IMG/VR virus record: IMGVR_UViG_3300025030_000041
Coordinates: 126,001 to 190,000 of that record
Reading direction: 5' to 3' (one strand)
DNA: 64,000 nt
Source: a virus
How positions within the stretch are numbered: position 1 is the stretch's first letter; each line of letters starts with the position of its first letter. Positions 1 through 64,000 of the stretch are shown here, piece by piece. Made by a program: the position numbers and the translations under genes. The notes beneath the pieces were generated by a model, which saw nothing but the letters and a program-made list of their open reading frames with translations, made no database searches and had not been told where the DNA came from.

Positions 1-1
1 T

Positions 2-154
2 ACTCTAAATAGCCAAACTTATTTATTTTGCAATTTAGCAGATAAATATAAAGTTAAATTTAGTACTAAATTTATTAAAGAAGGATTCCACGATGTTGGA
101 TTAATAGACGCTAGTATAGAAGATAAGACCGTATTTGGCGTATTATTCAAATAA
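2..154 (+). CDS. C-terminal end of an unknown protein (cut by window edge)
   Basis: An open frame enters from the left edge and ends with TAA at 152-154, giving about 50 residues ending in DKTVFGVLFK. No start is visible because it lies outside the window. I do not recognise the family. Codon use is AT-rich like the neighbouring phage genes. A tiny ORF of 25 codons (155-232) follows directly and overlaps the next ATG by one base; I cannot tell whether it is expressed. Confidence 0.5.
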   Translation, partial: TLNSQTYLFCNLADKYKVKFSTKFIKEGFHDVGLIDASIEDKTVFGVLFK

Positions 155-231
155 ATGAAAATGTATTATTTTTGTAAAATGGATAAACTGTATAAGATAC
201 TATATGTAGGTGATACCCCCTATTTAAATTA

Positions 232-357
232 ATGAAAAATTTTACTGAATTTTTAACTGAAATTTTTAATTCTACTACACAGATCAAGTGGGATAATTCA
301 AAATACCCAGATTTAACTGGATATTTTATAAGTAAGGTTTTATATAAAAAAATATAA
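232..357 (+). pseudogene. 5' remnant of a head-cargo-like gene interrupted by the TnpB insertion
   Basis: The 41-codon frame starts MKNFTEFLTEIF and stops at 355-357. The first residues match the capsid-targeting-like N-terminus seen on many proteins here. The following IKWDNSKYPDLTGYF resembles INWNKSQSEWIGVFK in the 165-residue protein at 41799-42296, so I read this as the first third of a homologous gene. Its continuation may be the open frame at 1897-2142, on the far side of the tnpB gene. That assignment is an inference from weak but ordered similarity. Confidence 0.5.
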
Positions 358-510
358 AAATATTTAAATAAAAAGAAAAAAATAATAGTTTTTTAGATTT
401 TTTTTTAAATTTCTAAATAAAATAAATAATATTATGAAGTCTTACTCAAATAGAAGAAAACTAAATAAAATAAAAAAAGACTTAGAAACTACTACCGTCT
501 AACCTAACTC

Positions 511-1872
511 ATGCAAACTATTAAACTACCATACTATACGTCCTCTAACTCTGATAAATCTACTATTTTGTCATACCTTAAACAATACTCAAACTGCCTA
601 CACTTTATGTTCAACCGTACAAATGATAACCTTTCTGAAACTACTATCAAACACCTACCAATCAATAATATACAACTGTTAGACAGCTGGTTTAAACAGT
701 CTTGTGTGAAAGAGGCTACTCAAATTGCTACTACAAATAAAAATACTAAAGTAATATTTGGTGGAAAAAAGAATTTTTTCAACAGACTAAATAACAAAAT
801 AACAAAAGACGAATACAAAATACTAAAACTTAGCCCTCTCTACTCTATAGGAGAAAAATCTAACCCTAGTGTAAAAGCTAACCGTAAATTTCATATAGAG
901 CAAGACCTACTAAACATAACTTTCAAACCAAACAAACTTACCAAAATACCACTCAAACTTCCAATACTAAAACAAAACTACCTTAAAATACTCAAAACAC
1001 TATACCTTAGACAAGAACAAAAAAATATTTCTATAACCTATAAAATAGACACTAAATACATATACATATCTTTCGACGAAAAAGAACTATCAGTAAATCC
1101 TAATAGACCCTATACTGAAAACAGAGTACTATCTATAGACTTAAATCCTAACTATATAGGTTGGTCAATAGTTGATTGGTTGTCTGAGAGTGAGTTTAGG
1201 GTAGTAAAGAGTGGGGTATATTCGTTAAAATATTTAAATGATATAGAGAGGAAATTAAAGTTAAGTTCTAGTGATAGTAAGAGGAAGTATATTAGTGATA
1301 AGAGGAAGTGCGAGGTATTGGAGATATGTAAGAATTTGGTAGGTAAAGGTTTGTATTATGGAGTAGAAATAATTGGTATAGAGGATTTGAGTATTAGGGG
1401 GTCTGATAAGGGAAAGGGTAGGATGTTTAATAGGTTATGTAATAATAATTGGTTGAGGAATGATATTGTTAATAATATTGGTAAGAGGTGTAATATTTAT
1501 GGTATAAGGATGCAGAAAGTTAGGGCTGAGTATAGTAGTTTTGTAGGAAATATGGTATTTAGGGGGCTGAAACTACCTGATATGGTATTGAGTGCAATAG
1601 AGATAGGTAGAAGAGCTTATGAATATGTGAATCAATATATTAAGAAAATAAAAGATAAAAAAAAGAATATAATAATACCAAATGATAAATTCTATAAAGA
1701 TTTAGTAGTCAAGTCATTGGAAGAATTTGATATTAAATTTGAGTTTAGTAATTTGGTAGAGTTATATTACTTAGTAAAAAAGTCTAAAATTAGATATAGA
1801 CTTTCTTTAGAGGAGTTAGGTTTAAAGTTTTTGAGGCAAAGACATAAAAAATATGAGGCTATTATAATATAG
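511..1872 (+). CDS. tnpB: TnpB-like RuvC nuclease (IS200/IS605-type accessory protein)
   Basis: This 453-residue protein has the split RuvC nuclease of TnpB/Cas12-type proteins in its C-terminal half. The likely catalytic acids are D in VLSIDLNPNYIGWS (about residue 210), E in IIGIEDLSIRG (about 290) and D in LPDMVLSAIEIGRRA (about 355). The four-cysteine zinc knuckle usual between RuvC-II and RuvC-III is absent. TnpB proteins are RNA-guided nucleases that help IS200/IS605 elements persist; the guide RNA normally overlaps the 3' end of the gene. No TnpA transposase is present, so this copy is non-autonomous or domesticated. A 22-codon ORF (434-502) ends 8 bases before the start. Base composition flips inside the gene: up to about 1140 the coding strand is C-rich and G-poor, after that G-rich and almost C-free. 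Confidence 0.8.
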   Translation: MQTIKLPYYTSSNSDKSTILSYLKQYSNCLHFMFNRTNDNLSETTIKHLPINNIQLLDSWFKQSCVKEATQIATTNKNTKVIFGGKKNFFNRLNNKITKDEYKILKLSPLYSIGEKSNPSVKANRKFHIEQDLLNITFKPNKLTKIPLKLPILKQNYLKILKTLYLRQEQKNISITYKIDTKYIYISFDEKELSVNPNRPYTENRVLSIDLNPNYIGWSIVDWLSESEFRVVKSGVYSLKYLNDIERKLKLSSSDSKRKYISDKRKCEVLEICKNLVGKGLYYGVEIIGIEDLSIRGSDKGKGRMFNRLCNNNWLRNDIVNNIGKRCNIYGIRMQKVRAEYSSFVGNMVFRGLKLPDMVLSAIEIGRRAYEYVNQYIKKIKDKKKNIIIPNDKFYKDLVVKSLEEFDIKFEFSNLVELYYLVKKSKIRYRLSLEELGLKFLRQRHKKYEAIII

Positions 1873-1896
1873 TATTATATTTTTTAATATTTTTGA

Positions 1897-2142
1897 TATT
1901 TAAATAAATCTAATCCTGACATTTTATTTTATACAACACACGAAGAAAAAAGACAAAACCGTTATGAAAATTTAACAGATTTTCTTTTACAAACTTAGAT
2001 TGGAAATACTTATAGCTACACTATATTTGATATTGGAAATAACGGTAAAATTTATGTATTGACTAAAAATGGAATTGATAAAAACTTAATTAATCAATTA
2101 GAAATTAATGATACCTTTATGAATTGGATAAATGAATTATAA
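1897..2142 (+). pseudogene. 3' remnant of the gene split by the TnpB insertion
   Basis: Immediately after tnpB an open frame reads SNPDILFYTTHEEKRQNRYE and continues to TAA at 2140-2142, with one in-frame TAG at 1996-1998 and no usable start. The stretch resembles FIFCALDESKTRRLFYDRF of the 165-residue protein at 41799-42296, the same family as the remnant at 232-357. TAG is an ordinary stop elsewhere in this window (for example ending tnpB itself), so recoding is unlikely and this is a decayed gene end. Confidence 0.45.
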
Positions 2143-2167
2143 AAAATAATAGGGCTTTTTATTTTGT

Positions 2168-2194
2168 AAAGGACTCAAAAATGAGTCCTTTTTT
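2168..2194 (+). terminator. Rho-independent terminator
   Basis: A perfect 10-bp stem (AAAGGACTCA at 2168-2177, TGAGTCCTTT at 2182-2191) with an AAAA loop is followed by a T run. It closes the broken-gene/tnpB region ahead of the structural gene that starts at 2216. Confidence 0.85.
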
Positions 2195-2195
2195 G

Positions 2196-2210
2196 TTTGA
2201 ATAAATAATA
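2196..2210 (+). promoter_or_regulatory. Late-promoter-like AATAAATAA motif
   Basis: TTTGAATAAATAATA lies just before the start at 2216. The same core, in either orientation, precedes many virion genes in the window and resembles the T4 late promoter core TATAAATA. It is only 6 bases from the ATG here, so it could instead be part of an A-rich translation start region. Confidence 0.4.
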
Positions 2211-2215
2211 ATATA

Positions 2216-3967
2216 ATGGCAGATTTAATAGTTTCAATTACTCCAAGTGAAGATACTAATTATTTAACATATAATGGTAATTATAGAATTTATACTACAT
2301 GTGAACTAATTGCAAGTGTAGTATCTATTACTGGTTATATGGAAAATATTAATTTTCAAACGTATGACCAACTTGGTATGAAGAGGTCATTTAGATATTC
2401 AACAGACAAACTAAATTGGTCATTATGGATAGACTTCGATTCATCTGATTTAAGCCCACTAACAACTTTACAATTAGATAAACCAATTTATATAAGTATA
2501 AAATATTTTTATAATTCGTCTATACAATTAGAAGGAGAACATTTAATACCTAATATTAAGATTGAGCAGTTTCAGTTATCATTTAAACCAAGTGTAGAAA
2601 CTTTGCCAGATTATATATATATGCCTCCAGTGGAATGTAGTGATGAATTTAGTCCAAATATTGTAGTATGTAGGAATCTGAAATTTGATCCATATAAATT
2701 AGCACCGATTGTTAATATAATTAAACAATTAAATAATAGTGTAAATCAACAATTTGGACATGAAGTTCTATATTTTAGAACTGGAAGTACTGCACCAGAT
2801 TATACATTTAAAGAATATACTTTACAAAAAGTAATAGATAAAAAGTGTATTAAAGTATTAGTATTAAATAATCAATTTCCAGATAATAAACCCGTATTTG
2901 CAGAATTTGGAGTAGACTTTGAAACTCCTTTTGAAATACATATAGTTAATGAATACTTTGAAGAACAATTTGGTAAAAACTCAAGACCTAGAAAAAGAGA
3001 TTTTATGTATTTTCAAAAATTAAATAGGGTATATGAAATACAAGGAAGTTATTCTTATAGAGATATTAATATGGAAGAAATGTATCATAGAGTACAATTA
3101 GTTAAGTATAACCCAAATATTGATATGCAAATGAATGCTGAAAATCAACAGGCAATAGATGATTTAATAGTATCAACAGATGAGTTATTTAAAGATGAAT
3201 TGAAAAAAGAAAAAGATGATGCTATATTACCTCAGCAATTTAATACTACAAATAGAATAAAAGGAGATTCTAGAAAATCTATTGATAAAGGACTATTAAT
3301 ATCTGATTATAACCAATTAATGAATTGGGGACCTATTATTAATAATTATTATGATCTTTCAAAAATGACAAATAATGTTGCAGTAAATTATAAATATGAA
3401 TCTAATCTTTTAGAAAATGATAATTTAACATTTAGTACTTATTTTAAATTAATAGGTAAAACATCAGGAAATGTAATTTTCCTAGATGGAAGTTTAGGTA
3501 GTCCTATTGATGGATTAAAAATTAGCGGGCAATATAATAGAACAAATAATATATTAGTTTTAAATATAAATTTAAATACATTATTAAAAACATATACACT
3601 CACTGATATAATTTTTGATAATTGGTATAATTTAATAATAGAAATATCAAATGAATTTCAACAAATTGGAGTATACTTATATGAACCTATAATAGATTCA
3701 TCAATGACAAATAACTGGAATGATTTTACTCAAATATTTAAGAAAATAGAAACATTAACTAGAACTATAATTAATACTACTGAAAATTATAAATTATTAA
3801 AGGGTGACTTATATTTATCTAATATAAGATTATTTAATTATTTAGTAAAAGAAGAAAATCATAAATTAGTAATGAGTATGCTAACTATAAAAGATGAAGG
3901 AAATTCTCCCATTGTAGATAATTGCAAAAGAGAACTAAAGATACCATATATTGCATTAAACAAATAA
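2216..3967 (+). CDS. Probable virion structural protein with LamG-like C-terminal domain
   Basis: This 583-residue protein has no recognisable enzyme motif. Residues 1-110 are beta-rich (MADLIVSITPSEDTNYLTYN). A charged, probably helical linker occurs near residues 300-345. The region from about residue 395 (NVAVNYKYESNLLENDNLTF, then FKLIGKTSGNVIFLDGSLGS) has the alternating pattern of a concanavalin/LamG jelly roll, a fold common in phage surface and fibre proteins. It is first in a run leading to the large terminase, where T4 relatives keep neck and tail-completion genes, so a neck, whisker or surface role is plausible but unproven. Start ATG 2216 follows a terminator and a late-promoter-like motif. 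Confidence 0.6.
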   Translation: MADLIVSITPSEDTNYLTYNGNYRIYTTCELIASVVSITGYMENINFQTYDQLGMKRSFRYSTDKLNWSLWIDFDSSDLSPLTTLQLDKPIYISIKYFYNSSIQLEGEHLIPNIKIEQFQLSFKPSVETLPDYIYMPPVECSDEFSPNIVVCRNLKFDPYKLAPIVNIIKQLNNSVNQQFGHEVLYFRTGSTAPDYTFKEYTLQKVIDKKCIKVLVLNNQFPDNKPVFAEFGVDFETPFEIHIVNEYFEEQFGKNSRPRKRDFMYFQKLNRVYEIQGSYSYRDINMEEMYHRVQLVKYNPNIDMQMNAENQQAIDDLIVSTDELFKDELKKEKDDAILPQQFNTTNRIKGDSRKSIDKGLLISDYNQLMNWGPIINNYYDLSKMTNNVAVNYKYESNLLENDNLTFSTYFKLIGKTSGNVIFLDGSLGSPIDGLKISGQYNRTNNILVLNINLNTLLKTYTLTDIIFDNWYNLIIEISNEFQQIGVYLYEPIIDSSMTNNWNDFTQIFKKIETLTRTIINTTENYKLLKGDLYLSNIRLFNYLVKEENHKLVMSMLTIKDEGNSPIVDNCKRELKIPYIALNK

Positions 3968-3978
3968 TAAAAAATAAA

Positions 3979-4608
3979 ATGAAACATATAAAACTTTTTG
4001 AACAGTTTATATCTGAAGAAGACATACCTAAACTTAGTCGTAAAGATATATTTATACCTAGGAGGCTTAAAGAAAGATGGGATGACTTACTTATCCATTA
4101 CCTTAATAAAGGGTATACCAAAGAACAAATATTCGTTGCTAAACCTTTTAATGAACTTATTTTTATAACTAAAAATAATATAGAAGATTTTAAGAATATT
4201 AAAGTTATAATTGGTAATGTTAGAATAAGCGAAATACATGATTTAAGAGAGCTAAGTATAGAAGAAGTAAATGGATATTTTAGTTGCTCTTATAATAACT
4301 TAACTAGTCTAGATGGCGTCCCTAAAAAAGTTGACGAATTTTATTGTTCTAATAATAAACTAACTAATCTCAAAGGATCTCCTAGTATAGTTAACGGTGG
4401 TTTTTATTGTTCTAATAATAAACTAACTAGTTTAGAGGGAGCTCCTAATAATGTTAATGAATTTGATTGTTCTTATAATTATTTAACTAGTCTAGAAGAT
4501 GCTCCTAAAATAGTTAATGGAAATTTTTTTATTACTTATAATTATAAAGATTTTACAGAAAAAGAAGTAAGAGAAGTAATCGATGTTAAAGGAATAGCTT
4601 ATGTTTAA
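3979..4608 (+). CDS. LRR family protein 1 with capsid-targeting-like N-terminus
   Basis: The 209-residue protein is one of eleven paralogues. It has a head-targeting-like peptide MKHIKLFEQFISEE, a conserved domain (residues 17-95: KLSRKDIFIPRRLKERWDDL, GYTKEQIF, DFKNIKVIIGNVRI), then four 21-residue repeats of the type LTSLEGAPnnVNeFDCSyN, and the conserved tail DFTEKEVREVIDVKG. I chose the internal ATG at 3979 because the family motif starts there; an upstream in-frame ATG (3922) lies inside the preceding gene. Its TAA (4606-4608) is in frame with the terminase gene that follows. The function is unknown. By analogy with T4 internal proteins it may be packaged in the head and ejected with the DNA (inference). 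Confidence 0.85.
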   Translation: MKHIKLFEQFISEEDIPKLSRKDIFIPRRLKERWDDLLIHYLNKGYTKEQIFVAKPFNELIFITKNNIEDFKNIKVIIGNVRISEIHDLRELSIEEVNGYFSCSYNNLTSLDGVPKKVDEFYCSNNKLTNLKGSPSIVNGGFYCSNNKLTSLEGAPNNVNEFDCSYNYLTSLEDAPKIVNGNFFITYNYKDFTEKEVREVIDVKGIAYV

Positions 4609-4623
4609 AATAATTATTATTAT

Positions 4624-6585
4624 TTGCGTGATTTTTTAAAAGATGGAAATTTTACATCTATCAAGTTATCAGATAGTGAGAGTAAAATTAAAACTGATCC
4701 AAAAACAGGAGAGGTTATATCTCAGTCTTCCTCTTTTATTTGGACATCTGATAAAATAAATGATATTCTTCAAAAATATAATGACGGTTTAGTTGAAATT
4801 AAAGGGATGTCAAATAGTCCTTTTTTTACTGGAGATATAGAATTGCGCCGAGGAAATATATTGTTTGAGTATACTCCATATGAATTAAATGAAATTAGAA
4901 AATGTAGAGAAGATATATTATATTTTGCAGATACATACTGTAAACTAATGACTGACAATGGGTATGAATTAATAAAAACTGCACCACATCAAAGAGAAGT
5001 ATTACTAAATTATGTAAATAATAAATTTACAATTAGTATGCAATCTAGACAATCATTTAAGTCTACTACTGCTAGTATATTTATAGCATGGGTTACATGT
5101 TTTTCTTATGATAAGAATGTATTAATGATTGCTGATGTTAGTGAAACCACTAAAGAAATAATAGATAAGTTCTGGAATATTTATCGTACTTTGCCATTTT
5201 TTATAAAACCTGGTGTAATAAATGATTCAGTTATGTCAAAGAAATTTGATAATTTATGTAGAATATTTGGCAGAAATACTAGTACTAAAAGTGCTATTGG
5301 AGTAACTGCATCTATTGTTTATATTGATGAGTTTGCTCATATTGAGCCGTCGTTTATAGAAAAATTCTATAAATCTGTTTACCCAACTATTAGTTCTAAG
5401 CCTGATGGAAAAGTTATAATAACATCTACTCCAAATGGTCCAAATAAATTTTATGAATTATACTTAGGAGCATTAGATAAACAAAATGAATATGTTCCAA
5501 TTAGAGTAGACTGGTGGCAAATACCAGGAAGAGACGAAAAATGGAAAAATCAAGAAATTGCTAACTTAGGTAATATAGAGTCATTTAATCAAGAATATGG
5601 TTTACAGTTTTTTTCGAGCGACTCATTATTATTAACTTCAGATAATATAAAGAAAATAAACAACTTAAAAACTTCATTTATACATAAATCAATATTTAAT
5701 TTTGAAGATGAAGAGATAACATATACTGAATTAAAATGGCATCCTAATTTTAAATTAGATAATTTAAAAAATGATAAACATTGTTATGTATTTACTGTAG
5801 ATACTGCTGACGGTATAGAAAACGATTATTCTGTTATTAATATATGGAAATTAACAACTATTCCTTTTAAATCATTATTTAAAAATAGAGATCTATTTAG
5901 AAATGAAATAGATTGCTTTGGATTAGTACAAGTTGGAGTATTTAGAAGTAATACAACTGATATTAATCAATTTAGCCGTATATTAGAAATATTATCATTT
6001 AAAGTATTTAATACTGATCATGTAAGAATAATACTTGAAATGAATCATAAGGGTGACCTATTAGTTAATAAATTGGAAAATAATAATTCTTATTGGCCAG
6101 GATTATTATTATACAGCAAGCACTCTAATGAATCTAAAATATTAAAACCTGGTATAAAAACTACATCATCTAATAAAGTCAGGTTTTGTGAAAGATTAAA
6201 TTATTTTATAACGTTAGATAAAATAATGCCGACTGACTCTGAAACTATTAAAGAATTAAATGCATTTGGTAAAACTAAAAACGGGTCATATAGAGGACAA
6301 AATGGTCATGACGATTTAAGTATGAGCTGTGTATTTTTAAGTGCATTTTATGAAAGTTCATTATTTATAGAATTAGCAAGTGAAAGCTACGATTTAATAC
6401 AAAATGTTGAATATAAGAAAAAATTTGAAAATGAAATATTAAAATATAATACTGAACGCGAATATAGTACTAATTCTGTAAATTTCAATTCATTAAACCA
6501 AATAAATAATCTTTTTAATAATGTTAATAATGGAAATTACTTACCACATTCATTGATAAATAGTGAAGACCCTTATAAAATTTAA
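4624..6585 (+). CDS. terL: Terminase large subunit, T4 gp17-like
   Basis: This is the ATP-driven DNA-packaging motor and headful nuclease that docks on the portal. Characteristic stretches are CREDILYFADTYC (T4 gp17 has CRDDIVYFAETYC), a Walker A-like SRQSFKSTT (about residue 145), Walker B IVYIDEFAHI (about 230), the coupling motif ITSTPNGPNKFYE, the first nuclease aspartate in FTVDTADGIENDYS (about 393) and the later acidic pair in GQNGHDDLSMS (about 565). The Walker A lysine is kept although the preceding glycine is F. At 653 residues the length is normal. The start is unusual: the frame opens after the LRR stop and contains only TTG 4624 before the homologous region, and the first ATG is at 4807 (residue 62). 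Confidence 0.93.
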   Translation: MRDFLKDGNFTSIKLSDSESKIKTDPKTGEVISQSSSFIWTSDKINDILQKYNDGLVEIKGMSNSPFFTGDIELRRGNILFEYTPYELNEIRKCREDILYFADTYCKLMTDNGYELIKTAPHQREVLLNYVNNKFTISMQSRQSFKSTTASIFIAWVTCFSYDKNVLMIADVSETTKEIIDKFWNIYRTLPFFIKPGVINDSVMSKKFDNLCRIFGRNTSTKSAIGVTASIVYIDEFAHIEPSFIEKFYKSVYPTISSKPDGKVIITSTPNGPNKFYELYLGALDKQNEYVPIRVDWWQIPGRDEKWKNQEIANLGNIESFNQEYGLQFFSSDSLLLTSDNIKKINNLKTSFIHKSIFNFEDEEITYTELKWHPNFKLDNLKNDKHCYVFTVDTADGIENDYSVINIWKLTTIPFKSLFKNRDLFRNEIDCFGLVQVGVFRSNTTDINQFSRILEILSFKVFNTDHVRIILEMNHKGDLLVNKLENNNSYWPGLLLYSKHSNESKILKPGIKTTSSNKVRFCERLNYFITLDKIMPTDSETIKELNAFGKTKNGSYRGQNGHDDLSMSCVFLSAFYESSLFIELASESYDLIQNVEYKKKFENEILKYNTEREYSTNSVNFNSLNQINNLFNNVNNGNYLPHSLINSEDPYKI

Positions 6586-6592
6586 TTTAAAT

Positions 6593-7228
6593 ATGAAACA
6601 TATAAAACTATTTGAACAATTCATATCTGAAGAAGACACTCCTAAGCTTAGTGCTAAAGATATATTTATACCTAGAAGACTTAAAGAAAGATGGGATGAC
6701 CTGTTACTTCCTTACCTAAATAAAGGTTATACCAAAGAACAAATATTTGTAGCTAAACCCTTTGATGAACCTATTGTTATAACTAAAAATAATATAGGAG
6801 ACTTTAAAAGTATTAAAGTTATAATTGGTAATGTTAGAATACGTGGAATAACTGATTTGAGGAAGTTAGGTATAGAGGAAGTAACTGGTTTTTTTGATTG
6901 TTCTAATAATAGCTTAACTAGTCTAGAAGGAAGTCCTATTATAGTTGGAGGATTTTTCTATTGTTATAATAATAATTTAACTAGTCTTGAAGGAGCTCCT
7001 GCTACATTTAATGGATGGTTTAATTGTTCATTTAATAGCTTAACTAGTCTTGAAGGAGCTCCTGCTACATTTAATGGATGGTTTAATTGTTCATTTAATA
7101 GCTTAACTAGTCTAGAAGGAGCTCCTAAAGTAGTTAATGGCAAATTTGCTATTAATGATAATATAAAGAACTTTACAGAAAAAGAAGTAAGAGAAGTAGT
7201 TGATGTAAAAGGAAAAGTTATTGTTTAA
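6593..7228 (+). CDS. LRR family protein 2 with capsid-targeting-like N-terminus
   Basis: The 211-residue paralogue follows terL by a few bases. The order is MKHIKLFEQFISEEDTP, the conserved KLSAKDIFIPRRLKERWDDL domain, five LRR units and the tail KNFTEKEVREVVDVKG. Two neighbouring repeats are identical in DNA (6977-7039 and 7040-7102), a recent unit duplication. ATG 6593 is chosen because it starts the family motif; an ATG 30 bases upstream lies in the terminase gene. Confidence 0.85.
   Translation: MKHIKLFEQFISEEDTPKLSAKDIFIPRRLKERWDDLLLPYLNKGYTKEQIFVAKPFDEPIVITKNNIGDFKSIKVIIGNVRIRGITDLRKLGIEEVTGFFDCSNNSLTSLEGSPIIVGGFFYCYNNNLTSLEGAPATFNGWFNCSFNSLTSLEGAPATFNGWFNCSFNSLTSLEGAPKVVNGKFAINDNIKNFTEKEVREVVDVKGKVIV
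6977..7102 (+). repeat. Exact tandem duplication of one 63-nt LRR unit
   Basis: 6977-7039 and 7040-7102 are identical over 63 nt, encoding LTSLEGAPATFNGWF plus six further residues twice. The next unit diverges after its fourth codon. Identity at synonymous positions marks a recent duplication by recombination or slippage. Confidence 0.95.
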
Positions 7229-7229
7229 A

Positions 7230-7856
7230 ATGAAACATATTAAATTATTTGAAGAATATATTAATAGTATAGAACTAATTACTGAATTAGCGATTAGCCT
7301 TGAAACACTACTTGATATTAATAATAAGTCTATTGCATTAGTTATGCAAGAACTTAAACATAAAAAGTATAAATACTCTATTTATGATTTTGAAAATTCT
7401 AAAGTTCTTGGATTTATGGAAATTGCTGAAGACGACGGCATAATGCAAGTATCTAAGGTTGCTTCTGAAAAAGGTTATGGCCCGCTATTATACGATATAT
7501 CCATGATGAATATTTATCCAAACGGACTTTCACCAGATAGAAGCTCAATAACTAGTGGAGCTCTAAATTTATGGAAATACTATTATGAAAATAGGCGAGA
7601 TATTATAAAAAAAGAAATTAAACCAGGAGATCCTGCCTATATGGAATCATATAAAATGGGAGAAGACCTTACTATACATACTAACCCTGAAATTTTAAAA
7701 CTATTAAACACTATTTATTATTTAAAACCAACTACTACATATTATAAATATACATCATTAAGCAATCAAATAATTAATGATAAAAATGCTTCGCCTAACT
7801 ATATTTTAAATAAAGGCCAAACTTACTTTTGGAAAAAATACCTTAATAAAGTATAA
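7230..7856 (+). CDS. GNAT-like acetyltransferase candidate with capsid-targeting-like N-terminus
   Basis: The 208-residue protein starts MKHIKLFEEYINS, the same N-terminal peptide as the LRR family, then turns into an unrelated domain. The stretch VSKVASEKGYGPLLYDISMM followed by PDRSSITSGALNLWKYYYEN matches a phage protein type usually annotated as GNAT-like; GYGPLLYD sits where the acetyl-CoA pyrophosphate loop would be. I place the start at 7230, three codons inside the longest frame, because the targeting motif begins there and the gene then begins just after the upstream stop. If the leader works as in T4, the enzyme would be packaged in the head and delivered to the host; that is inference. 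Confidence 0.6.
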   Translation: MKHIKLFEEYINSIELITELAISLETLLDINNKSIALVMQELKHKKYKYSIYDFENSKVLGFMEIAEDDGIMQVSKVASEKGYGPLLYDISMMNIYPNGLSPDRSSITSGALNLWKYYYENRRDIIKKEIKPGDPAYMESYKMGEDLTIHTNPEILKLLNTIYYLKPTTTYYKYTSLSNQIINDKNASPNYILNKGQTYFWKKYLNKV

Positions 7857-8097
7857 AAAACTCTAAATTTAAATACTTATTTACCAATCTATTATAAAAA
7901 CAGTTAATATAGATAGGGACAAGTATTTGTCTAATTATTTTAAGTTTATTTAAAACTTTTTTTGGTTTTAATAATATATCTTAAATAAATTCTCTTTGAA
8001 AAATACAGACTAGAGTTTGCCTAGCAATAACTAGAGTCTTTCTGGTAGTTGAATAAACTTAACTTCAATCATTGAGAATTATCTTATTTAATTAAAT
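7857..8097. other. Intergenic stretch before the tRNA with a possible RNA hairpin
   Basis: This 240-nt AT-rich stretch holds no convincing ORF. 7871-7928 can fold: AAATACTT (7871-7878) pairs with AAGTATTT (7921-7928), and ATCTATTA (7887-7894) pairs with TAATATAGAT (7905-7914) with a bulge. Further on, ACTAGAGT occurs twice as a direct repeat about 25 bases apart. It could be a processing or regulatory leader for the tRNA and downstream genes. The evidence is weak. Confidence 0.25.
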
Positions 8098-8170
8098 TCC
8101 TCTGTAGCTCAGTTGGTAGAGCACATAACTGTTAATTATGTGGTCGGTGGATCATGCCCATCCAGAGGAG
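8098..8170 (+). tRNA. tRNA-Asn (anticodon GTT), atypical T-loop
   Basis: A full 73-nt cloverleaf can be drawn. The acceptor stem is TCCTCTG/CAGAGGA, the D-arm GCTC...GAGC, the anticodon stem CATAA/TTATG around CTGTTAA (anticodon GTT, Asn), and the T-stem GGTGG/CCATC with one G-T pair. The discriminator base is G and CCA is not encoded. The T-loop reads ATCATGC instead of the usual TTCRANY, which may weaken the fold. Phage tRNAs usually support late translation of phage-biased codons; AAT/AAC codons are very frequent in this genome. Confidence 0.85.
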
Positions 8171-8188
8171 CATAAAAACTTTTATTTT

Positions 8189-8455
8189 ATGAATGATACT
8201 ACTAAATTTAAAGAAAACATTGAAAGTATATTAAATGAAATTGGATCTCTTTTAATAGAAAAAAATAGAAAATACGGTAATTCTGCCCTTAATCCAATTA
8301 GAATTATGAGTAAAGTAGGGCCTACTGAACAGATTCTAATTAGAATAGATGATAAACTAAATCGTATTAAAAATCAGCAATTAGATGAAGACGAGGATGT
8401 TATTAATGATTTAATTGGATATTTAATTTTATTAAAAATTGCAAGAAAAAAATAG
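8189..8455 (+). CDS. DUF1599-like protein (nucleotide-modification-associated domain)
   Basis: The 88-residue protein has the pattern of DUF1599: LLIEKNRKYGNSALNPIRI, then GPTEQILIRIDDKLNRIKN and DEDVINDLIGYLILLKIA. The family is common in phages, has a MazG-like helical build and has been proposed to associate with nucleotide modification; its reaction is not established. I start it at ATG 8189, because the longer frame begins inside the tRNA gene at 8138. It heads a compact group with a small basic protein and the topoisomerase genes. Confidence 0.7.
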   Translation: MNDTTKFKENIESILNEIGSLLIEKNRKYGNSALNPIRIMSKVGPTEQILIRIDDKLNRIKNQQLDEDEDVINDLIGYLILLKIARKK

Positions 8456-8492
8456 ATGCTGTAAAATAAATAGTTAAAAAAAACTATTTAAT

Positions 8493-8618
8493 ATGGCAAA
8501 GGGTAAAAACTCCGGAAATTTCAAAATAAGTTTAAATAAAAAGAAAACAAATAGAAAACCAAAAAGTAAAAAAAGAGGAGGTAACTTTAAGCACTCTTTA
8601 TTAGGCCATTCTAAATAG
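8493..8618 (+). CDS. Small highly basic protein (41 aa)
   Basis: The frame encodes MAKGKNSGNFKISLNKKKTN and ends GHSK; about a third of residues are Lys or Arg, with Gly and Asn. Such composition suits nucleic-acid binding, but no family is recognised. It lies 37 bases after the DUF1599 gene and 7 bases before the topoisomerase large subunit on the same strand, which supports its being translated. Confidence 0.5.
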   Translation: MAKGKNSGNFKISLNKKKTNRKPKSKKRGGNFKHSLLGHSK

Positions 8619-8625
8619 CATATAT

Positions 8626-10467
8626 ATGTCAAAGGAATCTATAGACGGAAAATATAAAAAATTAACAGATATTGAGCATATTTTAATTAGACCTGGAATG
8701 TATATAGGGTCTATTAAACCTCATAAAGAAGTTAAATATATTTTAAATGAGAATAATAAGTTTGAATTAAAAGAGATAGAGTATATTCCAGCATTTATTA
8801 AAATATTTGATGAAATTTTAATAAATTCAGTAGATGAGTCAAAGAGAAAAGGAAGTAAACTTACTACCATAAAAGTTAATATTGATAATAATAAAATTAT
8901 TATTATTGATAACGGAGGAATACCTGTTATTAAGCACACTGAGTACAAGGAGTGGATACCAGAAATGATATTTTCTAATATGAAGTCTGGTAGTAATTTT
9001 AATGATAACGAGCAAAGAGAATCAGCTGGAACTAATGGGGTAGGATCAACTATTACTAATGTATTTTCAACAGAATTCTATATATCAACGTGTGATGGTA
9101 AAAAACGATTTGAACAAACCTTTTCTAATAATATGAGAAGCCGGTCAACCCCTAAAATAACTACCTCAAATAAAAATCACACTATTATATCATATATACC
9201 AGATTTAGAAAAATTTGGTTTGACTGCAATAGATGAAACTCATTTTAATTTAATTAAAAAACGAGTTTACGATATTGCTGGGTGTAACCCAAAATTAAAA
9301 GTTTATTTTAATAATGAAGAAATAAAAATAAAATCATTCCAAGACTATACTAAATATTATATTGATTCCTGTTTTTATGAAGAAGATAAAAGATGGAATA
9401 TTGGAATTGCTTTAAGTACAGACGGATTTCAACAAGTAAGTTTTGCTAATAGTACAGAAACTTATGCTGGTGGAACTCATACTGACTATATAACATCACA
9501 AATTATAAATCAATTACGAGAATATTTTAATAAAAAACATAAAGTTGATATTAAGCCGTCTGATCTTAAAAGTCATTTATTTTTATTCATTAATAGTACT
9601 ATCATAAACCCAGCATTTAATAGTCAAACTAAAGAAAAACTAATAACTGAAACAAAAGATTTTGGGTCAGAATATATTATTACTAATAAAACAATTCAAT
9701 TAATATTAAAATCAGAAATAGTAGAGCACATCTTAGACTGGATACAACGTAAAAAAGATGCAGAAGAAAATAAATTAGCAAGAGAACTTAATAAAAATCT
9801 TAATAAAATTAAAGTTGATAATTTAATTGATGCAAAGGGCAAAGAACGAATGAAATGCTCTATATTTTTATTCGAAGGATTATCAGCAGGAGCAGCTTTT
9901 AGAAAATATAGAGTTCCAGAGTATCAGGGTAGTTTTTCATTAAGAGGTAAATTCATTAATGCAATGGAAATACCAAATTCTAAATTAGTTGAAAATACTG
10001 AAGTTGTTAATATAATGGCGGCAGTTGGTCTTAAATTAGGGCATAAACCTGACTTAAAACAAATTAGATATGGCAAAATAATAATTGCCGTTGATATGGA
10101 TGTAGATGGTAACTCGATTTGTGGGTTACTAATTAATTTCTTTTATAAATATTGGCCCGAATTGTTTGATTATGGTATAATATCGAAATTAGAGTCACCG
10201 TTAGTAGTAGTAAAAAATATAAAAACTAAAAAGAAAATATCTTTCTATTCTCAAACTGATTATGATACCTGGGCAATCTCTAATAATCTTAAAGAATATG
10301 AAGTATCTTATAAAAAAGGATTAGCTGCACTTGTTGAAGAAGAATATAAAGATATAATACAAACTCCTAAATTATTAACATTAAAAAATAATGAGGATAG
10401 TAAAAAATATTTAAATATTTGGTTTGGCAAAGACTCTAATTTACGAAAAATAGAAATTTTGAAATAG
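8626..10467 (+). CDS. 39: DNA topoisomerase II large subunit, T4 gp39-like (39+60 form)
   Basis: This is the ATPase and TOPRIM subunit of the phage type II topoisomerase, which relieves supercoils during replication. The GHKL ATPase motifs are visible: EILINSVDESKR (N box), IIDNGGIPV (G1), GTNGVGSTITNVFS (G2) and a KPSDLKSHLFLFIN stretch with the transducer lysine region. The TOPRIM part has the glutamate in FLFEGLSAGAAFRKYR and DMDVDGNSICG. At 613 residues it holds a complete TOPRIM, as in phages where the T4 gene 39 and 60 pieces are one gene. It is followed after 4 bases by the gp52-like gene. Confidence 0.93.
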   Translation: MSKESIDGKYKKLTDIEHILIRPGMYIGSIKPHKEVKYILNENNKFELKEIEYIPAFIKIFDEILINSVDESKRKGSKLTTIKVNIDNNKIIIIDNGGIPVIKHTEYKEWIPEMIFSNMKSGSNFNDNEQRESAGTNGVGSTITNVFSTEFYISTCDGKKRFEQTFSNNMRSRSTPKITTSNKNHTIISYIPDLEKFGLTAIDETHFNLIKKRVYDIAGCNPKLKVYFNNEEIKIKSFQDYTKYYIDSCFYEEDKRWNIGIALSTDGFQQVSFANSTETYAGGTHTDYITSQIINQLREYFNKKHKVDIKPSDLKSHLFLFINSTIINPAFNSQTKEKLITETKDFGSEYIITNKTIQLILKSEIVEHILDWIQRKKDAEENKLARELNKNLNKIKVDNLIDAKGKERMKCSIFLFEGLSAGAAFRKYRVPEYQGSFSLRGKFINAMEIPNSKLVENTEVVNIMAAVGLKLGHKPDLKQIRYGKIIIAVDMDVDGNSICGLLINFFYKYWPELFDYGIISKLESPLVVVKNIKTKKKISFYSQTDYDTWAISNNLKEYEVSYKKGLAALVEEEYKDIIQTPKLLTLKNNEDSKKYLNIWFGKDSNLRKIEILK

Positions 10468-10471
10468 TTAT

Positions 10472-11809
10472 ATGGAAAAAACTATAAAAGACTTTTTAAA
10501 TGAAGAATATAAAGATTTCTCATTATATACAATAGAACAACGAGCTATTCCATCAGTAATAGATGGGTTTAAGCCAACTGCTCGTAAAATAGTTGCATGT
10601 AGTATTTCAATATGGAAAAACGGAACTGAAAAACCTCTTAAAGTATTTCAATTAGTAGGACAAGTTGCAAGTACAATGCATTATCACCATGGTAACTCTA
10701 GTGCTGAATCTGCTGTTATTACACTAGCCCAAAAATTTAAAAATAATTTACCTCTACTAGATGAAGTTGGCCAATTTGGCTCAATAAGATCTCCTGACCC
10801 AGGCGCAGCTCGATATATTGGAACTAAACTTACTAAAGTATTCAATTTAATTTATAAAGATAATGACTTAGTATCATATAAATATGATGAAGGAGATAAA
10901 ATAGAGCCTAATTACTATTTACCAATTATACCTATGGTTTTAATAAATGGCAGCTCTGGCATAGCAGTTGGATTTAGTAGTAATATCTTAAATAGAAATC
11001 CGTCTGACATTACTAACGCCTGTCTAAATATCCTAAATGATAAAAAATTTTATAAAATAAAACCATTTAATAACTATTTTTCTGGAGAATATAAAAATGA
11101 CCCTGAAAATAATAAAAGATGGATTATTAGAGGTAAATATACTGTAGAAAATACATCAACTATTAAAATAGTAGAACTACCTCCTAGCATGACATATGAA
11201 AAATATGAAAAAGTTTTAGATAAACTAGTTGAAAATAGACATATAGCGTCATATACAGATAATTGTAAAGATAATATCGACTACACTATTAAATTTAATA
11301 GAGAAAAATTAGCAAGTCTAACTGAAGACGAAATATTTAATTTATTAAAACTAGAAGAATCTGAAACTGAAATGTTTTCAACTTTAGACGAATATGGTAA
11401 ACTTAAAATATTTGAAAGTGCAGAAGATATTATTTACTATTTTGTCAATTTCAGACTAAACTTTTATATAAAAAGAAAAAATAGTTTAATAGATAAATTA
11501 AATCATGAACTAAAAATAATAGCAAATAAAGCTAAATTTATTAAAACTATTATTGATAATAAATTATCAATTAATAATCGTAAAAAAGACGATATATGCA
11601 ATGATATAGAAAAACTTAGCCTGGATAAAATAGAAGGGTCCTGGGACTATCTTTTACGATTACCAATATATTCCCTTACTAAGGAGTTATATGATAAATT
11701 AAAGGACGATTTTAAGTTTAAAATAGAAGAGTTGGATAAGCTTAAGAAGAAGGATCCAAAGTCTATGTATATAGAAGATTTAGAAGAACTAAAACGAAAC
11801 TTAAGATAA
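10472..11809 (+). CDS. 52: DNA topoisomerase II medium subunit, T4 gp52-like
   Basis: This is the DNA cleavage and rejoining subunit, partner of the product of the preceding gene. The 445-residue protein shows the GyrA/ParC-type hallmarks: RAIPSVIDGFKPTARKIV near the N-terminus, HYHHGNSSAESAVITLAQKF, and GSIRSPDPGAARYIGTKL, whose tyrosine (about residue 116) is the expected DNA-linking residue. The C-terminal third is charged and probably coiled coil. The long GyrA wrapping domain is absent, as in T4 gp52. Its last 9 bases overlap the convergent tail fibre gene. Confidence 0.92.
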   Translation: MEKTIKDFLNEEYKDFSLYTIEQRAIPSVIDGFKPTARKIVACSISIWKNGTEKPLKVFQLVGQVASTMHYHHGNSSAESAVITLAQKFKNNLPLLDEVGQFGSIRSPDPGAARYIGTKLTKVFNLIYKDNDLVSYKYDEGDKIEPNYYLPIIPMVLINGSSGIAVGFSSNILNRNPSDITNACLNILNDKKFYKIKPFNNYFSGEYKNDPENNKRWIIRGKYTVENTSTIKIVELPPSMTYEKYEKVLDKLVENRHIASYTDNCKDNIDYTIKFNREKLASLTEDEIFNLLKLEESETEMFSTLDEYGKLKIFESAEDIIYYFVNFRLNFYIKRKNSLIDKLNHELKIIANKAKFIKTIIDNKLSINNRKKDDICNDIEKLSLDKIEGSWDYLLRLPIYSLTKELYDKLKDDFKFKIEELDKLKKKDPKSMYIEDLEELKRNLR

Positions 11810-14623
11810 TCCGAGTTTAAATTCTGCAATTTGTATAGTACTACTCGGGCTTCCTAATGTTCCAGTGATAGAGTATTTAAGTTGAGTACCTGCTGGTAAA
11901 AATATAGTTGGAAGTGATATATAGTAGTGAGTCGGACTAACGTTATCCCTAGTAATTATTTGATTGCTAGTTCCATTCCAAATTTTAAATATAATTTCAA
12001 ATGTTCCAGTCGTACCGCCTAAGTACAAATATATTACTCTATCATATGTTGCTGAGCCAACTAGTATATCGTCTAGCGTTAAGGTAAGCTGGGCCTGCCC
12101 ATATGTTAAAGTCTTATTCAATACTTTAACTCCACTCGTATTCCATTCTAGGTGTGTTGTCTTAGTAGAGGTACCATTATTCGTAGATAACTCACCTCCG
12201 CTATAACCGTTTAAATAAGTTTTACCCTGGGGTGCTGCTAATAAAGTTGGAGTCCACAGGGAACCTACCCCTGCCCCTATAACGGTGGTACCTCCAACTC
12301 CACTCCAAATCGCGCCGCCGCCTGATGTAGTATCAATACCTAATGTTAATATAAAGTCTGAAGAAGATGAATTAAGTGTACTTATTGCTAAGTGCTTAAA
12401 TATATTATTAGCAAAGGCAGAATGAAGATGTAAATTATAGTCTGGACTAGTCGTGCCAATACCAACTTTGCCCAATACTCCAGTTGATGTTGTATTTAAT
12501 ATTAAATTAGTTAATGTAGAATCGGTAATTGAAGTTGCAGTTCGTAAATGGGCTTTACCAGATTCAGTTTTAATAACTAATTCTGGATATAAATTATCAT
12601 AATTTGTAGCAAATCTAAATTCTTTTGAAGTAGATCCTGTATTAAATCTACTTATGTCCGTGGTTACTTGTAAATAGGTAGACTGTGTGATGTCATCTCC
12701 TACGGCGAATTGTCCAGTTGCAGTTTGATTATAAAAATAGAAGTAGTTACTTTGGGAGTCGTCAGCTGGTTTAATCCTAAGCATTGGCATATTAATCTTA
12801 GTCGTTCCAACGTCTCCTGCTAGATTAATCCAAAATTCTGTGTTTTTATTATTATAATCTGCGAAATATAGTCCACCCCATGATTTTTTAGTTATATATC
12901 TTCCACTTGAAGCAATTCCACCAAAAGTTAATCCATAAATATTTGCAGAGTATTCTCCTCCACCTCCTGTTGCTACTGTAGTAGAACTTGGCATTAAATG
13001 AATAGTTCCAATATCTTTATTTAATCCAGCAATATCAATGAGTGGGTGTTGATTAGCATAAGCTGATACATATGAACTTTGTATTAATACTTTTGTAGTA
13101 GAACTAGATCTATTAGTAGAATCTTGTGTTAAACTTAATAAATCAGAATAGTATGTTCCTAGATTATCATATGCATTAGTTAAAACAAATTGTCCATTTC
13201 TTGTATTAATTGCAGCAGTTATTCTATCATTAATACTATTATAATTAATATCAGGAGTTCCACTAGTTTTATTATTTCTAAGAGTAAATCCTATTATTGG
13301 TACATTAGAATCTGAGGTGCTTCTATATCCTGGATTTAATACAATTCCATAGTCGGTTGTATCAGTCGAGTTTCGGGTGTCGTCATTACGTATATATAAT
13401 CCTGTTGATTTAAAGTTATCAGTTACTAGTGTAACAGTAAAAGTTCTATGATATTCTATAGCAAAATTACTTACATTATTTTCCGCAAGTCTACTATATC
13501 TTAGTAAATTTAAAGTAGTATTTTTAGTATATCCAAAAATTTGATTATTTGTATTAACATCTATTAAAGCGTTAACAGTTTCTCCACCTTTAAATATTCC
13601 TATTTTTTCATTATCAAATCTAGTATATTCAGTTGTTCCATTTGTTCCACCAAAAAAATTAATACTAGATACATTTCTTTTAAATAAAATATTATTAGTT
13701 CCTTGCTCCCAACCTATTCCAAATTTATTAGTTCCTAGTTCTAGAGTTGTGCCATTCAGCCAACTAGATTTACCAATTCTAAATACATGTTCTTTATCAG
13801 AAGGATTAGTTTTATCTCTAGTGATAATATTCATACTTGTATTAAAATCTGTTCCAGGTTCAGCTGATCCAATAGTAGATAATAATAAATTTAATTGAAA
13901 TTCGCCATTAGTTGGAGTTCCAGTATAATCATAACTAAGTTTTGCTGTTTCGTTTTTATCAGTTAGTCTAGTAATAGGAGTTCCTGACGTATAATCATCT
14001 GTAAAAAATGATCCTATTGCTATATGGTATCTTGCACTATTATTTTTTCTAAAAATTGATAATAATGAATTATATAGTCCAGTATTTGAAAAATTTTTAT
14101 TAGTAATCGTAGAAGATAATGGGTCAAAATTTGTTAATAATAAGGAGTCGTTAAATATATCTGGACCATCATTATTATTTTTAAATACAATAAATTGATT
14201 TTCATTACCAGGTATAGCAATATCGGATATTAGTCTTTTAAATTCATTTCCAGTTTGAGCAAAAATTGGATTAGAAAATGAAAAAGAAGTTGGAACGAAT
14301 ACGTTTGAACTTTCTATCCAACTGTATACGTCACCTGTACTTGTATTTACCCAAAGATCACCGTCTAATATTTCAGGAATAGGACTAGTTAATGATGGGT
14401 CAGTTGATGAAATTAGCCATTGTGTTCCTCTATCTCCAGTATCTCCTGTTATTCCTTTAGGTCCAGGAGGCCCGGGAATACCTTGGTCTCCTTGCTCTCC
14501 AGCTTCTCCGATTGTTCCTATTCCAAGTTCTAATAATTTGCGTAAATTATAATTTATTTTCTCAGTATAAATTGATTGAGAGTCTGAACTAAATAATTCT
14601 TTTATATTAATTTTAATTGCCAA
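11801..14623 (-). CDS. Collagen-like tail fibre protein
   Basis: The 940-residue protein starts with an attachment-like segment (MAIKINIKELFSSDSQSIYT). Residues 38-66 are Gly-X-Y collagen-like repeats (GEAGEQGDQGIPGPPGPKG). A short conserved segment common in phage fibres follows (DGDLWVNTSTGDVYSW), then a long Asn/Thr/Ser-rich beta-structured shaft and a C-terminal beta domain (LDDILVGSATYDRVIYLYLG) probably for receptor binding. It is the last gene of a leftward run, with a late-promoter-like motif 26 bases before its ATG. It is probably a distal or short tail fibre on the virion surface. Confidence 0.8.
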   Translation of the reverse strand: MAIKINIKELFSSDSQSIYTEKINYNLRKLLELGIGTIGEAGEQGDQGIPGPPGPKGITGDTGDRGTQWLISSTDPSLTSPIPEILDGDLWVNTSTGDVYSWIESSNVFVPTSFSFSNPIFAQTGNEFKRLISDIAIPGNENQFIVFKNNNDGPDIFNDSLLLTNFDPLSSTITNKNFSNTGLYNSLLSIFRKNNSARYHIAIGSFFTDDYTSGTPITRLTDKNETAKLSYDYTGTPTNGEFQLNLLLSTIGSAEPGTDFNTSMNIITRDKTNPSDKEHVFRIGKSSWLNGTTLELGTNKFGIGWEQGTNNILFKRNVSSINFFGGTNGTTEYTRFDNEKIGIFKGGETVNALIDVNTNNQIFGYTKNTTLNLLRYSRLAENNVSNFAIEYHRTFTVTLVTDNFKSTGLYIRNDDTRNSTDTTDYGIVLNPGYRSTSDSNVPIIGFTLRNNKTSGTPDINYNSINDRITAAINTRNGQFVLTNAYDNLGTYYSDLLSLTQDSTNRSSSTTKVLIQSSYVSAYANQHPLIDIAGLNKDIGTIHLMPSSTTVATGGGGEYSANIYGLTFGGIASSGRYITKKSWGGLYFADYNNKNTEFWINLAGDVGTTKINMPMLRIKPADDSQSNYFYFYNQTATGQFAVGDDITQSTYLQVTTDISRFNTGSTSKEFRFATNYDNLYPELVIKTESGKAHLRTATSITDSTLTNLILNTTSTGVLGKVGIGTTSPDYNLHLHSAFANNIFKHLAISTLNSSSSDFILTLGIDTTSGGGAIWSGVGGTTVIGAGVGSLWTPTLLAAPQGKTYLNGYSGGELSTNNGTSTKTTHLEWNTSGVKVLNKTLTYGQAQLTLTLDDILVGSATYDRVIYLYLGGTTGTFEIIFKIWNGTSNQIITRDNVSPTHYYISLPTIFLPAGTQLKYSITGTLGSPSSTIQIAEFKLGLS

Positions 14624-14648
14624 AATGTATAAATTCTTTTTGTATAAA

Positions 14649-14663
14649 TTTATTTATTTAAAG
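14649..14663 (-). promoter_or_regulatory. Late-promoter-like motif before the collagen-like fibre gene
   Basis: On the minus strand the sequence reads CTTTAAATAAATAAA, 26 bases ahead of the ATG at 14623. It matches the AATAAATAAA core found before other virion genes. Confidence 0.45.
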
Positions 14664-14664
14664 T

Positions 14665-15495
14665 TTAAAGTATTTCATTAATATCAGAAGATGTAATATT
14701 ATTTTGAGTAGTATCATCTGTATTATTTGTTCTAATCATATCATCTGAAATATTTAATGTTTTCATTAGTTCAGATTTCATATTTGGATTAGTTAAAGCA
14801 TATGACTCTTTATCTTTATTTAGTTCTTTTATTTTTTCAATTGGAATTTCTTCATTAATTTGTTTTATTAAATTACGTGTTCCTACTCCAACATAATATT
14901 CATTTTTTAATATTTCAGTCGGAGTAGACATAGAGTCAATATTATGAGTATTTGTAGTATATTCTTCTTGATTATTTTTTTCCTGATAGTCTAATTTTAA
15001 TTTTTTATATGAATCTTCTAAGAATAATAAATAATTTGCCTTTGTTTTAATTACATTAGTTAGTTGTCCTTGCATTGCTGACATAACTTCTAGTAGTCTA
15101 GGGTGAGTATTTCCGCTTGTTATTTCTTCCATTGCCTTCTTAATGCATATCTTTATAGTTTCTAATTGAAACTCAATATCATTCATACTCTCCTCATCTA
15201 GACGTTTCTTATATTTAAAGTAATCGTCATTATTTATTACACCGAGGTCTATGTAAAAATTAAAAAGACTAGTTAAAAGTTCGTTGCTTTTTATTTTAAA
15301 TTTAGATTCCATTTCATCAAAATTTATTAATGATACTGTATCATTTGCTAAATCTGATATTGTACTTTTTAATTCATCTTGATTATTATTTAATTCGTCT
15401 GAAATTTTAGTATTAGAATCTAAATTTAATAAAGACTCAATTTCTTCTTTTAATGCAATCTTTTTATCTTTATTTAAAATATTTTTATTTGACAT
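14665..15495 (-). CDS. Probable terminase small subunit (T4 gp16-like)
   Basis: The 276-residue protein is charged and largely helical. The middle has KKAMEEITSGNTHPRLLEVM followed by helices (QLTNVIKTKANYLLFLEDSYKKLK). This fits the central oligomerisation region of T4-type small terminases, where a conserved HPR(x)2EV segment precedes a helix ending near KxLxL. Small terminases recognise phage DNA and regulate the large subunit. The terminal regions are Asn/Asp-rich and low complexity. Distance from terL (about 8 kb, opposite strand) is unusual for T4 relatives. A structural protein is the alternative. Confidence 0.5.
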   Translation of the reverse strand: MSNKNILNKDKKIALKEEIESLLNLDSNTKISDELNNNQDELKSTISDLANDTVSLINFDEMESKFKIKSNELLTSLFNFYIDLGVINNDDYFKYKKRLDEESMNDIEFQLETIKICIKKAMEEITSGNTHPRLLEVMSAMQGQLTNVIKTKANYLLFLEDSYKKLKLDYQEKNNQEEYTTNTHNIDSMSTPTEILKNEYYVGVGTRNLIKQINEEIPIEKIKELNKDKESYALTNPNMKSELMKTLNISDDMIRTNNTDDTTQNNITSSDINEIL

Positions 15496-15499
15496 ATCG

Positions 15500-16393
15500 T
15501 TAACTATAAACTTTTCCTTTTACATCAATTAATTCTCTTACTTCTTTTTGTGTAAATTTCTTTATATTATTATCAATCCAAACATTTCCTTTAACTATTT
15601 CAGGGGCTCCGTCAAGACTAGTTAGCATATTGTTATTACACATAAAACTTTCATTAATTATTCGTGGAGTTCCAATTAAATTAGTTAATATATTATAAGC
15701 ACACTTAAAGTATCTACTGACTATATTAGGGCCGCCTTCAAGACTAGTTAAGTTATTATTAGAACAATCAAAATATCCATTAACTGCAGTAGGACATCCT
15801 TCTAGACTAGTTAGTTTATTAGTATTACAATCAACATATCCATTAATCAATTTAGGCAAGTTGACTAGACTAGTTAAGTTATTATAAGAACAACTAAACG
15901 CACCACTTACTGTTTTTGGACCTCCTTCAAGACTAGTTAAGTTATTATTAGAACAATCAAAATATCCATTAACTGTAACAGGAGCTCCTTCAAGACTAGT
16001 TAAATTATTAGCATAACAATAAAAATTTCCATTCACTATAGTAGGAGATCCGTCTAAACTAGTTAAGGCATTATCAGAACAATCAAAAAAACCATCTATT
16101 TCATCTATACTTAATACTCTTAAATCATTTATACCTTTCACTCTAACATTACCTATTATTACTTTAATATTTTTAAAGTCTTCTATATTAGTATGCCCTA
16201 TACTAATAGCTTCATTAATAGGTTTCACTACAAATATTTGGTCTTTGGTATAACCTTTATTAAGGTAAGGAATAAGTAAGTCATCCCATCTTTCTTTTAG
16301 CCTTCTAGGTATAAATATATCTTTAGCGCTAAGCTTAGGAGTAGGGCTTTCTTCTTCAGATATAAATTGTTCAAATAGTTTTATATGTTTCAT
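15500..16393 (-). CDS. LRR family protein 3, longest member
   Basis: At 297 residues this is the longest paralogue: MKHIKLFEQFISEEESPTP, the conserved KLSAKDIFIPRRLKERWDDL domain, about eight 21-residue LRR units (for example LTSLEGGPKTVSGAFSCSYN), and the tail KKFTQKEVRELIDVKG. It overlaps the upstream gene by one base and ends 4 bases before the next gene, so it is cotranscribed with virion genes and has no promoter of its own that I can see. Confidence 0.85.
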   Translation of the reverse strand: MKHIKLFEQFISEEESPTPKLSAKDIFIPRRLKERWDDLLIPYLNKGYTKDQIFVVKPINEAISIGHTNIEDFKNIKVIIGNVRVKGINDLRVLSIDEIDGFFDCSDNALTSLDGSPTIVNGNFYCYANNLTSLEGAPVTVNGYFDCSNNNLTSLEGGPKTVSGAFSCSYNNLTSLVNLPKLINGYVDCNTNKLTSLEGCPTAVNGYFDCSNNNLTSLEGGPNIVSRYFKCAYNILTNLIGTPRIINESFMCNNNMLTSLDGAPEIVKGNVWIDNNIKKFTQKEVRELIDVKGKVYS

Positions 16394-17676
16394 TATGCTC
16401 CAAAACCTATAATATTAAGAAAATTATTTAAATCATGACTACTAAAAATATTATCTGCGGCGTCATACGCTTCTAATTTACCATTTGGAAAGCTAACTAC
16501 TGCAACTTTAAATAAATCTTCTATTTTTGAGGGTTTTAACTCTCTTTTTAGTTTTTCAACTCTATTAATAAACGATTTTTCAGTTTTTAGTTTTGATTTT
16601 ATTATATTAGACCTAATATCTACATAATAAAATGTTACGTTATCACTATACTGATACTTTATCCAATGAGTATTAGTATTAGCCGTAGTACACCATTTTG
16701 TTCCTGCCCCGTATATACAAGACGCTTCATGAGTATGAGGCACTATAATAAACATATCAGAGTTATCTACAATAATGTCAGCTTGCTTTTTAATACCTCT
16801 TTCAAATTCACTTTTTGTTTTTATTTTATTTAATTCTTCTACTAAATCATATAATTCTTTAAAAGTTTTAAAACGATTTATATCTTTTTTTTCTACTGGA
16901 ACAACTCTTTTATTTAAGAGAGCGTCATATTCTTCTATTTTATTTCTAATATCATTAATACCAATTCCTTCTAAATAAGATTTACCCATAAATGGTAAAT
17001 ACTTTTTAGTTTTACTAGGATCTATAGATACTAATTGATTAAAAATATCCTCAGGTATAAGATTAGTTTCTAAATATTTTTGTTTAGCTATTTTAACTGA
17101 CTCGTCAGTTCTTTCTCCTTTACTTGCAGCAAACCATTTTGAACTAAAATACTCTAAATCTTTATAATCTAGCTTCTTGAGACTTTCTTTAACATTATCA
17201 TCAATATATCCAAGTTCGTTTAACCTTGCATATAAGTCATTAAACAAATTTATGTTGCTGTGATAAAAGTCTGTATCTTCATGCATACTAATTAAAAAGT
17301 CTATCATATCTTCTTTAGTTTTGAAGTATGTACTTTCTTTTACTGCAAATTTACCGTTATTCCAACTTTGCATTCCAGGCAATTTTCTTTTATCTTCTTC
17401 TGGTTTAAATGTACCTTCTACTTTAGAATCAAATTCAGTATACTTAGGAGTATCGGCCTTATGCCTTCCTTTAGAAGAACCAATTATAGATCTATATGTA
17501 TAATCATAATGAGGATGTTTAAAATTTTCGCCTCTATCTATCTCATGTTGATACCCTTTTAAAATTTTAGGGTAATCCTTAAATTCTATACGTTTAGACG
17601 CTCCGCCTTCTTTTACCCATTTAAGATAACCTTCATAATCTAAAAGATCTCTTCTTTTTACATTAAATGTATCCAT
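16393..17676 (-). CDS. Conserved phage protein with GTKWCT motif, function unknown
   Basis: The 427-residue soluble protein carries FIIVPHTHEASCIYGAGTKW followed by CTTA (about residues 320-345), a motif I associate with uncharacterised proteins of large phages and loosely with PcfJ-like proteins. Histidine, cysteine and tryptophan in this block suggest a catalytic or metal site, but no reaction is known. The N-terminal half is charged and helical (FKTKEDMIDFLISMHEDTDF). It lacks the capsid-targeting peptide. It sits between two LRR genes and overlaps the downstream one by a base. Confidence 0.55.
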   Translation of the reverse strand: MDTFNVKRRDLLDYEGYLKWVKEGGASKRIEFKDYPKILKGYQHEIDRGENFKHPHYDYTYRSIIGSSKGRHKADTPKYTEFDSKVEGTFKPEEDKRKLPGMQSWNNGKFAVKESTYFKTKEDMIDFLISMHEDTDFYHSNINLFNDLYARLNELGYIDDNVKESLKKLDYKDLEYFSSKWFAASKGERTDESVKIAKQKYLETNLIPEDIFNQLVSIDPSKTKKYLPFMGKSYLEGIGINDIRNKIEEYDALLNKRVVPVEKKDINRFKTFKELYDLVEELNKIKTKSEFERGIKKQADIIVDNSDMFIIVPHTHEASCIYGAGTKWCTTANTNTHWIKYQYSDNVTFYYVDIRSNIIKSKLKTEKSFINRVEKLKRELKPSKIEDLFKVAVVSFPNGKLEAYDAADNIFSSHDLNNFLNIIGFGA

Positions 17677-17699
17677 TATACTAACTTTATTTTTTATTT

Positions 17700-18275
17700 T
17701 TAAACATAAACTTTTCCTTTAACATCAACTACTCCTTTTACCTCTTCTTCGGTAAAGTTCTTTGTATTATCATTAATAGCAAAGTCGTCATTAACTACTT
17801 TAGGAGCTCCTTTAAGGTTAGTTAGTTTGTTATGACTGCAATAAAATCCAGCGTTAACTATAATAGGAGCTCCTTCTAGACTAGTTAACGTATTATTACT
17901 ACAAAAATAATCTTTAGTTACTAATAATTTAGGTCCTCCTTTTAAGCTAGTTAATCTATTAAATGAACAATTGAAATCTCCAGACACTTCATCTAAATTT
18001 AATTCTTTTAAAATATCTCCATTTATTATAACATCACCTATTATTACTTTAATATCCTTAAATTCTTTTACATTATTTTTAGTTATCTCTAGCTCTTCAT
18101 CAAGGGGTTTAGCAACGAATATTTGTTCTTTAGTATAACCTTTATTAAGGTAAGGAAGTACTAAGTCATCCCACCTTTCTTTTAGTCTCCTAGGTATAAA
18201 GATGTCTTTAGCACTAAGTTTAGGTTTCTTAGAGTCTTCAAGTATAAATTGTTCAAATAGTTTTATAGGTTTCAC
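17700..18275 (-). CDS. LRR family protein 4
   Basis: The 191-residue member has the N-terminus MKPIKLFEQFILEDSKKP, the conserved KLSAKDIFIPRRLKERWDDL domain, three recognisable LRR units (LTSLKGGPKLL, LTSLEGAPIIV, LTNLKGAPKVV) and the tail KNFTEEEVKGVVDVKG. The putative cleavage site is FILE/D instead of FISE/E, still fitting a T4 prohead-protease-like I/L-x-E rule. Confidence 0.83.
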   Translation of the reverse strand: MKPIKLFEQFILEDSKKPKLSAKDIFIPRRLKERWDDLVLPYLNKGYTKEQIFVAKPLDEELEITKNNVKEFKDIKVIIGDVIINGDILKELNLDEVSGDFNCSFNRLTSLKGGPKLLVTKDYFCSNNTLTSLEGAPIIVNAGFYCSHNKLTNLKGAPKVVNDDFAINDNTKNFTEEEVKGVVDVKGKVYV

Positions 18276-18281
18276 GTTATA

Positions 18282-19685
18282 TTACTTTTGATTTTTATCT
18301 AATCCATCTTTACTTTCTCCACTCTTTTCAATTTTTAATTTATCAGTTTTTGCATCTGTATAAGACGGATTTTGTCCAAACACAGGCTTAACTTTAGATT
18401 TTTTAAATTCTTCGAAATTCATAACATAGTTTGAATTAGAAGATTTAGAATTAAGTAAAGGATGTTTAAATGATATTTTTTCATCTAAACTTTCCACTTC
18501 ATCTAGCTTTTCTTTAGATTTAACTAAAACTCCATCATCTCCATAATGATATACTATAGTATCTCCAATATGATGATCAAAACTTTCAAAATCATCAACT
18601 AGTACTACAGCAACATAATTATCATCGTCAGAATCATAAAACTCCAAATAATCGGAATAACTAGCTTGACTTCCTATCATATCGTTTTTTAAAGATTCAA
18701 GCGTACCTTTTTTAATAATTTTAACTAATTCATCATTATAGTCTGAACCTACCATTCCAGGTTTAACCTCATCAAATTCCAAGTATATATTTTTAGAATT
18801 TTCATCTATTTTTTCTTCAGTTTCTTCTTCATCTTCTGTATCTAATAGATTTAATAGTGCTTTGGGTTTAGGAGTTTCTTCAGGAGATTTTTTACCTGGT
18901 CTAAATGGATTAACATGAGGTTTACCTTTTTCTTTTTCCTTCTCTTTTTCTTTTGGCTTAACTTCGGGTAATACTTCTACTTCTTCAGTATTAGTTTCAT
19001 CAATAGATTCGGAATTACATTTACATTTTCCTTTTACTATTGTACATTCACATTTTTCACATAATTTATCAATTTTTTCTTCAATTTTTTTCATTTCATC
19101 TAAATAAAAAGTTGTTAAAACTTTATCATCTTTAATTATTTCTAAGTAACCCCCTAAACTTGAATAATATAAATCATAATCACTACCCTTTACAGTCTCA
19201 TCTTCTTCAGGATAATCATATTGTTCTAAAGCTTGCTCTCCATCATTAAGCTCAATATAATTATCTGCAAAATATATTTGATATTCGTCAAATTCATCAT
19301 AATAAGTATTTCCAATATATAAATTAAAATCTTTTATATTTTCAGTAATATTATTTTCATTTAAAAACTTTTCTCTTTTTAAGATACTATATACTCGTTC
19401 AATTGCCTCTAAAACAAATTGTGGCTCTGTACCAAACCTATTTTGATTTCTTAATGCGAACTCAACAATATCGTCAATTGATATATATAGACTTGCATTA
19501 AAAATAAATTCCTCAACATTTTTATCATACTGTGATAATGCTCTCTCTATTTTAGAATATAATTCATCAGATATATCAGAAGACCTACTTGCTATTTCGG
19601 ATAATTGCAATTTAGCAGATTTTAATTCACTTGAATATTGAATTAAAAAGTCAGAATATGATTTCTCATTAATTATAGTTTCCAT
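18282..19685 (-). CDS. Acidic hypothetical protein with Lys-Glu linker
   Basis: This 467-residue protein is not recognised. The N-terminal third is helical (METIINEKSYSDFLIQYS). A cysteine cluster LCEKCECTIVKGKCKC lies near residue 215. A low-complexity Lys/Glu/Pro stretch (KEKEKEKEKGKPHVNPF) and an acidic block follow, then a compact C-terminal domain (DNYVAVVLVDDFESFDHHIG). The acidity and low complexity would suit a head core or assembly protein, but nothing specific supports that. A late-promoter-like motif (19704-19717) precedes it. Confidence 0.55.
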   Translation of the reverse strand: METIINEKSYSDFLIQYSSELKSAKLQLSEIASRSSDISDELYSKIERALSQYDKNVEEFIFNASLYISIDDIVEFALRNQNRFGTEPQFVLEAIERVYSILKREKFLNENNITENIKDFNLYIGNTYYDEFDEYQIYFADNYIELNDGEQALEQYDYPEEDETVKGSDYDLYYSSLGGYLEIIKDDKVLTTFYLDEMKKIEEKIDKLCEKCECTIVKGKCKCNSESIDETNTEEVEVLPEVKPKEKEKEKEKGKPHVNPFRPGKKSPEETPKPKALLNLLDTEDEEETEEKIDENSKNIYLEFDEVKPGMVGSDYNDELVKIIKKGTLESLKNDMIGSQASYSDYLEFYDSDDDNYVAVVLVDDFESFDHHIGDTIVYHYGDDGVLVKSKEKLDEVESLDEKISFKHPLLNSKSSNSNYVMNFEEFKKSKVKPVFGQNPSYTDAKTDKLKIEKSGESKDGLDKNQK

Positions 19686-19708
19686 TTAATAATATTATTT
19701 TTTTTTAT

Positions 19709-21685
19709 TTATTCAATTTTTTTTAGATTATTCCATTCAAATTTATAATTCCCACAATCATACACTCTATAAATATTCCTACTTATCATTATATCATGTT
19801 CAGTCATATTACTGTCATAACCCTCTGCTATCAATTTATCCTTTCTAAAATTAAACCTATGCCTCCTTACTCCATCTACTACATACCAATAATTAGGTCT
19901 GCTGGTACTCACATACTCAAATCCTAATTTAATATACAAGTTATTATCCTTGGCGTTTGTCCAACATCTATTAGCATAACTTATAATTTTAATAGGAGTA
20001 TACTCTTCCACAAAATATTTAAATAGTTTAGACGCTGCACCTATTACACTAGTATTTAACTTATTACAAAACCTTAATAACTCATACTCTCCATTTTTAG
20101 ATACTTGGCCTAAACTTTTTCTTTTATTACCAAATGTCATCAAACTAACTAACTCCTCTCCATAATACAAACCTATATTATATTTACTTACACACTTGCC
20201 CTGCAAATGATTATCTTCTAAAAACTGATTAGACTCTTTAAACGAGACTTCTTTAATTCTACACTTCCTAGAATATATTCTATTAAGAGTCTTATTTAAA
20301 AGGTTAAGTATACGTGATTTAATAATATCTTGCATATAAGTCCAGTCATCTTCCCATATATGAATTAAAGTTATATCATTTTTAATAGCAAGTTCAGTTT
20401 TTGTTAAATGATAGTTTTTATCTCTATATAATTCATTATGCCAATATACTCCATTAAATTCAAATGCTAATTTATAATCAGGTAAATATACGTCAAGTTC
20501 CTTTGGAGAAATAACACTTCTGTCATTAACTGTAATACTTATTAGAGTGTCTATTGATAAAATAAAATCATAAATACTTTTTTGAGAATCAGAGTAACTA
20601 TATACTGGATTACAATGAATACACGGAGTAACTTTATATCTTATTACTCTTAAATATAAAAAATTTAAAAGTATTGAGTACTCATTATTACATTTATCAC
20701 ATAAAATTTTAATATTTCTATTTAAATCTATACTTAGAATATTTAAATTATCATATTTTTCTTTTATTCTAATGATAGATTTTTTTAAATTATTATCTTT
20801 TATTTTATCAGTAATATATTTAGATTTAGTTGGATTATCTACCCCATACTTTTCTATTAAAGACTTTTTTATTTTATCTTTAACTAAACCAAATTGAACA
20901 TTATAGTCAACTTGGTATTTATCATTACATGTATTTTTTCTTTTAATATTTGAAGTTTGTATTTCTTCTTTATCTCTATTTAAATGAGAATTTTTAATTT
21001 TATTTCTTATTTTTTCTGATTGATTCGGATGGCTAACACCATACTTTTTAATAGAAGTATTTTTAATTTTATCTCTAATTTCTTTAGATTGAGAAATATA
21101 TTCTACTCCGCGTCTTTCTAAATTAGTTTTTTTAATTTTTTCTTTAACTTTTTCTAATTGAAAGACATTATCTATTCCATATTTTTGTTTTATTTTTAGT
21201 CTAATTTCGTCTTTGCTCTTATTAAATGGATGGTCAGTTTTTGTTTTACCATTCTTATAAGCAACTTCCCATGGAGAGTTACCTCCATTTTTTTTCATAG
21301 TTTCTTTTTTAAGTAGAATCGTTTCTTCATTAATTACGCATTGTGAACAACAATACTTTCTATACCCAATTGAAATATTTCTATAATCAACAATATTATT
21401 ACATTCTTTATTATTACATTTAATTATAGAAGTTATATCATTTATATAATGATATAATAATTGATTAAAATATTTATCATTTCTTAATAAACTTTCCAAA
21501 CTATTTTTAATACTGTAATTTAAAACTTCTAAATATAAATTAAAATAATTTTTCTTTATATATTTTTCAGTACATCTGGACGCTGGCCTATCTAATATAA
21601 AATCTATTATACCATTATACGAATCTTTAGGTTTTTCTGTAAAAACATTTTCTTCTAAAAGACTAATAACTTTATTTTTATCCAT
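19709..21685 (-). CDS. Free-standing homing endonuclease, Vsr-like/EDxHD type
   Basis: The 658-residue protein begins with a cysteine motif (CNNKECNNIV...YCCSQC). Repeated DNA-binding units follow, each like KYGVdnPxQ...kiKnTnlekyG (about residues 135-300). A second zinc-like CDKCNNEY...CIHC leads to a nuclease domain ELDVYLPDYKLAFEFNGVYW with H next, then NYHLTKTELA and LIHIWEDDW. That order matches Vsr-fold (EDxHD) homing endonucleases of phages, which cut allelic sites to spread their own gene. The C-terminal 160 residues (SLMTFGNKRKSLG, YELLRFCNKL) look like an added domain seen in these proteins. It lies between tail tube and a structural-type gene, a classic intergenic homing position. 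Confidence 0.82.
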   Translation of the reverse strand: MDKNKVISLLEENVFTEKPKDSYNGIIDFILDRPASRCTEKYIKKNYFNLYLEVLNYSIKNSLESLLRNDKYFNQLLYHYINDITSIIKCNNKECNNIVDYRNISIGYRKYCCSQCVINEETILLKKETMKKNGGNSPWEVAYKNGKTKTDHPFNKSKDEIRLKIKQKYGIDNVFQLEKVKEKIKKTNLERRGVEYISQSKEIRDKIKNTSIKKYGVSHPNQSEKIRNKIKNSHLNRDKEEIQTSNIKRKNTCNDKYQVDYNVQFGLVKDKIKKSLIEKYGVDNPTKSKYITDKIKDNNLKKSIIRIKEKYDNLNILSIDLNRNIKILCDKCNNEYSILLNFLYLRVIRYKVTPCIHCNPVYSYSDSQKSIYDFILSIDTLISITVNDRSVISPKELDVYLPDYKLAFEFNGVYWHNELYRDKNYHLTKTELAIKNDITLIHIWEDDWTYMQDIIKSRILNLLNKTLNRIYSRKCRIKEVSFKESNQFLEDNHLQGKCVSKYNIGLYYGEELVSLMTFGNKRKSLGQVSKNGEYELLRFCNKLNTSVIGAASKLFKYFVEEYTPIKIISYANRCWTNAKDNNLYIKLGFEYVSTSRPNYWYVVDGVRRHRFNFRKDKLIAEGYDSNMTEHDIMISRNIYRVYDCGNYKFEWNNLKKIE

Positions 21686-21703
21686 TTCTGTATTTGCTAA
21701 ACT

Positions 21704-21730
21704 AAAAGAGCTGCATTATGCAGCTCTTTT
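21704..21730 (-). terminator. Terminator after tail tube gene
   Basis: A perfect 12-bp stem AAAAGAGCTGCA/TGCAGCTCTTTT with a TTA loop lies 29 bases downstream of the tail tube gene. A/T tracts on both sides allow function in both directions. It separates the tube gene from the homing endonuclease. Confidence 0.85.
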
Positions 21731-21758
21731 TATATTAAAAAGAATTAGTTTTGTTTTT

Positions 21759-22319
21759 TTATGGTTTTCTTATTTCTGTCCAAGAGTCTGCTCTTAATGA
21801 TAAGTCTAATGCATAAAGTTCTTCTGAATTATAATCTAAAGCCATAGGATTAAATTTTTCATTTAATATAACGGGACTAAATTTAAATTCTCTAAAAATA
21901 TCTCCGTTTTTGTTGTGTATAGCAATATAACATTCTCCGGCATAATCTTTTTTAAGTCCTTGTGATCCTGTCTCAGGGTCAAATTGAATATCTGCCCATT
22001 TACGTAGTATATTATATACGTACATACTATTATTATCGTTTAAGTTAACGGTGAAGTTAATTTTAAGATCTGCTGTAGTATTTTCAGGTTTAGACTTAGC
22101 ATATGACCTAGTCGAGAATTTATATTTTTGTTCAACGACTCCAACTGGCGTAATTTCAGGTAGTCCTTCTATTTTTAGAACGTGTTCAACTAAAATTTCA
22201 GATCCTGCTGAAACTGTAGCCGGAGGAGTTATAATAACTTGAAATTGATTTAAAAATACAGGTTCGTAGTTTTTTACACTAGCTGTTGAATTTTTAAAAT
22301 GTGGTAAGCCTGATGCCAT
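21759..22319 (-). CDS. 19: Tail tube protein, T4 gp19-like
   Basis: The 186-residue protein begins MASGLPHFKNSTASVKNYEP and continues with FLNQFQVIITPP, the form of T4-type tube subunits (a beta-barrel hexamer that stacks inside the sheath). Other supporting stretches are IEGLPEITPVGVVEQKYKFS, MYVYNILRKWADIQFDPETG and the C-terminal ELYALDLSLRADSWTEIRKP. Length is typical. A late-promoter-like motif lies 33 bases before the start and a terminator follows, so it can be a single high-level unit. Confidence 0.88.
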   Translation of the reverse strand: MASGLPHFKNSTASVKNYEPVFLNQFQVIITPPATVSAGSEILVEHVLKIEGLPEITPVGVVEQKYKFSTRSYAKSKPENTTADLKINFTVNLNDNNSMYVYNILRKWADIQFDPETGSQGLKKDYAGECYIAIHNKNGDIFREFKFSPVILNEKFNPMALDYNSEELYALDLSLRADSWTEIRKP

Positions 22320-22351
22320 CTATATAGTATTATTTTTAGTTATTTATTTTA

Positions 22352-22365
22352 TTTATTTATTCAAA
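22352..22365 (-). promoter_or_regulatory. Late-promoter-like motif before tail tube gene
   Basis: On the minus strand it reads TTTGAATAAATAAA, 33 bases ahead of the tube start, and is followed by another AATAAATA closer in. Confidence 0.5.
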
Positions 22366-22375
22366 AAAAAAACTT

Positions 22376-23011
22376 TTAAACATAAACGTCTTCTTTTACA
22401 TCAATTACTTCTATTACTTCTTTTTTTGTAAATTTCTTTGTATTATTAGAACAATCAAACCATCCATTAATTGTAGTAGGAGCTCCTTCAAGACTAGTTA
22501 AATAATTATAAGAACAATCAAAACCTCCATTAACTGTAACAGGGGCTCCTTCAAGACTAGTTAACTTATTATTAGAACAATAAAAATATCCATTAACTGT
22601 AACAGGAGCTCCTTCAAGACTAGTTAACTTATTATAAAAACATGAAAAATATCCATTAACCGTCATAGGAGCTCCTTCTAGACTAGTTAAGTTAGTATTA
22701 GAACAATCAAAATTTCCAACTACTTCTTCTATATTTAGCTCTCTTAAATCGTTTATTTCCTTTATTCTAACATTACTAATTATGACTTTAATATTCTTAA
22801 AGTCTTCTATATTATTTTTAGTTATAAGCATATCTTTATTAAAAGGTTTAGCAATAAATATTTGTTCTTTGGTATAGCCTTTATTTAGGTAAGGAAGTAA
22901 CAGGTCATCCCAACGTTCTTTAAGTCTTCTAGGTATAAATATATCTTTAGCACTAAGTTTAGGAGTTTCTTCTTCAGATATAAATTGTTCAAACAGCTTC
23001 ATATGTTTCAT
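22376..23011 (-). CDS. LRR family protein 5
   Basis: The 211-residue member starts MKHMKLFEQFISEEETP and has the conserved domain, five LRR units (LTSLEGAPVTVNGYFYCSNN type) and the tail KKFTKKEVIEVIDVKE. About 105 bases of its 5' region (22873-22976) are nearly or fully identical to the paralogue at 24198-24833, which suggests gene conversion or recent duplication. Confidence 0.85.
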   Translation of the reverse strand: MKHMKLFEQFISEEETPKLSAKDIFIPRRLKERWDDLLLPYLNKGYTKEQIFIAKPFNKDMLITKNNIEDFKNIKVIISNVRIKEINDLRELNIEEVVGNFDCSNTNLTSLEGAPMTVNGYFSCFYNKLTSLEGAPVTVNGYFYCSNNKLTSLEGAPVTVNGGFDCSYNYLTSLEGAPTTINGWFDCSNNTKKFTKKEVIEVIDVKEDVYV

Positions 23012-23016
23012 TATTT

Positions 23017-23343
23017 TTATGAATTTATTTGAGTAGAAGTATCTATTGTTTGCGATGTATCTGACAATTTTACAACTTCGTCTGATACAGATGGTCCAGT
23101 TGATAATTTGCGTACACCTAATAATGATGCTCCTAATGTTATTATACCAGATGAGTAAAAAATTATGTCGTTTTTATTACTTATATATGAAAAATCTATG
23201 CATCCATATATAAAGCATAATAGTCCTATTAAGATTGTAATAACTCCACATACTCCAGTAGAACTAGTTTTTCCATCGGAATTAGACAGCATTTGTTGCC
23301 AGCTAAATTTATTAATATTTTCTTTTAAATCTTCAATTGTCAT
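23017..23343 (-). CDS. Small membrane protein with two transmembrane helices
   Basis: The 108-residue protein has a short cytoplasmic-type N-terminus (MTIEDLKENINKFSWQQMLS), then two hydrophobic segments, GVITILIGLLCFIYGCIDF (about 33-51) and IIFYSSGIITLGASLLGV (about 60-78), and a Ser/Thr-rich tail. Two-helix proteins of this size in phages include holins and tail-associated membrane proteins; no specific assignment is possible. Confidence 0.55.
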   Translation of the reverse strand: MTIEDLKENINKFSWQQMLSNSDGKTSSTGVCGVITILIGLLCFIYGCIDFSYISNKNDIIFYSSGIITLGASLLGVRKLSTGPSVSDEVVKLSDTSQTIDTSTQINS

Positions 23344-23350
23344 TTTTTAT

Positions 23351-23533
23351 TTATATTTTTATTTCTCCTCTATATATAATTTGATTAAAATCGCTCATAT
23401 GGTCTATTACGAATCGTTTAGCAGAATCTTCAGATTTAAAATATAAAAAATCATATTTATCTATTACTCCAATAAGATAATTAATTTTTACTTCATATCT
23501 ATAGTTATCATCAGACTTATATGTATAATCCAT
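23351..23533 (-). CDS. Hypothetical protein (60 aa)
   Basis: The small soluble protein (MDYTYKSDDNYRYEVKINYL) has no recognised motif. It is kept because it is in a tight same-strand run (7 bases before the next gene, 12 after the previous one). Confidence 0.45.
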   Translation of the reverse strand: MDYTYKSDDNYRYEVKINYLIGVIDKYDFLYFKSEDSAKRFVIDHMSDFNQIIYRGEIKI

Positions 23534-23545
23534 ATTATTTAATTT

Positions 23546-24175
23546 TTATTTAGGAGGGGTAGTCGCTGCTTCTTTTTTTCTATCTATTACTCCATAAATT
23601 ATTTTACTTCCTTTTTTAAAGTCTTGAATACTCCTAAATCTAAAAAATGTGGATCCTTCTACTACTATTGCAGTATAAGAAATTTTTGAATTTCCTAATT
23701 CAGTTTTAGCTTTAGATATATTTTGTGGATTTATTAATTCAATTTGTAATTGATTTGTTGTATCATCTGCTTCATTTAATGGAAATGTAAAGTATATAAT
23801 ATACACGTCACCAGATCTCCAATTATCAGAGTATAGTATGCCATCTAATTCGTCTTTATCAGAATCATCTAAGTTTCTCCATTTTTCTATTTTATAATTT
23901 CCTTTTTTAAATCCAATTGGTGAATCCCTTTCCATATTTCCAACTGAATATCCTTCGTCTTTTAAGTATTTTCTTGCATCATAAAATGCTTGAAAATCAG
24001 TTTCTCCTTTATCTACTTTTTCGGCTAATGCTACGTTTCTATTTTCGATTCCAAAATCATTTTTAATTAAATCAATATCAGATACTTTTTTATTAATGAA
24101 ATCATATAAGGTTTCATTTTTAATACTTACTAAATTTTCTTGTATAAATTCTTCAAATAATTTTATAAATTTCAT
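23546..24175 (-). CDS. Head-cargo candidate of unknown function (209 aa)
   Basis: The protein starts MKFIKLFEEFIQENL, the capsid-targeting-like peptide, followed by an unrelated soluble domain (DWRSGDVYI-type strands; YSDNWRSGDVYIIYFTFPLN near residue 115). I chose ATG 24175 because a 10-codon upstream extension is only a low-complexity run overlapping the end of the preceding LRR gene. The function is unknown; delivery with the head contents is an inference from the leader. Confidence 0.6.
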   Translation of the reverse strand: MKFIKLFEEFIQENLVSIKNETLYDFINKKVSDIDLIKNDFGIENRNVALAEKVDKGETDFQAFYDARKYLKDEGYSVGNMERDSPIGFKKGNYKIEKWRNLDDSDKDELDGILYSDNWRSGDVYIIYFTFPLNEADDTTNQLQIELINPQNISKAKTELGNSKISYTAIVVEGSTFFRFRSIQDFKKGSKIIYGVIDRKKEAATTPPK

Positions 24176-24197
24176 ATTTTTATTTTTATTTTTATTT

Positions 24198-24833
24198 TTA
24201 AACATAAACCTTTCCTTTTACATCAATTACTTCTCTTACTTCTTTTTCTGTAAATTTCTTTGTATTATTAGAACAATCAAACCATCCATTAATTGTAGTA
24301 GGAGCTCCTTCAAGACTAGTTAGTTTATTCGTATTACAATCAAAATATCCATTAAATGTAGCAGGAGCTCCTTCAAGACTAGTTATATTATTAATAAAAC
24401 AATAATAACTTCCCTTAGCTATAGTAGGACCCCCTTCAAGACTATTTAACTTATTATTAGAACAATAAAAACCTCCATTAACTGTAGTAGGAGATCCTTC
24501 AAGACTAGTTAAACTATTATTAGAACAATAAAAAAAACCAGTTACTTCGTCTATATCTAGCCCACTCAAATAAGTTATTTCATGTATTCTAACGTTACCT
24601 ATTATAACTTTAATATTCTTAAAGTCTTCTATATTATTTTTAGTTATAAGCATATCTTTATTAAAAGGTTTAGCGACAAATATTTGTTCTTTAGTATAAC
24701 CTTTATTTAGGTAAGGAAGTAACAGGTCATCCCAACGTTCTTTAAGTCTTCTAGGTATAAATATATCTTTAGCACTAAGTTTAGGAGTTTCTTCTTCAGA
24801 TATAAACTGCTCAAAAAGTTTTATATGTTTCAT
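24198..24833 (-). CDS. LRR family protein 6
   Basis: The 211-residue member has MKHIKLFEQFISEEETP, the conserved domain, five LRR units including one divergent unit (LNSLEGGPTIAKGSYYCFIN), and the tail KKFTEKEVREVIDVKGKVYV. Its start overlaps the upstream gene stop by 4 bases (ATGA-type junction), so it is translationally coupled. Confidence 0.85.
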   Translation of the reverse strand: MKHIKLFEQFISEEETPKLSAKDIFIPRRLKERWDDLLLPYLNKGYTKEQIFVAKPFNKDMLITKNNIEDFKNIKVIIGNVRIHEITYLSGLDIDEVTGFFYCSNNSLTSLEGSPTTVNGGFYCSNNKLNSLEGGPTIAKGSYYCFINNITSLEGAPATFNGYFDCNTNKLTSLEGAPTTINGWFDCSNNTKKFTEKEVREVIDVKGKVYV

Positions 24834-25525
24834 TTTAATTCGTCTTGATTTAAATCTAGTACTTTATTAAAATTGTCATTTGATATTAACACAACTTTCA
24901 TAGGCTGGTTATTAGTATATTCTAAGTAATTTAATTTTGGGAATGCTATAAATTTAATATCATTATATTCAAACAAAAATGGGGATTCAATTTGTTCTTT
25001 AAATATATCAGATCCTGATGGTAATGTAATACTAGTTTTTTTAGATTTTACCCCTATATTTTTAGCAAAAAACTCTACAATATTTTTATTTGAAGTTTCA
25101 GTAAATATTAATAGACTATTAATATTCGTTTCTAAAGTTTTTAAAAGACTTGGGAATAATGTATTGTTTAAATAAGTAAAATATTGTTGTTCTTTAAGTA
25201 TATTTTCAGCTTGCTTAATTGATTCATCATCTTTAGTGTCATTCGCAGGCTCAGCTTCATTAATGAATGATAAAAAATCTTTAGTATATTGTTCATCTAT
25301 TTTATAAGTAAACCAGTTTGATTTTTCATTTAATTTAATACCAAATAATGATTTATTATTATAATTTATAGTTGAAATATAAAATTTTTTATTATTTGTT
25401 AGTTCTATTAATCTTATAGATTCTTTATTATTTTCTTTTATTAAAGAAATATTTTTTATTCTATTAGGTAAAATATTATTAGAATATAAAAAATTAGAGA
25501 TTATAGTATTTAATTGTCTTTCCAT
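24830..25525 (-). CDS. Hypothetical protein (231 aa)
   Basis: It is not recognised. The sequence MERQLNTIISNFLYSNNILP leads to beta-type segments and an acidic linker (NEAEPANDTKDDESIKQ, about 92-108). The C-terminal half is helical then beta. It has no targeting peptide, signal or membrane segment. It is translationally coupled to LRR protein 6 and adjoins the 25526 gene directly. Confidence 0.5.
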   Translation of the reverse strand: MERQLNTIISNFLYSNNILPNRIKNISLIKENNKESIRLIELTNNKKFYISTINYNNKSLFGIKLNEKSNWFTYKIDEQYTKDFLSFINEAEPANDTKDDESIKQAENILKEQQYFTYLNNTLFPSLLKTLETNINSLLIFTETSNKNIVEFFAKNIGVKSKKTSITLPSGSDIFKEQIESPFLFEYNDIKFIAFPKLNYLEYTNNQPMKVVLISNDNFNKVLDLNQDELK

Positions 25526-25819
25526 TTAATTTAATTTATTTTGAATAAAATATGTTATTTTAATACTACCATCAGCTTGAGTATCTATATCAAATAATTC
25601 AGTATCCCATAGATCTCCTAGGACATCATTCATTAGTTCTATGGTTAAAGTATCTTCTGGAATAACATTATACACATAATTTCCATCTGTAGTTACTCCA
25701 TCATATTCTATATCTCTAGCATGTTCTTTAAAGGTATTCCATAATATTTTTTTAATTTCATCTGGGTGATACTCTTCAAATTCATTAATAAATTCCTCAA
25801 ATATTTTAATGTGTTTCAT
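25526..25819 (-). CDS. Small head-cargo candidate (97 aa)
   Basis: It starts MKHIKIFEEFINEFEE (capsid-targeting-like peptide), then an acidic small domain (YDGVTTDGNYVYNVIPEDTL, LWDTELFDIDTQADGSIKIT). I start it at 25819, where the motif begins; another ATG two codons upstream overlaps the LRR stop codon. The function is unknown. Confidence 0.6.
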   Translation of the reverse strand: MKHIKIFEEFINEFEEYHPDEIKKILWNTFKEHARDIEYDGVTTDGNYVYNVIPEDTLTIELMNDVLGDLWDTELFDIDTQADGSIKITYFIQNKLN

Positions 25820-25821
25820 TT

Positions 25822-26520
25822 TCATGTATAAACTCCACCTTTTACTTTAACAGCGTTTCTCACTTCTTTTTCTGTAAATACTTTACTATTATAAGTAATA
25901 GTAAAATTTCCACCAACAATAGTAGGAGCTCCTTCTAGACTAATTAACATATTATCAGAACAATGAAAATTTCCAGTAACTGTAGTAGGAGCTCCTTCTA
26001 GACTAATTAACATATTATCAGAACAATGAAAATTTTCATTAACTGTAGTAGGAGCTCCTTCTAGACTAGTTAATTTATTATTAAAACAATAAAAATCTCC
26101 ATTAACTATAATAGGGCTTCCTTCAAGACTAGTTAATTTATTATTAAAACAATAAAAATCTCCATTAACTATAATAGGGCTTCCTTCAAGACTAGTTAGC
26201 TTATTATTAGAACAATTAAAATATCCAGTTACTTCTTCTATACCTAGTGCTCTCAGATCAGTTATTTCTTTTATTCTAACACCACCTATTATTACTTTAA
26301 TATTTTTAAAGTCTTCTATATTATCTTTAGTTATAATAATAGGTTCATTAAATGGTTTAGCAACAAGTATTTGTTCTTTGGTATAACCTTTATTTAGGTA
26401 AGGAATGAGCAAATCATCCCATCTTTCTTTAAGCCTCCTAGGTATAAATATATCTTTAGCGCTAGGCTTAGGAGTTTCTTCTTCAGATATGAATTGTTCA
26501 AAAAGTTTTATATATTTCAT
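25822..26520 (-). CDS. LRR family protein 7 with duplicated units
   Basis: The 232-residue member starts MKYIKLFEQFISEEETP, then KPSAKDIFIPRRLKERWDDL, six LRR units and the tail KVFTEKEVRNAVKVKG. Units occur in nearly identical pairs: LTSLEGSPIIVNGDFYCFNN twice and a LISLEGAPT-type unit twice, the first pair identical at DNA level over 63 nt. Its 3' end overlaps the extended start of the next gene, and its start overlaps the upstream stop. Confidence 0.85.
   Translation of the reverse strand: MKYIKLFEQFISEEETPKPSAKDIFIPRRLKERWDDLLIPYLNKGYTKEQILVAKPFNEPIIITKDNIEDFKNIKVIIGGVRIKEITDLRALGIEEVTGYFNCSNNKLTSLEGSPIIVNGDFYCFNNKLTSLEGSPIIVNGDFYCFNNKLTSLEGAPTTVNENFHCSDNMLISLEGAPTTVTGNFHCSDNMLISLEGAPTIVGGNFTITYNSKVFTEKEVRNAVKVKGGVYT
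26065..26190 (-). repeat. Exact tandem duplication of a 63-nt LRR unit
   Basis: 26065-26127 and 26128-26190 are identical. A second, independent pair in the same gene is identical over 52 nt (25921-25972 and 25984-26035, spacing 63). Both pairs keep the reading frame. Confidence 0.95.
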
Positions 26521-26981
26521 TTTCCTCCAATGTGATCTCCTATTATTGCTCCAACTGAGGCATTAAATAATCTACTTGTTAATAGGTCATATAAAATACC
26601 TTTTTCAATTCCTAGAGCTTTTGATATAGCTTTACCAATCCATGGTCCAGCAATAAACCCTGTTACGCCTCCTACTAATTTAGATATTATGCCTTCGTCT
26701 AATTTAGAAATTTCAGGATCCTTTTTTAGTTCTTCTAGTAGTTTAGTTTCTATTTCTTTATAGATACATAAAATGTCTTCATCATTTAATGATTCTTTAG
26801 TATTTTCATTAATTTTATAAATAATACTAATATTTTCTGCAATTCTAAGTATATTAGAAACAATTAGGTCTTTATTATCAATGAAGATAATTGTATCATC
26901 CAATTCCTCTAAAATATTTGCAGATATTATTTCTTTATCTAAAATAATAGTTTCTACTATACAGTCATTAAATAATTTCAT
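26517..26981 (-). CDS. Protein with C-terminal glycine-zipper membrane segment
   Basis: The 154-residue protein starts MKLFNDCIVETIILDKEI. The first 100 residues are soluble. The C-terminus has two Gly-rich hydrophobic segments, LVGGVTGFIAGPWIGKAISK and LFNASVGAIIGDHIGGK, typical of glycine-zipper membrane insertion. Such ends occur in phage proteins that act at the host membrane; the role is unknown. I prefer ATG 26981 over 27020 because the longer start overlaps the end of the upstream gene. Confidence 0.5.
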   Translation of the reverse strand: MKLFNDCIVETIILDKEIISANILEELDDTIIFIDNKDLIVSNILRIAENISIIYKINENTKESLNDEDILCIYKEIETKLLEELKKDPEISKLDEGIISKLVGGVTGFIAGPWIGKAISKALGIEKGILYDLLTSRLFNASVGAIIGDHIGGK

Positions 26982-26985
26982 ATTA

Positions 26986-27612
26986 TTATTTATATAAATT
27001 ATGTAGTTTTTCTTTAGCATTTTTTAATTTATGCTTATCCTCACTAGATAGTTTCGTGCCTGCTCTATTAATATAATAATTTAGTCTAGACATTGCTTGT
27101 TTTAGGCTATCCGATTCTTTCTTAAGATATTTAGCTATTTCAATTGCATTTTTTGTAAAAATTCCTTCTTTAGGCTCCCATTTAGTTTTAACTTTTCCAG
27201 ACCATTTCTTTTCAAATACATGTTTTTCATTTAATTTAAGTGATTCGTCATAAGTAACTTCTTCCCAAGATATAATTTCTTTTAATATTCTTTCATAAAT
27301 AAGACCAGTTAATCGATCTTCTATAGTTACTGATTTTGGTCCTTTTTCATTATCAAGTTTAATATCTTTTGCTGCTTTTAATGCATCATCAATTGATGTA
27401 TATTCACCGATAACTGTAATTCCAGAGTTATCTTCATAATACTCTGAGTCAATATCTAAAAATGTATTACTAACACTAACCCAAAACATATTAGGTTCTT
27501 TATCATCCCCTACCATCTCTTTTGCATTTTTAGCAGCTTCTGTATTTTCAGTATAGTTAGCATAGGATTCATTTACAGATTTCCAGTCAGAATATTTTTT
27601 AATATAATTCAT
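26986..27612 (-). CDS. DUF3175-domain protein, head-cargo candidate
   Basis: The 208-residue protein has an N-terminus MNYIKKYSDWKSVNESYANY, which is a looser form of the capsid-targeting-like leader. The C-terminal 80 residues match the DUF3175 pattern: KWSGKVKTKWEPKEGIFTKN, EIAKYLKKESDSLKQAMSRL and NYYINRAGTKLSSEDKHKL. DUF3175 is widespread in bacteria and of unknown function, apparently DNA- or stress-associated. The middle part is not recognised. Confidence 0.65.
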   Translation of the reverse strand: MNYIKKYSDWKSVNESYANYTENTEAAKNAKEMVGDDKEPNMFWVSVSNTFLDIDSEYYEDNSGITVIGEYTSIDDALKAAKDIKLDNEKGPKSVTIEDRLTGLIYERILKEIISWEEVTYDESLKLNEKHVFEKKWSGKVKTKWEPKEGIFTKNAIEIAKYLKKESDSLKQAMSRLNYYINRAGTKLSSEDKHKLKNAKEKLHNLYK

Positions 27613-27630
27613 TTTAAATTTTTGTTTTTT

Positions 27631-27930
27631 TTATTTATTTTGAAATTCATTTAGTATTTTTAAGTTATTATGTAATTTTTCACATAGAGACATAAAATCG
27701 GGTCTTTCATTTTCTATTAAATAAAACCATTCTCCATTTATTTTGTGGTGTTTCCATATTCTATGAAAAAACCCTTCTAAATTCCTTGCATATTTACTTT
27801 TAAATGTTGAAATTACTTCAATTTTATTTGGACATCCAGTTTGTAAATTTTTTAATCTTGACTCTAAATCTCGAGTAATCCCAATTTTATAATTATCAGT
27901 TTGGTCTTGTCTTAGTAAATAAATTAGCAT
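27631..27930 (-). CDS. T5orf172/GIY-YIG-like small nuclease-fold protein
   Basis: The 99-residue protein has MLIYLLRQDQTDNYKIGITR, then DLESRLKNLQTGCPNKIEVI, ARNLEGFFHRIWKHHKINGEW and F. This is the T5orf172 (MUG113-like) branch of the GIY-YIG superfamily, with the YKIGIT and LQTG motifs and an E/H-containing helix. Members are stand-alone phage proteins of unproven nuclease activity. It lacks the targeting peptide and overlaps the upstream gene by one base. Confidence 0.75.
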   Translation of the reverse strand: MLIYLLRQDQTDNYKIGITRDLESRLKNLQTGCPNKIEVISTFKSKYARNLEGFFHRIWKHHKINGEWFYLIENERPDFMSLCEKLHNNLKILNEFQNK

Positions 27931-28211
27931 TACTTTGTTAATTCAAAATATTTTTCACCAGAATCTATTTTATAACCAGATTTTTCTAGAAAATACTTCC
28001 ATTCATTAGGATTATGACTTTTTAAAAAATCTTTTAGCTGAGCAATTTCATCTTCGATGTATATATCATATATTGTAAAATTAATTGATGAATCTAAATT
28101 TGAACCAATAAATAGGAGGTTATTATCCGGAGAATATAAAATACCTATAGTTTCATCCAAAAAATTCTTTTCTTGTTCAACTATGTAATCTTTAAATGAT
28201 TGAATTTTCAT
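27930..28211 (-). CDS. Small head-cargo candidate (93 aa)
   Basis: The N-terminus MKIQSFKDYIVEQEKN fits the targeting-like pattern (aromatic, aromatic, I/V-x-E/Q). The rest is an acidic beta/helix domain of unknown function (DETIGILYSPDNNLLFIGSN). It is the first gene of the leftward run, with a late-promoter-like motif 29 bases upstream. Confidence 0.5.
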   Translation of the reverse strand: MKIQSFKDYIVEQEKNFLDETIGILYSPDNNLLFIGSNLDSSINFTIYDIYIEDEIAQLKDFLKSHNPNEWKYFLEKSGYKIDSGEKYFELTK

Positions 28212-28416
28212 ATTAAAATGTTTATTTAACTCTAATTTATTTATTTATTCAAAATGTGTTAATCCATTTGTATTAAATAATAGTAATTGGTTTCTTTACT
28301 TATACTTATAGTAGTGTGTAAATGATAAACAATAGAGTTAAAACAATTTAGCTATAAAAACATACATAAAGTATATATTAACTTAAAAATGGTGAGCCTT
28401 TAATACTTTAAATTTA
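28212..28416. promoter_or_regulatory. Divergent promoter region
   Basis: The region lies between the leftward virion run and the rightward helicase. Leftward, TTTTGAATAAATAAA (28240-28254, minus strand) is the late-type motif. Rightward, ATTTGTATTAAATA (about 28269-28282) repeats the core of the promoter-like repeats at 30075, 33819 and 54228. Two promoter classes face away from each other here. Confidence 0.5.
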
Positions 28417-30066
28417 ATGGAAGTCATATCTAAAAAACTCATAATAGATAAATTAAATTCTTATAAATTTAAAGTTAAAGAATTTCAAGTAGATATTATT
28501 TATGAAATACTAGACTCATTTTTAAATGGATATACTAATGTTATATTGAATGCTCCAACTGGTGTAGGAAAAAGTGTAATTGGATTTATTGTAGCGGATA
28601 TACTAGGAGATATTGAGAAAGAAAAATTAAAATCAATAATATTAATACAAAATAATTCATTAGTCGATCAATATAAAGATATGTTTCAATATTTTTCAAA
28701 TACTGAAATTATAAAAGGTGCCGATAATTATGAATGTGAAATTTTAAATAAAAGTGCAAAGTACTGTATTTATAATATATTAAAAGAACAAAAAAGTAAA
28801 GGTAAATTATATAATTGTTATAACTGTAAATTTAAGAAGTCAAGACAAAAAATAAATGAAATACCTCATCTTATAACAAATTATCAATATTTTTTCATAT
28901 CGCGACTATATTCAGACCATTTAGAAAAACGATTAATTACAATATATGATGAGTGCCATGAAATTAATGACGCTTTTTCTAATAGTTATACAATATATAT
29001 TTCTGAGCAATTACTAAATGAATATTTAAAAGAATTACAAAGTGAAGACCCTAATATTCTAAGTAGAGCTTTAAATATATTTAATTTTGTATCAATATTA
29101 GATAAAGATTATCGTAAAACCTTAAATTTTTTATTTGAAGCATATTCGTTATTAGAAAAATATTTTCATGATAAAGCATTAGAAAGAGTTTTGAAAAATG
29201 ATTATAAAGGGTACTATAAATATAAATCTAAAGAAATAAAATATAAAGGGCTAGGTTGTAAAATTGATGATTTATTAAAATATAACTACACTCACACTGT
29301 AGATATTAATAATGTAACTAACGAGCTAACTATAAAACCTGTATTTATAAATGATTTGTTTAGTAGTATTACTTTTTCAAAATTTAATCTATTCATGAGC
29401 GCAACAATTCATCAAGATTTTATAATTAAAACTTTAAATTTAGATAAAAATGCTATAAAATTCATAGGAGCAGACTCTCCATTTAAAAAAGAAAATAAAA
29501 AAGTTATATTTTTAAATTCACATACTTTAAATTATAAGAATACTAAAGACTCGGGTGTTATACAAAAAATATCAGATATATGTAATTTAATAATTGAAAA
29601 AAAACATAAAAACGAAAAAGGTATTATCTTAACACCATCTTTTTATTTAACAAATGAAATATTTAATAATTTTATAAAATTAAATTCAATTAAAGTATTT
29701 AAACATGAAAGTGGACAAATCCTAAATTTAATCATAAATGATTTTAAGTTATATAATGGTCCAGCTTTACTAATATCTCCATCTCTATTTATAGGAATAG
29801 ACTTACCAAACGATTTTTCAAGATTTCAAATAATGATAAAGGCACCATTTCATTCTTTAGGAGATTCGCGTATGTCATATATATTAAAAAATTACCCTGA
29901 TATTTATAATATAATTACAATGTTTAAAATTATACAAGGATTTGGAAGAAGCACTAGAAATGAACATGACTACTCGACTACATACTGCCTAGATACTAAT
30001 ATCAAACGGCTATTTAATATCGCCCCACTGGAAATACAAAATCAATTTGATATAATAAATGTATAA
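28417..30066 (+). CDS. DinG/XPD-like superfamily 2 helicase with iron-sulfur cysteines
   Basis: The 549-residue protein has Walker A APTGVGKS (about residue 50), Walker B box YDECHEI (about 180) and motif VI QGFGRSTRN (near 516), the DExH pattern of the XPD/DinG group. Between motifs I and II four cysteines (YECEILNKSAKYC ... NCYNC) are placed like the 4Fe-4S cluster of that family. The enzyme probably unwinds DNA 5' to 3' during replication or repair. At 549 residues it is shorter than bacterial DinG and has no exonuclease domain. Its promoter region is divergent from virion genes, consistent with early expression. Confidence 0.85.
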   Translation: MEVISKKLIIDKLNSYKFKVKEFQVDIIYEILDSFLNGYTNVILNAPTGVGKSVIGFIVADILGDIEKEKLKSIILIQNNSLVDQYKDMFQYFSNTEIIKGADNYECEILNKSAKYCIYNILKEQKSKGKLYNCYNCKFKKSRQKINEIPHLITNYQYFFISRLYSDHLEKRLITIYDECHEINDAFSNSYTIYISEQLLNEYLKELQSEDPNILSRALNIFNFVSILDKDYRKTLNFLFEAYSLLEKYFHDKALERVLKNDYKGYYKYKSKEIKYKGLGCKIDDLLKYNYTHTVDINNVTNELTIKPVFINDLFSSITFSKFNLFMSATIHQDFIIKTLNLDKNAIKFIGADSPFKKENKKVIFLNSHTLNYKNTKDSGVIQKISDICNLIIEKKHKNEKGIILTPSFYLTNEIFNNFIKLNSIKVFKHESGQILNLIINDFKLYNGPALLISPSLFIGIDLPNDFSRFQIMIKAPFHSLGDSRMSYILKNYPDIYNIITMFKIIQGFGRSTRNEHDYSTTYCLDTNIKRLFNIAPLEIQNQFDIINV

Positions 30067-30074
30067 AAATAAAC

Positions 30075-30169
30075 GATTGATTATCAATTAATTATATTTA
30101 GTTCAAAAATAAAGTACTTAAAAATTTTAATATATCAAACTTATTTCTTATTTTTGTATTAAATATAAC
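30075..30169 (+). promoter_or_regulatory. Promoter-like repeat R1
   Basis: This is the first of three long near-identical copies (with 33819-33950 and 54228-54359). It contains GATTGATTATCAATTAATTA, then TTCAAAAATAAAGTACT, and ends TATTTTTGTATTAAATATAAC. TATTTTTG matches the Bacteroidota -7 element TAnnTTTG; no clear -33 box is visible. This copy lacks about 14 bases between two TTATATTTA direct repeats present in the others. It lies right after the helicase and points into the cassette-like cluster. Confidence 0.6.
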
Positions 30170-30315
30170 GGTTACAGCCTTATTTAGTGTGGGCAAAATT
30201 TTTGTTTTCTTTTTTCTCCTCACAGTTCGTAGTAATGTTGATACGAAGCACGGTTATTGCATGTAACGTTTTCGGGCTTGGAGATAGTTTTTAATGCGAT
30301 TTAAACAACAGAAAT

Positions 30316-30564
30316 ATGTTAGAAAAGATACAGAAAAAAGTAGAAGACCTTAGAATAAAGGTATATGCTGGACAGAACAACGAAGACACAGAAAAATACT
30401 TATATGACATTGAGCAAATGATATTCAAAGCGATGGACGAAGCATTAAAGATTTCTTCCAAGCCAGTGTTAGCAGATAGTTGCCAACATAATTGGCTGAA
30501 ATCTCATTCAAGGCATATGCTCTATTGTGGGAGCTGCGGTAAATATAAACCCGAAGGCTCTTAG
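30316..30564 (+). CDS. Small protein with C-terminal zinc-ribbon-like motif
   Basis: The 82-residue protein has a helical N-terminus (MLEKIQKKVEDLRIKVYAGQ) and C-terminal HNWLKSHSRHMLYCGSCGKY, with His and CxxC suited to bind zinc. The function is unknown. It is the first ORF of the cassette-like cluster; its base composition is less extreme than that of the structural genes. The 250 bases before it hold repeat R1 and AAC/GTT half-sites without a clear hairpin. Confidence 0.6.
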   Translation: MLEKIQKKVEDLRIKVYAGQNNEDTEKYLYDIEQMIFKAMDEALKISSKPVLADSCQHNWLKSHSRHMLYCGSCGKYKPEGS

Positions 30565-30575
30565 TTGGCAATTTC

Positions 30576-30662
30576 TGCTAACGTTTTGCAGATAAGCGAA
30601 GGCACAAATAGCTTTGGCTTTGTGGGGTGGGATTTGGGCTTTTGCTTATGTGCTGTTATGTG
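30576..30662 (+). repeat. attC-like inverted repeat 1
   Basis: The site is bounded by TGCTAAC (30576-30582) and GTTATG (30655-30660). The inner arms GCAGATAAGC (30588-30597) and GCTTATGTGC (30644-30653) pair 9 of 10. It lies directly after a short ORF, as attC sites do in integron cassettes. Confidence 0.55.
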
Positions 30663-30733
30663 TCTGTAAAATTTTTAATAATTATTTTTTGCGTGGGAAT
30701 TAATCAATTTAATCATTTAATAAAAACAACAAA

Positions 30734-31264
30734 ATGGAAACTTTAAACAAATTATTTACCGAACAAGATGTAGAAAATGTATCAGAAAAAATACTTTCAT
30801 CAACTAAACAAAAAATCAAAGACCAAATTGCTGATACCTTTTACGAAGAAATGTCAGATTGTTTGTTTGAACATTACAACAATTTCAAAGACGGAATGAA
30901 AGCCGATTTGCTAAAGGAAATTACAGACCAATATGTAAGCGACCCTGTAAATTATCAATTTAGAGAATTTAGAAATAAGCTATTTGCAGAGAACAAAGAT
31001 GTAATTCTAAAATCATTGACCGACCAAGCAATTTTTGAAACAGTTGAGAGTATCATTTTAGAATATACTCATAAACAACAAACTTTTGGATGGATGTGGA
31101 ATGAGGCTATCGCAAAAATTGTATTAGCAAATTGGGGTAAATTCAAAGATGATGAAAGAATACAAATGTCATTTGGTAGAGAAATTGATAATTTGAAAGG
31201 ACAAATACAAAGACTGCAAGAACGACTAAATGAAGTTTCATCAATAGTAGACGAAAATCATTAA
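30734..31264 (+). CDS. Hypothetical protein, helical/coiled coil (176 aa)
   Basis: The sequence METLNKLFTEQDVENVSEKI is mostly amphipathic helices, ending in a coiled coil (EIDNLKGQIQRLQERLNEVS). The function is unknown. Its 5' leader (about 30660-30733) is closely similar to the leader of the ORF at 34553, including TTAATCAATTTAATCATT, so the two cassettes share an upstream segment. Confidence 0.6.
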   Translation: METLNKLFTEQDVENVSEKILSSTKQKIKDQIADTFYEEMSDCLFEHYNNFKDGMKADLLKEITDQYVSDPVNYQFREFRNKLFAENKDVILKSLTDQAIFETVESIILEYTHKQQTFGWMWNEAIAKIVLANWGKFKDDERIQMSFGREIDNLKGQIQRLQERLNEVSSIVDENH

Positions 31265-31308
31265 ATCATTTGTGCGGTGGGAAAAATAATTATTAAAAAT
31301 TTTATTGC

Positions 31309-31404
31309 ACATAACGGTTGGGGGTTTGCGATAGTGCCGCTTACCACAAATTCCAATTTCAGCACTAAACTTCATAGCGGCATTTTGCAAACCCTGTGTT
31401 ATAT
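31309..31404 (+). repeat. attC-like inverted repeat 2
   Basis: Outer boxes are ACATAAC (31309-31315) and GTTATAT (31398-31404). The arms GGGTTTGC/GCAAACCC (31322-31329, 31387-31394) and TGCCGCT/AGCGGCA (31335-31341, 31376-31382) are perfectly complementary. This gives a two-block hairpin as in attC (outer core plus inner arms). Confidence 0.65.
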
Positions 31405-31448
31405 GAAGTTTTATTTTTTGAAGGGCGGGCAACAAACAAATTATTAAA

Positions 31449-31718
31449 ATGGAAAAATTAACATCAATCAGATTGCAGCCAATGATTAACATCAATAAAC
31501 CCAATATGGATTTGTGGTGTCCGACATTAAATTTTGGAAGAAAGAAAGCAGGTAAATTCAAATTTCCAATAGTATTTAAAAGTATTAAACCTGCTGAAAA
31601 ACTTTACGATGAACTCCAAAATTTAATTGGCAAATCATTGGACGAAGTGAAAGCTGCATCTGAACCGCTTTATGATAAATACAAGAAGTACGATTATCGG
31701 GTGGGTGGTAAAAAATAA
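31449..31718 (+). CDS. Hypothetical protein (89 aa)
   Basis: This small basic protein (MEKLTSIRLQPMININKPNM ... YRVGGKK) has no recognised domain. It follows attC-like site 2, and another ACGG-containing half-site (CTATAACGG) starts 8 bases after its stop without a clear partner. Confidence 0.5.
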   Translation: MEKLTSIRLQPMININKPNMDLWCPTLNFGRKKAGKFKFPIVFKSIKPAEKLYDELQNLIGKSLDEVKAASEPLYDKYKKYDYRVGGKK

Positions 31719-31789
31719 AATTTCCTATAACGGTTTGGTATAAACGCAGTGTTTAACTAAACTTAATTTGAAATACAAAACTTAAAATT

Positions 31790-31996
31790 ATGATAAAGAC
31801 ATTGATTGAAAAACTGGAAACATTACGTTTATACTTTGTTAGTAAACGCTGTTTTAAAGTAACTTATAAAAGTAAATTGAATGGTAATATAGGAACAATT
31901 GGATATTATGGTAAATCAATTGATGGTGTTAAGAAAAAGTTTCAAAAAGAATTTGAAAATTCAATTATTTTAGACGTTTCTTACAATGTTTACTAA
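31790..31996 (+). CDS. Hypothetical protein (68 aa)
   Basis: It is small and basic (MIKTLIEKLETLRLYFVSKR), with beta-type segments (FKVTYKSKLNGNIGTIGYYG). The family is unknown. It is followed by a CTAACGTTATCGGGCTTGGC half-site resembling the one before the 30316 gene. Confidence 0.5.
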   Translation: MIKTLIEKLETLRLYFVSKRCFKVTYKSKLNGNIGTIGYYGKSIDGVKKKFQKEFENSIILDVSYNVY

Positions 31997-32081
31997 CGTT
32001 ATCGGGCTTGGCGAAGGGCGATTATTAACCGAGAATGTTACTACGAAGAACTAAACAAAAATTTAATAAATAAAAAAAGCG

Positions 32082-32288
32082 ATGGAAATAGATGTAAAAA
32101 AACTGATGCCAGAAGTAACAGATAATCATTTTGAAACGATAGACTTGTTACTTAAAGCAAACCAAGAAATAATTGAAGCATTACATATTATGCAATCCAG
32201 CATTGACAATTGGGATGATGCAGAATGTATGCAAATCAATAAAGACAGAATGATAAAATACTTTAATAGATTTAGTAAGGAGGTGTAG
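32082..32288 (+). CDS. Hypothetical protein (68 aa)
   Basis: It is an acidic helical protein (MEIDVKKLMPEVTDNHFETI) with no recognised domain. Its last codons lead into a region with paired AAC/GTT half-sites. Confidence 0.5.
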   Translation: MEIDVKKLMPEVTDNHFETIDLLLKANQEIIEALHIMQSSIDNWDDAECMQINKDRMIKYFNRFSKEV

Positions 32289-32361
32289 GCTTTTTATTTA
32301 TTAAATTTTTGAACCGAAATGATAATACGAAGCGATAAACTAAGCCTTTTGCCAAGCCTGT

Positions 32362-32408
32362 GTTATAAGGCGAAGCGAACCGTTGGCTTTTCGCCAATGG
32401 CTTATAAC
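32362..32408 (+). repeat. Short palindrome between cassette-like units
   Basis: GTTATAAG (from 32362) and CTTATAAC (ending 32408) are perfectly complementary and enclose a small stem CGTTGGC/GCCAATG with a TTTTC loop. It looks like two attC-type half-sites back to back with no gene between them. Confidence 0.5.
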
Positions 32409-32538
32409 GGTTTGCAGGTTTATTCAGTTGCGACTTTAAAAACGAAAAATTATGATAACAGAAAAACAATACTTAAAAGCGAAAAAGTTAATTGCAGACT
32501 ACGAAAGCCAGCAATTGAATAAACATGTTGTTATAAGC
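32400..32538 (+). repeat. attC-like inverted repeat 3 overlapping a small gene
   Basis: GCTTATAAC (32400-32408) and GTTATAAGC (32530-32538) are exact complements. The inner arms GTTTATTCAGTTGC (32418-32431) and GCAATTGAATAAAC (32511-32524) pair at 13 of 14, with the exception a G-T pair. The 5' part of the next ORF lies inside the loop, which is unusual for a recombination site. Confidence 0.5.
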
Positions 32539-32622
32539 AGTAAGCCGACCTCAAAAAAGAAGAAGGTGATTATAGATGCAGATAAATTTTCAAAGATGTG
32601 TGATGTTATTAAACGGATATAG
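32452..32622 (+). CDS. Small basic hypothetical protein (56 aa)
   Basis: The sequence MITEKQYLKAKKLIADYESQ leads to a Lys-rich stretch and ends CDVIKRI. The helical, charged pattern looks protein-like. It begins inside attC-like site 3, and the following half-site (GCTAACGGC) starts just after its stop. Confidence 0.45.
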   Translation: MITEKQYLKAKKLIADYESQQLNKHVVISSKPTSKKKKVIIDADKFSKMCDVIKRI

Positions 32623-32697
32623 GCTTATTGCTGCTAACGGCTACAAACATGCTTAGTGCCTAATTAAATAGTAATTAACAATCAAAATAGTAGAATT

Positions 32698-32958
32698 ATG
32701 AAAATAGCAAAAATGTTCAAAACTGCACTACAACAGGCATTAAGTATGTTTGTTGTTAGCAACCATGTTTACTGGGTTTTCCGTAAATTCAAACGACTTG
32801 AAACAATGGAAACTGCACCTGAAACATGGTTAATTGATGTGGATTTTGCAATCCATTTTGTAGAGCCATTTAAAAGTTATAAAGAGGCAAAGAAAGCAGT
32901 TGACTTTGCAAAACATTTACAACCTTGGCAAGAGTTTGTCATCTTACATGGTTGCTAA
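32698..32958 (+). CDS. Hypothetical protein (86 aa)
   Basis: The sequence MKIAKMFKTALQQALSMFVV has a hydrophobic start, then a compact domain (TWLIDVDFAIHFVEPFKSYK). The family is unknown. Its TAA stop is part of the left box of the next attC-like site. Confidence 0.5.
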   Translation: MKIAKMFKTALQQALSMFVVSNHVYWVFRKFKRLETMETAPETWLIDVDFAIHFVEPFKSYKEAKKAVDFAKHLQPWQEFVILHGC

Positions 32959-33049
32959 TGGTTGAGTGTATGAGTAGTGTGGCTTTGCACATACTTTCAA
33001 CTTACAGATAAACTTATTTAGCCACATTACTTATACACTTTGTTATAGG
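32953..33049 (+). repeat. attC-like inverted repeat 4
   Basis: The left box is TGCTAATGG (one base off AAC) and the right box GTTATAGG (33042-33049). Arms of 21 bases (32964-32984 and the complement ending at 33040) pair throughout if three G-T pairs are allowed. It lies immediately after the 86-residue ORF. Confidence 0.6.
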
Positions 33050-33067
33050 TATGTAAAATTTACGGAT

Positions 33068-33292
33068 ATGAAATTTATAAAAAAACAATTACTTAGAAGT
33101 ATAAACTTTGTTAAACGCTATTGGGAATTTATCGTTGTAGAATTTGCCGAAGATTTGGATTTAACTTGGTTTGGTAAATGGTTTTTAAGAACAATGATGT
33201 TTGGTTTATTTATGTGTTATATTCCAATAGTAATTGTTTTTATGCCACTATGGTTAATTATATTCAAATACGATGAAAGTTTAGGAATGTAG
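33068..33292 (+). CDS. Small membrane protein (74 aa)
   Basis: A basic N-terminus (MKFIKKQLLRSINFVKRYWE) is followed by one long or two short hydrophobic segments (TMMFGLFMCYIPIVIVFMPL WLIIF). It is probably an inner-membrane protein with unknown role. It is flanked on both sides by attC-like sites. Confidence 0.55.
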   Translation: MKFIKKQLLRSINFVKRYWEFIVVEFAEDLDLTWFGKWFLRTMMFGLFMCYIPIVIVFMPLWLIIFKYDESLGM

Positions 33293-33309
33293 GTAGTAAA
33301 TTTTATTAC

Positions 33310-33403
33310 CTATAACATTTAGGTGTATGAGAAGGTTTGCTTAGATGAACTTTCAAATTACCGACAATACTTATAGCAAACTTTCTTATACACCTTGTTA
33401 TAA
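33310..33403 (+). repeat. attC-like inverted repeat 5 (clearest copy)
   Basis: The boxes are CTATAAC (33310-33316) and GTTATAA (33397-33403). The 20-base arms at 33322-33341 and 33375-33394 pair 18 of 20 by Watson-Crick and the other two as G-T on this strand. The loop is about 33 bases. A decayed relative lies at 53320-53395. Confidence 0.68.
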
Positions 33404-33460
33404 CCAGTACGATAAAATTAGTAGAAACTTAAATTGAAACATAAATAAAATTTTTTAAAT

Positions 33461-33781
33461 ATGAACGAATACAAATTAAAATTATTGGATTACATCTCAA
33501 AAAATTATGAGAATGTGGTAAAATCAGCACAAGGTGGTGAATATATTGAAATAGATTTAATACCAAACAGCCACGATGGATTACACGATTTACCCGAAAT
33601 TTTGGAATGTTGTGAAAAAAACGGAATTGATGTATATATGTTTTTACGTAGTTATCCAATGGATATTGGTGATGGTATTAGAATGGGAAGATATATGTAT
33701 TATATGCAAAAAACCACCAAGGCAATACTGGATGATTTAAAAAATTTTAACACAGAAACTCAAAACGAAGAACAAAAGTAA
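33461..33781 (+). CDS. Hypothetical protein (106 aa)
   Basis: An acidic soluble protein, MNEYKLKLLDYISKNYENVV, then GGEYIEIDLIPNSHDGLHDL. No family is recognised. It is the last ORF before promoter-like repeat R2. Confidence 0.5.
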   Translation: MNEYKLKLLDYISKNYENVVKSAQGGEYIEIDLIPNSHDGLHDLPEILECCEKNGIDVYMFLRSYPMDIGDGIRMGRYMYYMQKTTKAILDDLKNFNTETQNEEQK

Positions 33782-33818
33782 TATTGGTTATAACGTTCTG
33801 TAAATATGATTAGTTGAA

Positions 33819-33950
33819 GAGTACTGTCATTTATAATTTAGTAGATTGATTATCAATTAATTATATTTACTTGTTATATTTAGTTCAAAAATAAAGTACT
33901 AAACGTGTTAATATATCAAAAATATTTCTTATTTTTGTATTAAATATAAC
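33819..33950 (+). promoter_or_regulatory. Promoter-like repeat R2
   Basis: This is a near-identical 132-base copy of R3 (54228-54359), starting GAGTACTGTCATTTATAATT and ending in the TATTTTTGTATTAAATATAAC core with the TAnnTTTG element. Its last bases are also the left box of attC-like site 6, so promoter and recombination-like site are fused. Confidence 0.6.
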
Positions 33951-34074
33951 GGTTGAGAATATAAGTAGTAACCGATTTGAAACAAAAATGTTAAATTAAC
34001 GTATAATGATATTAAAAGGTAGTAACTTAAATAAACCACATAACTCGGTTATTACTTATATTCTTTGTTATGTG
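33944..34074 (+). repeat. attC-like inverted repeat 6
   Basis: The boxes are ATATAAC (33944-33950) and GTTATGTG (34067-34074). The 19-base arms at 33957-33975 and 34045-34063 pair 18 of 19 plus one G-T pair. The 69-base loop holds no gene. Confidence 0.65.
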
Positions 34075-34097
34075 TATGTAAAAATAAATTTATACCA

Positions 34098-34373
34098 ATG
34101 AAAAAAGAAATTAAAATAGGTGACAAGACGTTTGAATTTGAGAGTCCAAACATCTTAGATAAATCAACAACAGATATGATGAATGACTGGTGTAGATTAG
34201 TAGAACAACAAAAGAGTGATGAAGATGTTTGGACGGTGATACCTGAACTACCAGAATACAAATTCAAAAATCTTAAAATAGAGAGTAGTCCGTTTGAAAC
34301 AACAGAAGAAACTACTGAAATGACAGTAACTTTTAAGTATGATGATTTTGAATTTGATGATAAAAACTCATAA
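34098..34373 (+). CDS. Hypothetical acidic protein (91 aa)
   Basis: The sequence MKKEIKIGDKTFEFESPNIL is followed by an acidic beta-type C-terminus. The ATG at 34098 is preferred because an upstream ATG at 34065 lies in the attC-like site. The function is unknown. Confidence 0.5.
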   Translation: MKKEIKIGDKTFEFESPNILDKSTTDMMNDWCRLVEQQKSDEDVWTVIPELPEYKFKNLKIESSPFETTEETTEMTVTFKYDDFEFDDKNS

Positions 34374-34388
34374 ATTTATTTTTATTAC

Positions 34389-34477
34389 ACATAACGGTTG
34401 AGGGTTTATGCAGTTAAATTTTTACCAATAAAAAATAGAAATGAAAAAATTTTATTGCATTAAACCCTGTGTTAGCC
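34389..34477 (+). repeat. attC-like inverted repeat 7
   Basis: The boxes are ACATAAC (34389-34395) and GTTAGCC (34471-34477). The arms AGGGTTTATGCA (34401-34412) and TGCATTAAACCCT (34456-34468) pair with one bulged base, recalling extrahelical bases in attC sites. Confidence 0.6.
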
Positions 34478-34552
34478 GTCTGTATTTTTTAAACATTATT
34501 TTTTTAGGGAGGCATTTAATTAATCAATTTAATCATTAATAAAAACAAAAAA

Positions 34553-35110
34553 ATGGAACAAGTAAAAAAAGCATACGAAGAAATATTCAAAGCGTTAAAG
34601 AAACACAAGGACATTTGCGTTTTTGATGTAGAAGATTTGGAAAGAAAATCAAAAGTTCATCTTTTCGGGCTTACATTAAAAGAGGAATATGGCTTAAACA
34701 TAGACCCGAAGCAAGTTCAGGCGGTAAACTATTTTAAACCATCAGACCATACTTGGATTGGATGGTATGGCGAAAAGCATAATCGAACAATAAGCTGGAG
34801 CGTTGATGGCAGACAGCCCGAAGATGAACTTTTATTGCAAATCGGATTTCCAACAGGGGCTTATATTTTTGGCGAAGATTATGCAACCGATTTCTTTCAA
34901 AAGTTTTGGTTGGAATTGAAAACATACAAGCCCGATTATATTGATGAAGCGAACTGTTGCTTGTATTGGAACATCAAAAACGCAAAAGAGATTTTCAATT
35001 CATATAACGCTTTGCTAAAAAAATATTACGAACTAAATAAAGAGGATGCGAAACAAAGACTAATTGATAAAATGAAAAAGGAATTGGAGCAGTTAGAAAA
35101 ATCATCTTAA
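34553..35110 (+). CDS. Hypothetical protein (185 aa)
   Basis: A soluble protein, MEQVKKAYEEIFKALKKHKD, with a Trp-rich middle (WIGWYGEKHNRTISWSVDGR) and a C-terminal coiled coil. The family is unknown. It is the last cassette-like ORF; a lone GGCTAAC half-site follows at about 35152. The stretch 35160-35283 holds nothing I recognise. Confidence 0.55.
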   Translation: MEQVKKAYEEIFKALKKHKDICVFDVEDLERKSKVHLFGLTLKEEYGLNIDPKQVQAVNYFKPSDHTWIGWYGEKHNRTISWSVDGRQPEDELLLQIGFPTGAYIFGEDYATDFFQKFWLELKTYKPDYIDEANCCLYWNIKNAKEIFNSYNALLKKYYELNKEDAKQRLIDKMKKELEQLEKSS

Positions 35111-35283
35111 TCATTGGAGCGTTGGCAAAAAATAATGTTTAAAAAATATTGCGGCTAACTATTATATATATACAAGTATGCTTAATATATTGAATATGAA
35201 TACTAAATTCGATTGCATTATCAGACAATTTAAAAAAACTCAGATAACCCCTTAATACACATCAAATAAAACAATTTAAACTT

Positions 35284-35484
35284 ATGAAAATTGAAAAAAT
35301 AAAATGTGAAAGATGTGGTGAAATACTAAATCCTAAAACTACTAAATGGCTTGAACTTTCACAAACTGATGGCAATTATTATGACGCCATACCTATTGGT
35401 CATATATCACAAGGAGGATTTAGTTTCGGAACTACATGTGCAATTATACAACTTAAAGAAACTATAAAATGTTTAAAAAATTAA
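35284..35484 (+). CDS. Small CxxC protein (66 aa)
   Basis: The sequence MKIEKIKCERCGEILNPKTT has a CxxC pair and a later single Cys pair; it may bind zinc. Composition returns to the AT-rich phage type. It overlaps the next ORF by 16 bases. Confidence 0.5.
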   Translation: MKIEKIKCERCGEILNPKTTKWLELSQTDGNYYDAIPIGHISQGGFSFGTTCAIIQLKETIKCLKN

Positions 35485-35693
35485 GTCAAGACCAAATTAA
35501 TGAAGTCTTAAATCATGCAAAAGATATGATAAGACAACACCCAGAATACAGATGGGGCCAATCTGTATTTAATTCACTATGCCAGTTTTACCCAGACACA
35601 GCTAATGCAATCCGCACAACTGAAAATGATCCGTATTATAATGATGGTATAGTTGACCAGTGTATTAATTTTATAAAAGAAAAAGAGGATTAA
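35469..35693 (+). CDS. Small conserved phage-type protein (74 aa)
   Basis: The sequence MFKKLSQDQINEVLNHAKDM, then HPEYRWGQSVFNSLCQFYPD and ANAIRTTENDPYY, has a layout (HPExRxGQ...NAL...Y P..A..IR.T..DP) that recurs in small proteins of many phages; the role is unknown. A perfect terminator overlaps its stop codon. Confidence 0.6.
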   Translation: MFKKLSQDQINEVLNHAKDMIRQHPEYRWGQSVFNSLCQFYPDTANAIRTTENDPYYNDGIVDQCINFIKEKED

Positions 35694-35716
35694 AAATTTA
35701 ATTTTAATCCTCTTTT
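35681..35716. terminator. Bidirectional terminator between convergent genes
   Basis: A perfect 15-bp stem (35681-35695 with 35702-35716) with a 6-base loop has A/T tracts on both sides. It ends the rightward run at 35693 and the leftward sheath gene at 35736. Confidence 0.9.
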
Positions 35717-35735
35717 CTTATTTTAAATTATTAAT

Positions 35736-38564
35736 TTAAAAGCTTGGAATAAACCCTGTTGACGAACTTGATAGTTGGCCATTAGCTCTAGTAATAGTGA
35801 TTCTATTAACTATTTTATGTAGAGCTCTAGTAAAGTTTACACTAATATCTATTATACCAGTATTAGTTTCAATTACTTCAGACGTATTATTTGAAGCATC
35901 CATTATTACTTCAAATGAAGTTAATCCTCCTGCAGCTTTAACCGCTTCTAAATAGTTTTCTACAATTGTTCTTATTCTTAATCTTGTAATTTCATCATTA
36001 AAATCAAATAAGAAGTTGAATAATATTCTTTCAATATCATTTTCAATTGTAATTAAGCTATCTCTAACATGTAGGTTATTTAATGCAGATTGGATTTTTT
36101 GGTATCCTGTGTTATTACTCATTAACATAATACCAAATCCTCTTTTTCTTGTAATTAGATTAAATCCTATAGGTTCAAGATAGTCTCTATCAGTTTTAGT
36201 TAATTCATATTCTATACCAATTACTTCCGAATCGCTTATTATACCTCTTTTTGCGGCTGTTGCAGTAAATGGATTTCCTCCAGTAAATTTACGCATAAAC
36301 AAATTCGCTACATACATAGCTGGAGGTATTAACTTATTTTGTCCAGCCTCTCTTATGATTAACCACGGCATACAATATGCGGCAAACGTAGACATATTAA
36401 TACCACCAATTTGCTCATCTACTAAGTTAAAAGTAAACGAAGGGTTTAATGATAAATCTCCGCCTTGTGATATATATTGTGAACTTACTAATCCCGTTGT
36501 TGAATCAATAAAAGATGGGTCATTTGATTTTTCAAATTGTTCAAATGATGGAGCATTCACAAATGCAATCATTCGTTGATGCATTGCTGCAAGTTTAATT
36601 AAAGGATTTTTACTTGCTCCACTTATATCGCCTGACCAACAATCAATTAAATATCTAACATTAACGATTTCTCGTTCCGCAAGAGTAGATGGAATATTAG
36701 TACTATCAAATAAGTAATTTAGAATAGTATTTTGATTAATTCCATTAGCCAAATGCCTATTAATATCTAATTTAAATTCTTTAAGAGTTTGTCCTTTAAT
36801 TTCAGTAATAAATGTATCAACTCCTTTAATTGAAGTAACTGATACTGGACTTCCATTTACTAAAATTTCATCTTTACATTTTACAGTTAAATATGTAGTA
36901 GTAACTAAAGGAGATCCACTATCAACTTTAGTTTCTTTAACTGATAAAATTCTAGTAAGTCGAGGTCTTCCTTCAGATACTGACGCTCTTAAAAATTGTC
37001 CAGGTTTTAAAAATTCTGAAGTATTAGTTGAGTTATCATATGTTGTAGTATTACCTTGTACTATTTTTTTAACAATAACAACTTCAGTTGGACTAACTTG
37101 AGAATCAACATTAAAATCTAAAGAAAATTCAGTTTGAGATGTATTAAATTCTATAACTGTATCTGGCCCGGATGTATATGTTAATATATCGCTTTGATTT
37201 AATAAAGTTATATCGTCATATGCTTTAATTGTAATATATTTTAAATTACCATTTCCAGTATCTACAAATGATCCTTCAACTTTAATATATTTAACAGTTG
37301 GTGAAGGAAGATTATCAGTATTTATATCACCCGTTTTAATAAATCCATCAAAATATGATTTATAAAGGGGAGTTCCTTCATATGCTCGTACTACTTTAGT
37401 AGTTCCACTTACATATGCGGTGTTACTAGTAATAGTACCAGGAACTGTATTTGTTCCATCAGCATCATCTTGATATAATAAAATACTAGATACTGGCTTT
37501 TTATAAGAAATAACATCTATTAATTTAGTACCGTAATCATCAGCATCTTTAGTTAATTCAGAATATCCATGACCAATTAAATCTAACCTATGTGACTCAA
37601 TACTTAAATCTGTAAAAGTATCATTAGTTAAATCAATTAGCTCAGTTTTTTCTGTATCTATTGCACAAAGCACTTCAGTTATAGGAAATAAATTATTAAC
37701 TAATCTTGAAATATCAATTATTCTACCTCCTCTATCTTTAAAATCAGGAATCATACACCCTTGAGTTCTTCCAAGAACTTTTATTTCTTTAAGTTGTAAA
37801 AACTCATTAATTAAAGACTTTTTAAGTCCTTCTGCTGTAAAATATTTACCAAATACTGCGTCTTTAGATAAAGATATATAGTCATTATAAGTACCTTCTA
37901 TTATAAGAACATCAACAAAATAATCACTTATATAATCTTTAGGATGTATAAAAGATGGAACTGGAATTTGGTCAGCTAATGAGCCATACCACTCTTGAAC
38001 AGTTATGTCATACCCTAAAATTTCAGCTTTTTTAGTAAAAATAGTAACAGGTTTTTTACCTAAATTAGAGAATGATAATATTTTGTTTACCTCAGATGTT
38101 CCAGTTAAGCCAGACGCATTATTTTTAACCTTAGTAAGTTGTTTATCACTTGCAAACCAAAGTTTTTGTGTATTGAAAAATTTAGAGTATCCATCTTGAG
38201 CTGGTAAACTTATAGTATTTCCAGTAGATACTTCAGTATTAAATGTAGTAAAATACGCCTTATCTAGTGTATCATCAATAGGGCCAACGTTCATTACATA
38301 TACTGGGCCTTCTTTAAGAGCTATCTCAATTGCTCTATGAAAAAAACATCCTCTATTTTCTAAATAAGGATCTTTATCACCAAAAACTGAATTTCTAGTT
38401 CTTAAATCTGGTATAAATACTATACTATTAATTGGGCCTTTGCGGCTATTTCCAATTATTAATCTGCCAGTAGTAATAGGCAAAGAAATATTAGAACTTT
38501 GGTCTATTTCGATTTGGTATACACCAGATGATTTAAATTGTTGTAAATTTAATGTTTCAGCCAT
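35736..38564 (-). CDS. 18: Contractile tail sheath protein, T4 gp18-like
   Basis: At 942 residues this is longer than T4 gp18 (659). The N-terminus SSGVYQIEIDQSSNISLPIT followed by GRLIIGNSRKGPIN is the usual start of phage sheath subunits. The C-terminal domain (GFNLITRKRGFGIMLMSNNT, NNLHVRDSLITIENDIERIL and FNFLFDFND, ISVNFTRALHKIVNRITITR) is the conserved sheath polymerisation domain. The extra length lies in the middle (about residues 330-620, Thr/Ser-rich beta domains), likely exposed on the tail surface. A late-promoter-like motif lies 24 bases before the ATG. Confidence 0.92.
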   Translation of the reverse strand: MAETLNLQQFKSSGVYQIEIDQSSNISLPITTGRLIIGNSRKGPINSIVFIPDLRTRNSVFGDKDPYLENRGCFFHRAIEIALKEGPVYVMNVGPIDDTLDKAYFTTFNTEVSTGNTISLPAQDGYSKFFNTQKLWFASDKQLTKVKNNASGLTGTSEVNKILSFSNLGKKPVTIFTKKAEILGYDITVQEWYGSLADQIPVPSFIHPKDYISDYFVDVLIIEGTYNDYISLSKDAVFGKYFTAEGLKKSLINEFLQLKEIKVLGRTQGCMIPDFKDRGGRIIDISRLVNNLFPITEVLCAIDTEKTELIDLTNDTFTDLSIESHRLDLIGHGYSELTKDADDYGTKLIDVISYKKPVSSILLYQDDADGTNTVPGTITSNTAYVSGTTKVVRAYEGTPLYKSYFDGFIKTGDINTDNLPSPTVKYIKVEGSFVDTGNGNLKYITIKAYDDITLLNQSDILTYTSGPDTVIEFNTSQTEFSLDFNVDSQVSPTEVVIVKKIVQGNTTTYDNSTNTSEFLKPGQFLRASVSEGRPRLTRILSVKETKVDSGSPLVTTTYLTVKCKDEILVNGSPVSVTSIKGVDTFITEIKGQTLKEFKLDINRHLANGINQNTILNYLFDSTNIPSTLAEREIVNVRYLIDCWSGDISGASKNPLIKLAAMHQRMIAFVNAPSFEQFEKSNDPSFIDSTTGLVSSQYISQGGDLSLNPSFTFNLVDEQIGGINMSTFAAYCMPWLIIREAGQNKLIPPAMYVANLFMRKFTGGNPFTATAAKRGIISDSEVIGIEYELTKTDRDYLEPIGFNLITRKRGFGIMLMSNNTGYQKIQSALNNLHVRDSLITIENDIERILFNFLFDFNDEITRLRIRTIVENYLEAVKAAGGLTSFEVIMDASNNTSEVIETNTGIIDISVNFTRALHKIVNRITITRANGQLSSSSTGFIPSF

Positions 38565-38587
38565 TTCTTAAAATTTATTTTTATATT

Positions 38588-38600
38588 TTTATTTATTTAA
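38588..38600 (-). promoter_or_regulatory. Late-promoter-like motif before the sheath gene
   Basis: On the minus strand it reads TTAAATAAATAAA, 24 bases ahead of the sheath start. Confidence 0.45.
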
Positions 38601-38647
38601 AAAATAATGCAAAAAAAAATAAAATGACAGAAAAATAAATTATTATT

Positions 38648-39094
38648 TTAAGTATAGACATCACCTTTTACATCAATTAATTTTCGTACTTCTTCTTCTG
38701 TAAATTTCTTCTTATTATTATTACTAAAAAAATTTCCATTAACTATTTTAGGAGCGCCTTCTAGACTAATTAAGTTATTATAAGAACAACTAAAATATCC
38801 AACTACTTCTTCTATATTTAGCTCTCTTAAATCGTTTATTTCCTTTATTTTAGCATTACCTATTAAAACCGTAATATTCTTAAAATCTTTCATATTATCT
38901 TTAGTTATAATAAAAGTGTCATTAATGGGTTTCACTACAAATATTTGTTCTTTGGTATAACCTTTATTAAGGTAAGGAAGTAATAAGTCATCCCATCTTT
39001 CTTTAAGCCTCCTAGGTATAAATATATCTTTAGCGCTAAGCTTAGGAGTTTCTTCTTCGGATATAAATTGTTCAAATAGTTTTATGTGTTTCAT
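38648..39094 (-). CDS. LRR family protein 8, shortest member
   Basis: At 148 residues it keeps the leader MKHIKLFEQFISEEETP, the conserved domain and the tail KKFTEEEVRKLIDVKG, but has only one full LRR unit (VVGYFSCSYNNLISLEGAP). It shows that the constant ends are maintained when the repeat array shrinks. Its start is adjacent to the stop of the upstream gene. Confidence 0.83.
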   Translation of the reverse strand: MKHIKLFEQFISEEETPKLSAKDIFIPRRLKERWDDLLLPYLNKGYTKEQIFVVKPINDTFIITKDNMKDFKNITVLIGNAKIKEINDLRELNIEEVVGYFSCSYNNLISLEGAPKIVNGNFFSNNNKKKFTEEEVRKLIDVKGDVYT

Positions 39095-41191
39095 TTATCT
39101 AATCCTGTCAGTTCTAAAAGTTAAATTTTGTATAGTACTATCTATACAAATTATATCAAAAATTGGTTTATATAAAAATAAGGTAGAACCTGCGAAGTCT
39201 GCATCACTAAATATGTCTATTACGTCTATGTAGTTATTTGTAGAATTTGTTAATAATTTAATACTAAACGTGTTTGGAACAATTTCATCATTAAAAATTA
39301 GTCTAAATACTTGGCCGTTTTTCCATTTATTTTTAGAATCGTCTATTATAATTTCAACATCTCCATTTAATACTATTCTAGTACCAGAGTTAACATGTCT
39401 TAAGTAGTTAGTAAATTGTTTTAATTCTATTGTTGTTACATTTATAATATTTACTTCTGGAGAATTTGATAAATTATAATTTTGTACAGTATTAGTTATT
39501 CCAATTTTATTCGGAACATTTTTATCAATTGAAATTCCATCACCGTTTTTTATTGCGTCTATATTATACGAAACTTGGATAGACGTTTTATTATTATAAA
39601 TATTACTAATTTCATCATAATTTTTATTAATTAAACTCATTATAGTTTCGGTATTATCAAATAATGCTTGGTTTGAATTTAATGAATCCTCTATTGTTTT
39701 AAGTCTAGTATCTATTGAAGTAGTCACAGCAGAATCTATTATTAATGATTTTAAATCTGTAATTTCATTTTTTATATTAACAATTTCACTAATATTATCT
39801 CCATAAATTCTAGTTAAATCTTTAAATTGAGTAAGAACATCAGTGTAAAGGTCTAATGAAAATGTAGAATAATCATTAATACTTTTTTCTATAAATACAG
39901 TATCAATAGATGTATCAAATTTAAAATTAGCTTTAAATGCATATGATGTTCCATTAGTATTATTAATAGGGTCTGGCCGATATTTCATTAAAGTTGGAAT
40001 TTTAAAATTAATTCCAGATTGTTCAGGTTTATTTAAAAATAAAATACCATATAAATTAGTAGAAGTATCAGCTGGATTATTTTGATCAAATACATCATAA
40101 TATATTAATACAGCATTAAATTCAAAAGATTTACTTCCAGCGTCATCAGCTAATTGGCTTAAAGATTTAATTGATAAATTTTGTGAAGCTAATGTATAAT
40201 CATTTAATGTAAAATCCAAAGATATACCGTCTAAAGTAGACCTCTTATATTCTACCGTAGTAGATCCTTTTATTTTTCTTATTTTTTCAGTTAATGCACT
40301 ATGAAAATTAGTTATGGAATCAGTAAAATATGAATTATTAGTTTGATTTGGTGAATGCCAATATCTTTCTTCCCATTGAGATAACTGGTAATTATATATT
40401 TCTTGTGTTACACTTCTATCATCAATATCAAAAAATGATTTAATAGATAATCCGTATGGATGAGTATCAAAATAATTTCTTCCAACTAAATATTCAGTAT
40501 TTAATGGATTATCAGGAATATTAGTTAAATTCATTCCAGGTGCATAATTCTCGTCTTCTACTGAATCAAATAATACATAAGGCGTATTACCAACGGAGGT
40601 AGGAGTATGAATATATACCTCAGTATACGCATTTTTAGAATGTTTAACACTATTAACAACATCTATATCTGCAATATATCGTACAACTTTTTTATAATTT
40701 GATGGAGTATTAGTATTACTTAATAGGTGTTCATCTTCTTCAACAAATAAATCTTTAACATTTGTAATTGAATTTTCAAATGGAGTAGCTTTTCTAAATC
40801 GCATAACCCCTAATTCTTTAAGCCATTTCCAAAATACTCTTTCACTTACATTTCTTTTTAATTCTCTATTATAAGCACTCCTACTTGTAATTAAACTTTC
40901 TAAGTTTAAACAATAATTTTGAAATGACTCACTTAAATTAATAGATTGGTCAGTATTTACTCCTTCTATTAATGGGGTTTCTCCTAATACATTAAATTGT
41001 AAAAAATTTTGGTTAGTTTCAGCGTCATTTATTTTACCTATTTCTGGGATACGTAATAATGCAAATTTGCTAAATACAAACTTATTTCCTGTATTATTTG
41101 CAGTAGTCGTTAAGTCTTCAATTGAAGACGGAAATGAATAAAAAATACCCTCGCTGCTTTTTATTGGTTTTATAAATGGAGTTGTTGCCAT
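39095..41191 (-). CDS. Virion structural protein, probably baseplate or tail-associated
   Basis: The 698-residue protein has no enzyme motif. The stretch RNVSERVFWKWLKELGVMRF (about residues 115-135) recurs in large structural proteins of T4-like phages, some annotated as baseplate wedge proteins. The middle is Asn/Ser/Tyr-rich. A probable coiled coil follows (LKSLIIDSAVTTSIDTRLKT), then a beta-rich C-terminus. It is first in a run with LRR protein 8 and the sheath. The exact position in the particle is unclear. Confidence 0.65.
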   Translation of the reverse strand: MATTPFIKPIKSSEGIFYSFPSSIEDLTTTANNTGNKFVFSKFALLRIPEIGKINDAETNQNFLQFNVLGETPLIEGVNTDQSINLSESFQNYCLNLESLITSRSAYNRELKRNVSERVFWKWLKELGVMRFRKATPFENSITNVKDLFVEEDEHLLSNTNTPSNYKKVVRYIADIDVVNSVKHSKNAYTEVYIHTPTSVGNTPYVLFDSVEDENYAPGMNLTNIPDNPLNTEYLVGRNYFDTHPYGLSIKSFFDIDDRSVTQEIYNYQLSQWEERYWHSPNQTNNSYFTDSITNFHSALTEKIRKIKGSTTVEYKRSTLDGISLDFTLNDYTLASQNLSIKSLSQLADDAGSKSFEFNAVLIYYDVFDQNNPADTSTNLYGILFLNKPEQSGINFKIPTLMKYRPDPINNTNGTSYAFKANFKFDTSIDTVFIEKSINDYSTFSLDLYTDVLTQFKDLTRIYGDNISEIVNIKNEITDLKSLIIDSAVTTSIDTRLKTIEDSLNSNQALFDNTETIMSLINKNYDEISNIYNNKTSIQVSYNIDAIKNGDGISIDKNVPNKIGITNTVQNYNLSNSPEVNIINVTTIELKQFTNYLRHVNSGTRIVLNGDVEIIIDDSKNKWKNGQVFRLIFNDEIVPNTFSIKLLTNSTNNYIDVIDIFSDADFAGSTLFLYKPIFDIICIDSTIQNLTFRTDRIR

Positions 41192-41233
41192 TATTTAATA
41201 TTTTTTTAAGATAATTAGAGCTATATGTAGGTA

Positions 41234-41749
41234 TTAATAATTAATAATTCCAGCTTTAGTATCAATTGCATGTTTTATTTCTTTTTGTAAAAACTTTTTG
41301 CCTCTATTTTGGGATATGATAACATCATCTGTAACTAATTTAGGAGCTCCTTCTAGACTAGTTAATGCATTAAAAGTACTAATGAATCTGCCATTTACTA
41401 TTTTAGGACTACCTTTACGATTAGTTAAATTATTGCTAGAACAATTAAAATCTCCAAGCACCTCATCTATATCTATATCCCATTTATTCATATCGCCGTT
41501 TATATAAACTAAACCAACTATAATTTTAATATCTTTAAAATCTTTTACATTATTATCATTTATAATAACTTCATCTCTAAGAGATTTAGCAACTACTATT
41601 TGTTCTTTTGTATAACCTTTATTAAGGTAAGGGATAAGAAGGTCATCCCATCTTTCTTTAAGTCTTCTAGGTATAAATATATTTTTACGACTAAGTTTAG
41701 GTATGTCTTCTTCAGATATAAACTGTTCAAATAATTTAATACGTCTCAT
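41234..41749 (-). CDS. LRR family protein 9, divergent
   Basis: The 171-residue member starts MRRIKLFEQFISEEDIP, then KLSRKNIFIPRRLKERWDDL, two LRR units (LTNRKGSPKIV, LTSLEGAPKLV) and a diverged tail (GKKFLQKEIKHAIDTKAG). The units have lost the usual FDCS core in one case (RFISTFN). A TATAAATAAA motif lies just upstream of the start. Confidence 0.82.
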   Translation of the reverse strand: MRRIKLFEQFISEEDIPKLSRKNIFIPRRLKERWDDLLIPYLNKGYTKEQIVVAKSLRDEVIINDNNVKDFKDIKIIVGLVYINGDMNKWDIDIDEVLGDFNCSSNNLTNRKGSPKIVNGRFISTFNALTSLEGAPKLVTDDVIISQNRGKKFLQKEIKHAIDTKAGIINY

Positions 41750-41798
41750 TATTTTTATTTATATAAAAATTAAAAAAAAATATGATTTGCTCCTTGAA

Positions 41799-42296
41799 TT
41801 AAAAATTAAAATCTTTTGCAATTTTAGTTATATTGTTATCTAATTCAGTTAGGTCACACTCTTTAGATTTTAATATATAAAAATCCAAATTAAAAAATTG
41901 TAATGGCTTATGTGTATACTTTAAAGATGACCTGTATTTTTTAACAATTTTATAACAAAACCTATCATAAAAAAGTCTTCTAGTTTTAGATTCGTCTAAT
42001 GCACAAAAAATAAAAGACTCTGGCTGTATTTCTTCTATAAATTGAATGGCTGCTGAATCGATAGTAGGAATAGATAAAAAAGCTTTTTTAGGATCATTTA
42101 ACAACTTAAATTCTCCATTTGCTTTAAACTTAAATAACCAGTGGTTTTGTAAAGTTGAATAGTTTGTGATAGCTATATCATATTTAATATCATCTATTTT
42201 AAATACTCCTATCCATTCGCTTTGCGATTTATTCCAATTTATTAATAACGGATTTTTTAATCCTTCTATAATAAATTTTTGAAAATTTTTAAACAT
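41799..42296 (-). CDS. Head-cargo candidate, intact homologue of the tnpB-interrupted gene
   Basis: The 165-residue protein starts MFKNFQKFIIEGLKNP, a targeting-like leader with the FIIE cleavage-type site. The rest (INWNKSQSEWIGVFKIDDIK, then FIFCALDESKTRRLFYDRF) matches in order the two remnants flanking tnpB at 232-357 and 1897-2142. The function is unknown. It overlaps the 3' end of the upstream LRR gene by 8 bases. Confidence 0.55.
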   Translation of the reverse strand: MFKNFQKFIIEGLKNPLLINWNKSQSEWIGVFKIDDIKYDIAITNYSTLQNHWLFKFKANGEFKLLNDPKKAFLSIPTIDSAAIQFIEEIQPESFIFCALDESKTRRLFYDRFCYKIVKKYRSSLKYTHKPLQFFNLDFYILKSKECDLTELDNNITKIAKDFNF

Positions 42297-42993
42297 AAAC
42301 TTCTCCTTTTATATCAATAACATGTCTTACTTCTTTTTCTGTAAATTTCTTTAAATTATTGCTTATATTAAAATCTCCTCTTATTATAGAGGGTGTCCCT
42401 TCAAGGCTAGTTAATCTATTATAAGAACAATCAAAAAAGCCATTAACTATAACGGGACCACCATCTAAACTAGTTAAGATATTATTAGAACAATTAAAGT
42501 TACCTCCTATTGTGGAAAGGCATCCTTCAAGACTAGTTAACTTATTATTAGAGCATGAGAAATTTCCATTAACTGATACAGGACTTCCTTCTAAACTAGT
42601 TAAGTTATTATTAGAACAACTAAAATACCCATTAACTATAGTAGGACCGCCTTCTAAACTAGTTAGTTTATTTAACTTATTTAAGTAACAATCAAAATTT
42701 CCTGATATTTCATCTACCCTTAATACTCTCAAATCATTTATTCCTCGTATTATAGCATTACCTATTATAACTTTAATATTCTTAAAGTCTTTTATATTAT
42801 TTTTAGTTATACTAATAACTTCATTAAAGGGTTTAGTTACAAATATTTGGTCTTTTGTATAACCTTTATTTAGATATGGAATACACAAAGAATCTCGTCT
42901 TTCTTTAAGTGGTATAAATATATCTTTGACACTATAATTATGATTCTTAAATTTATTAGATGCATTACAGTCTAATAGACTATGATATTTCAT
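42289..42993 (-). CDS. LRR family protein 10, leader lost
   Basis: The 234-residue paralogue keeps the body (SVKDIFIPLKERRDSLCIPY, GYTKDQIF, DFKNIKVIIGNAII), about six LRR units and the tail KKFTEKEVRHVIDIKG. Its first 25 residues (MKYHSLLDCNASNKFKNHNY) no longer match the targeting peptide, and the RRLKERWDD block is shortened. This member would be predicted not to enter the head, or to be decaying. Confidence 0.75.
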   Translation of the reverse strand: MKYHSLLDCNASNKFKNHNYSVKDIFIPLKERRDSLCIPYLNKGYTKDQIFVTKPFNEVISITKNNIKDFKNIKVIIGNAIIRGINDLRVLRVDEISGNFDCYLNKLNKLTSLEGGPTIVNGYFSCSNNNLTSLEGSPVSVNGNFSCSNNKLTSLEGCLSTIGGNFNCSNNILTSLDGGPVIVNGFFDCSYNRLTSLEGTPSIIRGDFNISNNLKKFTEKEVRHVIDIKGEVYV

Positions 42994-42995
42994 TT

Positions 42996-44405
42996 TTATA
43001 AAGTATCTACTGTTAATTTAATTAAGTCAGCCATAGATTTAAATGGTTGTTTACTATTTATTACTTTCTTTAGTGCATCTTCTACTAATTTTTCGTCGAA
43101 CCCAGCTTTAATTAATTTAGTTTTAGCTTTACTTAAAATCTCCGAGTCTTTTATATTTTTTGCTTTATTTACTTCAGGTTTATTTACAGCGTCTTTAATT
43201 GTAAAAGTTACAAAATTTTCTACAGTTTCTTCTGCTTGTTTAGTAACTTTCTCTAATTCTTTCTTTTTAGTTTCATCTTCTTTTTGTTTTAGTTGAGTTT
43301 CTAATTTAAAAATAAGTTCTTTTTGTTTTTTTAATTCTTCTACATATTTAGAAGTATCAGTTGGTTTAACAACAGTATTTAATTTATTAATATCAGTATT
43401 TAAATTTTGTTCTTCCTCTTTTAATCTCTTATTTAAACCGGATATTTCGACTTGAATTTTTTCTTTTTCTTTTTTAGTAATATTGGCACTATTAATAATA
43501 TTTTCTTTTTGCCTAATAGATTTTTTAATAATTATAATATTTTTATTAGTTATATCAATCTGTTCTTTTAAATCATTAATACTAGCCCGAGGAGCTTCTT
43601 CTTTTTTTTCGGTAGGCACTTCTTTTTTTTCAGTAGGCCCTTCTTTTTTCTCAATAGGTATTTCTAATTTCGAAATACTTTCTGTAGCTTGCTTATTACT
43701 TTCAATAAATTCATTTTTAAATTTTTCTAAGTCTTTAAATAATGGGTCTTTACTAATATCTTCTGATGGAATTAAAGCCTGCCTAACATCTGCTTCTAAA
43801 TTAGTCAAAGCAACTTTAATAAGATTAAACCGGTTCAATAATATATCTTTGATTGCCACTAACTCTTTAACTCTTTTCGGTTTATCATGGTATTTTTCTG
43901 CTAACTTTTTTAAATCATTTACGAAATTATCAAATTTATTTTCTATAAATTCTATATTAGATGTTTTAGCTTTTCGCAAAGCTTCCTTTGCATTTTTAGT
44001 TCTTTCATATAATATTTCAGTTCTTGTTTTCAATTCGTCATACTCAGGCAATCCTCGCTGCTGAGATTTTTTCAATTGCTTTAATGCAATTGTTCCTTTG
44101 TAATATTCCTCTTCTAACATTAATTCTCTAAATAATAAAGTTAAATACGTTTTTAATAATTTACTAGAACTAATAGTAGAATCACCTAACACAGCGTCAG
44201 CTATATCTCTTACAGATTGACCTTTAAATTTTCTAAATTTCTTAAATCTTAAATCTTTAGCATCTATACTTTCTTCTAAAGAATCTAACCCTACTATATC
44301 TTCACCTTCTTTTTTTATTTTTAAAGACTCTTTATCAAATTTAGCCTTAGTAAATAACCCATGTATAAAACTAAATAACCCCTCGTTAATACTATTTTCT
44401 TGCAT
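42996..44405 (-). CDS. Coiled-coil protein, possible head core/scaffold component
   Basis: About 469 residues from ATG 44405 (MQENSINEGLFSFIHGLFTK); an ATG 24 bases upstream overlaps the fibre gene. The sequence is dominated by Lys/Glu coiled coils (residues 120-230 and 270-400), with a degenerate repeat EKKEGPTEKKEVPTEKKEEA near residue 250. A small C-terminal helical domain (KAKTKLIKAGFDEKLVEDAL) follows. High charge and coiled coil are typical of scaffold or core proteins, but that is inference. Its C-terminus abuts LRR protein 10. Confidence 0.5.
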   Translation of the reverse strand: MQENSINEGLFSFIHGLFTKAKFDKESLKIKKEGEDIVGLDSLEESIDAKDLRFKKFRKFKGQSVRDIADAVLGDSTISSSKLLKTYLTLLFRELMLEEEYYKGTIALKQLKKSQQRGLPEYDELKTRTEILYERTKNAKEALRKAKTSNIEFIENKFDNFVNDLKKLAEKYHDKPKRVKELVAIKDILLNRFNLIKVALTNLEADVRQALIPSEDISKDPLFKDLEKFKNEFIESNKQATESISKLEIPIEKKEGPTEKKEVPTEKKEEAPRASINDLKEQIDITNKNIIIIKKSIRQKENIINSANITKKEKEKIQVEISGLNKRLKEEEQNLNTDINKLNTVVKPTDTSKYVEELKKQKELIFKLETQLKQKEDETKKKELEKVTKQAEETVENFVTFTIKDAVNKPEVNKAKNIKDSEILSKAKTKLIKAGFDEKLVEDALKKVINSKQPFKSMADLIKLTVDTL

Positions 44406-44421
44406 TTTATTTTTTTTATTT

Positions 44422-47400
44422 TTAAGCAACTTTTAATAAAGTTAAAATTCTATTTCCCATTGTTGCAGTTGCTCCAGACGTTAACCATCTTCCTTCTATT
44501 GCTTGCCCAGCTGAAACTGTTACAATAGCAGTTGTAGTAGCTATAAATCTATCATTATTACCATTATTTAATAATACAGTTTTATCTGAATTAGTTACTA
44601 AAGATCCATTTGCATATACTGATATAGTTATTGATCTAGAATTTGTAGTATGCGTTAAATCTGTATTAAACCATACAATATATGTTCCAGCTCCAGGAGT
44701 AATTGTCATATCAGTAGCAAGAACTGCAGTAGCAGAAGCCGTTGTAATATTTCCAGCAGCATTTACACTATTATATGGCAAGTTAGGAGCTCCCCATTCT
44801 ATTCCATTAGCTGCCCCTGAATTTGCAATTATAGCTTGCCCATTAGTTCCTACCCCTAGCCTAACATTATTAGTTCCACTATGAGTTATAATATCTCCTT
44901 TAGTAGTTAAAGGAGATAAATTATTAAATCCAGTAGTTTGAGTAGAAGCATTAGTTCCTCCATTTGCTATAGGCAATACTCCAGTAACTCCTGTAGTTAA
45001 TGAAATATTAGTTATTGTATTTAAACTACCATTTATTGTTTTATTTGTTAATGACTGAATAAAATCTTGAAATACAAACGTATCATTTCCAGTTAATAAT
45101 GGTAAAGATATAGTTCTATCTGCTAAAACGGCTGATCCACTAAAAATATAATTAAATGTATTACCAGGATTTCTTAATTTTAAATATGTATCTCTAAATA
45201 TTTGTTCAAATAATCCAAATGTATTAGATTGGTCATTATATATAATACCTGAATTTAATTGTACTTTATTAGTAATTGTTATTTTAGTAGACGTATGTGT
45301 ATTAATATTAATGTCTGATACTGCATTTGTTCCAATTGAATGTTGATGGTCAGACTTAGCAAAGCTATTTGCAATTCCTATACTATTAGATGTACTAACT
45401 GAAATAGGGATTCCACTAGTTAATGGGTCACTTCCATTAGGTAAGTGTCTAGATGCATGAGATGTTACATCTATTCCATCTACTAGATTTATATTAATAA
45501 TATTATTATTATTTAAATCTAAATTGCCAGTTAACAAACGAGTTCCATTAGTTAATAAATATTGTGGATGGTCATCATCACTTAATCCTAATAAATTACC
45601 ATGGTTAGCTCCGGCACTAATTGCACTTGAACTTCCAGCAAAAGTTGGTCTCTCGTCTCTAATTTGTATTATATTAAAGGTTCCTTCTTTAACTACAATT
45701 GATGCAATAGGAGTAACTGAATCTATAAAAAATGGAGGAGGAAGAGGTAATGCCGCAGACTCAACTTCAATTAGTGTTGCATATTCGGCTTGTGCGTATA
45801 TTAGCATATACCGTTCAGTATTGCCTTCTCCTGATAAATATAATGAATGTTTAGCATAATATCCTGATGTTATTGGAGTTAATGTTCCAGTGTTAGTATC
45901 ATAATATGTATTACTTGCAGTATTTTGAGAATATTTATACCAACTGTTACTACCATCTCTATAAAAGGCTTCCCATGTTATAGAGGTTCCCCCCGTTGGA
46001 AGATACTCTTTAGTTCCAAAATGATAATGACCTCCTGTTACATCTAGTTGTCTGTCTATAGCAGATTCAGAAACAGTAGATCCTGAATTAAATATTGTTC
46101 CAATTACTTCTCTTATATAATCTTCTAATTCATTTGCATGATTATTAATATTAATTGAACTTGTATCTATAAAATTTAAAGATCCATCTCTAACTGCAGC
46201 TCGACCTAATATAACATTATATTTTAAATCAGGGTCTGATGCAGAAACAGCTACAGTAGAACTAGAGTTTACATAAACATAATTATGTGAATTATTAGTT
46301 AAATTTAAAACGGTAGTATTCCAACTAACTTCTTTTTTATAATTTAGAAGTTGATCTGTTAAAAATCCAGTTCCAGCTTCAACTAATACTTGTAATGCAG
46401 GCGAGCCATATTCTGATAAATTTCCACCAGTTAATACTCCAGTTACTATACTAGATTTAAGTAATTTAGTTATATTAGTAAGTCTATCAGTTCTAAGCCC
46501 TTGATAAATATCTCCAGTTACAACATTTCCACCAACTACTCCTGATTCATTAAATGATATACTAAACGAGGCATTATCTGGATTTATAAAAATTCTACTT
46601 CTACTTCCTATTCCAGTATAACCCCCAATTGTTAATGGATGTAAAACTGATAAATCCTCTTCATTTTCAGCTAAAATACTACCAGCTACTATAATAGTAC
46701 ATCCACTTCCTACATTTCCATTTTCAATTCCAATATTCCAGTGTTTAATTTCAGTACTTAAAATATCACAAGATGCTCCATTTTGTAAATATATTCCAAC
46801 TCCTACTAAAGGCGAACCTCCTGGACCATATAACTCTCCTCCTATTATTCCTAATTCGGCCTCAACTCCAGTTGCATAAATTCCATACGAATCCCCTATA
46901 GCGTGAAGATGAATCGTATCGATATGAGTAGATGCCTCATATCCGTTATTTGAATCTATACATATTCCTTTCGAAAAATTTCCAGTTATACTAATTCCGT
47001 TTATAAAAGACTCTGTATCTTGATTTTCAGATTTAATTAATACTCCTATATCACAATCATTAATACTTATATTATAAATAGAATCGTGTGTAACTTCAGC
47101 GTCATTAATATAAATTGCAGAGTAGTCAGATCCTGCATTTTTTAGCGCTAGATTAGATATTTGGGTATATTCGCCAAGACTTATGATATGATGTAAACTT
47201 GAGTCAGGCTCTATTATTATATTCGTATTAGAGTGTCCTATTATAGAAACATAAGGCTTATTTTTTAAATCTATTAAGGGTTCAGTATATGTACCTGGGC
47301 CAACTCGTAGTTCATACCTATTATTTATAGTATTATTTGTAATACTATTTAATGCAGTAACAATAGATGAATAATCTCCTCCAAGTTTAGCTACATTTAT

Positions 47401-48540
47401 TACATTTTTATCTTGACCTTGAATATAAATAGCACTTCCATTTAATTCAGATTTAGTTCTATCTATTAAACCATTAAATACTCCAACTGCATTAGAATTT
47501 TCAACAACTAAGTCTTGGGTACAGTCTTCAAAACTAACAGCATTTGCAAATAAAGTTTGGCCTGCTCCAGTATTAGGAAGCCAAATACCTTTAGCAAATC
47601 CTCTTAAATTTAGTCCAATTAATCTTAGTTTACCTCCATTTATAGCTTTAATTCCAGTATTTCCTGCTCCTGGACATCTAATTTGTACAGAATTTGTAAT
47701 AAATTCACAATTTAATCCATCAACGATAGCGACTTCAGTAGGATATGGAGTAGACATTCCAGTAGTTATACTATTCTGTAATGCGATTTTACCAATTCCT
47801 GAACCATTATTTGTTGCAATAAATCCTTTATTAAATTGGTAATTGCTACCAATCATGCCTTTGTTTATAAAAACAGTAGAGTCATTTCCAGGAGCTTCAC
47901 ATTTTACTAAAATGTCGTTATTACCAAATCTTACAAATTCTACATGAAATGCGTCATTAGTTGTTCCAGTTAGACTAGAATGATATACTGCGGCATATCC
48001 TGTTCCAGTTGCTCCTGTTAAAGTACAACAACTAACTTCAGAATTAATTGATCCAATGATTACATGTTTATTAGGAGAATCAACCTGTATTATAGTGACA
48101 TCTTCATTAGTTCCACTAAGATAAACGTATGGTTTTAATGTAATAGTATCTTCAGTAAATATTCCAGGCCCAGTTTTTACATAATATCTATTAGATGAAG
48201 TATTATCAGTTATAGAATCTATTGCGGTTTTTATTGAAGAGAATTCTCCAATTCCAGGATTTAGTTTTACATTTATTACATTTTCTGTAAAAAGTCTATT
48301 ATCATTAATAAATATAGTATTATTTAAATCAGATAATGAAGTTATATCAATACCATTAAATTTTGCAGTGATATAGCCTAAGTCTAGTGCATTTCCTAAA
48401 TCTGTTGAATTTCTAAGTTCATCAGAACTATATTCTTGTTCTAAATCATAGTTTGTAGTAGGATGTGTAAATGTTCTTTTTCCTAAATCATTGAATATTA
48501 TAGTTCCTAATGTTCCAGTCGTTGTTATTAAAAAAGCCAT
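44422..48540 (-). CDS. Large tail fibre/tailspike with pectate-lyase-like beta-helix
   Basis: The 1372-residue protein has two right-handed beta-helix blocks starting FSSIKTAIDSITDNTSSNRY and YSSIVTALNSITNNTINNRY (about residues 95 and 380). Each opens with a NRYyvktGPGiftE motif and continues with pectate-lyase-like turns. Later parts hold a fibre module (HGNLLGLSDDDHPQYLLTNG, residues about 990) and a beta-sandwich C-terminus (GAGTYIVWFNTDLTHTTNSR). It is probably a receptor-binding long fibre; lyase or depolymerase activity cannot be judged. Confidence 0.82.
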   Translation of the reverse strand: MAFLITTTGTLGTIIFNDLGKRTFTHPTTNYDLEQEYSSDELRNSTDLGNALDLGYITAKFNGIDITSLSDLNNTIFINDNRLFTENVINVKLNPGIGEFSSIKTAIDSITDNTSSNRYYVKTGPGIFTEDTITLKPYVYLSGTNEDVTIIQVDSPNKHVIIGSINSEVSCCTLTGATGTGYAAVYHSSLTGTTNDAFHVEFVRFGNNDILVKCEAPGNDSTVFINKGMIGSNYQFNKGFIATNNGSGIGKIALQNSITTGMSTPYPTEVAIVDGLNCEFITNSVQIRCPGAGNTGIKAINGGKLRLIGLNLRGFAKGIWLPNTGAGQTLFANAVSFEDCTQDLVVENSNAVGVFNGLIDRTKSELNGSAIYIQGQDKNVINVAKLGGDYSSIVTALNSITNNTINNRYELRVGPGTYTEPLIDLKNKPYVSIIGHSNTNIIIEPDSSLHHIISLGEYTQISNLALKNAGSDYSAIYINDAEVTHDSIYNISINDCDIGVLIKSENQDTESFINGISITGNFSKGICIDSNNGYEASTHIDTIHLHAIGDSYGIYATGVEAELGIIGGELYGPGGSPLVGVGIYLQNGASCDILSTEIKHWNIGIENGNVGSGCTIIVAGSILAENEEDLSVLHPLTIGGYTGIGSRSRIFINPDNASFSISFNESGVVGGNVVTGDIYQGLRTDRLTNITKLLKSSIVTGVLTGGNLSEYGSPALQVLVEAGTGFLTDQLLNYKKEVSWNTTVLNLTNNSHNYVYVNSSSTVAVSASDPDLKYNVILGRAAVRDGSLNFIDTSSININNHANELEDYIREVIGTIFNSGSTVSESAIDRQLDVTGGHYHFGTKEYLPTGGTSITWEAFYRDGSNSWYKYSQNTASNTYYDTNTGTLTPITSGYYAKHSLYLSGEGNTERYMLIYAQAEYATLIEVESAALPLPPPFFIDSVTPIASIVVKEGTFNIIQIRDERPTFAGSSSAISAGANHGNLLGLSDDDHPQYLLTNGTRLLTGNLDLNNNNIININLVDGIDVTSHASRHLPNGSDPLTSGIPISVSTSNSIGIANSFAKSDHQHSIGTNAVSDININTHTSTKITITNKVQLNSGIIYNDQSNTFGLFEQIFRDTYLKLRNPGNTFNYIFSGSAVLADRTISLPLLTGNDTFVFQDFIQSLTNKTINGSLNTITNISLTTGVTGVLPIANGGTNASTQTTGFNNLSPLTTKGDIITHSGTNNVRLGVGTNGQAIIANSGAANGIEWGAPNLPYNSVNAAGNITTASATAVLATDMTITPGAGTYIVWFNTDLTHTTNSRSITISVYANGSLVTNSDKTVLLNNGNNDRFIATTTAIVTVSAGQAIEGRWLTSGATATMGNRILTLLKVA

Positions 48541-48548
48541 TTATTATC

Positions 48549-49004
48549 TTATCTTATTTTAAATACTGCTTCAATTGTTGGGTGGTCAATTAAAGTCCCA
48601 TTACAATATAATTGAACCTTATCTCCTGCATTAAAATTTATATTATATGATGAATATCCAGAATTGGTTGCACTTATATTTAAAAATGCTCCTGTTACTA
48701 AAACTTCATTAACATGAACTTCAGCTGACCATGTGAAATTACCATCTGTTGCAGCACTTATGTATAATAGAGTCGCATTAAACGGTAAAATAAAAGGGCT
48801 TTGATTCATATAGATTGAGTCTAATCCTTTTAAATACGAATTAGTGGTATTTCCATTTTTACCACCAAGAACTTGTATAGTTTTAGTTAATGAATCTATA
48901 TTTACATAATTCATATTAACACCATCAGTTCCAACATCAGGAGAACCAACATTAATTAATTTGTTATTATCTAGGTCTATATCAGTAAGAAAGGTCTTTG
49001 CCAT
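48549..49004 (-). CDS. Short tail-fibre-like protein
   Basis: The 151-residue protein starts MAKTFLTDIDLDNNKLINVG, the phrase typical of phage fibre N-termini. It continues to a C-terminal domain (NFTWSAEVHVNEVLVTGAFL) similar in style to the end of the large fibre that follows. It may be a fibre tip, attachment piece or alternative receptor binder. AATAAATAA motifs lie just upstream. Confidence 0.65.
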   Translation of the reverse strand: MAKTFLTDIDLDNNKLINVGSPDVGTDGVNMNYVNIDSLTKTIQVLGGKNGNTTNSYLKGLDSIYMNQSPFILPFNATLLYISAATDGNFTWSAEVHVNEVLVTGAFLNISATNSGYSSYNINFNAGDKVQLYCNGTLIDHPTIEAVFKIR

Positions 49005-49008
49005 TTAG

Positions 49009-49082
49009 TTTATTTATTTTCTTTTTAAAATTATCTTTTAAAAATTTATTTATTTTAAAATCTATTTTCAAATAAATAATAA
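49009..49082. promoter_or_regulatory. Divergent late-promoter-like region
   Basis: Minus-strand AAATAAATAAA motifs at 49009-49020 and TTTTAAAATAAATAAA at 49045-49060 point to the fibre operon. Plus-strand TTTTCAAATAAATAATAA at 49066-49082 points to the gene at 49102. The region has little else. Confidence 0.45.
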
Positions 49083-49101
49083 GAAAATATTGTATATAAA
49101 A

Positions 49102-49614
49102 ATGGGATATGCTAAATTATATGAAGAGTTTCTTTTTGAAGTATCAGTAGAAGCTGAAGATGTAAAAACAGAAGATTTAATATCAGAAGATAAGTTTAAA
49201 TCTCTAATTACTAAATTAGTTAAACATGAATTAAAAGAAGAACTTGATCCAGAAGAAGAAACTAAAGAAGTTTCTATGGAAGGTTTAACTAAAGAAGAAC
49301 TTGAGAAAGTAAATAAGTTTATTGAAACTTTATGGGTTAATGAAGAACCTAGTAAAAATGAAGTAAATGAAGCTGATTGGTTTGGATTAAAAAGAAAAAA
49401 ATTAGAAGAAAATTTAAATAGTAAAGTAAAAGTATGGGTTCCTAACGCTATGAATAAGCCTACTCAAGAAATTCTTAATAAATTCTGGGAAGATGCTAAA
49501 AACGATAGTTATGACGGACTTCCTAGTATAGGCGAAGATAAAAACTTAATATATAGACCATCCAGTTCAATAAAATGGGGTACAAAACGACATGCTTTTG
49601 GCGGCGGTAAATAA
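49102..49614 (+). CDS. Acidic head-cargo candidate (170 aa)
   Basis: The N-terminus MGYAKLYEEFLFEVSVEAED resembles the targeting-like leader (Y-x-x-F-L-x-E), then a very acidic region (ELDPEEETKEVSMEGL) and a basic C-terminus (SSIKWGTKRHAFGGGK). I take ATG 49102; an ATG four codons upstream is possible. It could be an internal or core protein. It has its own late-type motif. 49615-49743 is AT-rich with palindromic TATA runs and no gene. Confidence 0.5.
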   Translation: MGYAKLYEEFLFEVSVEAEDVKTEDLISEDKFKSLITKLVKHELKEELDPEEETKEVSMEGLTKEELEKVNKFIETLWVNEEPSKNEVNEADWFGLKRKKLEENLNSKVKVWVPNAMNKPTQEILNKFWEDAKNDSYDGLPSIGEDKNLIYRPSSSIKWGTKRHAFGGGK

Positions 49615-49743
49615 TTTTATTTAATTAGACACCAATAAGTTATATAATATATGATATATTTATTTTTATATATCGCATATTTTTATTAATTTTACAGTAC
49701 AATTAGTTCTTTATTATTGTTTAACAATTAAAACTTAGAACTC

Positions 49744-50088
49744 ATGGAAGCATTACTTATAACATTTAATAATGGAGTATTTTCACCATTATTATACGAT
49801 TCTAAAACTAATAAAATGTTAGTTATTATTAATAGAATGTGTTTAGAAAATGATTGTGAATTAATTCTTAATATAGAAGATTTTGAGTTATTAAAGCTTA
49901 CATATAATAAAGAAAATAAATTATACAATGGGCCTGGCATTTATAATAATAAATGCGAAAAAACTAATTATATAAAAGCCAATGATGTAATAGCGTATTT
50001 TACTAGAAAATATAGCGAGATTGGTGAAATGTCTGATGCTAAGTCTACTCAAATTAATATAAATAAGTCTTTACAATTCTTTAATTAA
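49744..50088 (+). CDS. Hypothetical protein (114 aa)
   Basis: The sequence MEALLITFNNGVFSPLLYDS is a small mixed alpha/beta protein with no signal or membrane segment. The family is unknown. It is separated from neighbours by about 130-150 bases on each side, so it may be a single-gene unit. Confidence 0.5.
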   Translation: MEALLITFNNGVFSPLLYDSKTNKMLVIINRMCLENDCELILNIEDFELLKLTYNKENKLYNGPGIYNNKCEKTNYIKANDVIAYFTRKYSEIGEMSDAKSTQININKSLQFFN

Positions 50089-50234
50089 TAATACACGAAA
50101 CATTTCTTTCTAAAGTATGAGGAGAAAATGATAAGTTCAGAATATATACTTTATTAATAATTCAACTAAATTCTATTTTTACACAGAGAGTATTACTAAT
50201 TTTTATATTTAAATTAAACTAAAAACTATAAATC

Positions 50235-52364
50235 ATGAAAAAAATTCTTTTATTTTTAAGTATTGGATATTTATCAATTCAATTTTCAAGTGCTCAGTTT
50301 GCAATAATAAAAACACAAACTAATGCAACATGTGTAGGAGATAGTAATGGTACAGCAAAAGTTTCAGTAAGTAGACGAACCCCTCCATATACTTACTCTT
50401 GGTCTAAAGACGGATCAACCGATGTTATTGGAATATCTGATAGTCTAAGTGGGTTAACTGCAGGGTCTTATAATTGCAATATTACAGACGTTGAGGGATT
50501 CCAAACTACCATCTCATTTACTATTACTTATAAAAGTCGTATTATTAGTACAACTGGGGGGTTTGGGTGTGAGACCATACTTCCATCATGTAGTTCTAGT
50601 AATACCGGGTCAGCATGTATACAAGTTTGGCAAGGAATTCCTCCATATACCTATTCTTGGAATACTACTCCTATACAGACAACTGAGACGGCCATTAATC
50701 TTTCCGAAGGATATTACACATATAGTATTACAGATTCACTTGGATGTTCAGATACTAATTCTTTTTATTTACCCTCAGCTATTCCTAACTTCAATCTTTC
50801 ATTCGCGGCAAGCCCACAAACTGGAGTATCACCTCTTGCTGTAGCTTTTAATAATAATACACCAAATATTGATAATTATACTTTTAAATGGTTTTTTGGT
50901 GATGGAAACTCTATTGATGATAGCAGTAGTACAGTATTTCATACATATCAATACTCAGGTAGCTATGATATAGCGCTAATTGCAATTGATAAAAATACTG
51001 GGTGTAGCGACACTCTTTTAAAAAATGGATTTATTTATACAACTGGAGCAGGATGTACACATAGCGCAACAATTACTACACTAAGTTCTACTACAGCGTG
51101 CCAAGGAGATACTATAATTCTTTCTGCAAATATAGACACATCTTTTACTTATAAATGGAATATAAACGGCACGGCTATTGATGGAGAAACTAATAATATA
51201 TTAAAAGCTACTCAAACTGGATATTATTCCGTAACTGTTTTAAAAGATAATTGTCCAGTTACCTCAAATGCTACACCAGTAACATTTAAAAATGGGCCAC
51301 CTATTCCTACTATTACTTCGGTAGGAACAATTGAGCCATGTATAGGTGGAGCAGTTACATTATCAGTTATGCCTATATATGGAATAAACTATTTATGGAA
51401 TACTGGAGATACTACTAATTCTATAACTACACATAATACTGGAATTTATTCAGTATCATTAGTAGATACTATATCAGGGTGTAGTAAAATGTCTGATATA
51501 TATAGACTTAGCACAACTCTATCTATACAAGATATTTGTATGGTAACATCAAATGATTCTTCAACTCATAATATTATTATTTGGGAAAAACCCATATCTA
51601 CTAATATAGATAGCTTTATAATTTATAGAGAAGTTGTAACGAATGTATATAATAAAATTGCAAGTATTAATTACAATTCATTAAGTGAATATCATGATTA
51701 TGACGCTAATCCAAATGTAACATCGTATAAGTATAAAATTGAAGTCATTGATACATGTGGCTCAGTGAGCCAATTAAGTAATTTTCATAACAGTATTCAT
51801 TTACAAAATTTAGGTAATGGTAATTTTCAGTGGACTCTATATAATATAGAAAATTCTATTAATCCTATCCAGTATTATATAATGTATCGTGACAATTATA
51901 GAAATGGCAGTTTTTTGCCAATAAGTAGTACTATTCCATCTGGAAATTCAACGTATACAGACTTAGAGTATTCAATGTATCCAGATGCTAAGTATAGAGT
52001 CGCAGCTTTATGGAATATTTCATGTATTCCTACTAAAAAAACTAATGAAATACCTCCAAATACTACGTATTCTAATATAAAAAATCAGGAAAGTATACCC
52101 ACTGGAATTTCATTTAATAATATAGATTTAAGTATCTCAGCTTACCCTAACCCTACAAATAATATAGTAAATATAGAAGGATTAGGACAGATTAAAAAAG
52201 GATCAATACAAATTATTAATATTACTGGACAAATCCTTTACACTGAGCATATTTCAAGCACTCCTAATATAAAACAAATAGATATTAGTAGTTACTATAA
52301 TGGATTTTATACTATAGTTATAGAAAATCATGGAATTAAAACCTATAAAAAAATAAAAAAATAA
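50235..52364 (+). CDS. Secreted SprB/PKD-repeat protein with T9SS type A sorting domain
   Basis: The 709-residue protein begins with a signal peptide (MKKILLFLSIGYLSIQFSSA, cleavage after SSA). Two SprB-like repeats follow (CVGDSNGTAKVSVSRRTPPY and a second with SEGYYTYSITDSLGC), then a PKD domain (FKWFFGDGNSIDDSSS...FHTYQYSGSYDIALIAID). Ig-like and fibronectin-like segments lead to the C-terminal sorting domain (ISAYPNPTNNIVNIEGLGQI, GFYTIVIENHGIKTYKKIKK). Type A domains direct outer-membrane export and cell-surface attachment by the Bacteroidota T9SS. Cysteine pairs support an exported protein. In a phage this predicts decoration of the infected cell surface, perhaps against superinfection or for adhesion (inference). 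Confidence 0.9.
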   Translation: MKKILLFLSIGYLSIQFSSAQFAIIKTQTNATCVGDSNGTAKVSVSRRTPPYTYSWSKDGSTDVIGISDSLSGLTAGSYNCNITDVEGFQTTISFTITYKSRIISTTGGFGCETILPSCSSSNTGSACIQVWQGIPPYTYSWNTTPIQTTETAINLSEGYYTYSITDSLGCSDTNSFYLPSAIPNFNLSFAASPQTGVSPLAVAFNNNTPNIDNYTFKWFFGDGNSIDDSSSTVFHTYQYSGSYDIALIAIDKNTGCSDTLLKNGFIYTTGAGCTHSATITTLSSTTACQGDTIILSANIDTSFTYKWNINGTAIDGETNNILKATQTGYYSVTVLKDNCPVTSNATPVTFKNGPPIPTITSVGTIEPCIGGAVTLSVMPIYGINYLWNTGDTTNSITTHNTGIYSVSLVDTISGCSKMSDIYRLSTTLSIQDICMVTSNDSSTHNIIIWEKPISTNIDSFIIYREVVTNVYNKIASINYNSLSEYHDYDANPNVTSYKYKIEVIDTCGSVSQLSNFHNSIHLQNLGNGNFQWTLYNIENSINPIQYYIMYRDNYRNGSFLPISSTIPSGNSTYTDLEYSMYPDAKYRVAALWNISCIPTKKTNEIPPNTTYSNIKNQESIPTGISFNNIDLSISAYPNPTNNIVNIEGLGQIKKGSIQIINITGQILYTEHISSTPNIKQIDISSYYNGFYTIVIENHGIKTYKKIKK

Positions 52365-52410
52365 TTAAATATTAAATACTGCTAAATTACAATATACTTT
52401 TGTATTATTT

Positions 52411-52466
52411 TAATACAAGTATGTATATCAAAAACTTTTCTTATATTTGTATTAAATACTAAGTTT
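52411..52466 (+). promoter_or_regulatory. Promoter-like element (short relative of R1-R3)
   Basis: ATATCAAAAACTTTTCTTAT continues into ATTTGTATTAAATAC, nearly the same as the end of repeats R2/R3. TATATTTG matches the Bacteroidota TAnnTTTG box. A further TACTTTTG occurs at about 52396. It lies 27 bases before the ORF at 52493. Confidence 0.6.
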
Positions 52467-52492
52467 TATTTTTAACCTAAAACCTATATATC

Positions 52493-52906
52493 ATGACATT
52501 AGATGAATCTATAAAAGTACTTGAATTATTTAACAAGTGGAGAAGAGGTGAAGAGATACCTCAAGAAAACCCGACTAAAATTGGAATAGCAATTGATATT
52601 GTTTTAGATGAATTAAAAAAGTTAAGCCACTTTACGCATAATACAGTAGAATGTGATAAAAATAGGATAGGCCCTACTGATTTAATAGACTTAGAAAAAA
52701 ATGATTTAGTTAAATTATTAACAGTTACATTGCCATATTATTCAAAACTAAGTGAATCTGAAAAAGACCTAGTTGCTAAAGGTGGATTATTACCAAATGG
52801 TAGTACTACAGGAGAGCTATATTGGAATTATTGTAAGTTAGTTAGTATGGACCGGCTAGATTTATTTAAATTATATGTTATATGCAAAGACAGTTGGAAG
52901 AGATAA
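52493..52906 (+). CDS. Hypothetical phage protein (137 aa)
   Basis: The sequence MTLDESIKVLELFNKWRRGE followed by EENPTKIGIAIDIVLDELKK-like helices is a pattern common in small early phage proteins (a helix with FNxWRRG). The function is unknown. It is preceded by the TAnnTTTG promoter-like element. Confidence 0.6.
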   Translation: MTLDESIKVLELFNKWRRGEEIPQENPTKIGIAIDIVLDELKKLSHFTHNTVECDKNRIGPTDLIDLEKNDLVKLLTVTLPYYSKLSESEKDLVAKGGLLPNGSTTGELYWNYCKLVSMDRLDLFKLYVICKDSWKR

Positions 52907-53046
52907 CCCCAAACTATTGATTATAAAAGAGCAATGACTCATTTTTTAAAAATTAATATTTGCATAGCTTTCATAGATTTTTAAAGTGCAGTCTAAACAT
53001 ATATACATAATAGCCAAAAATTAAATAGACCTAACAAACTTAGAAA

Positions 53047-53309
53047 ATGCAAACGAAAATTTGGATAACATATAAGCCTGATATTGACAAATTTCGGGAA
53101 TGGGATATTATGATGCCAACTCATTGGATAAAACTTCCTGATAATCCGAAAGAGTATTATTTTTTAGTTTATTAATAGAAACAAAAGAAGGAACAATGAA
53201 AGTATGTCGGGATGATTGGATTATCAAAGAACCATTTCAAACAGGCAATATATATATTTATCCTTGTAAAGACGATATTTTTCAAAGTACCTACTACGTC
53301 GTCTTATAA
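53047..53309 (+). pseudogene. Frameshifted small phage gene
   Basis: The first frame (53047-53175) reads MQTKIWITYKPDIDKFREWD and stops. A different frame then continues LLIETKEGTMKVCRDDWIIK ... YPCKDDIFQSTYYVVL to TAA 53307-53309. The EGTMKV...DWIIK...YPCKxDIFxxTY pattern is that of a widespread small phage protein, normally in one frame with the first part, so a single frameshift near 53155-53170 has broken it. Confidence 0.65.
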
Positions 53310-53319
53310 TTGGTAGTAA

Positions 53320-53395
53320 TGATTTAGTGTATGAGAAGGATTGCTTAGATGAACTACCAAATTAACTACAGTTGTTGATAGCAAACTTTCTTGTA
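53320..53395 (+). repeat. Decayed attC-like inverted repeat
   Basis: This relative of the site at 33310-33403 has arms AGTGTATGAGAAGGATTGCT (53326-53345) and AGCAAACTTTCTTGTA (53380-53395). The right arm is truncated and no GTTAT box follows, so the site is probably inactive. Confidence 0.55.
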
Positions 53396-53414
53396 AAATT
53401 TAACTTTTTGAGCT

Positions 53415-53585
53415 ATGGATAGAATAAGAATTGAAATATTAGAATACAATTATTGGGAGCATTTTAAAGCACTAAAAGATATTGCATTGATTTTACCAAT
53501 TGAACACCCAAAAAGAAAGAAACTTGAAAAAGCTACAAACGAAATATTGAAAGAATTACACGAACTAAAGAGTGGTGGCAGTTAA
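53415..53585 (+). CDS. Small hypothetical protein (56 aa)
   Basis: The sequence MDRIRIEILEYNYWEHFKAL continues as charged helices (KKLEKATNEILKELHELKSG). The family is unknown. It is placed between two attC-like sites, like the ORFs of the first cluster. Confidence 0.5.
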   Translation: MDRIRIEILEYNYWEHFKALKDIALILPIEHPKRKKLEKATNEILKELHELKSGGS

Positions 53586-53595
53586 ATTTTATTTC

Positions 53596-53726
53596 TGCTA
53601 ACAGTTGGGGGTATATGTAGTGCGAGATTTTAAACACTAAACTTGACTTAACCCCAGAACTTAATTAGAAGTAGAAATGTTGAATAAATCGCTGAACCTC
53701 ACATTACATATACACCTTGTTATACC
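53596..53726 (+). repeat. attC-like inverted repeat 8
   Basis: The boxes are TGCTAAC (ending 53602) and GTTATACC (53719-53726). The 19-base arms at 53607-53625 and 53698-53716 pair 16 of 19, one of the exceptions being a G-T pair. It follows the stop of the 56-residue ORF by 10 bases. Confidence 0.6.
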
Positions 53727-53772
53727 CCGTATTTCGTGGGTTGGAAATTATAAACTTAATAAATAAATAAAA

Positions 53773-54003
53773 ATGAAAAATCTAATAGTAGAAAAACCAG
53801 AAGTAAAATTGAATGAAGAAGAAAAAGTAAATTCCTTCATTGAAAACTCAAAAAGTAATGATGGTGTTATCATTAAAATTCAAAATAATGTATATAGACA
53901 TTTAATAGATAAAGATGGTAAATGTTTTATTAAAAATATAACACCTATTTTTGAGTTTGATAGTTACGATGAATTGGAAACGATTTTAAAAACACAAATA
54001 TGA
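53773..54003 (+). CDS. Hypothetical protein (76 aa)
   Basis: A small acidic/basic mixed protein, MKNLIVEKPEVKLNEEEKVN, with beta segments (GVIIKIQNNVYRHLIDKDGK). The family is unknown. It overlaps the next gene by 4 bases (ATGA), so the pair forms one cassette-like unit. Confidence 0.5.
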   Translation: MKNLIVEKPEVKLNEEEKVNSFIENSKSNDGVIIKIQNNVYRHLIDKDGKCFIKNITPIFEFDSYDELETILKTQI

Positions 54004-54185
54004 TAACATTAATTTATTTAGGTATAGGGTGGTTAATTGGATTTTTAATAATTCAAACTTATCAAAAATTAGGTACTATAATAGTAGATACTAACGTAGA
54101 TAGTTATAGATTGAGAGTTAAATGTTTACTTTCATTTTTAGGTATTATAAATTTAATAGTAGTTCCTATTTTGAGGGTAAGGTAA
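54000..54185 (+). CDS. Small membrane protein (61 aa)
   Basis: There are two hydrophobic segments, MITLIYLGIGWLIGFLIIQT and LLSFLGIINLIVVPIL, separated by a short polar loop. It is translationally coupled to the previous gene. A small two-gene unit with an inner-membrane partner recalls host-takeover or toxin-like pairs, but nothing specific supports that. Confidence 0.5.
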   Translation: MITLIYLGIGWLIGFLIIQTYQKLGTIIVDTNVDSYRLRVKCLLSFLGIINLIVVPILRVR

Positions 54186-54227
54186 AAAATATTGTGTATA
54201 ATGCCCCGTAAATATAATTTAGTTAAA

Positions 54228-54359
54228 GAGTACTGTCATTTATAATTTAGTAGATTGATTATCAATTAATTATATTTACCTGTTATATTTAGTTCAAAAA
54301 TAAAGTACTAAAAATGTTAATATATCAAAAACATTTCTTATTTTTGTATTAAATATAAT
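54228..54359 (+). promoter_or_regulatory. Promoter-like repeat R3
   Basis: This is a near-identical copy of R2 over 132 bases, with the TATTTTTGTATTAAATATAA core. It points rightward, but only leftward genes follow (the baseplate gene ending at 54470), so it seems stranded without a cassette downstream. 54360-54469 holds no gene I can see. Confidence 0.55.
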
Positions 54360-54469
54360 ATATATATATTCAATTAACGTTATCATATTGATTATTAATA
54401 TATTTAGTTAAAAATATTTAAAGATTCATTTTAAAACTTTAAAAATAGAGACTGTCTTATTTAACCTAC

Positions 54470-55270
54470 TTACTTACTTACTTTTACAGTATCAGATAGT
54501 GCCATTATTTTATATAATTCAGTTAAATTAACACATAATCCGGGTGTACTATTCATTTTAGTATCAATAATTTCGGCCAGGGTTCTTAGTAAAATAAATA
54601 AAGGTTCTCCTAATACAGCTTTATACTGAGGAATATGCCCAATTTTAACAGTTGCTCCATCAGTCCAAATTTCATTTGATATATCATGAATACTACTTCC
54701 TGCTGTAGTATTAACTTGAGAACTACTATTAATTGTTATAATTCCTCCTTTTAATTCTATCATAGACTGAGTTCCTTTATGTTCTAATACTATAGAATTA
54801 TCTGGCAGAATATTAACTTTAGATTCATCTAATTCAAAAGTTAATCCTTTAGTCGTAGTATAATACATTTTTAGTTTTACATCGCCATCAAAACAAAATA
54901 TATGAGTTCCATCATACTCACTTTGTAATTGGTCTTTAACGTCTTTTGCTAATTCTTGGTGAAAATGATATTCTGGACAGTAAATATCTTGGTTATCAAA
55001 AGTAACTTTAAGAATAGCCCCATTTTTAGGTATTGAGATTTGTCCAGATAATCCGTCTTGCCCAAAAATATTACCTAAACGAGGATACGCCCATGGTAAA
55101 TCTTCAGTTGCTAAATTATCAAAAACGCCAAATACATTAATTTTACATCTTCCTTTTTTTTCAGGATCTTGATTATCTACAACCTTACCTAAAAAATCTC
55201 TACCTAAAAATTCATCTCTACCTAAATTATAAATATCTCTATTTTGGCCTATTTGCCTTGATAAACTCAT
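54470..55270 (-). CDS. Baseplate spike/hub protein, gp5-like OB-fold and beta-helix
   Basis: In this 266-residue protein, residues 20-110 (FLGRDFLGKVVDNQDPEKKG, RCKINVFGVFD, LPWAYPRLGNIFGQDG, GAILKVTFDNQDIYCPEYHF) form the OB-fold of gp5/VgrG-type spikes. The middle (VKLKMYYTTTKGLTFELDES, IELKGGIITINSSSQVNTTA) looks like beta-helix turns. No lysozyme domain is inserted, unlike T4 gp5. It would sit at the centre of the baseplate and pierce the outer membrane. Confidence 0.78.
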   Translation of the reverse strand: MSLSRQIGQNRDIYNLGRDEFLGRDFLGKVVDNQDPEKKGRCKINVFGVFDNLATEDLPWAYPRLGNIFGQDGLSGQISIPKNGAILKVTFDNQDIYCPEYHFHQELAKDVKDQLQSEYDGTHIFCFDGDVKLKMYYTTTKGLTFELDESKVNILPDNSIVLEHKGTQSMIELKGGIITINSSSQVNTTAGSSIHDISNEIWTDGATVKIGHIPQYKAVLGEPLFILLRTLAEIIDTKMNSTPGLCVNLTELYKIMALSDTVKVSK

Positions 55271-55304
55271 AATACTAAACTCTTAATTTATTTGTAAACA
55301 TTTC

Positions 55305-56480
55305 TTATCGTTGAGGTTTCTTATCATATACATTTCCTAACTCAGTTCTTATATTAGGTGGTATAAATTTATTAATATCATCATAAACTTTCTTATTAGT
55401 TAATGGTAAGTTAAGAAGCAAGGGTTTTCCTTTATATACATTACCCATTGGAGTTAATTTAGATTCTAACTTATTTACAACTCCACCTATTAATTCTGCT
55501 GGAGCTCTTCCTATTTTACCTAATACATTATCTTTAATAATGTCAGCTTTTTTAATTGCATTACTAAAAATTCCAAAATTATCTCCAGTATAAGCTGTTT
55601 TTAATTTATTAGTTTCGTCTAATCTAATTTTATCTACATTATACTCATCTTGTGTTTGCGGGGCATGCCCGACTCCTCTTATCATTGTTGTATCAAAATA
55701 TGGAAATTTATTTTTTTCATACCACTTATGTACTTTAATTTTAAATTTGCCATTAGCCATTTTAGGATCTGCATTATCAACAGAATCTCCACCTGGAAAA
55801 CTTTCACTAAAATCAAATTCACATTGAGTAAATACAAATTCTATATAGTTTAATTGATTTACTATACTTTCTAATCGTAAAAGCCGTTCCTCATCAGTTA
55901 AAGCATTCATTTTTACATTATCTAATGCATCCAATGTTGCTCTAATATTTCTAAATTCACAAACTTGAATACTCATCTCAAAATATCTTAAATTTTCTGG
56001 AACTACTTCTCGCATATATACAGTGTCATAAATTGCGCTTCTATATAAATTTGCTAAAAATGCCATCCGCAAATCAACTGATTCTAAACAATTAAAAGTT
56101 AAAACTGCAGTTTGAAGCGGCTTACTTATATCAGTACTCAATTTCCATACTTCATTTAAGCCTTCAATAGACTGAAAATACCAAGGAGTAGTATCCTGTA
56201 TCCAACTTATAATATCTCTAAACTTATCTAAATAATCAGACTCCTTTTTATATCCTAATAAACTTAAATATTCAATTGCGCCATACCCATCACCTGGACG
56301 AGTAAATAACGGTGAATTCATTAATTTGCTATCATATTGTAAAAAAGAATTTAAATTAAATTGAACATTAAATGAAAGAAAGGTTGGATCTTCAATTCCA
56401 TATTTACTTTCAAATAAAAATCCTCTTCTAAAATTTTGAAATTCATTAGTATTTACAAAACTTCTTAGATTAGTAGCCAT
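55305..56480 (-). CDS. Baseplate/tail-tube-associated structural protein
   Basis: The 391-residue protein starts MATNLRSFVNTNEFQNFRRG, then FLFESKYGIEDPTFLSFNVQ. It has WYFQSIEGLNEVWKL, FNCLESVDLRMAFLANLYRS and MREVVPENLRYFEMSIQVCE, a combination found in large myovirus baseplate or tail-tube-initiator type proteins. The exact T4 equivalent (gp48/gp54-like is possible) is not clear. It lies between hub-type and spike-type genes. A late-type motif (56485-56499) overlaps the end of the upstream gene. Confidence 0.65.
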   Translation of the reverse strand: MATNLRSFVNTNEFQNFRRGFLFESKYGIEDPTFLSFNVQFNLNSFLQYDSKLMNSPLFTRPGDGYGAIEYLSLLGYKKESDYLDKFRDIISWIQDTTPWYFQSIEGLNEVWKLSTDISKPLQTAVLTFNCLESVDLRMAFLANLYRSAIYDTVYMREVVPENLRYFEMSIQVCEFRNIRATLDALDNVKMNALTDEERLLRLESIVNQLNYIEFVFTQCEFDFSESFPGGDSVDNADPKMANGKFKIKVHKWYEKNKFPYFDTTMIRGVGHAPQTQDEYNVDKIRLDETNKLKTAYTGDNFGIFSNAIKKADIIKDNVLGKIGRAPAELIGGVVNKLESKLTPMGNVYKGKPLLLNLPLTNKKVYDDINKFIPPNIRTELGNVYDKKPQR

Positions 56481-56484
56481 TTAA

Positions 56485-56499
56485 TTTATTTATTTAAAC
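56485..56499 (-). promoter_or_regulatory. Late-promoter-like motif inside the baseplate run
   Basis: On the minus strand it reads GTTTAAATAAATAAA, just before the gene starting at 56480 and overlapping the stop region of the upstream hub gene. This could give extra expression within the run. Confidence 0.45.
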
Positions 56500-58008
56500 T
56501 GCTGAATTTGGATTAGTACTACCTATTTCAGGTATAGGCTTCCACTCTCGCTTTGTTAAAATCATCTGAGTCCAAAAATTAGTTGTATCACCTGTATATT
56601 GGTTACTTCCCTTACTATAATTTACTATTAAACTATCTACATAATAATAATCAGATAAAAATCTATCAATTTTTATATTTAATTGTTTTTCAGCTTGATA
56701 GATACTTCCATCTAAATCTTTTTCTTCATATTCTTCACTATGTACAGAATCTGACGAGTTTTCATTTACTATTACAATTGGTATTCTCATACCTCTAATT
56801 ACAGATGGATTATACCCAAGAGTAGTTATTTTTAATTGGATTTTATTTAATTCAATATTATTTTGAAAATTATGAAATTTGCTATATATATAATTCATAT
56901 GTCTATTATCGTATTCTATTCCAGCCCATTTATGTACTTCTAAATCTTTTAAAACATCATTTGTCGGTTTCAAACTATTCTTTTTAGATTTCATATTTCG
57001 AGTAACTAATGACTCTACAAATAAATCTTGATATTTATTAGTTTCTAGATTAGCTTCATAATAATTCATTTTACGTCTTACTCCATTCTCAATTAAGTTA
57101 CTTCCTAAATTAGAAACTAAATTATAACTTGTAATAAACATTGGAGACTTTCTATATTTAGAAAAATTACTAAATAATAATCTCATAGTATCGTCTTCTA
57201 TTTCTTTTTTATCATTTAATAAATAATCAGTCATAGTTAATGAATAAAAAATAAAATCATCTATTGTTTGCTCATCACTAAATTGGTTATTGACATTAAT
57301 TAAATTTAAATAATAGTACTTATCAATAAATGTTCTATAAAAAGATTCATCATTTTTCCAAATATGTTTTACTGTATCTTTTATAAAACCTTCATAATTC
57401 CAATTTGGATTAATCCATGTCATTTTATCATCCATGGAGTCTTCATTTGTAGCATATCCAATCTGCATTTCAATAGCTAATTGTTTAAATAAATCAAAAG
57501 ATGTTAAGTCTTTATACGCTTTAATATTATATTTCCATAAAGTCGGAACAAATAAAATACCACTTATTGTAAATGTTTTATTTTTACCATGCATTTCCAT
57601 TTCTCCACTTCCACTTGACATTGGAGTTGCATCAATTATTAAAAAATCAGCGCGTATAGGTTTATATTGCTCTTTTTTAGACCTAATATATATACTTATC
57701 TTTTCATCAGATTTAGGAAAAAAAGCACTATTTAAATTTCCATTTACATCTAATACTGTTACAGTAATACTTGGCAAAAATGAATCTTCTTCTAATCTCA
57801 ATGACCTAATAGTATCATATGCAAACCTATATTTACCAATTTGAATAAATGGAAATAAATCCCCGTATATTCTAGATTCATCTCTTAACGAATCTTTCCT
57901 TTGTTCAGGTTTAACACTTGGATTATCTAAAACAGTATCCATAGTAGACATCTTTTCTAATGGTATCTTAGGATCAACTAGAGTAAGTATTTTATTTGAA
58001 ACTCCCAT
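56494..58008 (-). CDS. Baseplate hub protein, gp27-like
   Basis: The 504-residue protein has DLFPFIQIGKYRFAYDTIRS, SITVTVLDVNGNLNSAFFP and KSDEKISIYIRSKKEQ, then FLIIDATPMSSGSGEMEMHG. These beta-barrel sequences are typical of gp27/gpD hub proteins. A helical segment follows (LTSFDLFKQLAIEMQIGYAT), then GFIKDTVKHIWKNDESFYRT, the hub domain region. It forms the trimeric ring that accepts the spike. Confidence 0.75.
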   Translation of the reverse strand: MGVSNKILTLVDPKIPLEKMSTMDTVLDNPSVKPEQRKDSLRDESRIYGDLFPFIQIGKYRFAYDTIRSLRLEEDSFLPSITVTVLDVNGNLNSAFFPKSDEKISIYIRSKKEQYKPIRADFLIIDATPMSSGSGEMEMHGKNKTFTISGILFVPTLWKYNIKAYKDLTSFDLFKQLAIEMQIGYATNEDSMDDKMTWINPNWNYEGFIKDTVKHIWKNDESFYRTFIDKYYYLNLINVNNQFSDEQTIDDFIFYSLTMTDYLLNDKKEIEDDTMRLLFSNFSKYRKSPMFITSYNLVSNLGSNLIENGVRRKMNYYEANLETNKYQDLFVESLVTRNMKSKKNSLKPTNDVLKDLEVHKWAGIEYDNRHMNYIYSKFHNFQNNIELNKIQLKITTLGYNPSVIRGMRIPIVIVNENSSDSVHSEEYEEKDLDGSIYQAEKQLNIKIDRFLSDYYYVDSLIVNYSKGSNQYTGDTTNFWTQMILTKREWKPIPEIGSTNPNSAV

Positions 58009-58019
58009 GTATTAAATAG

Positions 58020-58610
58020 TTAACCAAATATTTTTTTAGTAAGTAATCTTTCTTTTAATCTAGCCTTACTTAATGGTTCAGGACAATTTTGAGTAGTTAT
58101 TTGAGTAACATCTGGGCCGAATACAATTTCTCCATTTTCTATTTTAATATTCTGAGTTCCGGGCTTAGATATATTAGGAGGTAATACTTCTTTTTTTCCT
58201 AACTCTACCTTCTGCTTAATTAAATCTAACCTCTTTTTATCTTTAACTGTTTCAGCCTTTATTGCAATCTCTTCTTTTTTATTTTGATTTTCATTTATAC
58301 CATCAGACGGAGTAACTATCATTGCATCCATCTCGCTTCTCTCTGGGATTAGCAGGATTTGCCCAGGCTCAATTGATAATGGATTTGATATTCCATTATA
58401 AGTTAATATATAATCTAACAGAGACTCATCCCCGTACTTTAATTTAGCTATTAAATCAGGTCGCATTGCAAATTCATCTGTTACTACTACAATGTCTTTA
58501 ATAGCTGGAGCAAATTTATATTTAATAGTATTAACAGCTAAGTCAACTATAACATCGTTATTAGGTTTTTTAAAAAACCTTTTATTAAGAAGAGTCGTTA
58601 AATTTAGCAT
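58020..58610 (-). CDS. 53: Baseplate wedge protein, gp53/LysM-like
   Basis: In this 196-residue protein, residues 30-105 (YKFAPAIKDIVVVTDEFAMR, DLIAKLKYGDESLLDYILTY, NGISNPLSIEPGQILLIPER) have the LysM-like form of T4 gp53. That form is a short domain in which an R-P-D-L-I-A helix is followed by NGISNP and GQILxIP. The C-terminal half is a Lys/Glu-rich linker. It is in a baseplate run with 4-11 base spacings. Confidence 0.72.
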   Translation of the reverse strand: MLNLTTLLNKRFFKKPNNDVIVDLAVNTIKYKFAPAIKDIVVVTDEFAMRPDLIAKLKYGDESLLDYILTYNGISNPLSIEPGQILLIPERSEMDAMIVTPSDGINENQNKKEEIAIKAETVKDKKRLDLIKQKVELGKKEVLPPNISKPGTQNIKIENGEIVFGPDVTQITTQNCPEPLSKARLKERLLTKKIFG

Positions 58611-58613
58611 TAA

Positions 58614-60344
58614 TTAGAAATTAGTTTTTGTTCCATCAATAAATGCAGGAAGAGCTGGGTTATTTGCCATATATTCACCCCATCTAACTTTAACTCTATC
58701 TCTTATGACATCTACATCTCGCTTATTTCCTCTAGCTGAATCATTATCTTTTTTAAGAGTTTCTGCTGTATTTTTATTAGTTGGTATTCCATTAACATCT
58801 GCCCCGGGAAATGTATTTCTTTCAGATGGTAATTGGCCAAGAGTAGAATAATACATTCGGCCTGTTCCTAAATTTAACATACTTTCTATATCTCCTTTAT
58901 CTCTAGGTTTTCCATGTTTTAATTTAACAGTAAAAGTTACTTCAGTAGGAAAATCCTCTGCACCTAATTTTTCTGAAAATTCAAGAGTACTGTCATCTAA
59001 TATTAAATTACCAATAACTGCTATAGGATTTAACGGATTTCCAATTGCTAAATGCCATTCTCCAATAGGCTCACCTGTTAATAATGATTTAACAGATAAC
59101 ATCTTAGGTCTAGACTGAGACGCTAAGTTACCCATCGCTAAGTTTAATCCGCCCTTTATTAATTCTTCTAACCCTGCTCCTGAAAATAATTTACTTAAAA
59201 AAGACTCTCCACCTTTAGTTGCAGCGCCGAGCTGGCTTTTTATAGAATCATAATATTTACCACTATAAAATAAGTTTTGATCTCCTAAGAAACCAACTTT
59301 ATTAGATTTTGGAAAATACCGTCTCGCACCACCCCAAAATTTAGCATTAGAAAATGTTAATAATAAAAAATTAGATATAATATCTAGCATTGCAACCTTA
59401 GGACTTATCTTATCATAAGAATTTAATTTATAATGAAATTTAACAGTAATTGGATTATCAAATTTAAGTCCACGAGTTCTCATATGTGTTTTATCAATAA
59501 CATTAACAGGTCCGTATACTCTATTTTGAAATGACCCACTAGACGGATCGTATATGCCTTTGGCCCACTCATTATAGTTTTCCTTTCTTCCATCCCAATC
59601 GCCATTCCCTTGACCTGCTTGTATTAATCCAAGAGCTTTCTGTATTTTATCTGGTGCAAATTGTTCAATTCCGCTACCAAACTGGGTCTCATTACCATCA
59701 ATATTTTGCACTTCAGACTTTAGTTCCTCCCAATTATATCCATATGTAAATTTTAAAATATCTTTAAGTGAATTGCCTGGGTCTTCACCTAACCAACTAA
59801 CCGACTGAGCAATTGGTACTAATATTTGGTCTTCTGTGCCTTTAAGATTATCTAAAACAGGCATTGGATAACGTCTTAAAGTAATCATATAATTATTAGG
59901 TATTTTACCATAATGTTTACAATATAAAAAATCATTCCATGAATACGGAGCTGGACCAAATACTGAATTTTCATCTTTTTGATCTTGAGACCATTTAATA
60001 ATTTTAGCAGCAGTTGGGGTAGATGCCTCTGGGGCGTATTGATCATTTAAATTTGTAAGATAATGTGAAGTCTCATTATACTCGGCTTTATTTAATCCAT
60101 ATCCATTCTTTGCAACTCTAAATACAACATAATTATTAAATAATGAATTAGTACCACTAATAGAAGGTATATCACCAGTTAATACCTTATCAGTATATCC
60201 TCCTGTAATATTTTCAGTGATAGACTTAGTAGTAACACTACTTGCAACATTTTCTTGTTGAGTATCTAGCATATCATCCAATAATTCTGGATTCATACCA
60301 GCAGCAAGCATTTGCTCTCGTCGACTCTTAGGATCAATTGCCAT
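58614..60344 (-). CDS. Large tail/baseplate structural protein
   Basis: The 576-residue protein starts MAIDPKSRREQMLAAGMNPE. The middle has YCKHYGKIPNNYMITLRRYP (about 130), SVSWLGEDPGN, VKFHYKLNSYDKISPKVAML. The C-terminal GEPIGEWHLAIGNPLNPIAV and FSEKLGAEDFPTEVTFTVKL form a conserved ending found in T4-like structural proteins related to tail tube or baseplate cap. A short hydrophobic helix lies near residue 400. Virion location is likely; the specific role is not established. Confidence 0.68.
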   Translation of the reverse strand: MAIDPKSRREQMLAAGMNPELLDDMLDTQQENVASSVTTKSITENITGGYTDKVLTGDIPSISGTNSLFNNYVVFRVAKNGYGLNKAEYNETSHYLTNLNDQYAPEASTPTAAKIIKWSQDQKDENSVFGPAPYSWNDFLYCKHYGKIPNNYMITLRRYPMPVLDNLKGTEDQILVPIAQSVSWLGEDPGNSLKDILKFTYGYNWEELKSEVQNIDGNETQFGSGIEQFAPDKIQKALGLIQAGQGNGDWDGRKENYNEWAKGIYDPSSGSFQNRVYGPVNVIDKTHMRTRGLKFDNPITVKFHYKLNSYDKISPKVAMLDIISNFLLLTFSNAKFWGGARRYFPKSNKVGFLGDQNLFYSGKYYDSIKSQLGAATKGGESFLSKLFSGAGLEELIKGGLNLAMGNLASQSRPKMLSVKSLLTGEPIGEWHLAIGNPLNPIAVIGNLILDDSTLEFSEKLGAEDFPTEVTFTVKLKHGKPRDKGDIESMLNLGTGRMYYSTLGQLPSERNTFPGADVNGIPTNKNTAETLKKDNDSARGNKRDVDVIRDRVKVRWGEYMANNPALPAFIDGTKTNF

Positions 60345-60386
60345 ATATTAATACCTCTTTTTTATTATTTATTAAAAATAAAAAAA

Positions 60387-60410
60387 GCCTTAAAAAATTA
60401 AGGCCTTTTT
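60387..60410 (-). terminator. Terminator
   Basis: GCCTTAA/TTAAGGC (60387-60393, 60398-60404) has an AAAA loop and A/T tracts on both sides. It lies downstream of the cargo gene ending at 60431 and before the baseplate run starting at 60344. Confidence 0.75.
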
Positions 60411-60430
60411 AAAATTATGTTAAATATGCA

Positions 60431-60832
60431 TTATTCAGTTGGAAATAACTCCCTAATATCGTCATGATCAATAGATTTATCACCAGATACTGTTTTTAGT
60501 ATGCGACCATCACCATCTTCATCATGCTGACCAAATTTAACTTTAGCAACTGTAGTAAAATGTTCACGAATTTTAGAAAAATAATTTATTTCATCTTCAT
60601 CATAATCATCAATACTAAATGGAATAGCATATACTGGTAAAATACTATACCCTGCATCATTTTTATCATAATGCTCCCAATGGCCTTCATCAACAAAAAT
60701 ATAGTATATATCCTTTTTTAATTTATTTTTTTCATATTTTTGTTTTTGTTTTTCAAAGTCAGGGTCCCCATCATATTTATATTTTGGTCTAGGCGACTTA
60801 AATTCTTCAAATAATTTTACATATTTTTTCAT
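60431..60832 (-). CDS. Small head-cargo candidate (133 aa)
   Basis: It starts MKKYVKLFEEFKSPRPKYKY, a targeting-like leader in which I-x-E is replaced by K-S-P, so cleavage may differ. The rest is a very acidic protein (SIDDYDEDEINYFSKIREHF, HDEDGDGRILKTVSGDKSID); the DxDGDG stretch resembles a calcium loop. The function is unknown. Confidence 0.55.
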   Translation of the reverse strand: MKKYVKLFEEFKSPRPKYKYDGDPDFEKQKQKYEKNKLKKDIYYIFVDEGHWEHYDKNDAGYSILPVYAIPFSIDDYDEDEINYFSKIREHFTTVAKVKFGQHDEDGDGRILKTVSGDKSIDHDDIRELFPTE

Positions 60833-60892
60833 TTTCTTATTATATTTTTAATTATTTATATTGAAAAATTTCAGAAAACTTATAAAAACTAG

Positions 60893-60918
60893 TATATATA
60901 TATATATATATATATATA
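60893..60918. repeat. TA dinucleotide run
   Basis: About 13 TA units lie in the gap between two leftward genes. It is prone to slippage and could affect transcription, but no gene is involved. Confidence 0.8.
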
Positions 60919-60945
60919 ACATTGATACACAATTAAATAAAATTT

Positions 60946-61578
60946 TCAAAAATAAACTTCTCCTTTTATATCAACTATGCCTCTTATTTCTTCTTCTGTA
61001 AATTTCTTCACATTATCGATAATCATAAAATCTCCTTTAACTATCTTAGGAGCTCCTTCTATACTAGTTATAATATTATAAGAACACTTAAAATCTCCAT
61101 TAACTATCGTAGGAGCTCCTACTAGACTAGTTATATCATTAGTAGAACAACTAAAATCTCCATTAGATATAGTAGGGCCGCCTTCTAGACTAGTTAACTT
61201 ATTATGAAAACAACTAAAATCTCCATTAGATATAGTAGGAGATCCTTTTAAACTAGTTAATCCATTAAATGAACAATTAAACTCTCCAGATACTTCTTCT
61301 AAATTTAATTCTTTTAAAATATCACCATTTATTCTAACACCACCTATTATTACTTTAATATCCTTAAATTCTTTTACATTAGTGTTATTTATACTAATAA
61401 ATTCATTAAAATCTTTAGATACATATATTTGGTCTTTAGTATACCCTTTATTTAGGTATGGAATAAGTAAGTCATCCCATCTTTCTTTAAGTCTTCTTGG
61501 TATAAATATATCTTTAGCACTAAGTTTAGGAGCTTCTTCTTTGAGTATAAATTGTTCAAATAGTTTTATATGTTTCAT
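60946..61578 (-). CDS. LRR family protein 11
   Basis: The 210-residue member has MKHIKLFEQFILKEEAP, the conserved KLSAKDIFIPRRLKERWDDL domain, five LRR units (LTSLEGGPTISNGDFSCSTN type) and the tail KKFTEEEIRGIVDIKG. The cleavage-type position reads FILK rather than FISE, so processing may shift by one residue to KE. It overlaps the upstream gene stop by 4 bases. Confidence 0.83.
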   Translation of the reverse strand: MKHIKLFEQFILKEEAPKLSAKDIFIPRRLKERWDDLLIPYLNKGYTKDQIYVSKDFNEFISINNTNVKEFKDIKVIIGGVRINGDILKELNLEEVSGEFNCSFNGLTSLKGSPTISNGDFSCFHNKLTSLEGGPTISNGDFSCSTNDITSLVGAPTIVNGDFKCSYNIITSIEGAPKIVKGDFMIIDNVKKFTEEEIRGIVDIKGEVYF

Positions 61579-63485
61579 TTCTTAAATTCTCTTTTAACAA
61601 AACTATAAGTATTAATATTTTCAGGTTTTATAAAAATTTCAGTTTCAGTAGGTCTATTAACTAATGTGAAGCTATTACCTTTATCTTCTATAAATCCATT
61701 AAATTTTGCAGCAGAATACACAATTTCCCCATTTTTAGTCATATCATAAACTTTATATACTGAATCTTTTATTAAATTATCTTCCATATTACGTGATTCT
61801 TTAGAAAACGCTAAGTAATCATTATTATTTTGAAATTTTGAAGAAGACTTTTCATCAATACTTTCATTTTCTTTTTCCGGTACATTATACCCTTTTCTTT
61901 TAGCATATGAATAAGCTATTGCAATAGCTTGTTGTTGAGGGTATCCTTCATGCCTTAATTTAGAAATCTTTTTACTTATATAATCTTGAGCATCTTTACT
62001 TACTTCATCTAATTTAGAAACAGTAGGATTACTCATTTTATTTAAGTAATCATCAAAACTTAATATTAATTTATCATCTTTATGTGGTTCAAACCCACCT
62101 TCAATATTTGTTTTTTTCACTATTTTTTTAGGAATAGACATAGGCTCAACTTTTCCTGGATCTAATACTTTATTATTTTTTTCAGCTAATATCTCGTCTT
62201 TTTCAACTTGTGTAAATCCAGCTTTATTAATTAAGTGTTTAACTACATCTTGATTATGCTTCGATAATACATTTAAATTAGGTATAGATAAAGTATCTCC
62301 ACTATAAACGAAATTAAATTTCTTATTCATTCCCTTAAGAGTTTTAAGAGAATCTAATAATTTTTTAAAGTATTCGTCATTCATATTATTAGATTCATTA
62401 TATGTTAATTCATTTATTTCGGCGTCATCTTCATTTAATTTTTTCTTTTTTATAGGTTGAAATTGGTCTCCACTTCCAGCGGTAGTTCTAGTTGGTGCAA
62501 TAGGATCTCCTTGACCAACTAAAGATCCAGGAGTTTGAGCTCCATCTGGGGCGCCCTCCTCATTAAGAAGTTTAGGTACAGTAAAAGAAAAAGCCCCTTT
62601 AACTTTACTAATAGTTTCTTGAGCTCCTTTTAAAATTTTAGGGTCTAATGTTCCTAAAGTTTTTTTAATATTACTTCCTAATGTATTTTGTTTTGCAGCA
62701 AATGAAGTGTCTTTAGTATCAAATTTAAATCCTTTATCTGATTTTTTTATTCCAAATAAATCTGCAACTTTCTTTTTAGAATCATCAGTATCAGCTTCAT
62801 TTAAATCAATAGGAGTTTCTACTAAATCTTTAATTGCGTCTTCTCCAGGTTGTTCTATTTTAGTATCATATTTTATTAAGTCACTATTAGTTTCAATATT
62901 TGGGCTTATTAATTTAATAGAATGTACTAATTTATTTAAATCATTAAAATACCCAAACGTTGGATTGCCATATTCTAAATCAATTTTAGAATTAAATGAA
63001 TATACAACTTTTCCATCCTCTACATTTACATAAACTACAAAGTCATATATATCATTTTTTCCATTAATCCCAAATTGCATAGAATTTTCTAATTCTGGGT
63101 ATAACCCAGGTTCATCAATTTCATATCCAGCTTCTTTAAATTTAGTTTGTATAGTCTTTATTAATTCCAATAGTTTATCCTTAGGATATTTGCCATCTTC
63201 AGATAATCTATTTAATAAATCCTCGTCATACCTAGTATTTTCAAAAAAGAATTCTTCTTTAATTTCTTTAGTATTTTTTTGAAAAATATCTTTAGGTATA
63301 TTAATATTAGTATTAATTAGTAATATATCACAAGAATCTTCATTTTCTTTTAATAAAGAGATTTCAGTATCTTTTTCTATAGCTTCAAGTAAATTATTTT
63401 TTTTTATTACAAAAGATTTTGTAACTTTAAAAATTCTATCTACATTTTTATCATGATTTAAACCTTGTATATGTTTAATTTTCAT
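61575..63485 (-). CDS. Probable head-associated protein with internal protease-like sites
   Basis: The 636-residue protein is not assigned to a family. The N-terminal domain (1-200) is mixed alpha/beta. The middle is low complexity with three LNE sites (PIDLNEADTD, KLLNEEGAPD, KKKLNEDDAE) of the kind cut by T4 prohead protease. The C-terminal region has ISKKISKLRHEGYPQQQAIA followed by IAYSYAKRKGY, a motif I know from structural proteins of large phages. It could be a core or internal protein processed during head maturation; this is inference. Confidence 0.5.
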   Translation of the reverse strand: MKIKHIQGLNHDKNVDRIFKVTKSFVIKKNNLLEAIEKDTEISLLKENEDSCDILLINTNINIPKDIFQKNTKEIKEEFFFENTRYDEDLLNRLSEDGKYPKDKLLELIKTIQTKFKEAGYEIDEPGLYPELENSMQFGINGKNDIYDFVVYVNVEDGKVVYSFNSKIDLEYGNPTFGYFNDLNKLVHSIKLISPNIETNSDLIKYDTKIEQPGEDAIKDLVETPIDLNEADTDDSKKKVADLFGIKKSDKGFKFDTKDTSFAAKQNTLGSNIKKTLGTLDPKILKGAQETISKVKGAFSFTVPKLLNEEGAPDGAQTPGSLVGQGDPIAPTRTTAGSGDQFQPIKKKKLNEDDAEINELTYNESNNMNDEYFKKLLDSLKTLKGMNKKFNFVYSGDTLSIPNLNVLSKHNQDVVKHLINKAGFTQVEKDEILAEKNNKVLDPGKVEPMSIPKKIVKKTNIEGGFEPHKDDKLILSFDDYLNKMSNPTVSKLDEVSKDAQDYISKKISKLRHEGYPQQQAIAIAYSYAKRKGYNVPEKENESIDEKSSSKFQNNNDYLAFSKESRNMEDNLIKDSVYKVYDMTKNGEIVYSAAKFNGFIEDKGNSFTLVNRPTETEIFIKPENINTYSFVKREFKK

Positions 63486-63496
63486 TTAATTAAATA

Positions 63497-63667
63497 TTAT
63501 TTTTTAAATGGTTCTTTAATATTATCTTGGCTTTTTTGCCAATCACTATATGTTTTTACCCAAAAATTGCGTTTAAAATTTTTAGTTATTAAACTCGGAA
63601 CATCATGAGAAGTAGTTTCAGGATGAGGTAAAATCGCTATTTTAGTTTTATCAGTTATTTCGTTCAT
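63497..63667 (-). CDS. Small hypothetical protein (56 aa)
   Basis: The sequence MNEITDKTKIAILPHPETTS ends NIKEPFKK. It has a late-promoter-like motif (63675-63693) just upstream and ends 12 bases before the next gene start. The family is unknown. Confidence 0.5.
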   Translation of the reverse strand: MNEITDKTKIAILPHPETTSHDVPSLITKNFKRNFWVKTYSDWQKSQDNIKEPFKK

Positions 63668-63674
63668 GATATTA

Positions 63675-63693
63675 TTTATTTATTATTTTCAAA
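63675..63693 (-). promoter_or_regulatory. Late-promoter-like motif
   Basis: On the minus strand it reads TTTGAAAATAATAAATAAA, 8 bases before the ATG at 63667 and directly after the terminator of the previous gene. It fits a new transcription unit. Confidence 0.45.
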
Positions 63694-63698
63694 TAAAA

Positions 63699-63720
63699 AA
63701 GGCAGAGTTTAGTCTGCCTT
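63699..63720 (-). terminator. Terminator after the right-edge gene
   Basis: AAGGCAGA/TCTGCCTT with a 6-base loop (63699-63706, 63713-63720) has an A tract to its left (T run on the transcribed strand). Confidence 0.85.
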
Positions 63721-63747
63721 AAAAAAATTAAAGTTTTATTTTTTTCT

Positions 63748-64000
63748 TTAAAGAGTTACTTCAACTTTTAAAAATTTCTTTGGTATAGTAATAGATACTG
63801 GAGATTCTGCAGGTACATCAGTTTCAAGTTCATCATCTGTCATTTCAACCGGTTCAGGCTCTACAGTTTCTATATCTTTTTCATGGGGTTCAAGCGTTTC
63901 AGTTGGGATTTCATCAGTTTTAATTGGAGTTTCTACTTTTTTAACAATTGCAACTAAGTCTTCATCACCACTTGAAGTATATGAAGCTGGGTCAATCTGT
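63748..64000 (-). CDS. C-terminal part of an acidic protein (cut by window edge)
   Basis: The frame is open to the right edge and ends PKKFLKVEVTL at TAA 63748-63750. The visible 83 residues are a Glu/Pro/Thr-rich tail (DEIPTETLEPHEKDIETVEP). Such acidic tails occur on capsid-associated and scaffold proteins, but no family can be given from this part. Confidence 0.6.
   Translation of the reverse strand, partial: QIDPASYTSSGDEDLVAIVKKVETPIKTDEIPTETLEPHEKDIETVEPEPVEMTDDELETDVPAESPVSITIPKKFLKVEVTL

Follow-up and report, generated by a model that had tools for sequence, protein, structure and literature searches.

Positions 50235-52364 of the window (the whole analysed stretch of 64,000 nucleotides, which is bases 126001-190000 of a virus record of 246,115 bases) hold a single uninterrupted open frame that encodes 709 aa on the plus strand, so the gene is intact, as the first-pass annotation had described it. 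The frame has the following features, given in window coordinates:

50235..52364, +, T9SS type A substrate gene (ORF call, Pfam, NCBIfam)
50235..50294, +, Sec signal-peptide-like start, residues 1-20, SSA|Q (read by eye; hydropathy)
50313..50408, +, SprB repeat 1 (Pfam 39-44 bits, cut-off 28)
50583..50666, +, SprB-like repeat 2 (21 bits, below the cut-off by itself)
50793..50993, +, PKD domain, residues 187-253 (Pfam 34 bits, cut-off 23.5)
51519..52070, +, FN3-like tandem, approximately residues 429-612, common to surface proteins of the putative host order (fold model, moderate confidence)
52143..52355, +, T9SS type A sorting domain with GxY and KxxxK motifs (Pfam, NCBIfam, solved-domain relatives, model)

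The N-terminus, MKKILLFLSIGYLSIQFSSA|Q, has by eye the look of a typical Sec signal peptide. The PKD domain named on first pass was borne out by its Pfam score, and the SprB-like repeats were borne out in part, with one copy over the cut-off and the other below it when taken alone. No Pfam family was assigned to the region ahead of the sorting domain. Modelling of the entire chain gave a poor structure (mean pLDDT 43), and we used a model of the C-terminal module instead, which resembles tandem FN3 domains; whole-chain TM-scores were low, and we therefore claim the fold class alone for the FN3-like region.

The type A sorting domain that had been proposed for the C-terminus exceeded the cut-offs of both profile collections. 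Por_Secre_tail (Pfam) matched the extreme C-terminus with an E value of 5e-11 and 43 bits (cut-off 27), and TIGR04183 (NCBIfam) matched with 29 bits (cut-off 23). The model of the domain has seven strands at pLDDT values of approximately 75-86 and an Ig-like fold, and its profile relatives include solved T9SS sorting domains. The most conserved elements within the last 22 residues of T9SS signals are PxGxYVV and KxxxK (PMC5445135), and the GxY and KxxxK motifs are present in the last ~22 residues here as NGFYTIVIE and KTYKK. A loose signature ([YFI]PNP...GxY...KxxxK at the end) was matched by this ORF alone among the 295 in the genome and by 3 of 200,000 shuffled versions of the final 89 residues. 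A profile search found no second T9SS sorting domain in the 246-kb record; no CHU_C (type B) match was found in it either, and the protein does not fall among the SprB adhesins of type B. There is good support for reading the ORF as a true phage gene that encodes a T9SS type A substrate.

Phage flanks, regulatory motifs and genome

The ORF is bordered on both sides by sequences that recur elsewhere in the same record:

49090..49614, +, upstream phage gene with a paralogue at record 5994-6557 (70% protein identity)
49633..49779, +, left phage-specific repeat, 82% identical to record 5834-5980 on the other strand, 455 nt upstream of the ORF
49744..50088, +, upstream phage gene with a distant paralogue at record 5519-5869 (28% protein identity)
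52424..52458 (within 52417-52463), +, right-hand copy of an early-promoter-like repeat, 60 nt past the stop codon

None of the neighbours of the 709-aa gene had a family match. The GC3 of the gene is 0.151 against a phage mean of 0.144, and its codon usage deviates somewhat from the norm (by cross-entropy it ranks 64th of 69 large genes). The first-pass annotation had named an assembly chimera with host DNA at approximately 50 kb as the circumstance that would undo its reading. A search for an independent contig found none over the gene start or the junctions, which leaves room for such a chimera. However, phage-specific repeats flank the ORF at distances of less than 0.5 kb, GC3 is phage-like, and T9SS-tagged genes recur in related giant phages, as described below. 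The same phage is also represented in another record by a fragment of 99.98% identity, although that fragment maps to another region of its genome. We therefore reject the chimera, which is improbable in the extreme. The same flanking repeats and the recurrence of tagged genes uphold the earlier view of a phage gene for a protein of the T9SS-exported type.

Two kinds of promoter-like motif were found in the record. The repeat TTAATATATCAAAA...TTTCTTATTTTTGTATTAAATATAAC is strongly conserved and occurs at 17 record sites upstream of small genes (for example, at window 52417-52463 and near 54339); it is probably the early promoter of the phage. The copy 60 nt past the stop codon appears from its position to be placed to drive the next gene rather than the 709-aa gene. 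The late-promoter-like motif ATAAATAA precedes 40 genes, mostly 12-45 nt from the start codon, among them the tail sheath gene (window 35736-38564). Upstream of the 709-aa gene, neither the early element nor the late motif was found. A generic promoter and terminator scan at the gene performed no better than on shuffled sequences, and no clear terminator was found there. Because both motifs are missing upstream, expression of the 709-aa gene is unsupported and constitutes the weakest step of the mechanism proposed below.

The record encodes a T4-type head protease, a major capsid protein, a DNA polymerase, a ribonucleotide reductase and a contractile tail sheath. Capsid proteins most similar to its own are those of LR756500.1 (38.5%), the Lak phages and other giant uncultured phages; phages of Tenacibaculum, Flavobacterium and Chryseobacterium come next. 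Five genomes of more than 634 kb, which belong to the Mahaphage clade, were all predicted to replicate in Bacteroidetes (PMC7162821). The phage had been called a lytic-type myovirus. The contractile sheath and the T4-like head genes agree with the second half of this description, but the record also contains two integrase-family tyrosine recombinases (record 77209-78156, +, and 233720-234523, -), so that the lytic half is unproven; the recombinases may serve lysogeny or the resolution of genomes. A sister phage, sought via the neighbouring 504-aa gene, was not found.

Approximately 18 paralogous ORFs are scattered between structural genes throughout the record (for example, at window 24198-24833, 15500-16393 and 38648-39094); they start with MKHIKLFEQFISEEETPKLSAKDIFIPRRLKERWDDLL, end with DVKGKVYV and have a variable LRR-like middle. 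Their start resembles a T4 capsid-targeting sequence. At record 124347-124796 (+), a small protein with the signal-peptide-like start MKMKYFLVILVFLFLNLVSYSQ has no family match.

Relatives in Bacteroidota and in other phages

The C-terminal 40% of the protein is 35-55% identical to chromosomal surface proteins from one Bacteroidota order. Using residues 335-709 as the query (E up to 1e-50), we found strong relatives of the C-terminal module in 18 of 36 genomes of that order. In the phylum-wide search, for which the query and threshold differed slightly (residues 429-709, E up to 1e-45), relatives were found in one of 395 genomes, which was the centre genome of the same order. All bacterial relatives examined in context were ordinary chromosomal surface proteins. 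Those of the host order (e.g., PLYN01000005.1 and CANJWH010000029.1) share the C-terminal FN3-like module and the type A domain with the phage protein, whereas the N-terminal halves differ and the bacterial genes often occur several per genome. Homologues were located on the putative host side, while no relative of the whole 709-aa protein was found in other viral contigs (IMG/VR).

In a tree, the phage copy nests among the bacterial relatives on a long branch (0.76). It keeps 33 of the 36 positions conserved at >=90% (0.92, compared with 0.85-1.0 for bacterial members), and the three changes are mild (D-N, V-I and R-K). The long branch together with the kept positions is as expected of a long-held, constrained gene, a reading that involves no formal selection test. 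The gene was apparently taken long ago from the host lineage. SprA is encoded by each of the seven bacterial genomes that were tested and by none of five phages, so the host lineage, which is itself deduced from the 709-aa gene, would supply the T9SS that the phage appears to lack. When the 36 genomes of the presumed host order were searched, without a positive control, for capsid relatives (proviruses), none was found, and the host link therefore depends on the 709-aa gene by itself.

T9SS-tagged genes also occur in relatives of the phage. Por_Secre_tail was matched at E up to 0.01 in 5 of 11 phage relatives, four of them over the cut-off: the giant phages LR756502, LR745206, LR756504 and LR756501 carry type A domains over the cut-off, and LR756500 has a weaker match. 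Type B domains over the cut-off were found in LR756502 (three) and LR745206 (four), and several of the tagged genes in related giant phages have clear signal peptides. Neither a type A nor a type B domain was found in six of the better-known members of the wider group, pT24, PTm1, MA9V-1, MaF61, PAU and Lak-A2. The closest phage analogue to the 709-aa gene is a type B protein of LR756502 with 1670 aa and 14 SprB repeats. A type B motif scan of IMG/VR returned 25 putatively viral contigs; two of the nine type B contigs tested encode a capsid protein related to that of this phage. At LR756501.1 654257-654469, the type A sorting domain is seemingly internal rather than C-terminal. That such genes recur in related giant phages suggests that the strategy is a common one and not an isolated curiosity.

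This recurrence bears on whether the 709-aa gene is a passenger, acquired by chance and of no benefit to the phage. Such an origin would fit a single-copy gene that has no whole-protein relative in other phages and no recognised promoter. It is nevertheless highly unlikely, because the conserved positions were kept despite the long branch, because the gene class recurs, and because GC3 fits the phage, although the nearest host copies also have a low GC3 (0.159).

Mini-proteins of ~105-120 aa that comprise little besides a signal peptide and a type B domain were found in two giant phages and four IMG/VR contigs (LR756502.1 597571-597774; LR745206.1 498975-499202; contigs L081, L095, L099 and L100). 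The three that were tested all match TIGR04131, two of them over the cut-off. Frames of mini-protein length made up 6 of 32 phage matches compared with 3 of ~155 listed bacterial matches (Fisher p 0.001), an excess that we treat as a lead only because the four IMG/VR mini-proteins look interrelated and the samples are unmatched.

Proposed role and known systems

We consider it likely that the protein is an adhesin captured from the Bacteroidota host order and that the type IX secretion system (T9SS) of the host exports it for display on infected cells, where it changes what the surface binds. The reading draws on an intact gene with all address parts, its ancestry in the host order, the retained constraint, the translocon of the host and the recurrence in related phages. 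The lineage of this phage would have captured the gene for an adhesin-type surface protein from the host order. The protein would be made during infection and cross the inner membrane via Sec; its type A sorting domain would then be recognised by the host T9SS, with transfer through SprA and shuttling by PorV. Sec passage, sorting-domain recognition, SprA transfer and PorV shuttling are known biology of the family (PMC12618676, PMC9143113), whereas expression, export and display of the 709-aa protein are predicted here. Once displayed outside the infected cell, the SprB, PKD and FN3 arms may alter what the surface binds. The coating of the infected cell suggested on first pass would follow from what sorting domains of this kind are known to do.

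The benefit to the phage is a guess, since sequence cannot tell a superinfection block from aggregation or altered gliding. The likeliest benefit would be that competing phages are kept out or that cell-cell contact is changed. Exclusion of other phages is attractive because components of the gliding surface machinery are believed to serve as phage receptors in Flavobacterium (PMC7345892).

Another location for the arms would be the virion itself, with Hoc-like Ig-like arms on the head or tail and the sorting domain as a relic of bacterial origin. The SprB region matches PHROG families of Hoc-like head decoration proteins (E 2e-6), and the gene sits between tail genes. Phage particles often bear Ig-like domains. 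However, the PHROG match is limited to the SprB-like stretch, and the protein does not qualify as a member of the Hoc-like family given its export signals, its strand and the missing late motif. Virions assemble in the cytoplasm, from which a Sec signal would remove the protein; the sorting domain still occupies the extreme C-terminus and retains its conserved positions; and the gene lies on the strand opposite the tail genes. A virion protein is therefore unlikely.

The protein could also act on the secretion machine, as an abundant substrate that occupies PorV or the translocon and thereby reduces the display of host proteins that phages use as receptors. All type A domains use one shuttle, PorV (PMC12618676), and phages also encode the nearly cargo-free mini-proteins described above, but the ~600 residues of cargo with recognisable binding-type domains would be needless for a competitor, which makes this role rather unlikely for the 709-aa protein. 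A broader idea, which we put forward tentatively and hold to be doubtful, is that manipulating the host T9SS is a general trait of giant Bacteroidota phages: they would export captured adhesins, and some would in addition make minimal signal-peptide/type B proteins of ~105-120 aa that may occupy shuttles or anchors, masking or jamming the surface machinery that other phages use.

Displayed adhesins remain our preferred reading, and these viruses probably remodel the surface of infected cells. Because the gliding machinery is linked to phage entry in Flavobacterium, this provides a testable idea of how such phages might control access to the host. Phage-encoded T9SS cargo has already been reported (PMC7468147, PMC6949934), and the idea itself is not new. 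Only a small literature deals with viruses that exploit this Bacteroidota-specific secretion system, and to it the gene adds a clear case of the adhesin type from a phage of another and far larger kind.

Bellas et al. 2020 described T9SS cargo in Cryophage and proposed superinfection exclusion (PMC7468147). The Cryophage cargo genes are likewise phage-encoded, carry type A sorting domains and are thought to use the host T9SS, but they lie in variable islands and encode an endoglucanase, a GH39 enzyme and a PA14 protein (PMC7468147), whereas the 709-aa protein, from a T4-like phage of 246 kb, is an SprB/PKD/FN3 adhesin and not an enzyme. A T9SS domain was also noted on the crAss-BACON ORF (PMC6949934), in which carbohydrate-binding-type repeats are likewise joined to a T9SS sorting domain; this ORF differs in having BACON repeats, an unrelated cargo, in crAss-like gut phages. 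SprB of Flavobacterium johnsoniae shares SprB repeats and T9SS export, predicted in our case, with the 709-aa protein. However, SprB is ~669 kDa, carries a sorting domain of type B and has a dedicated shuttle, SprF (PMC9143113); because the phage protein is small and of type A, a role in gliding is not implied.
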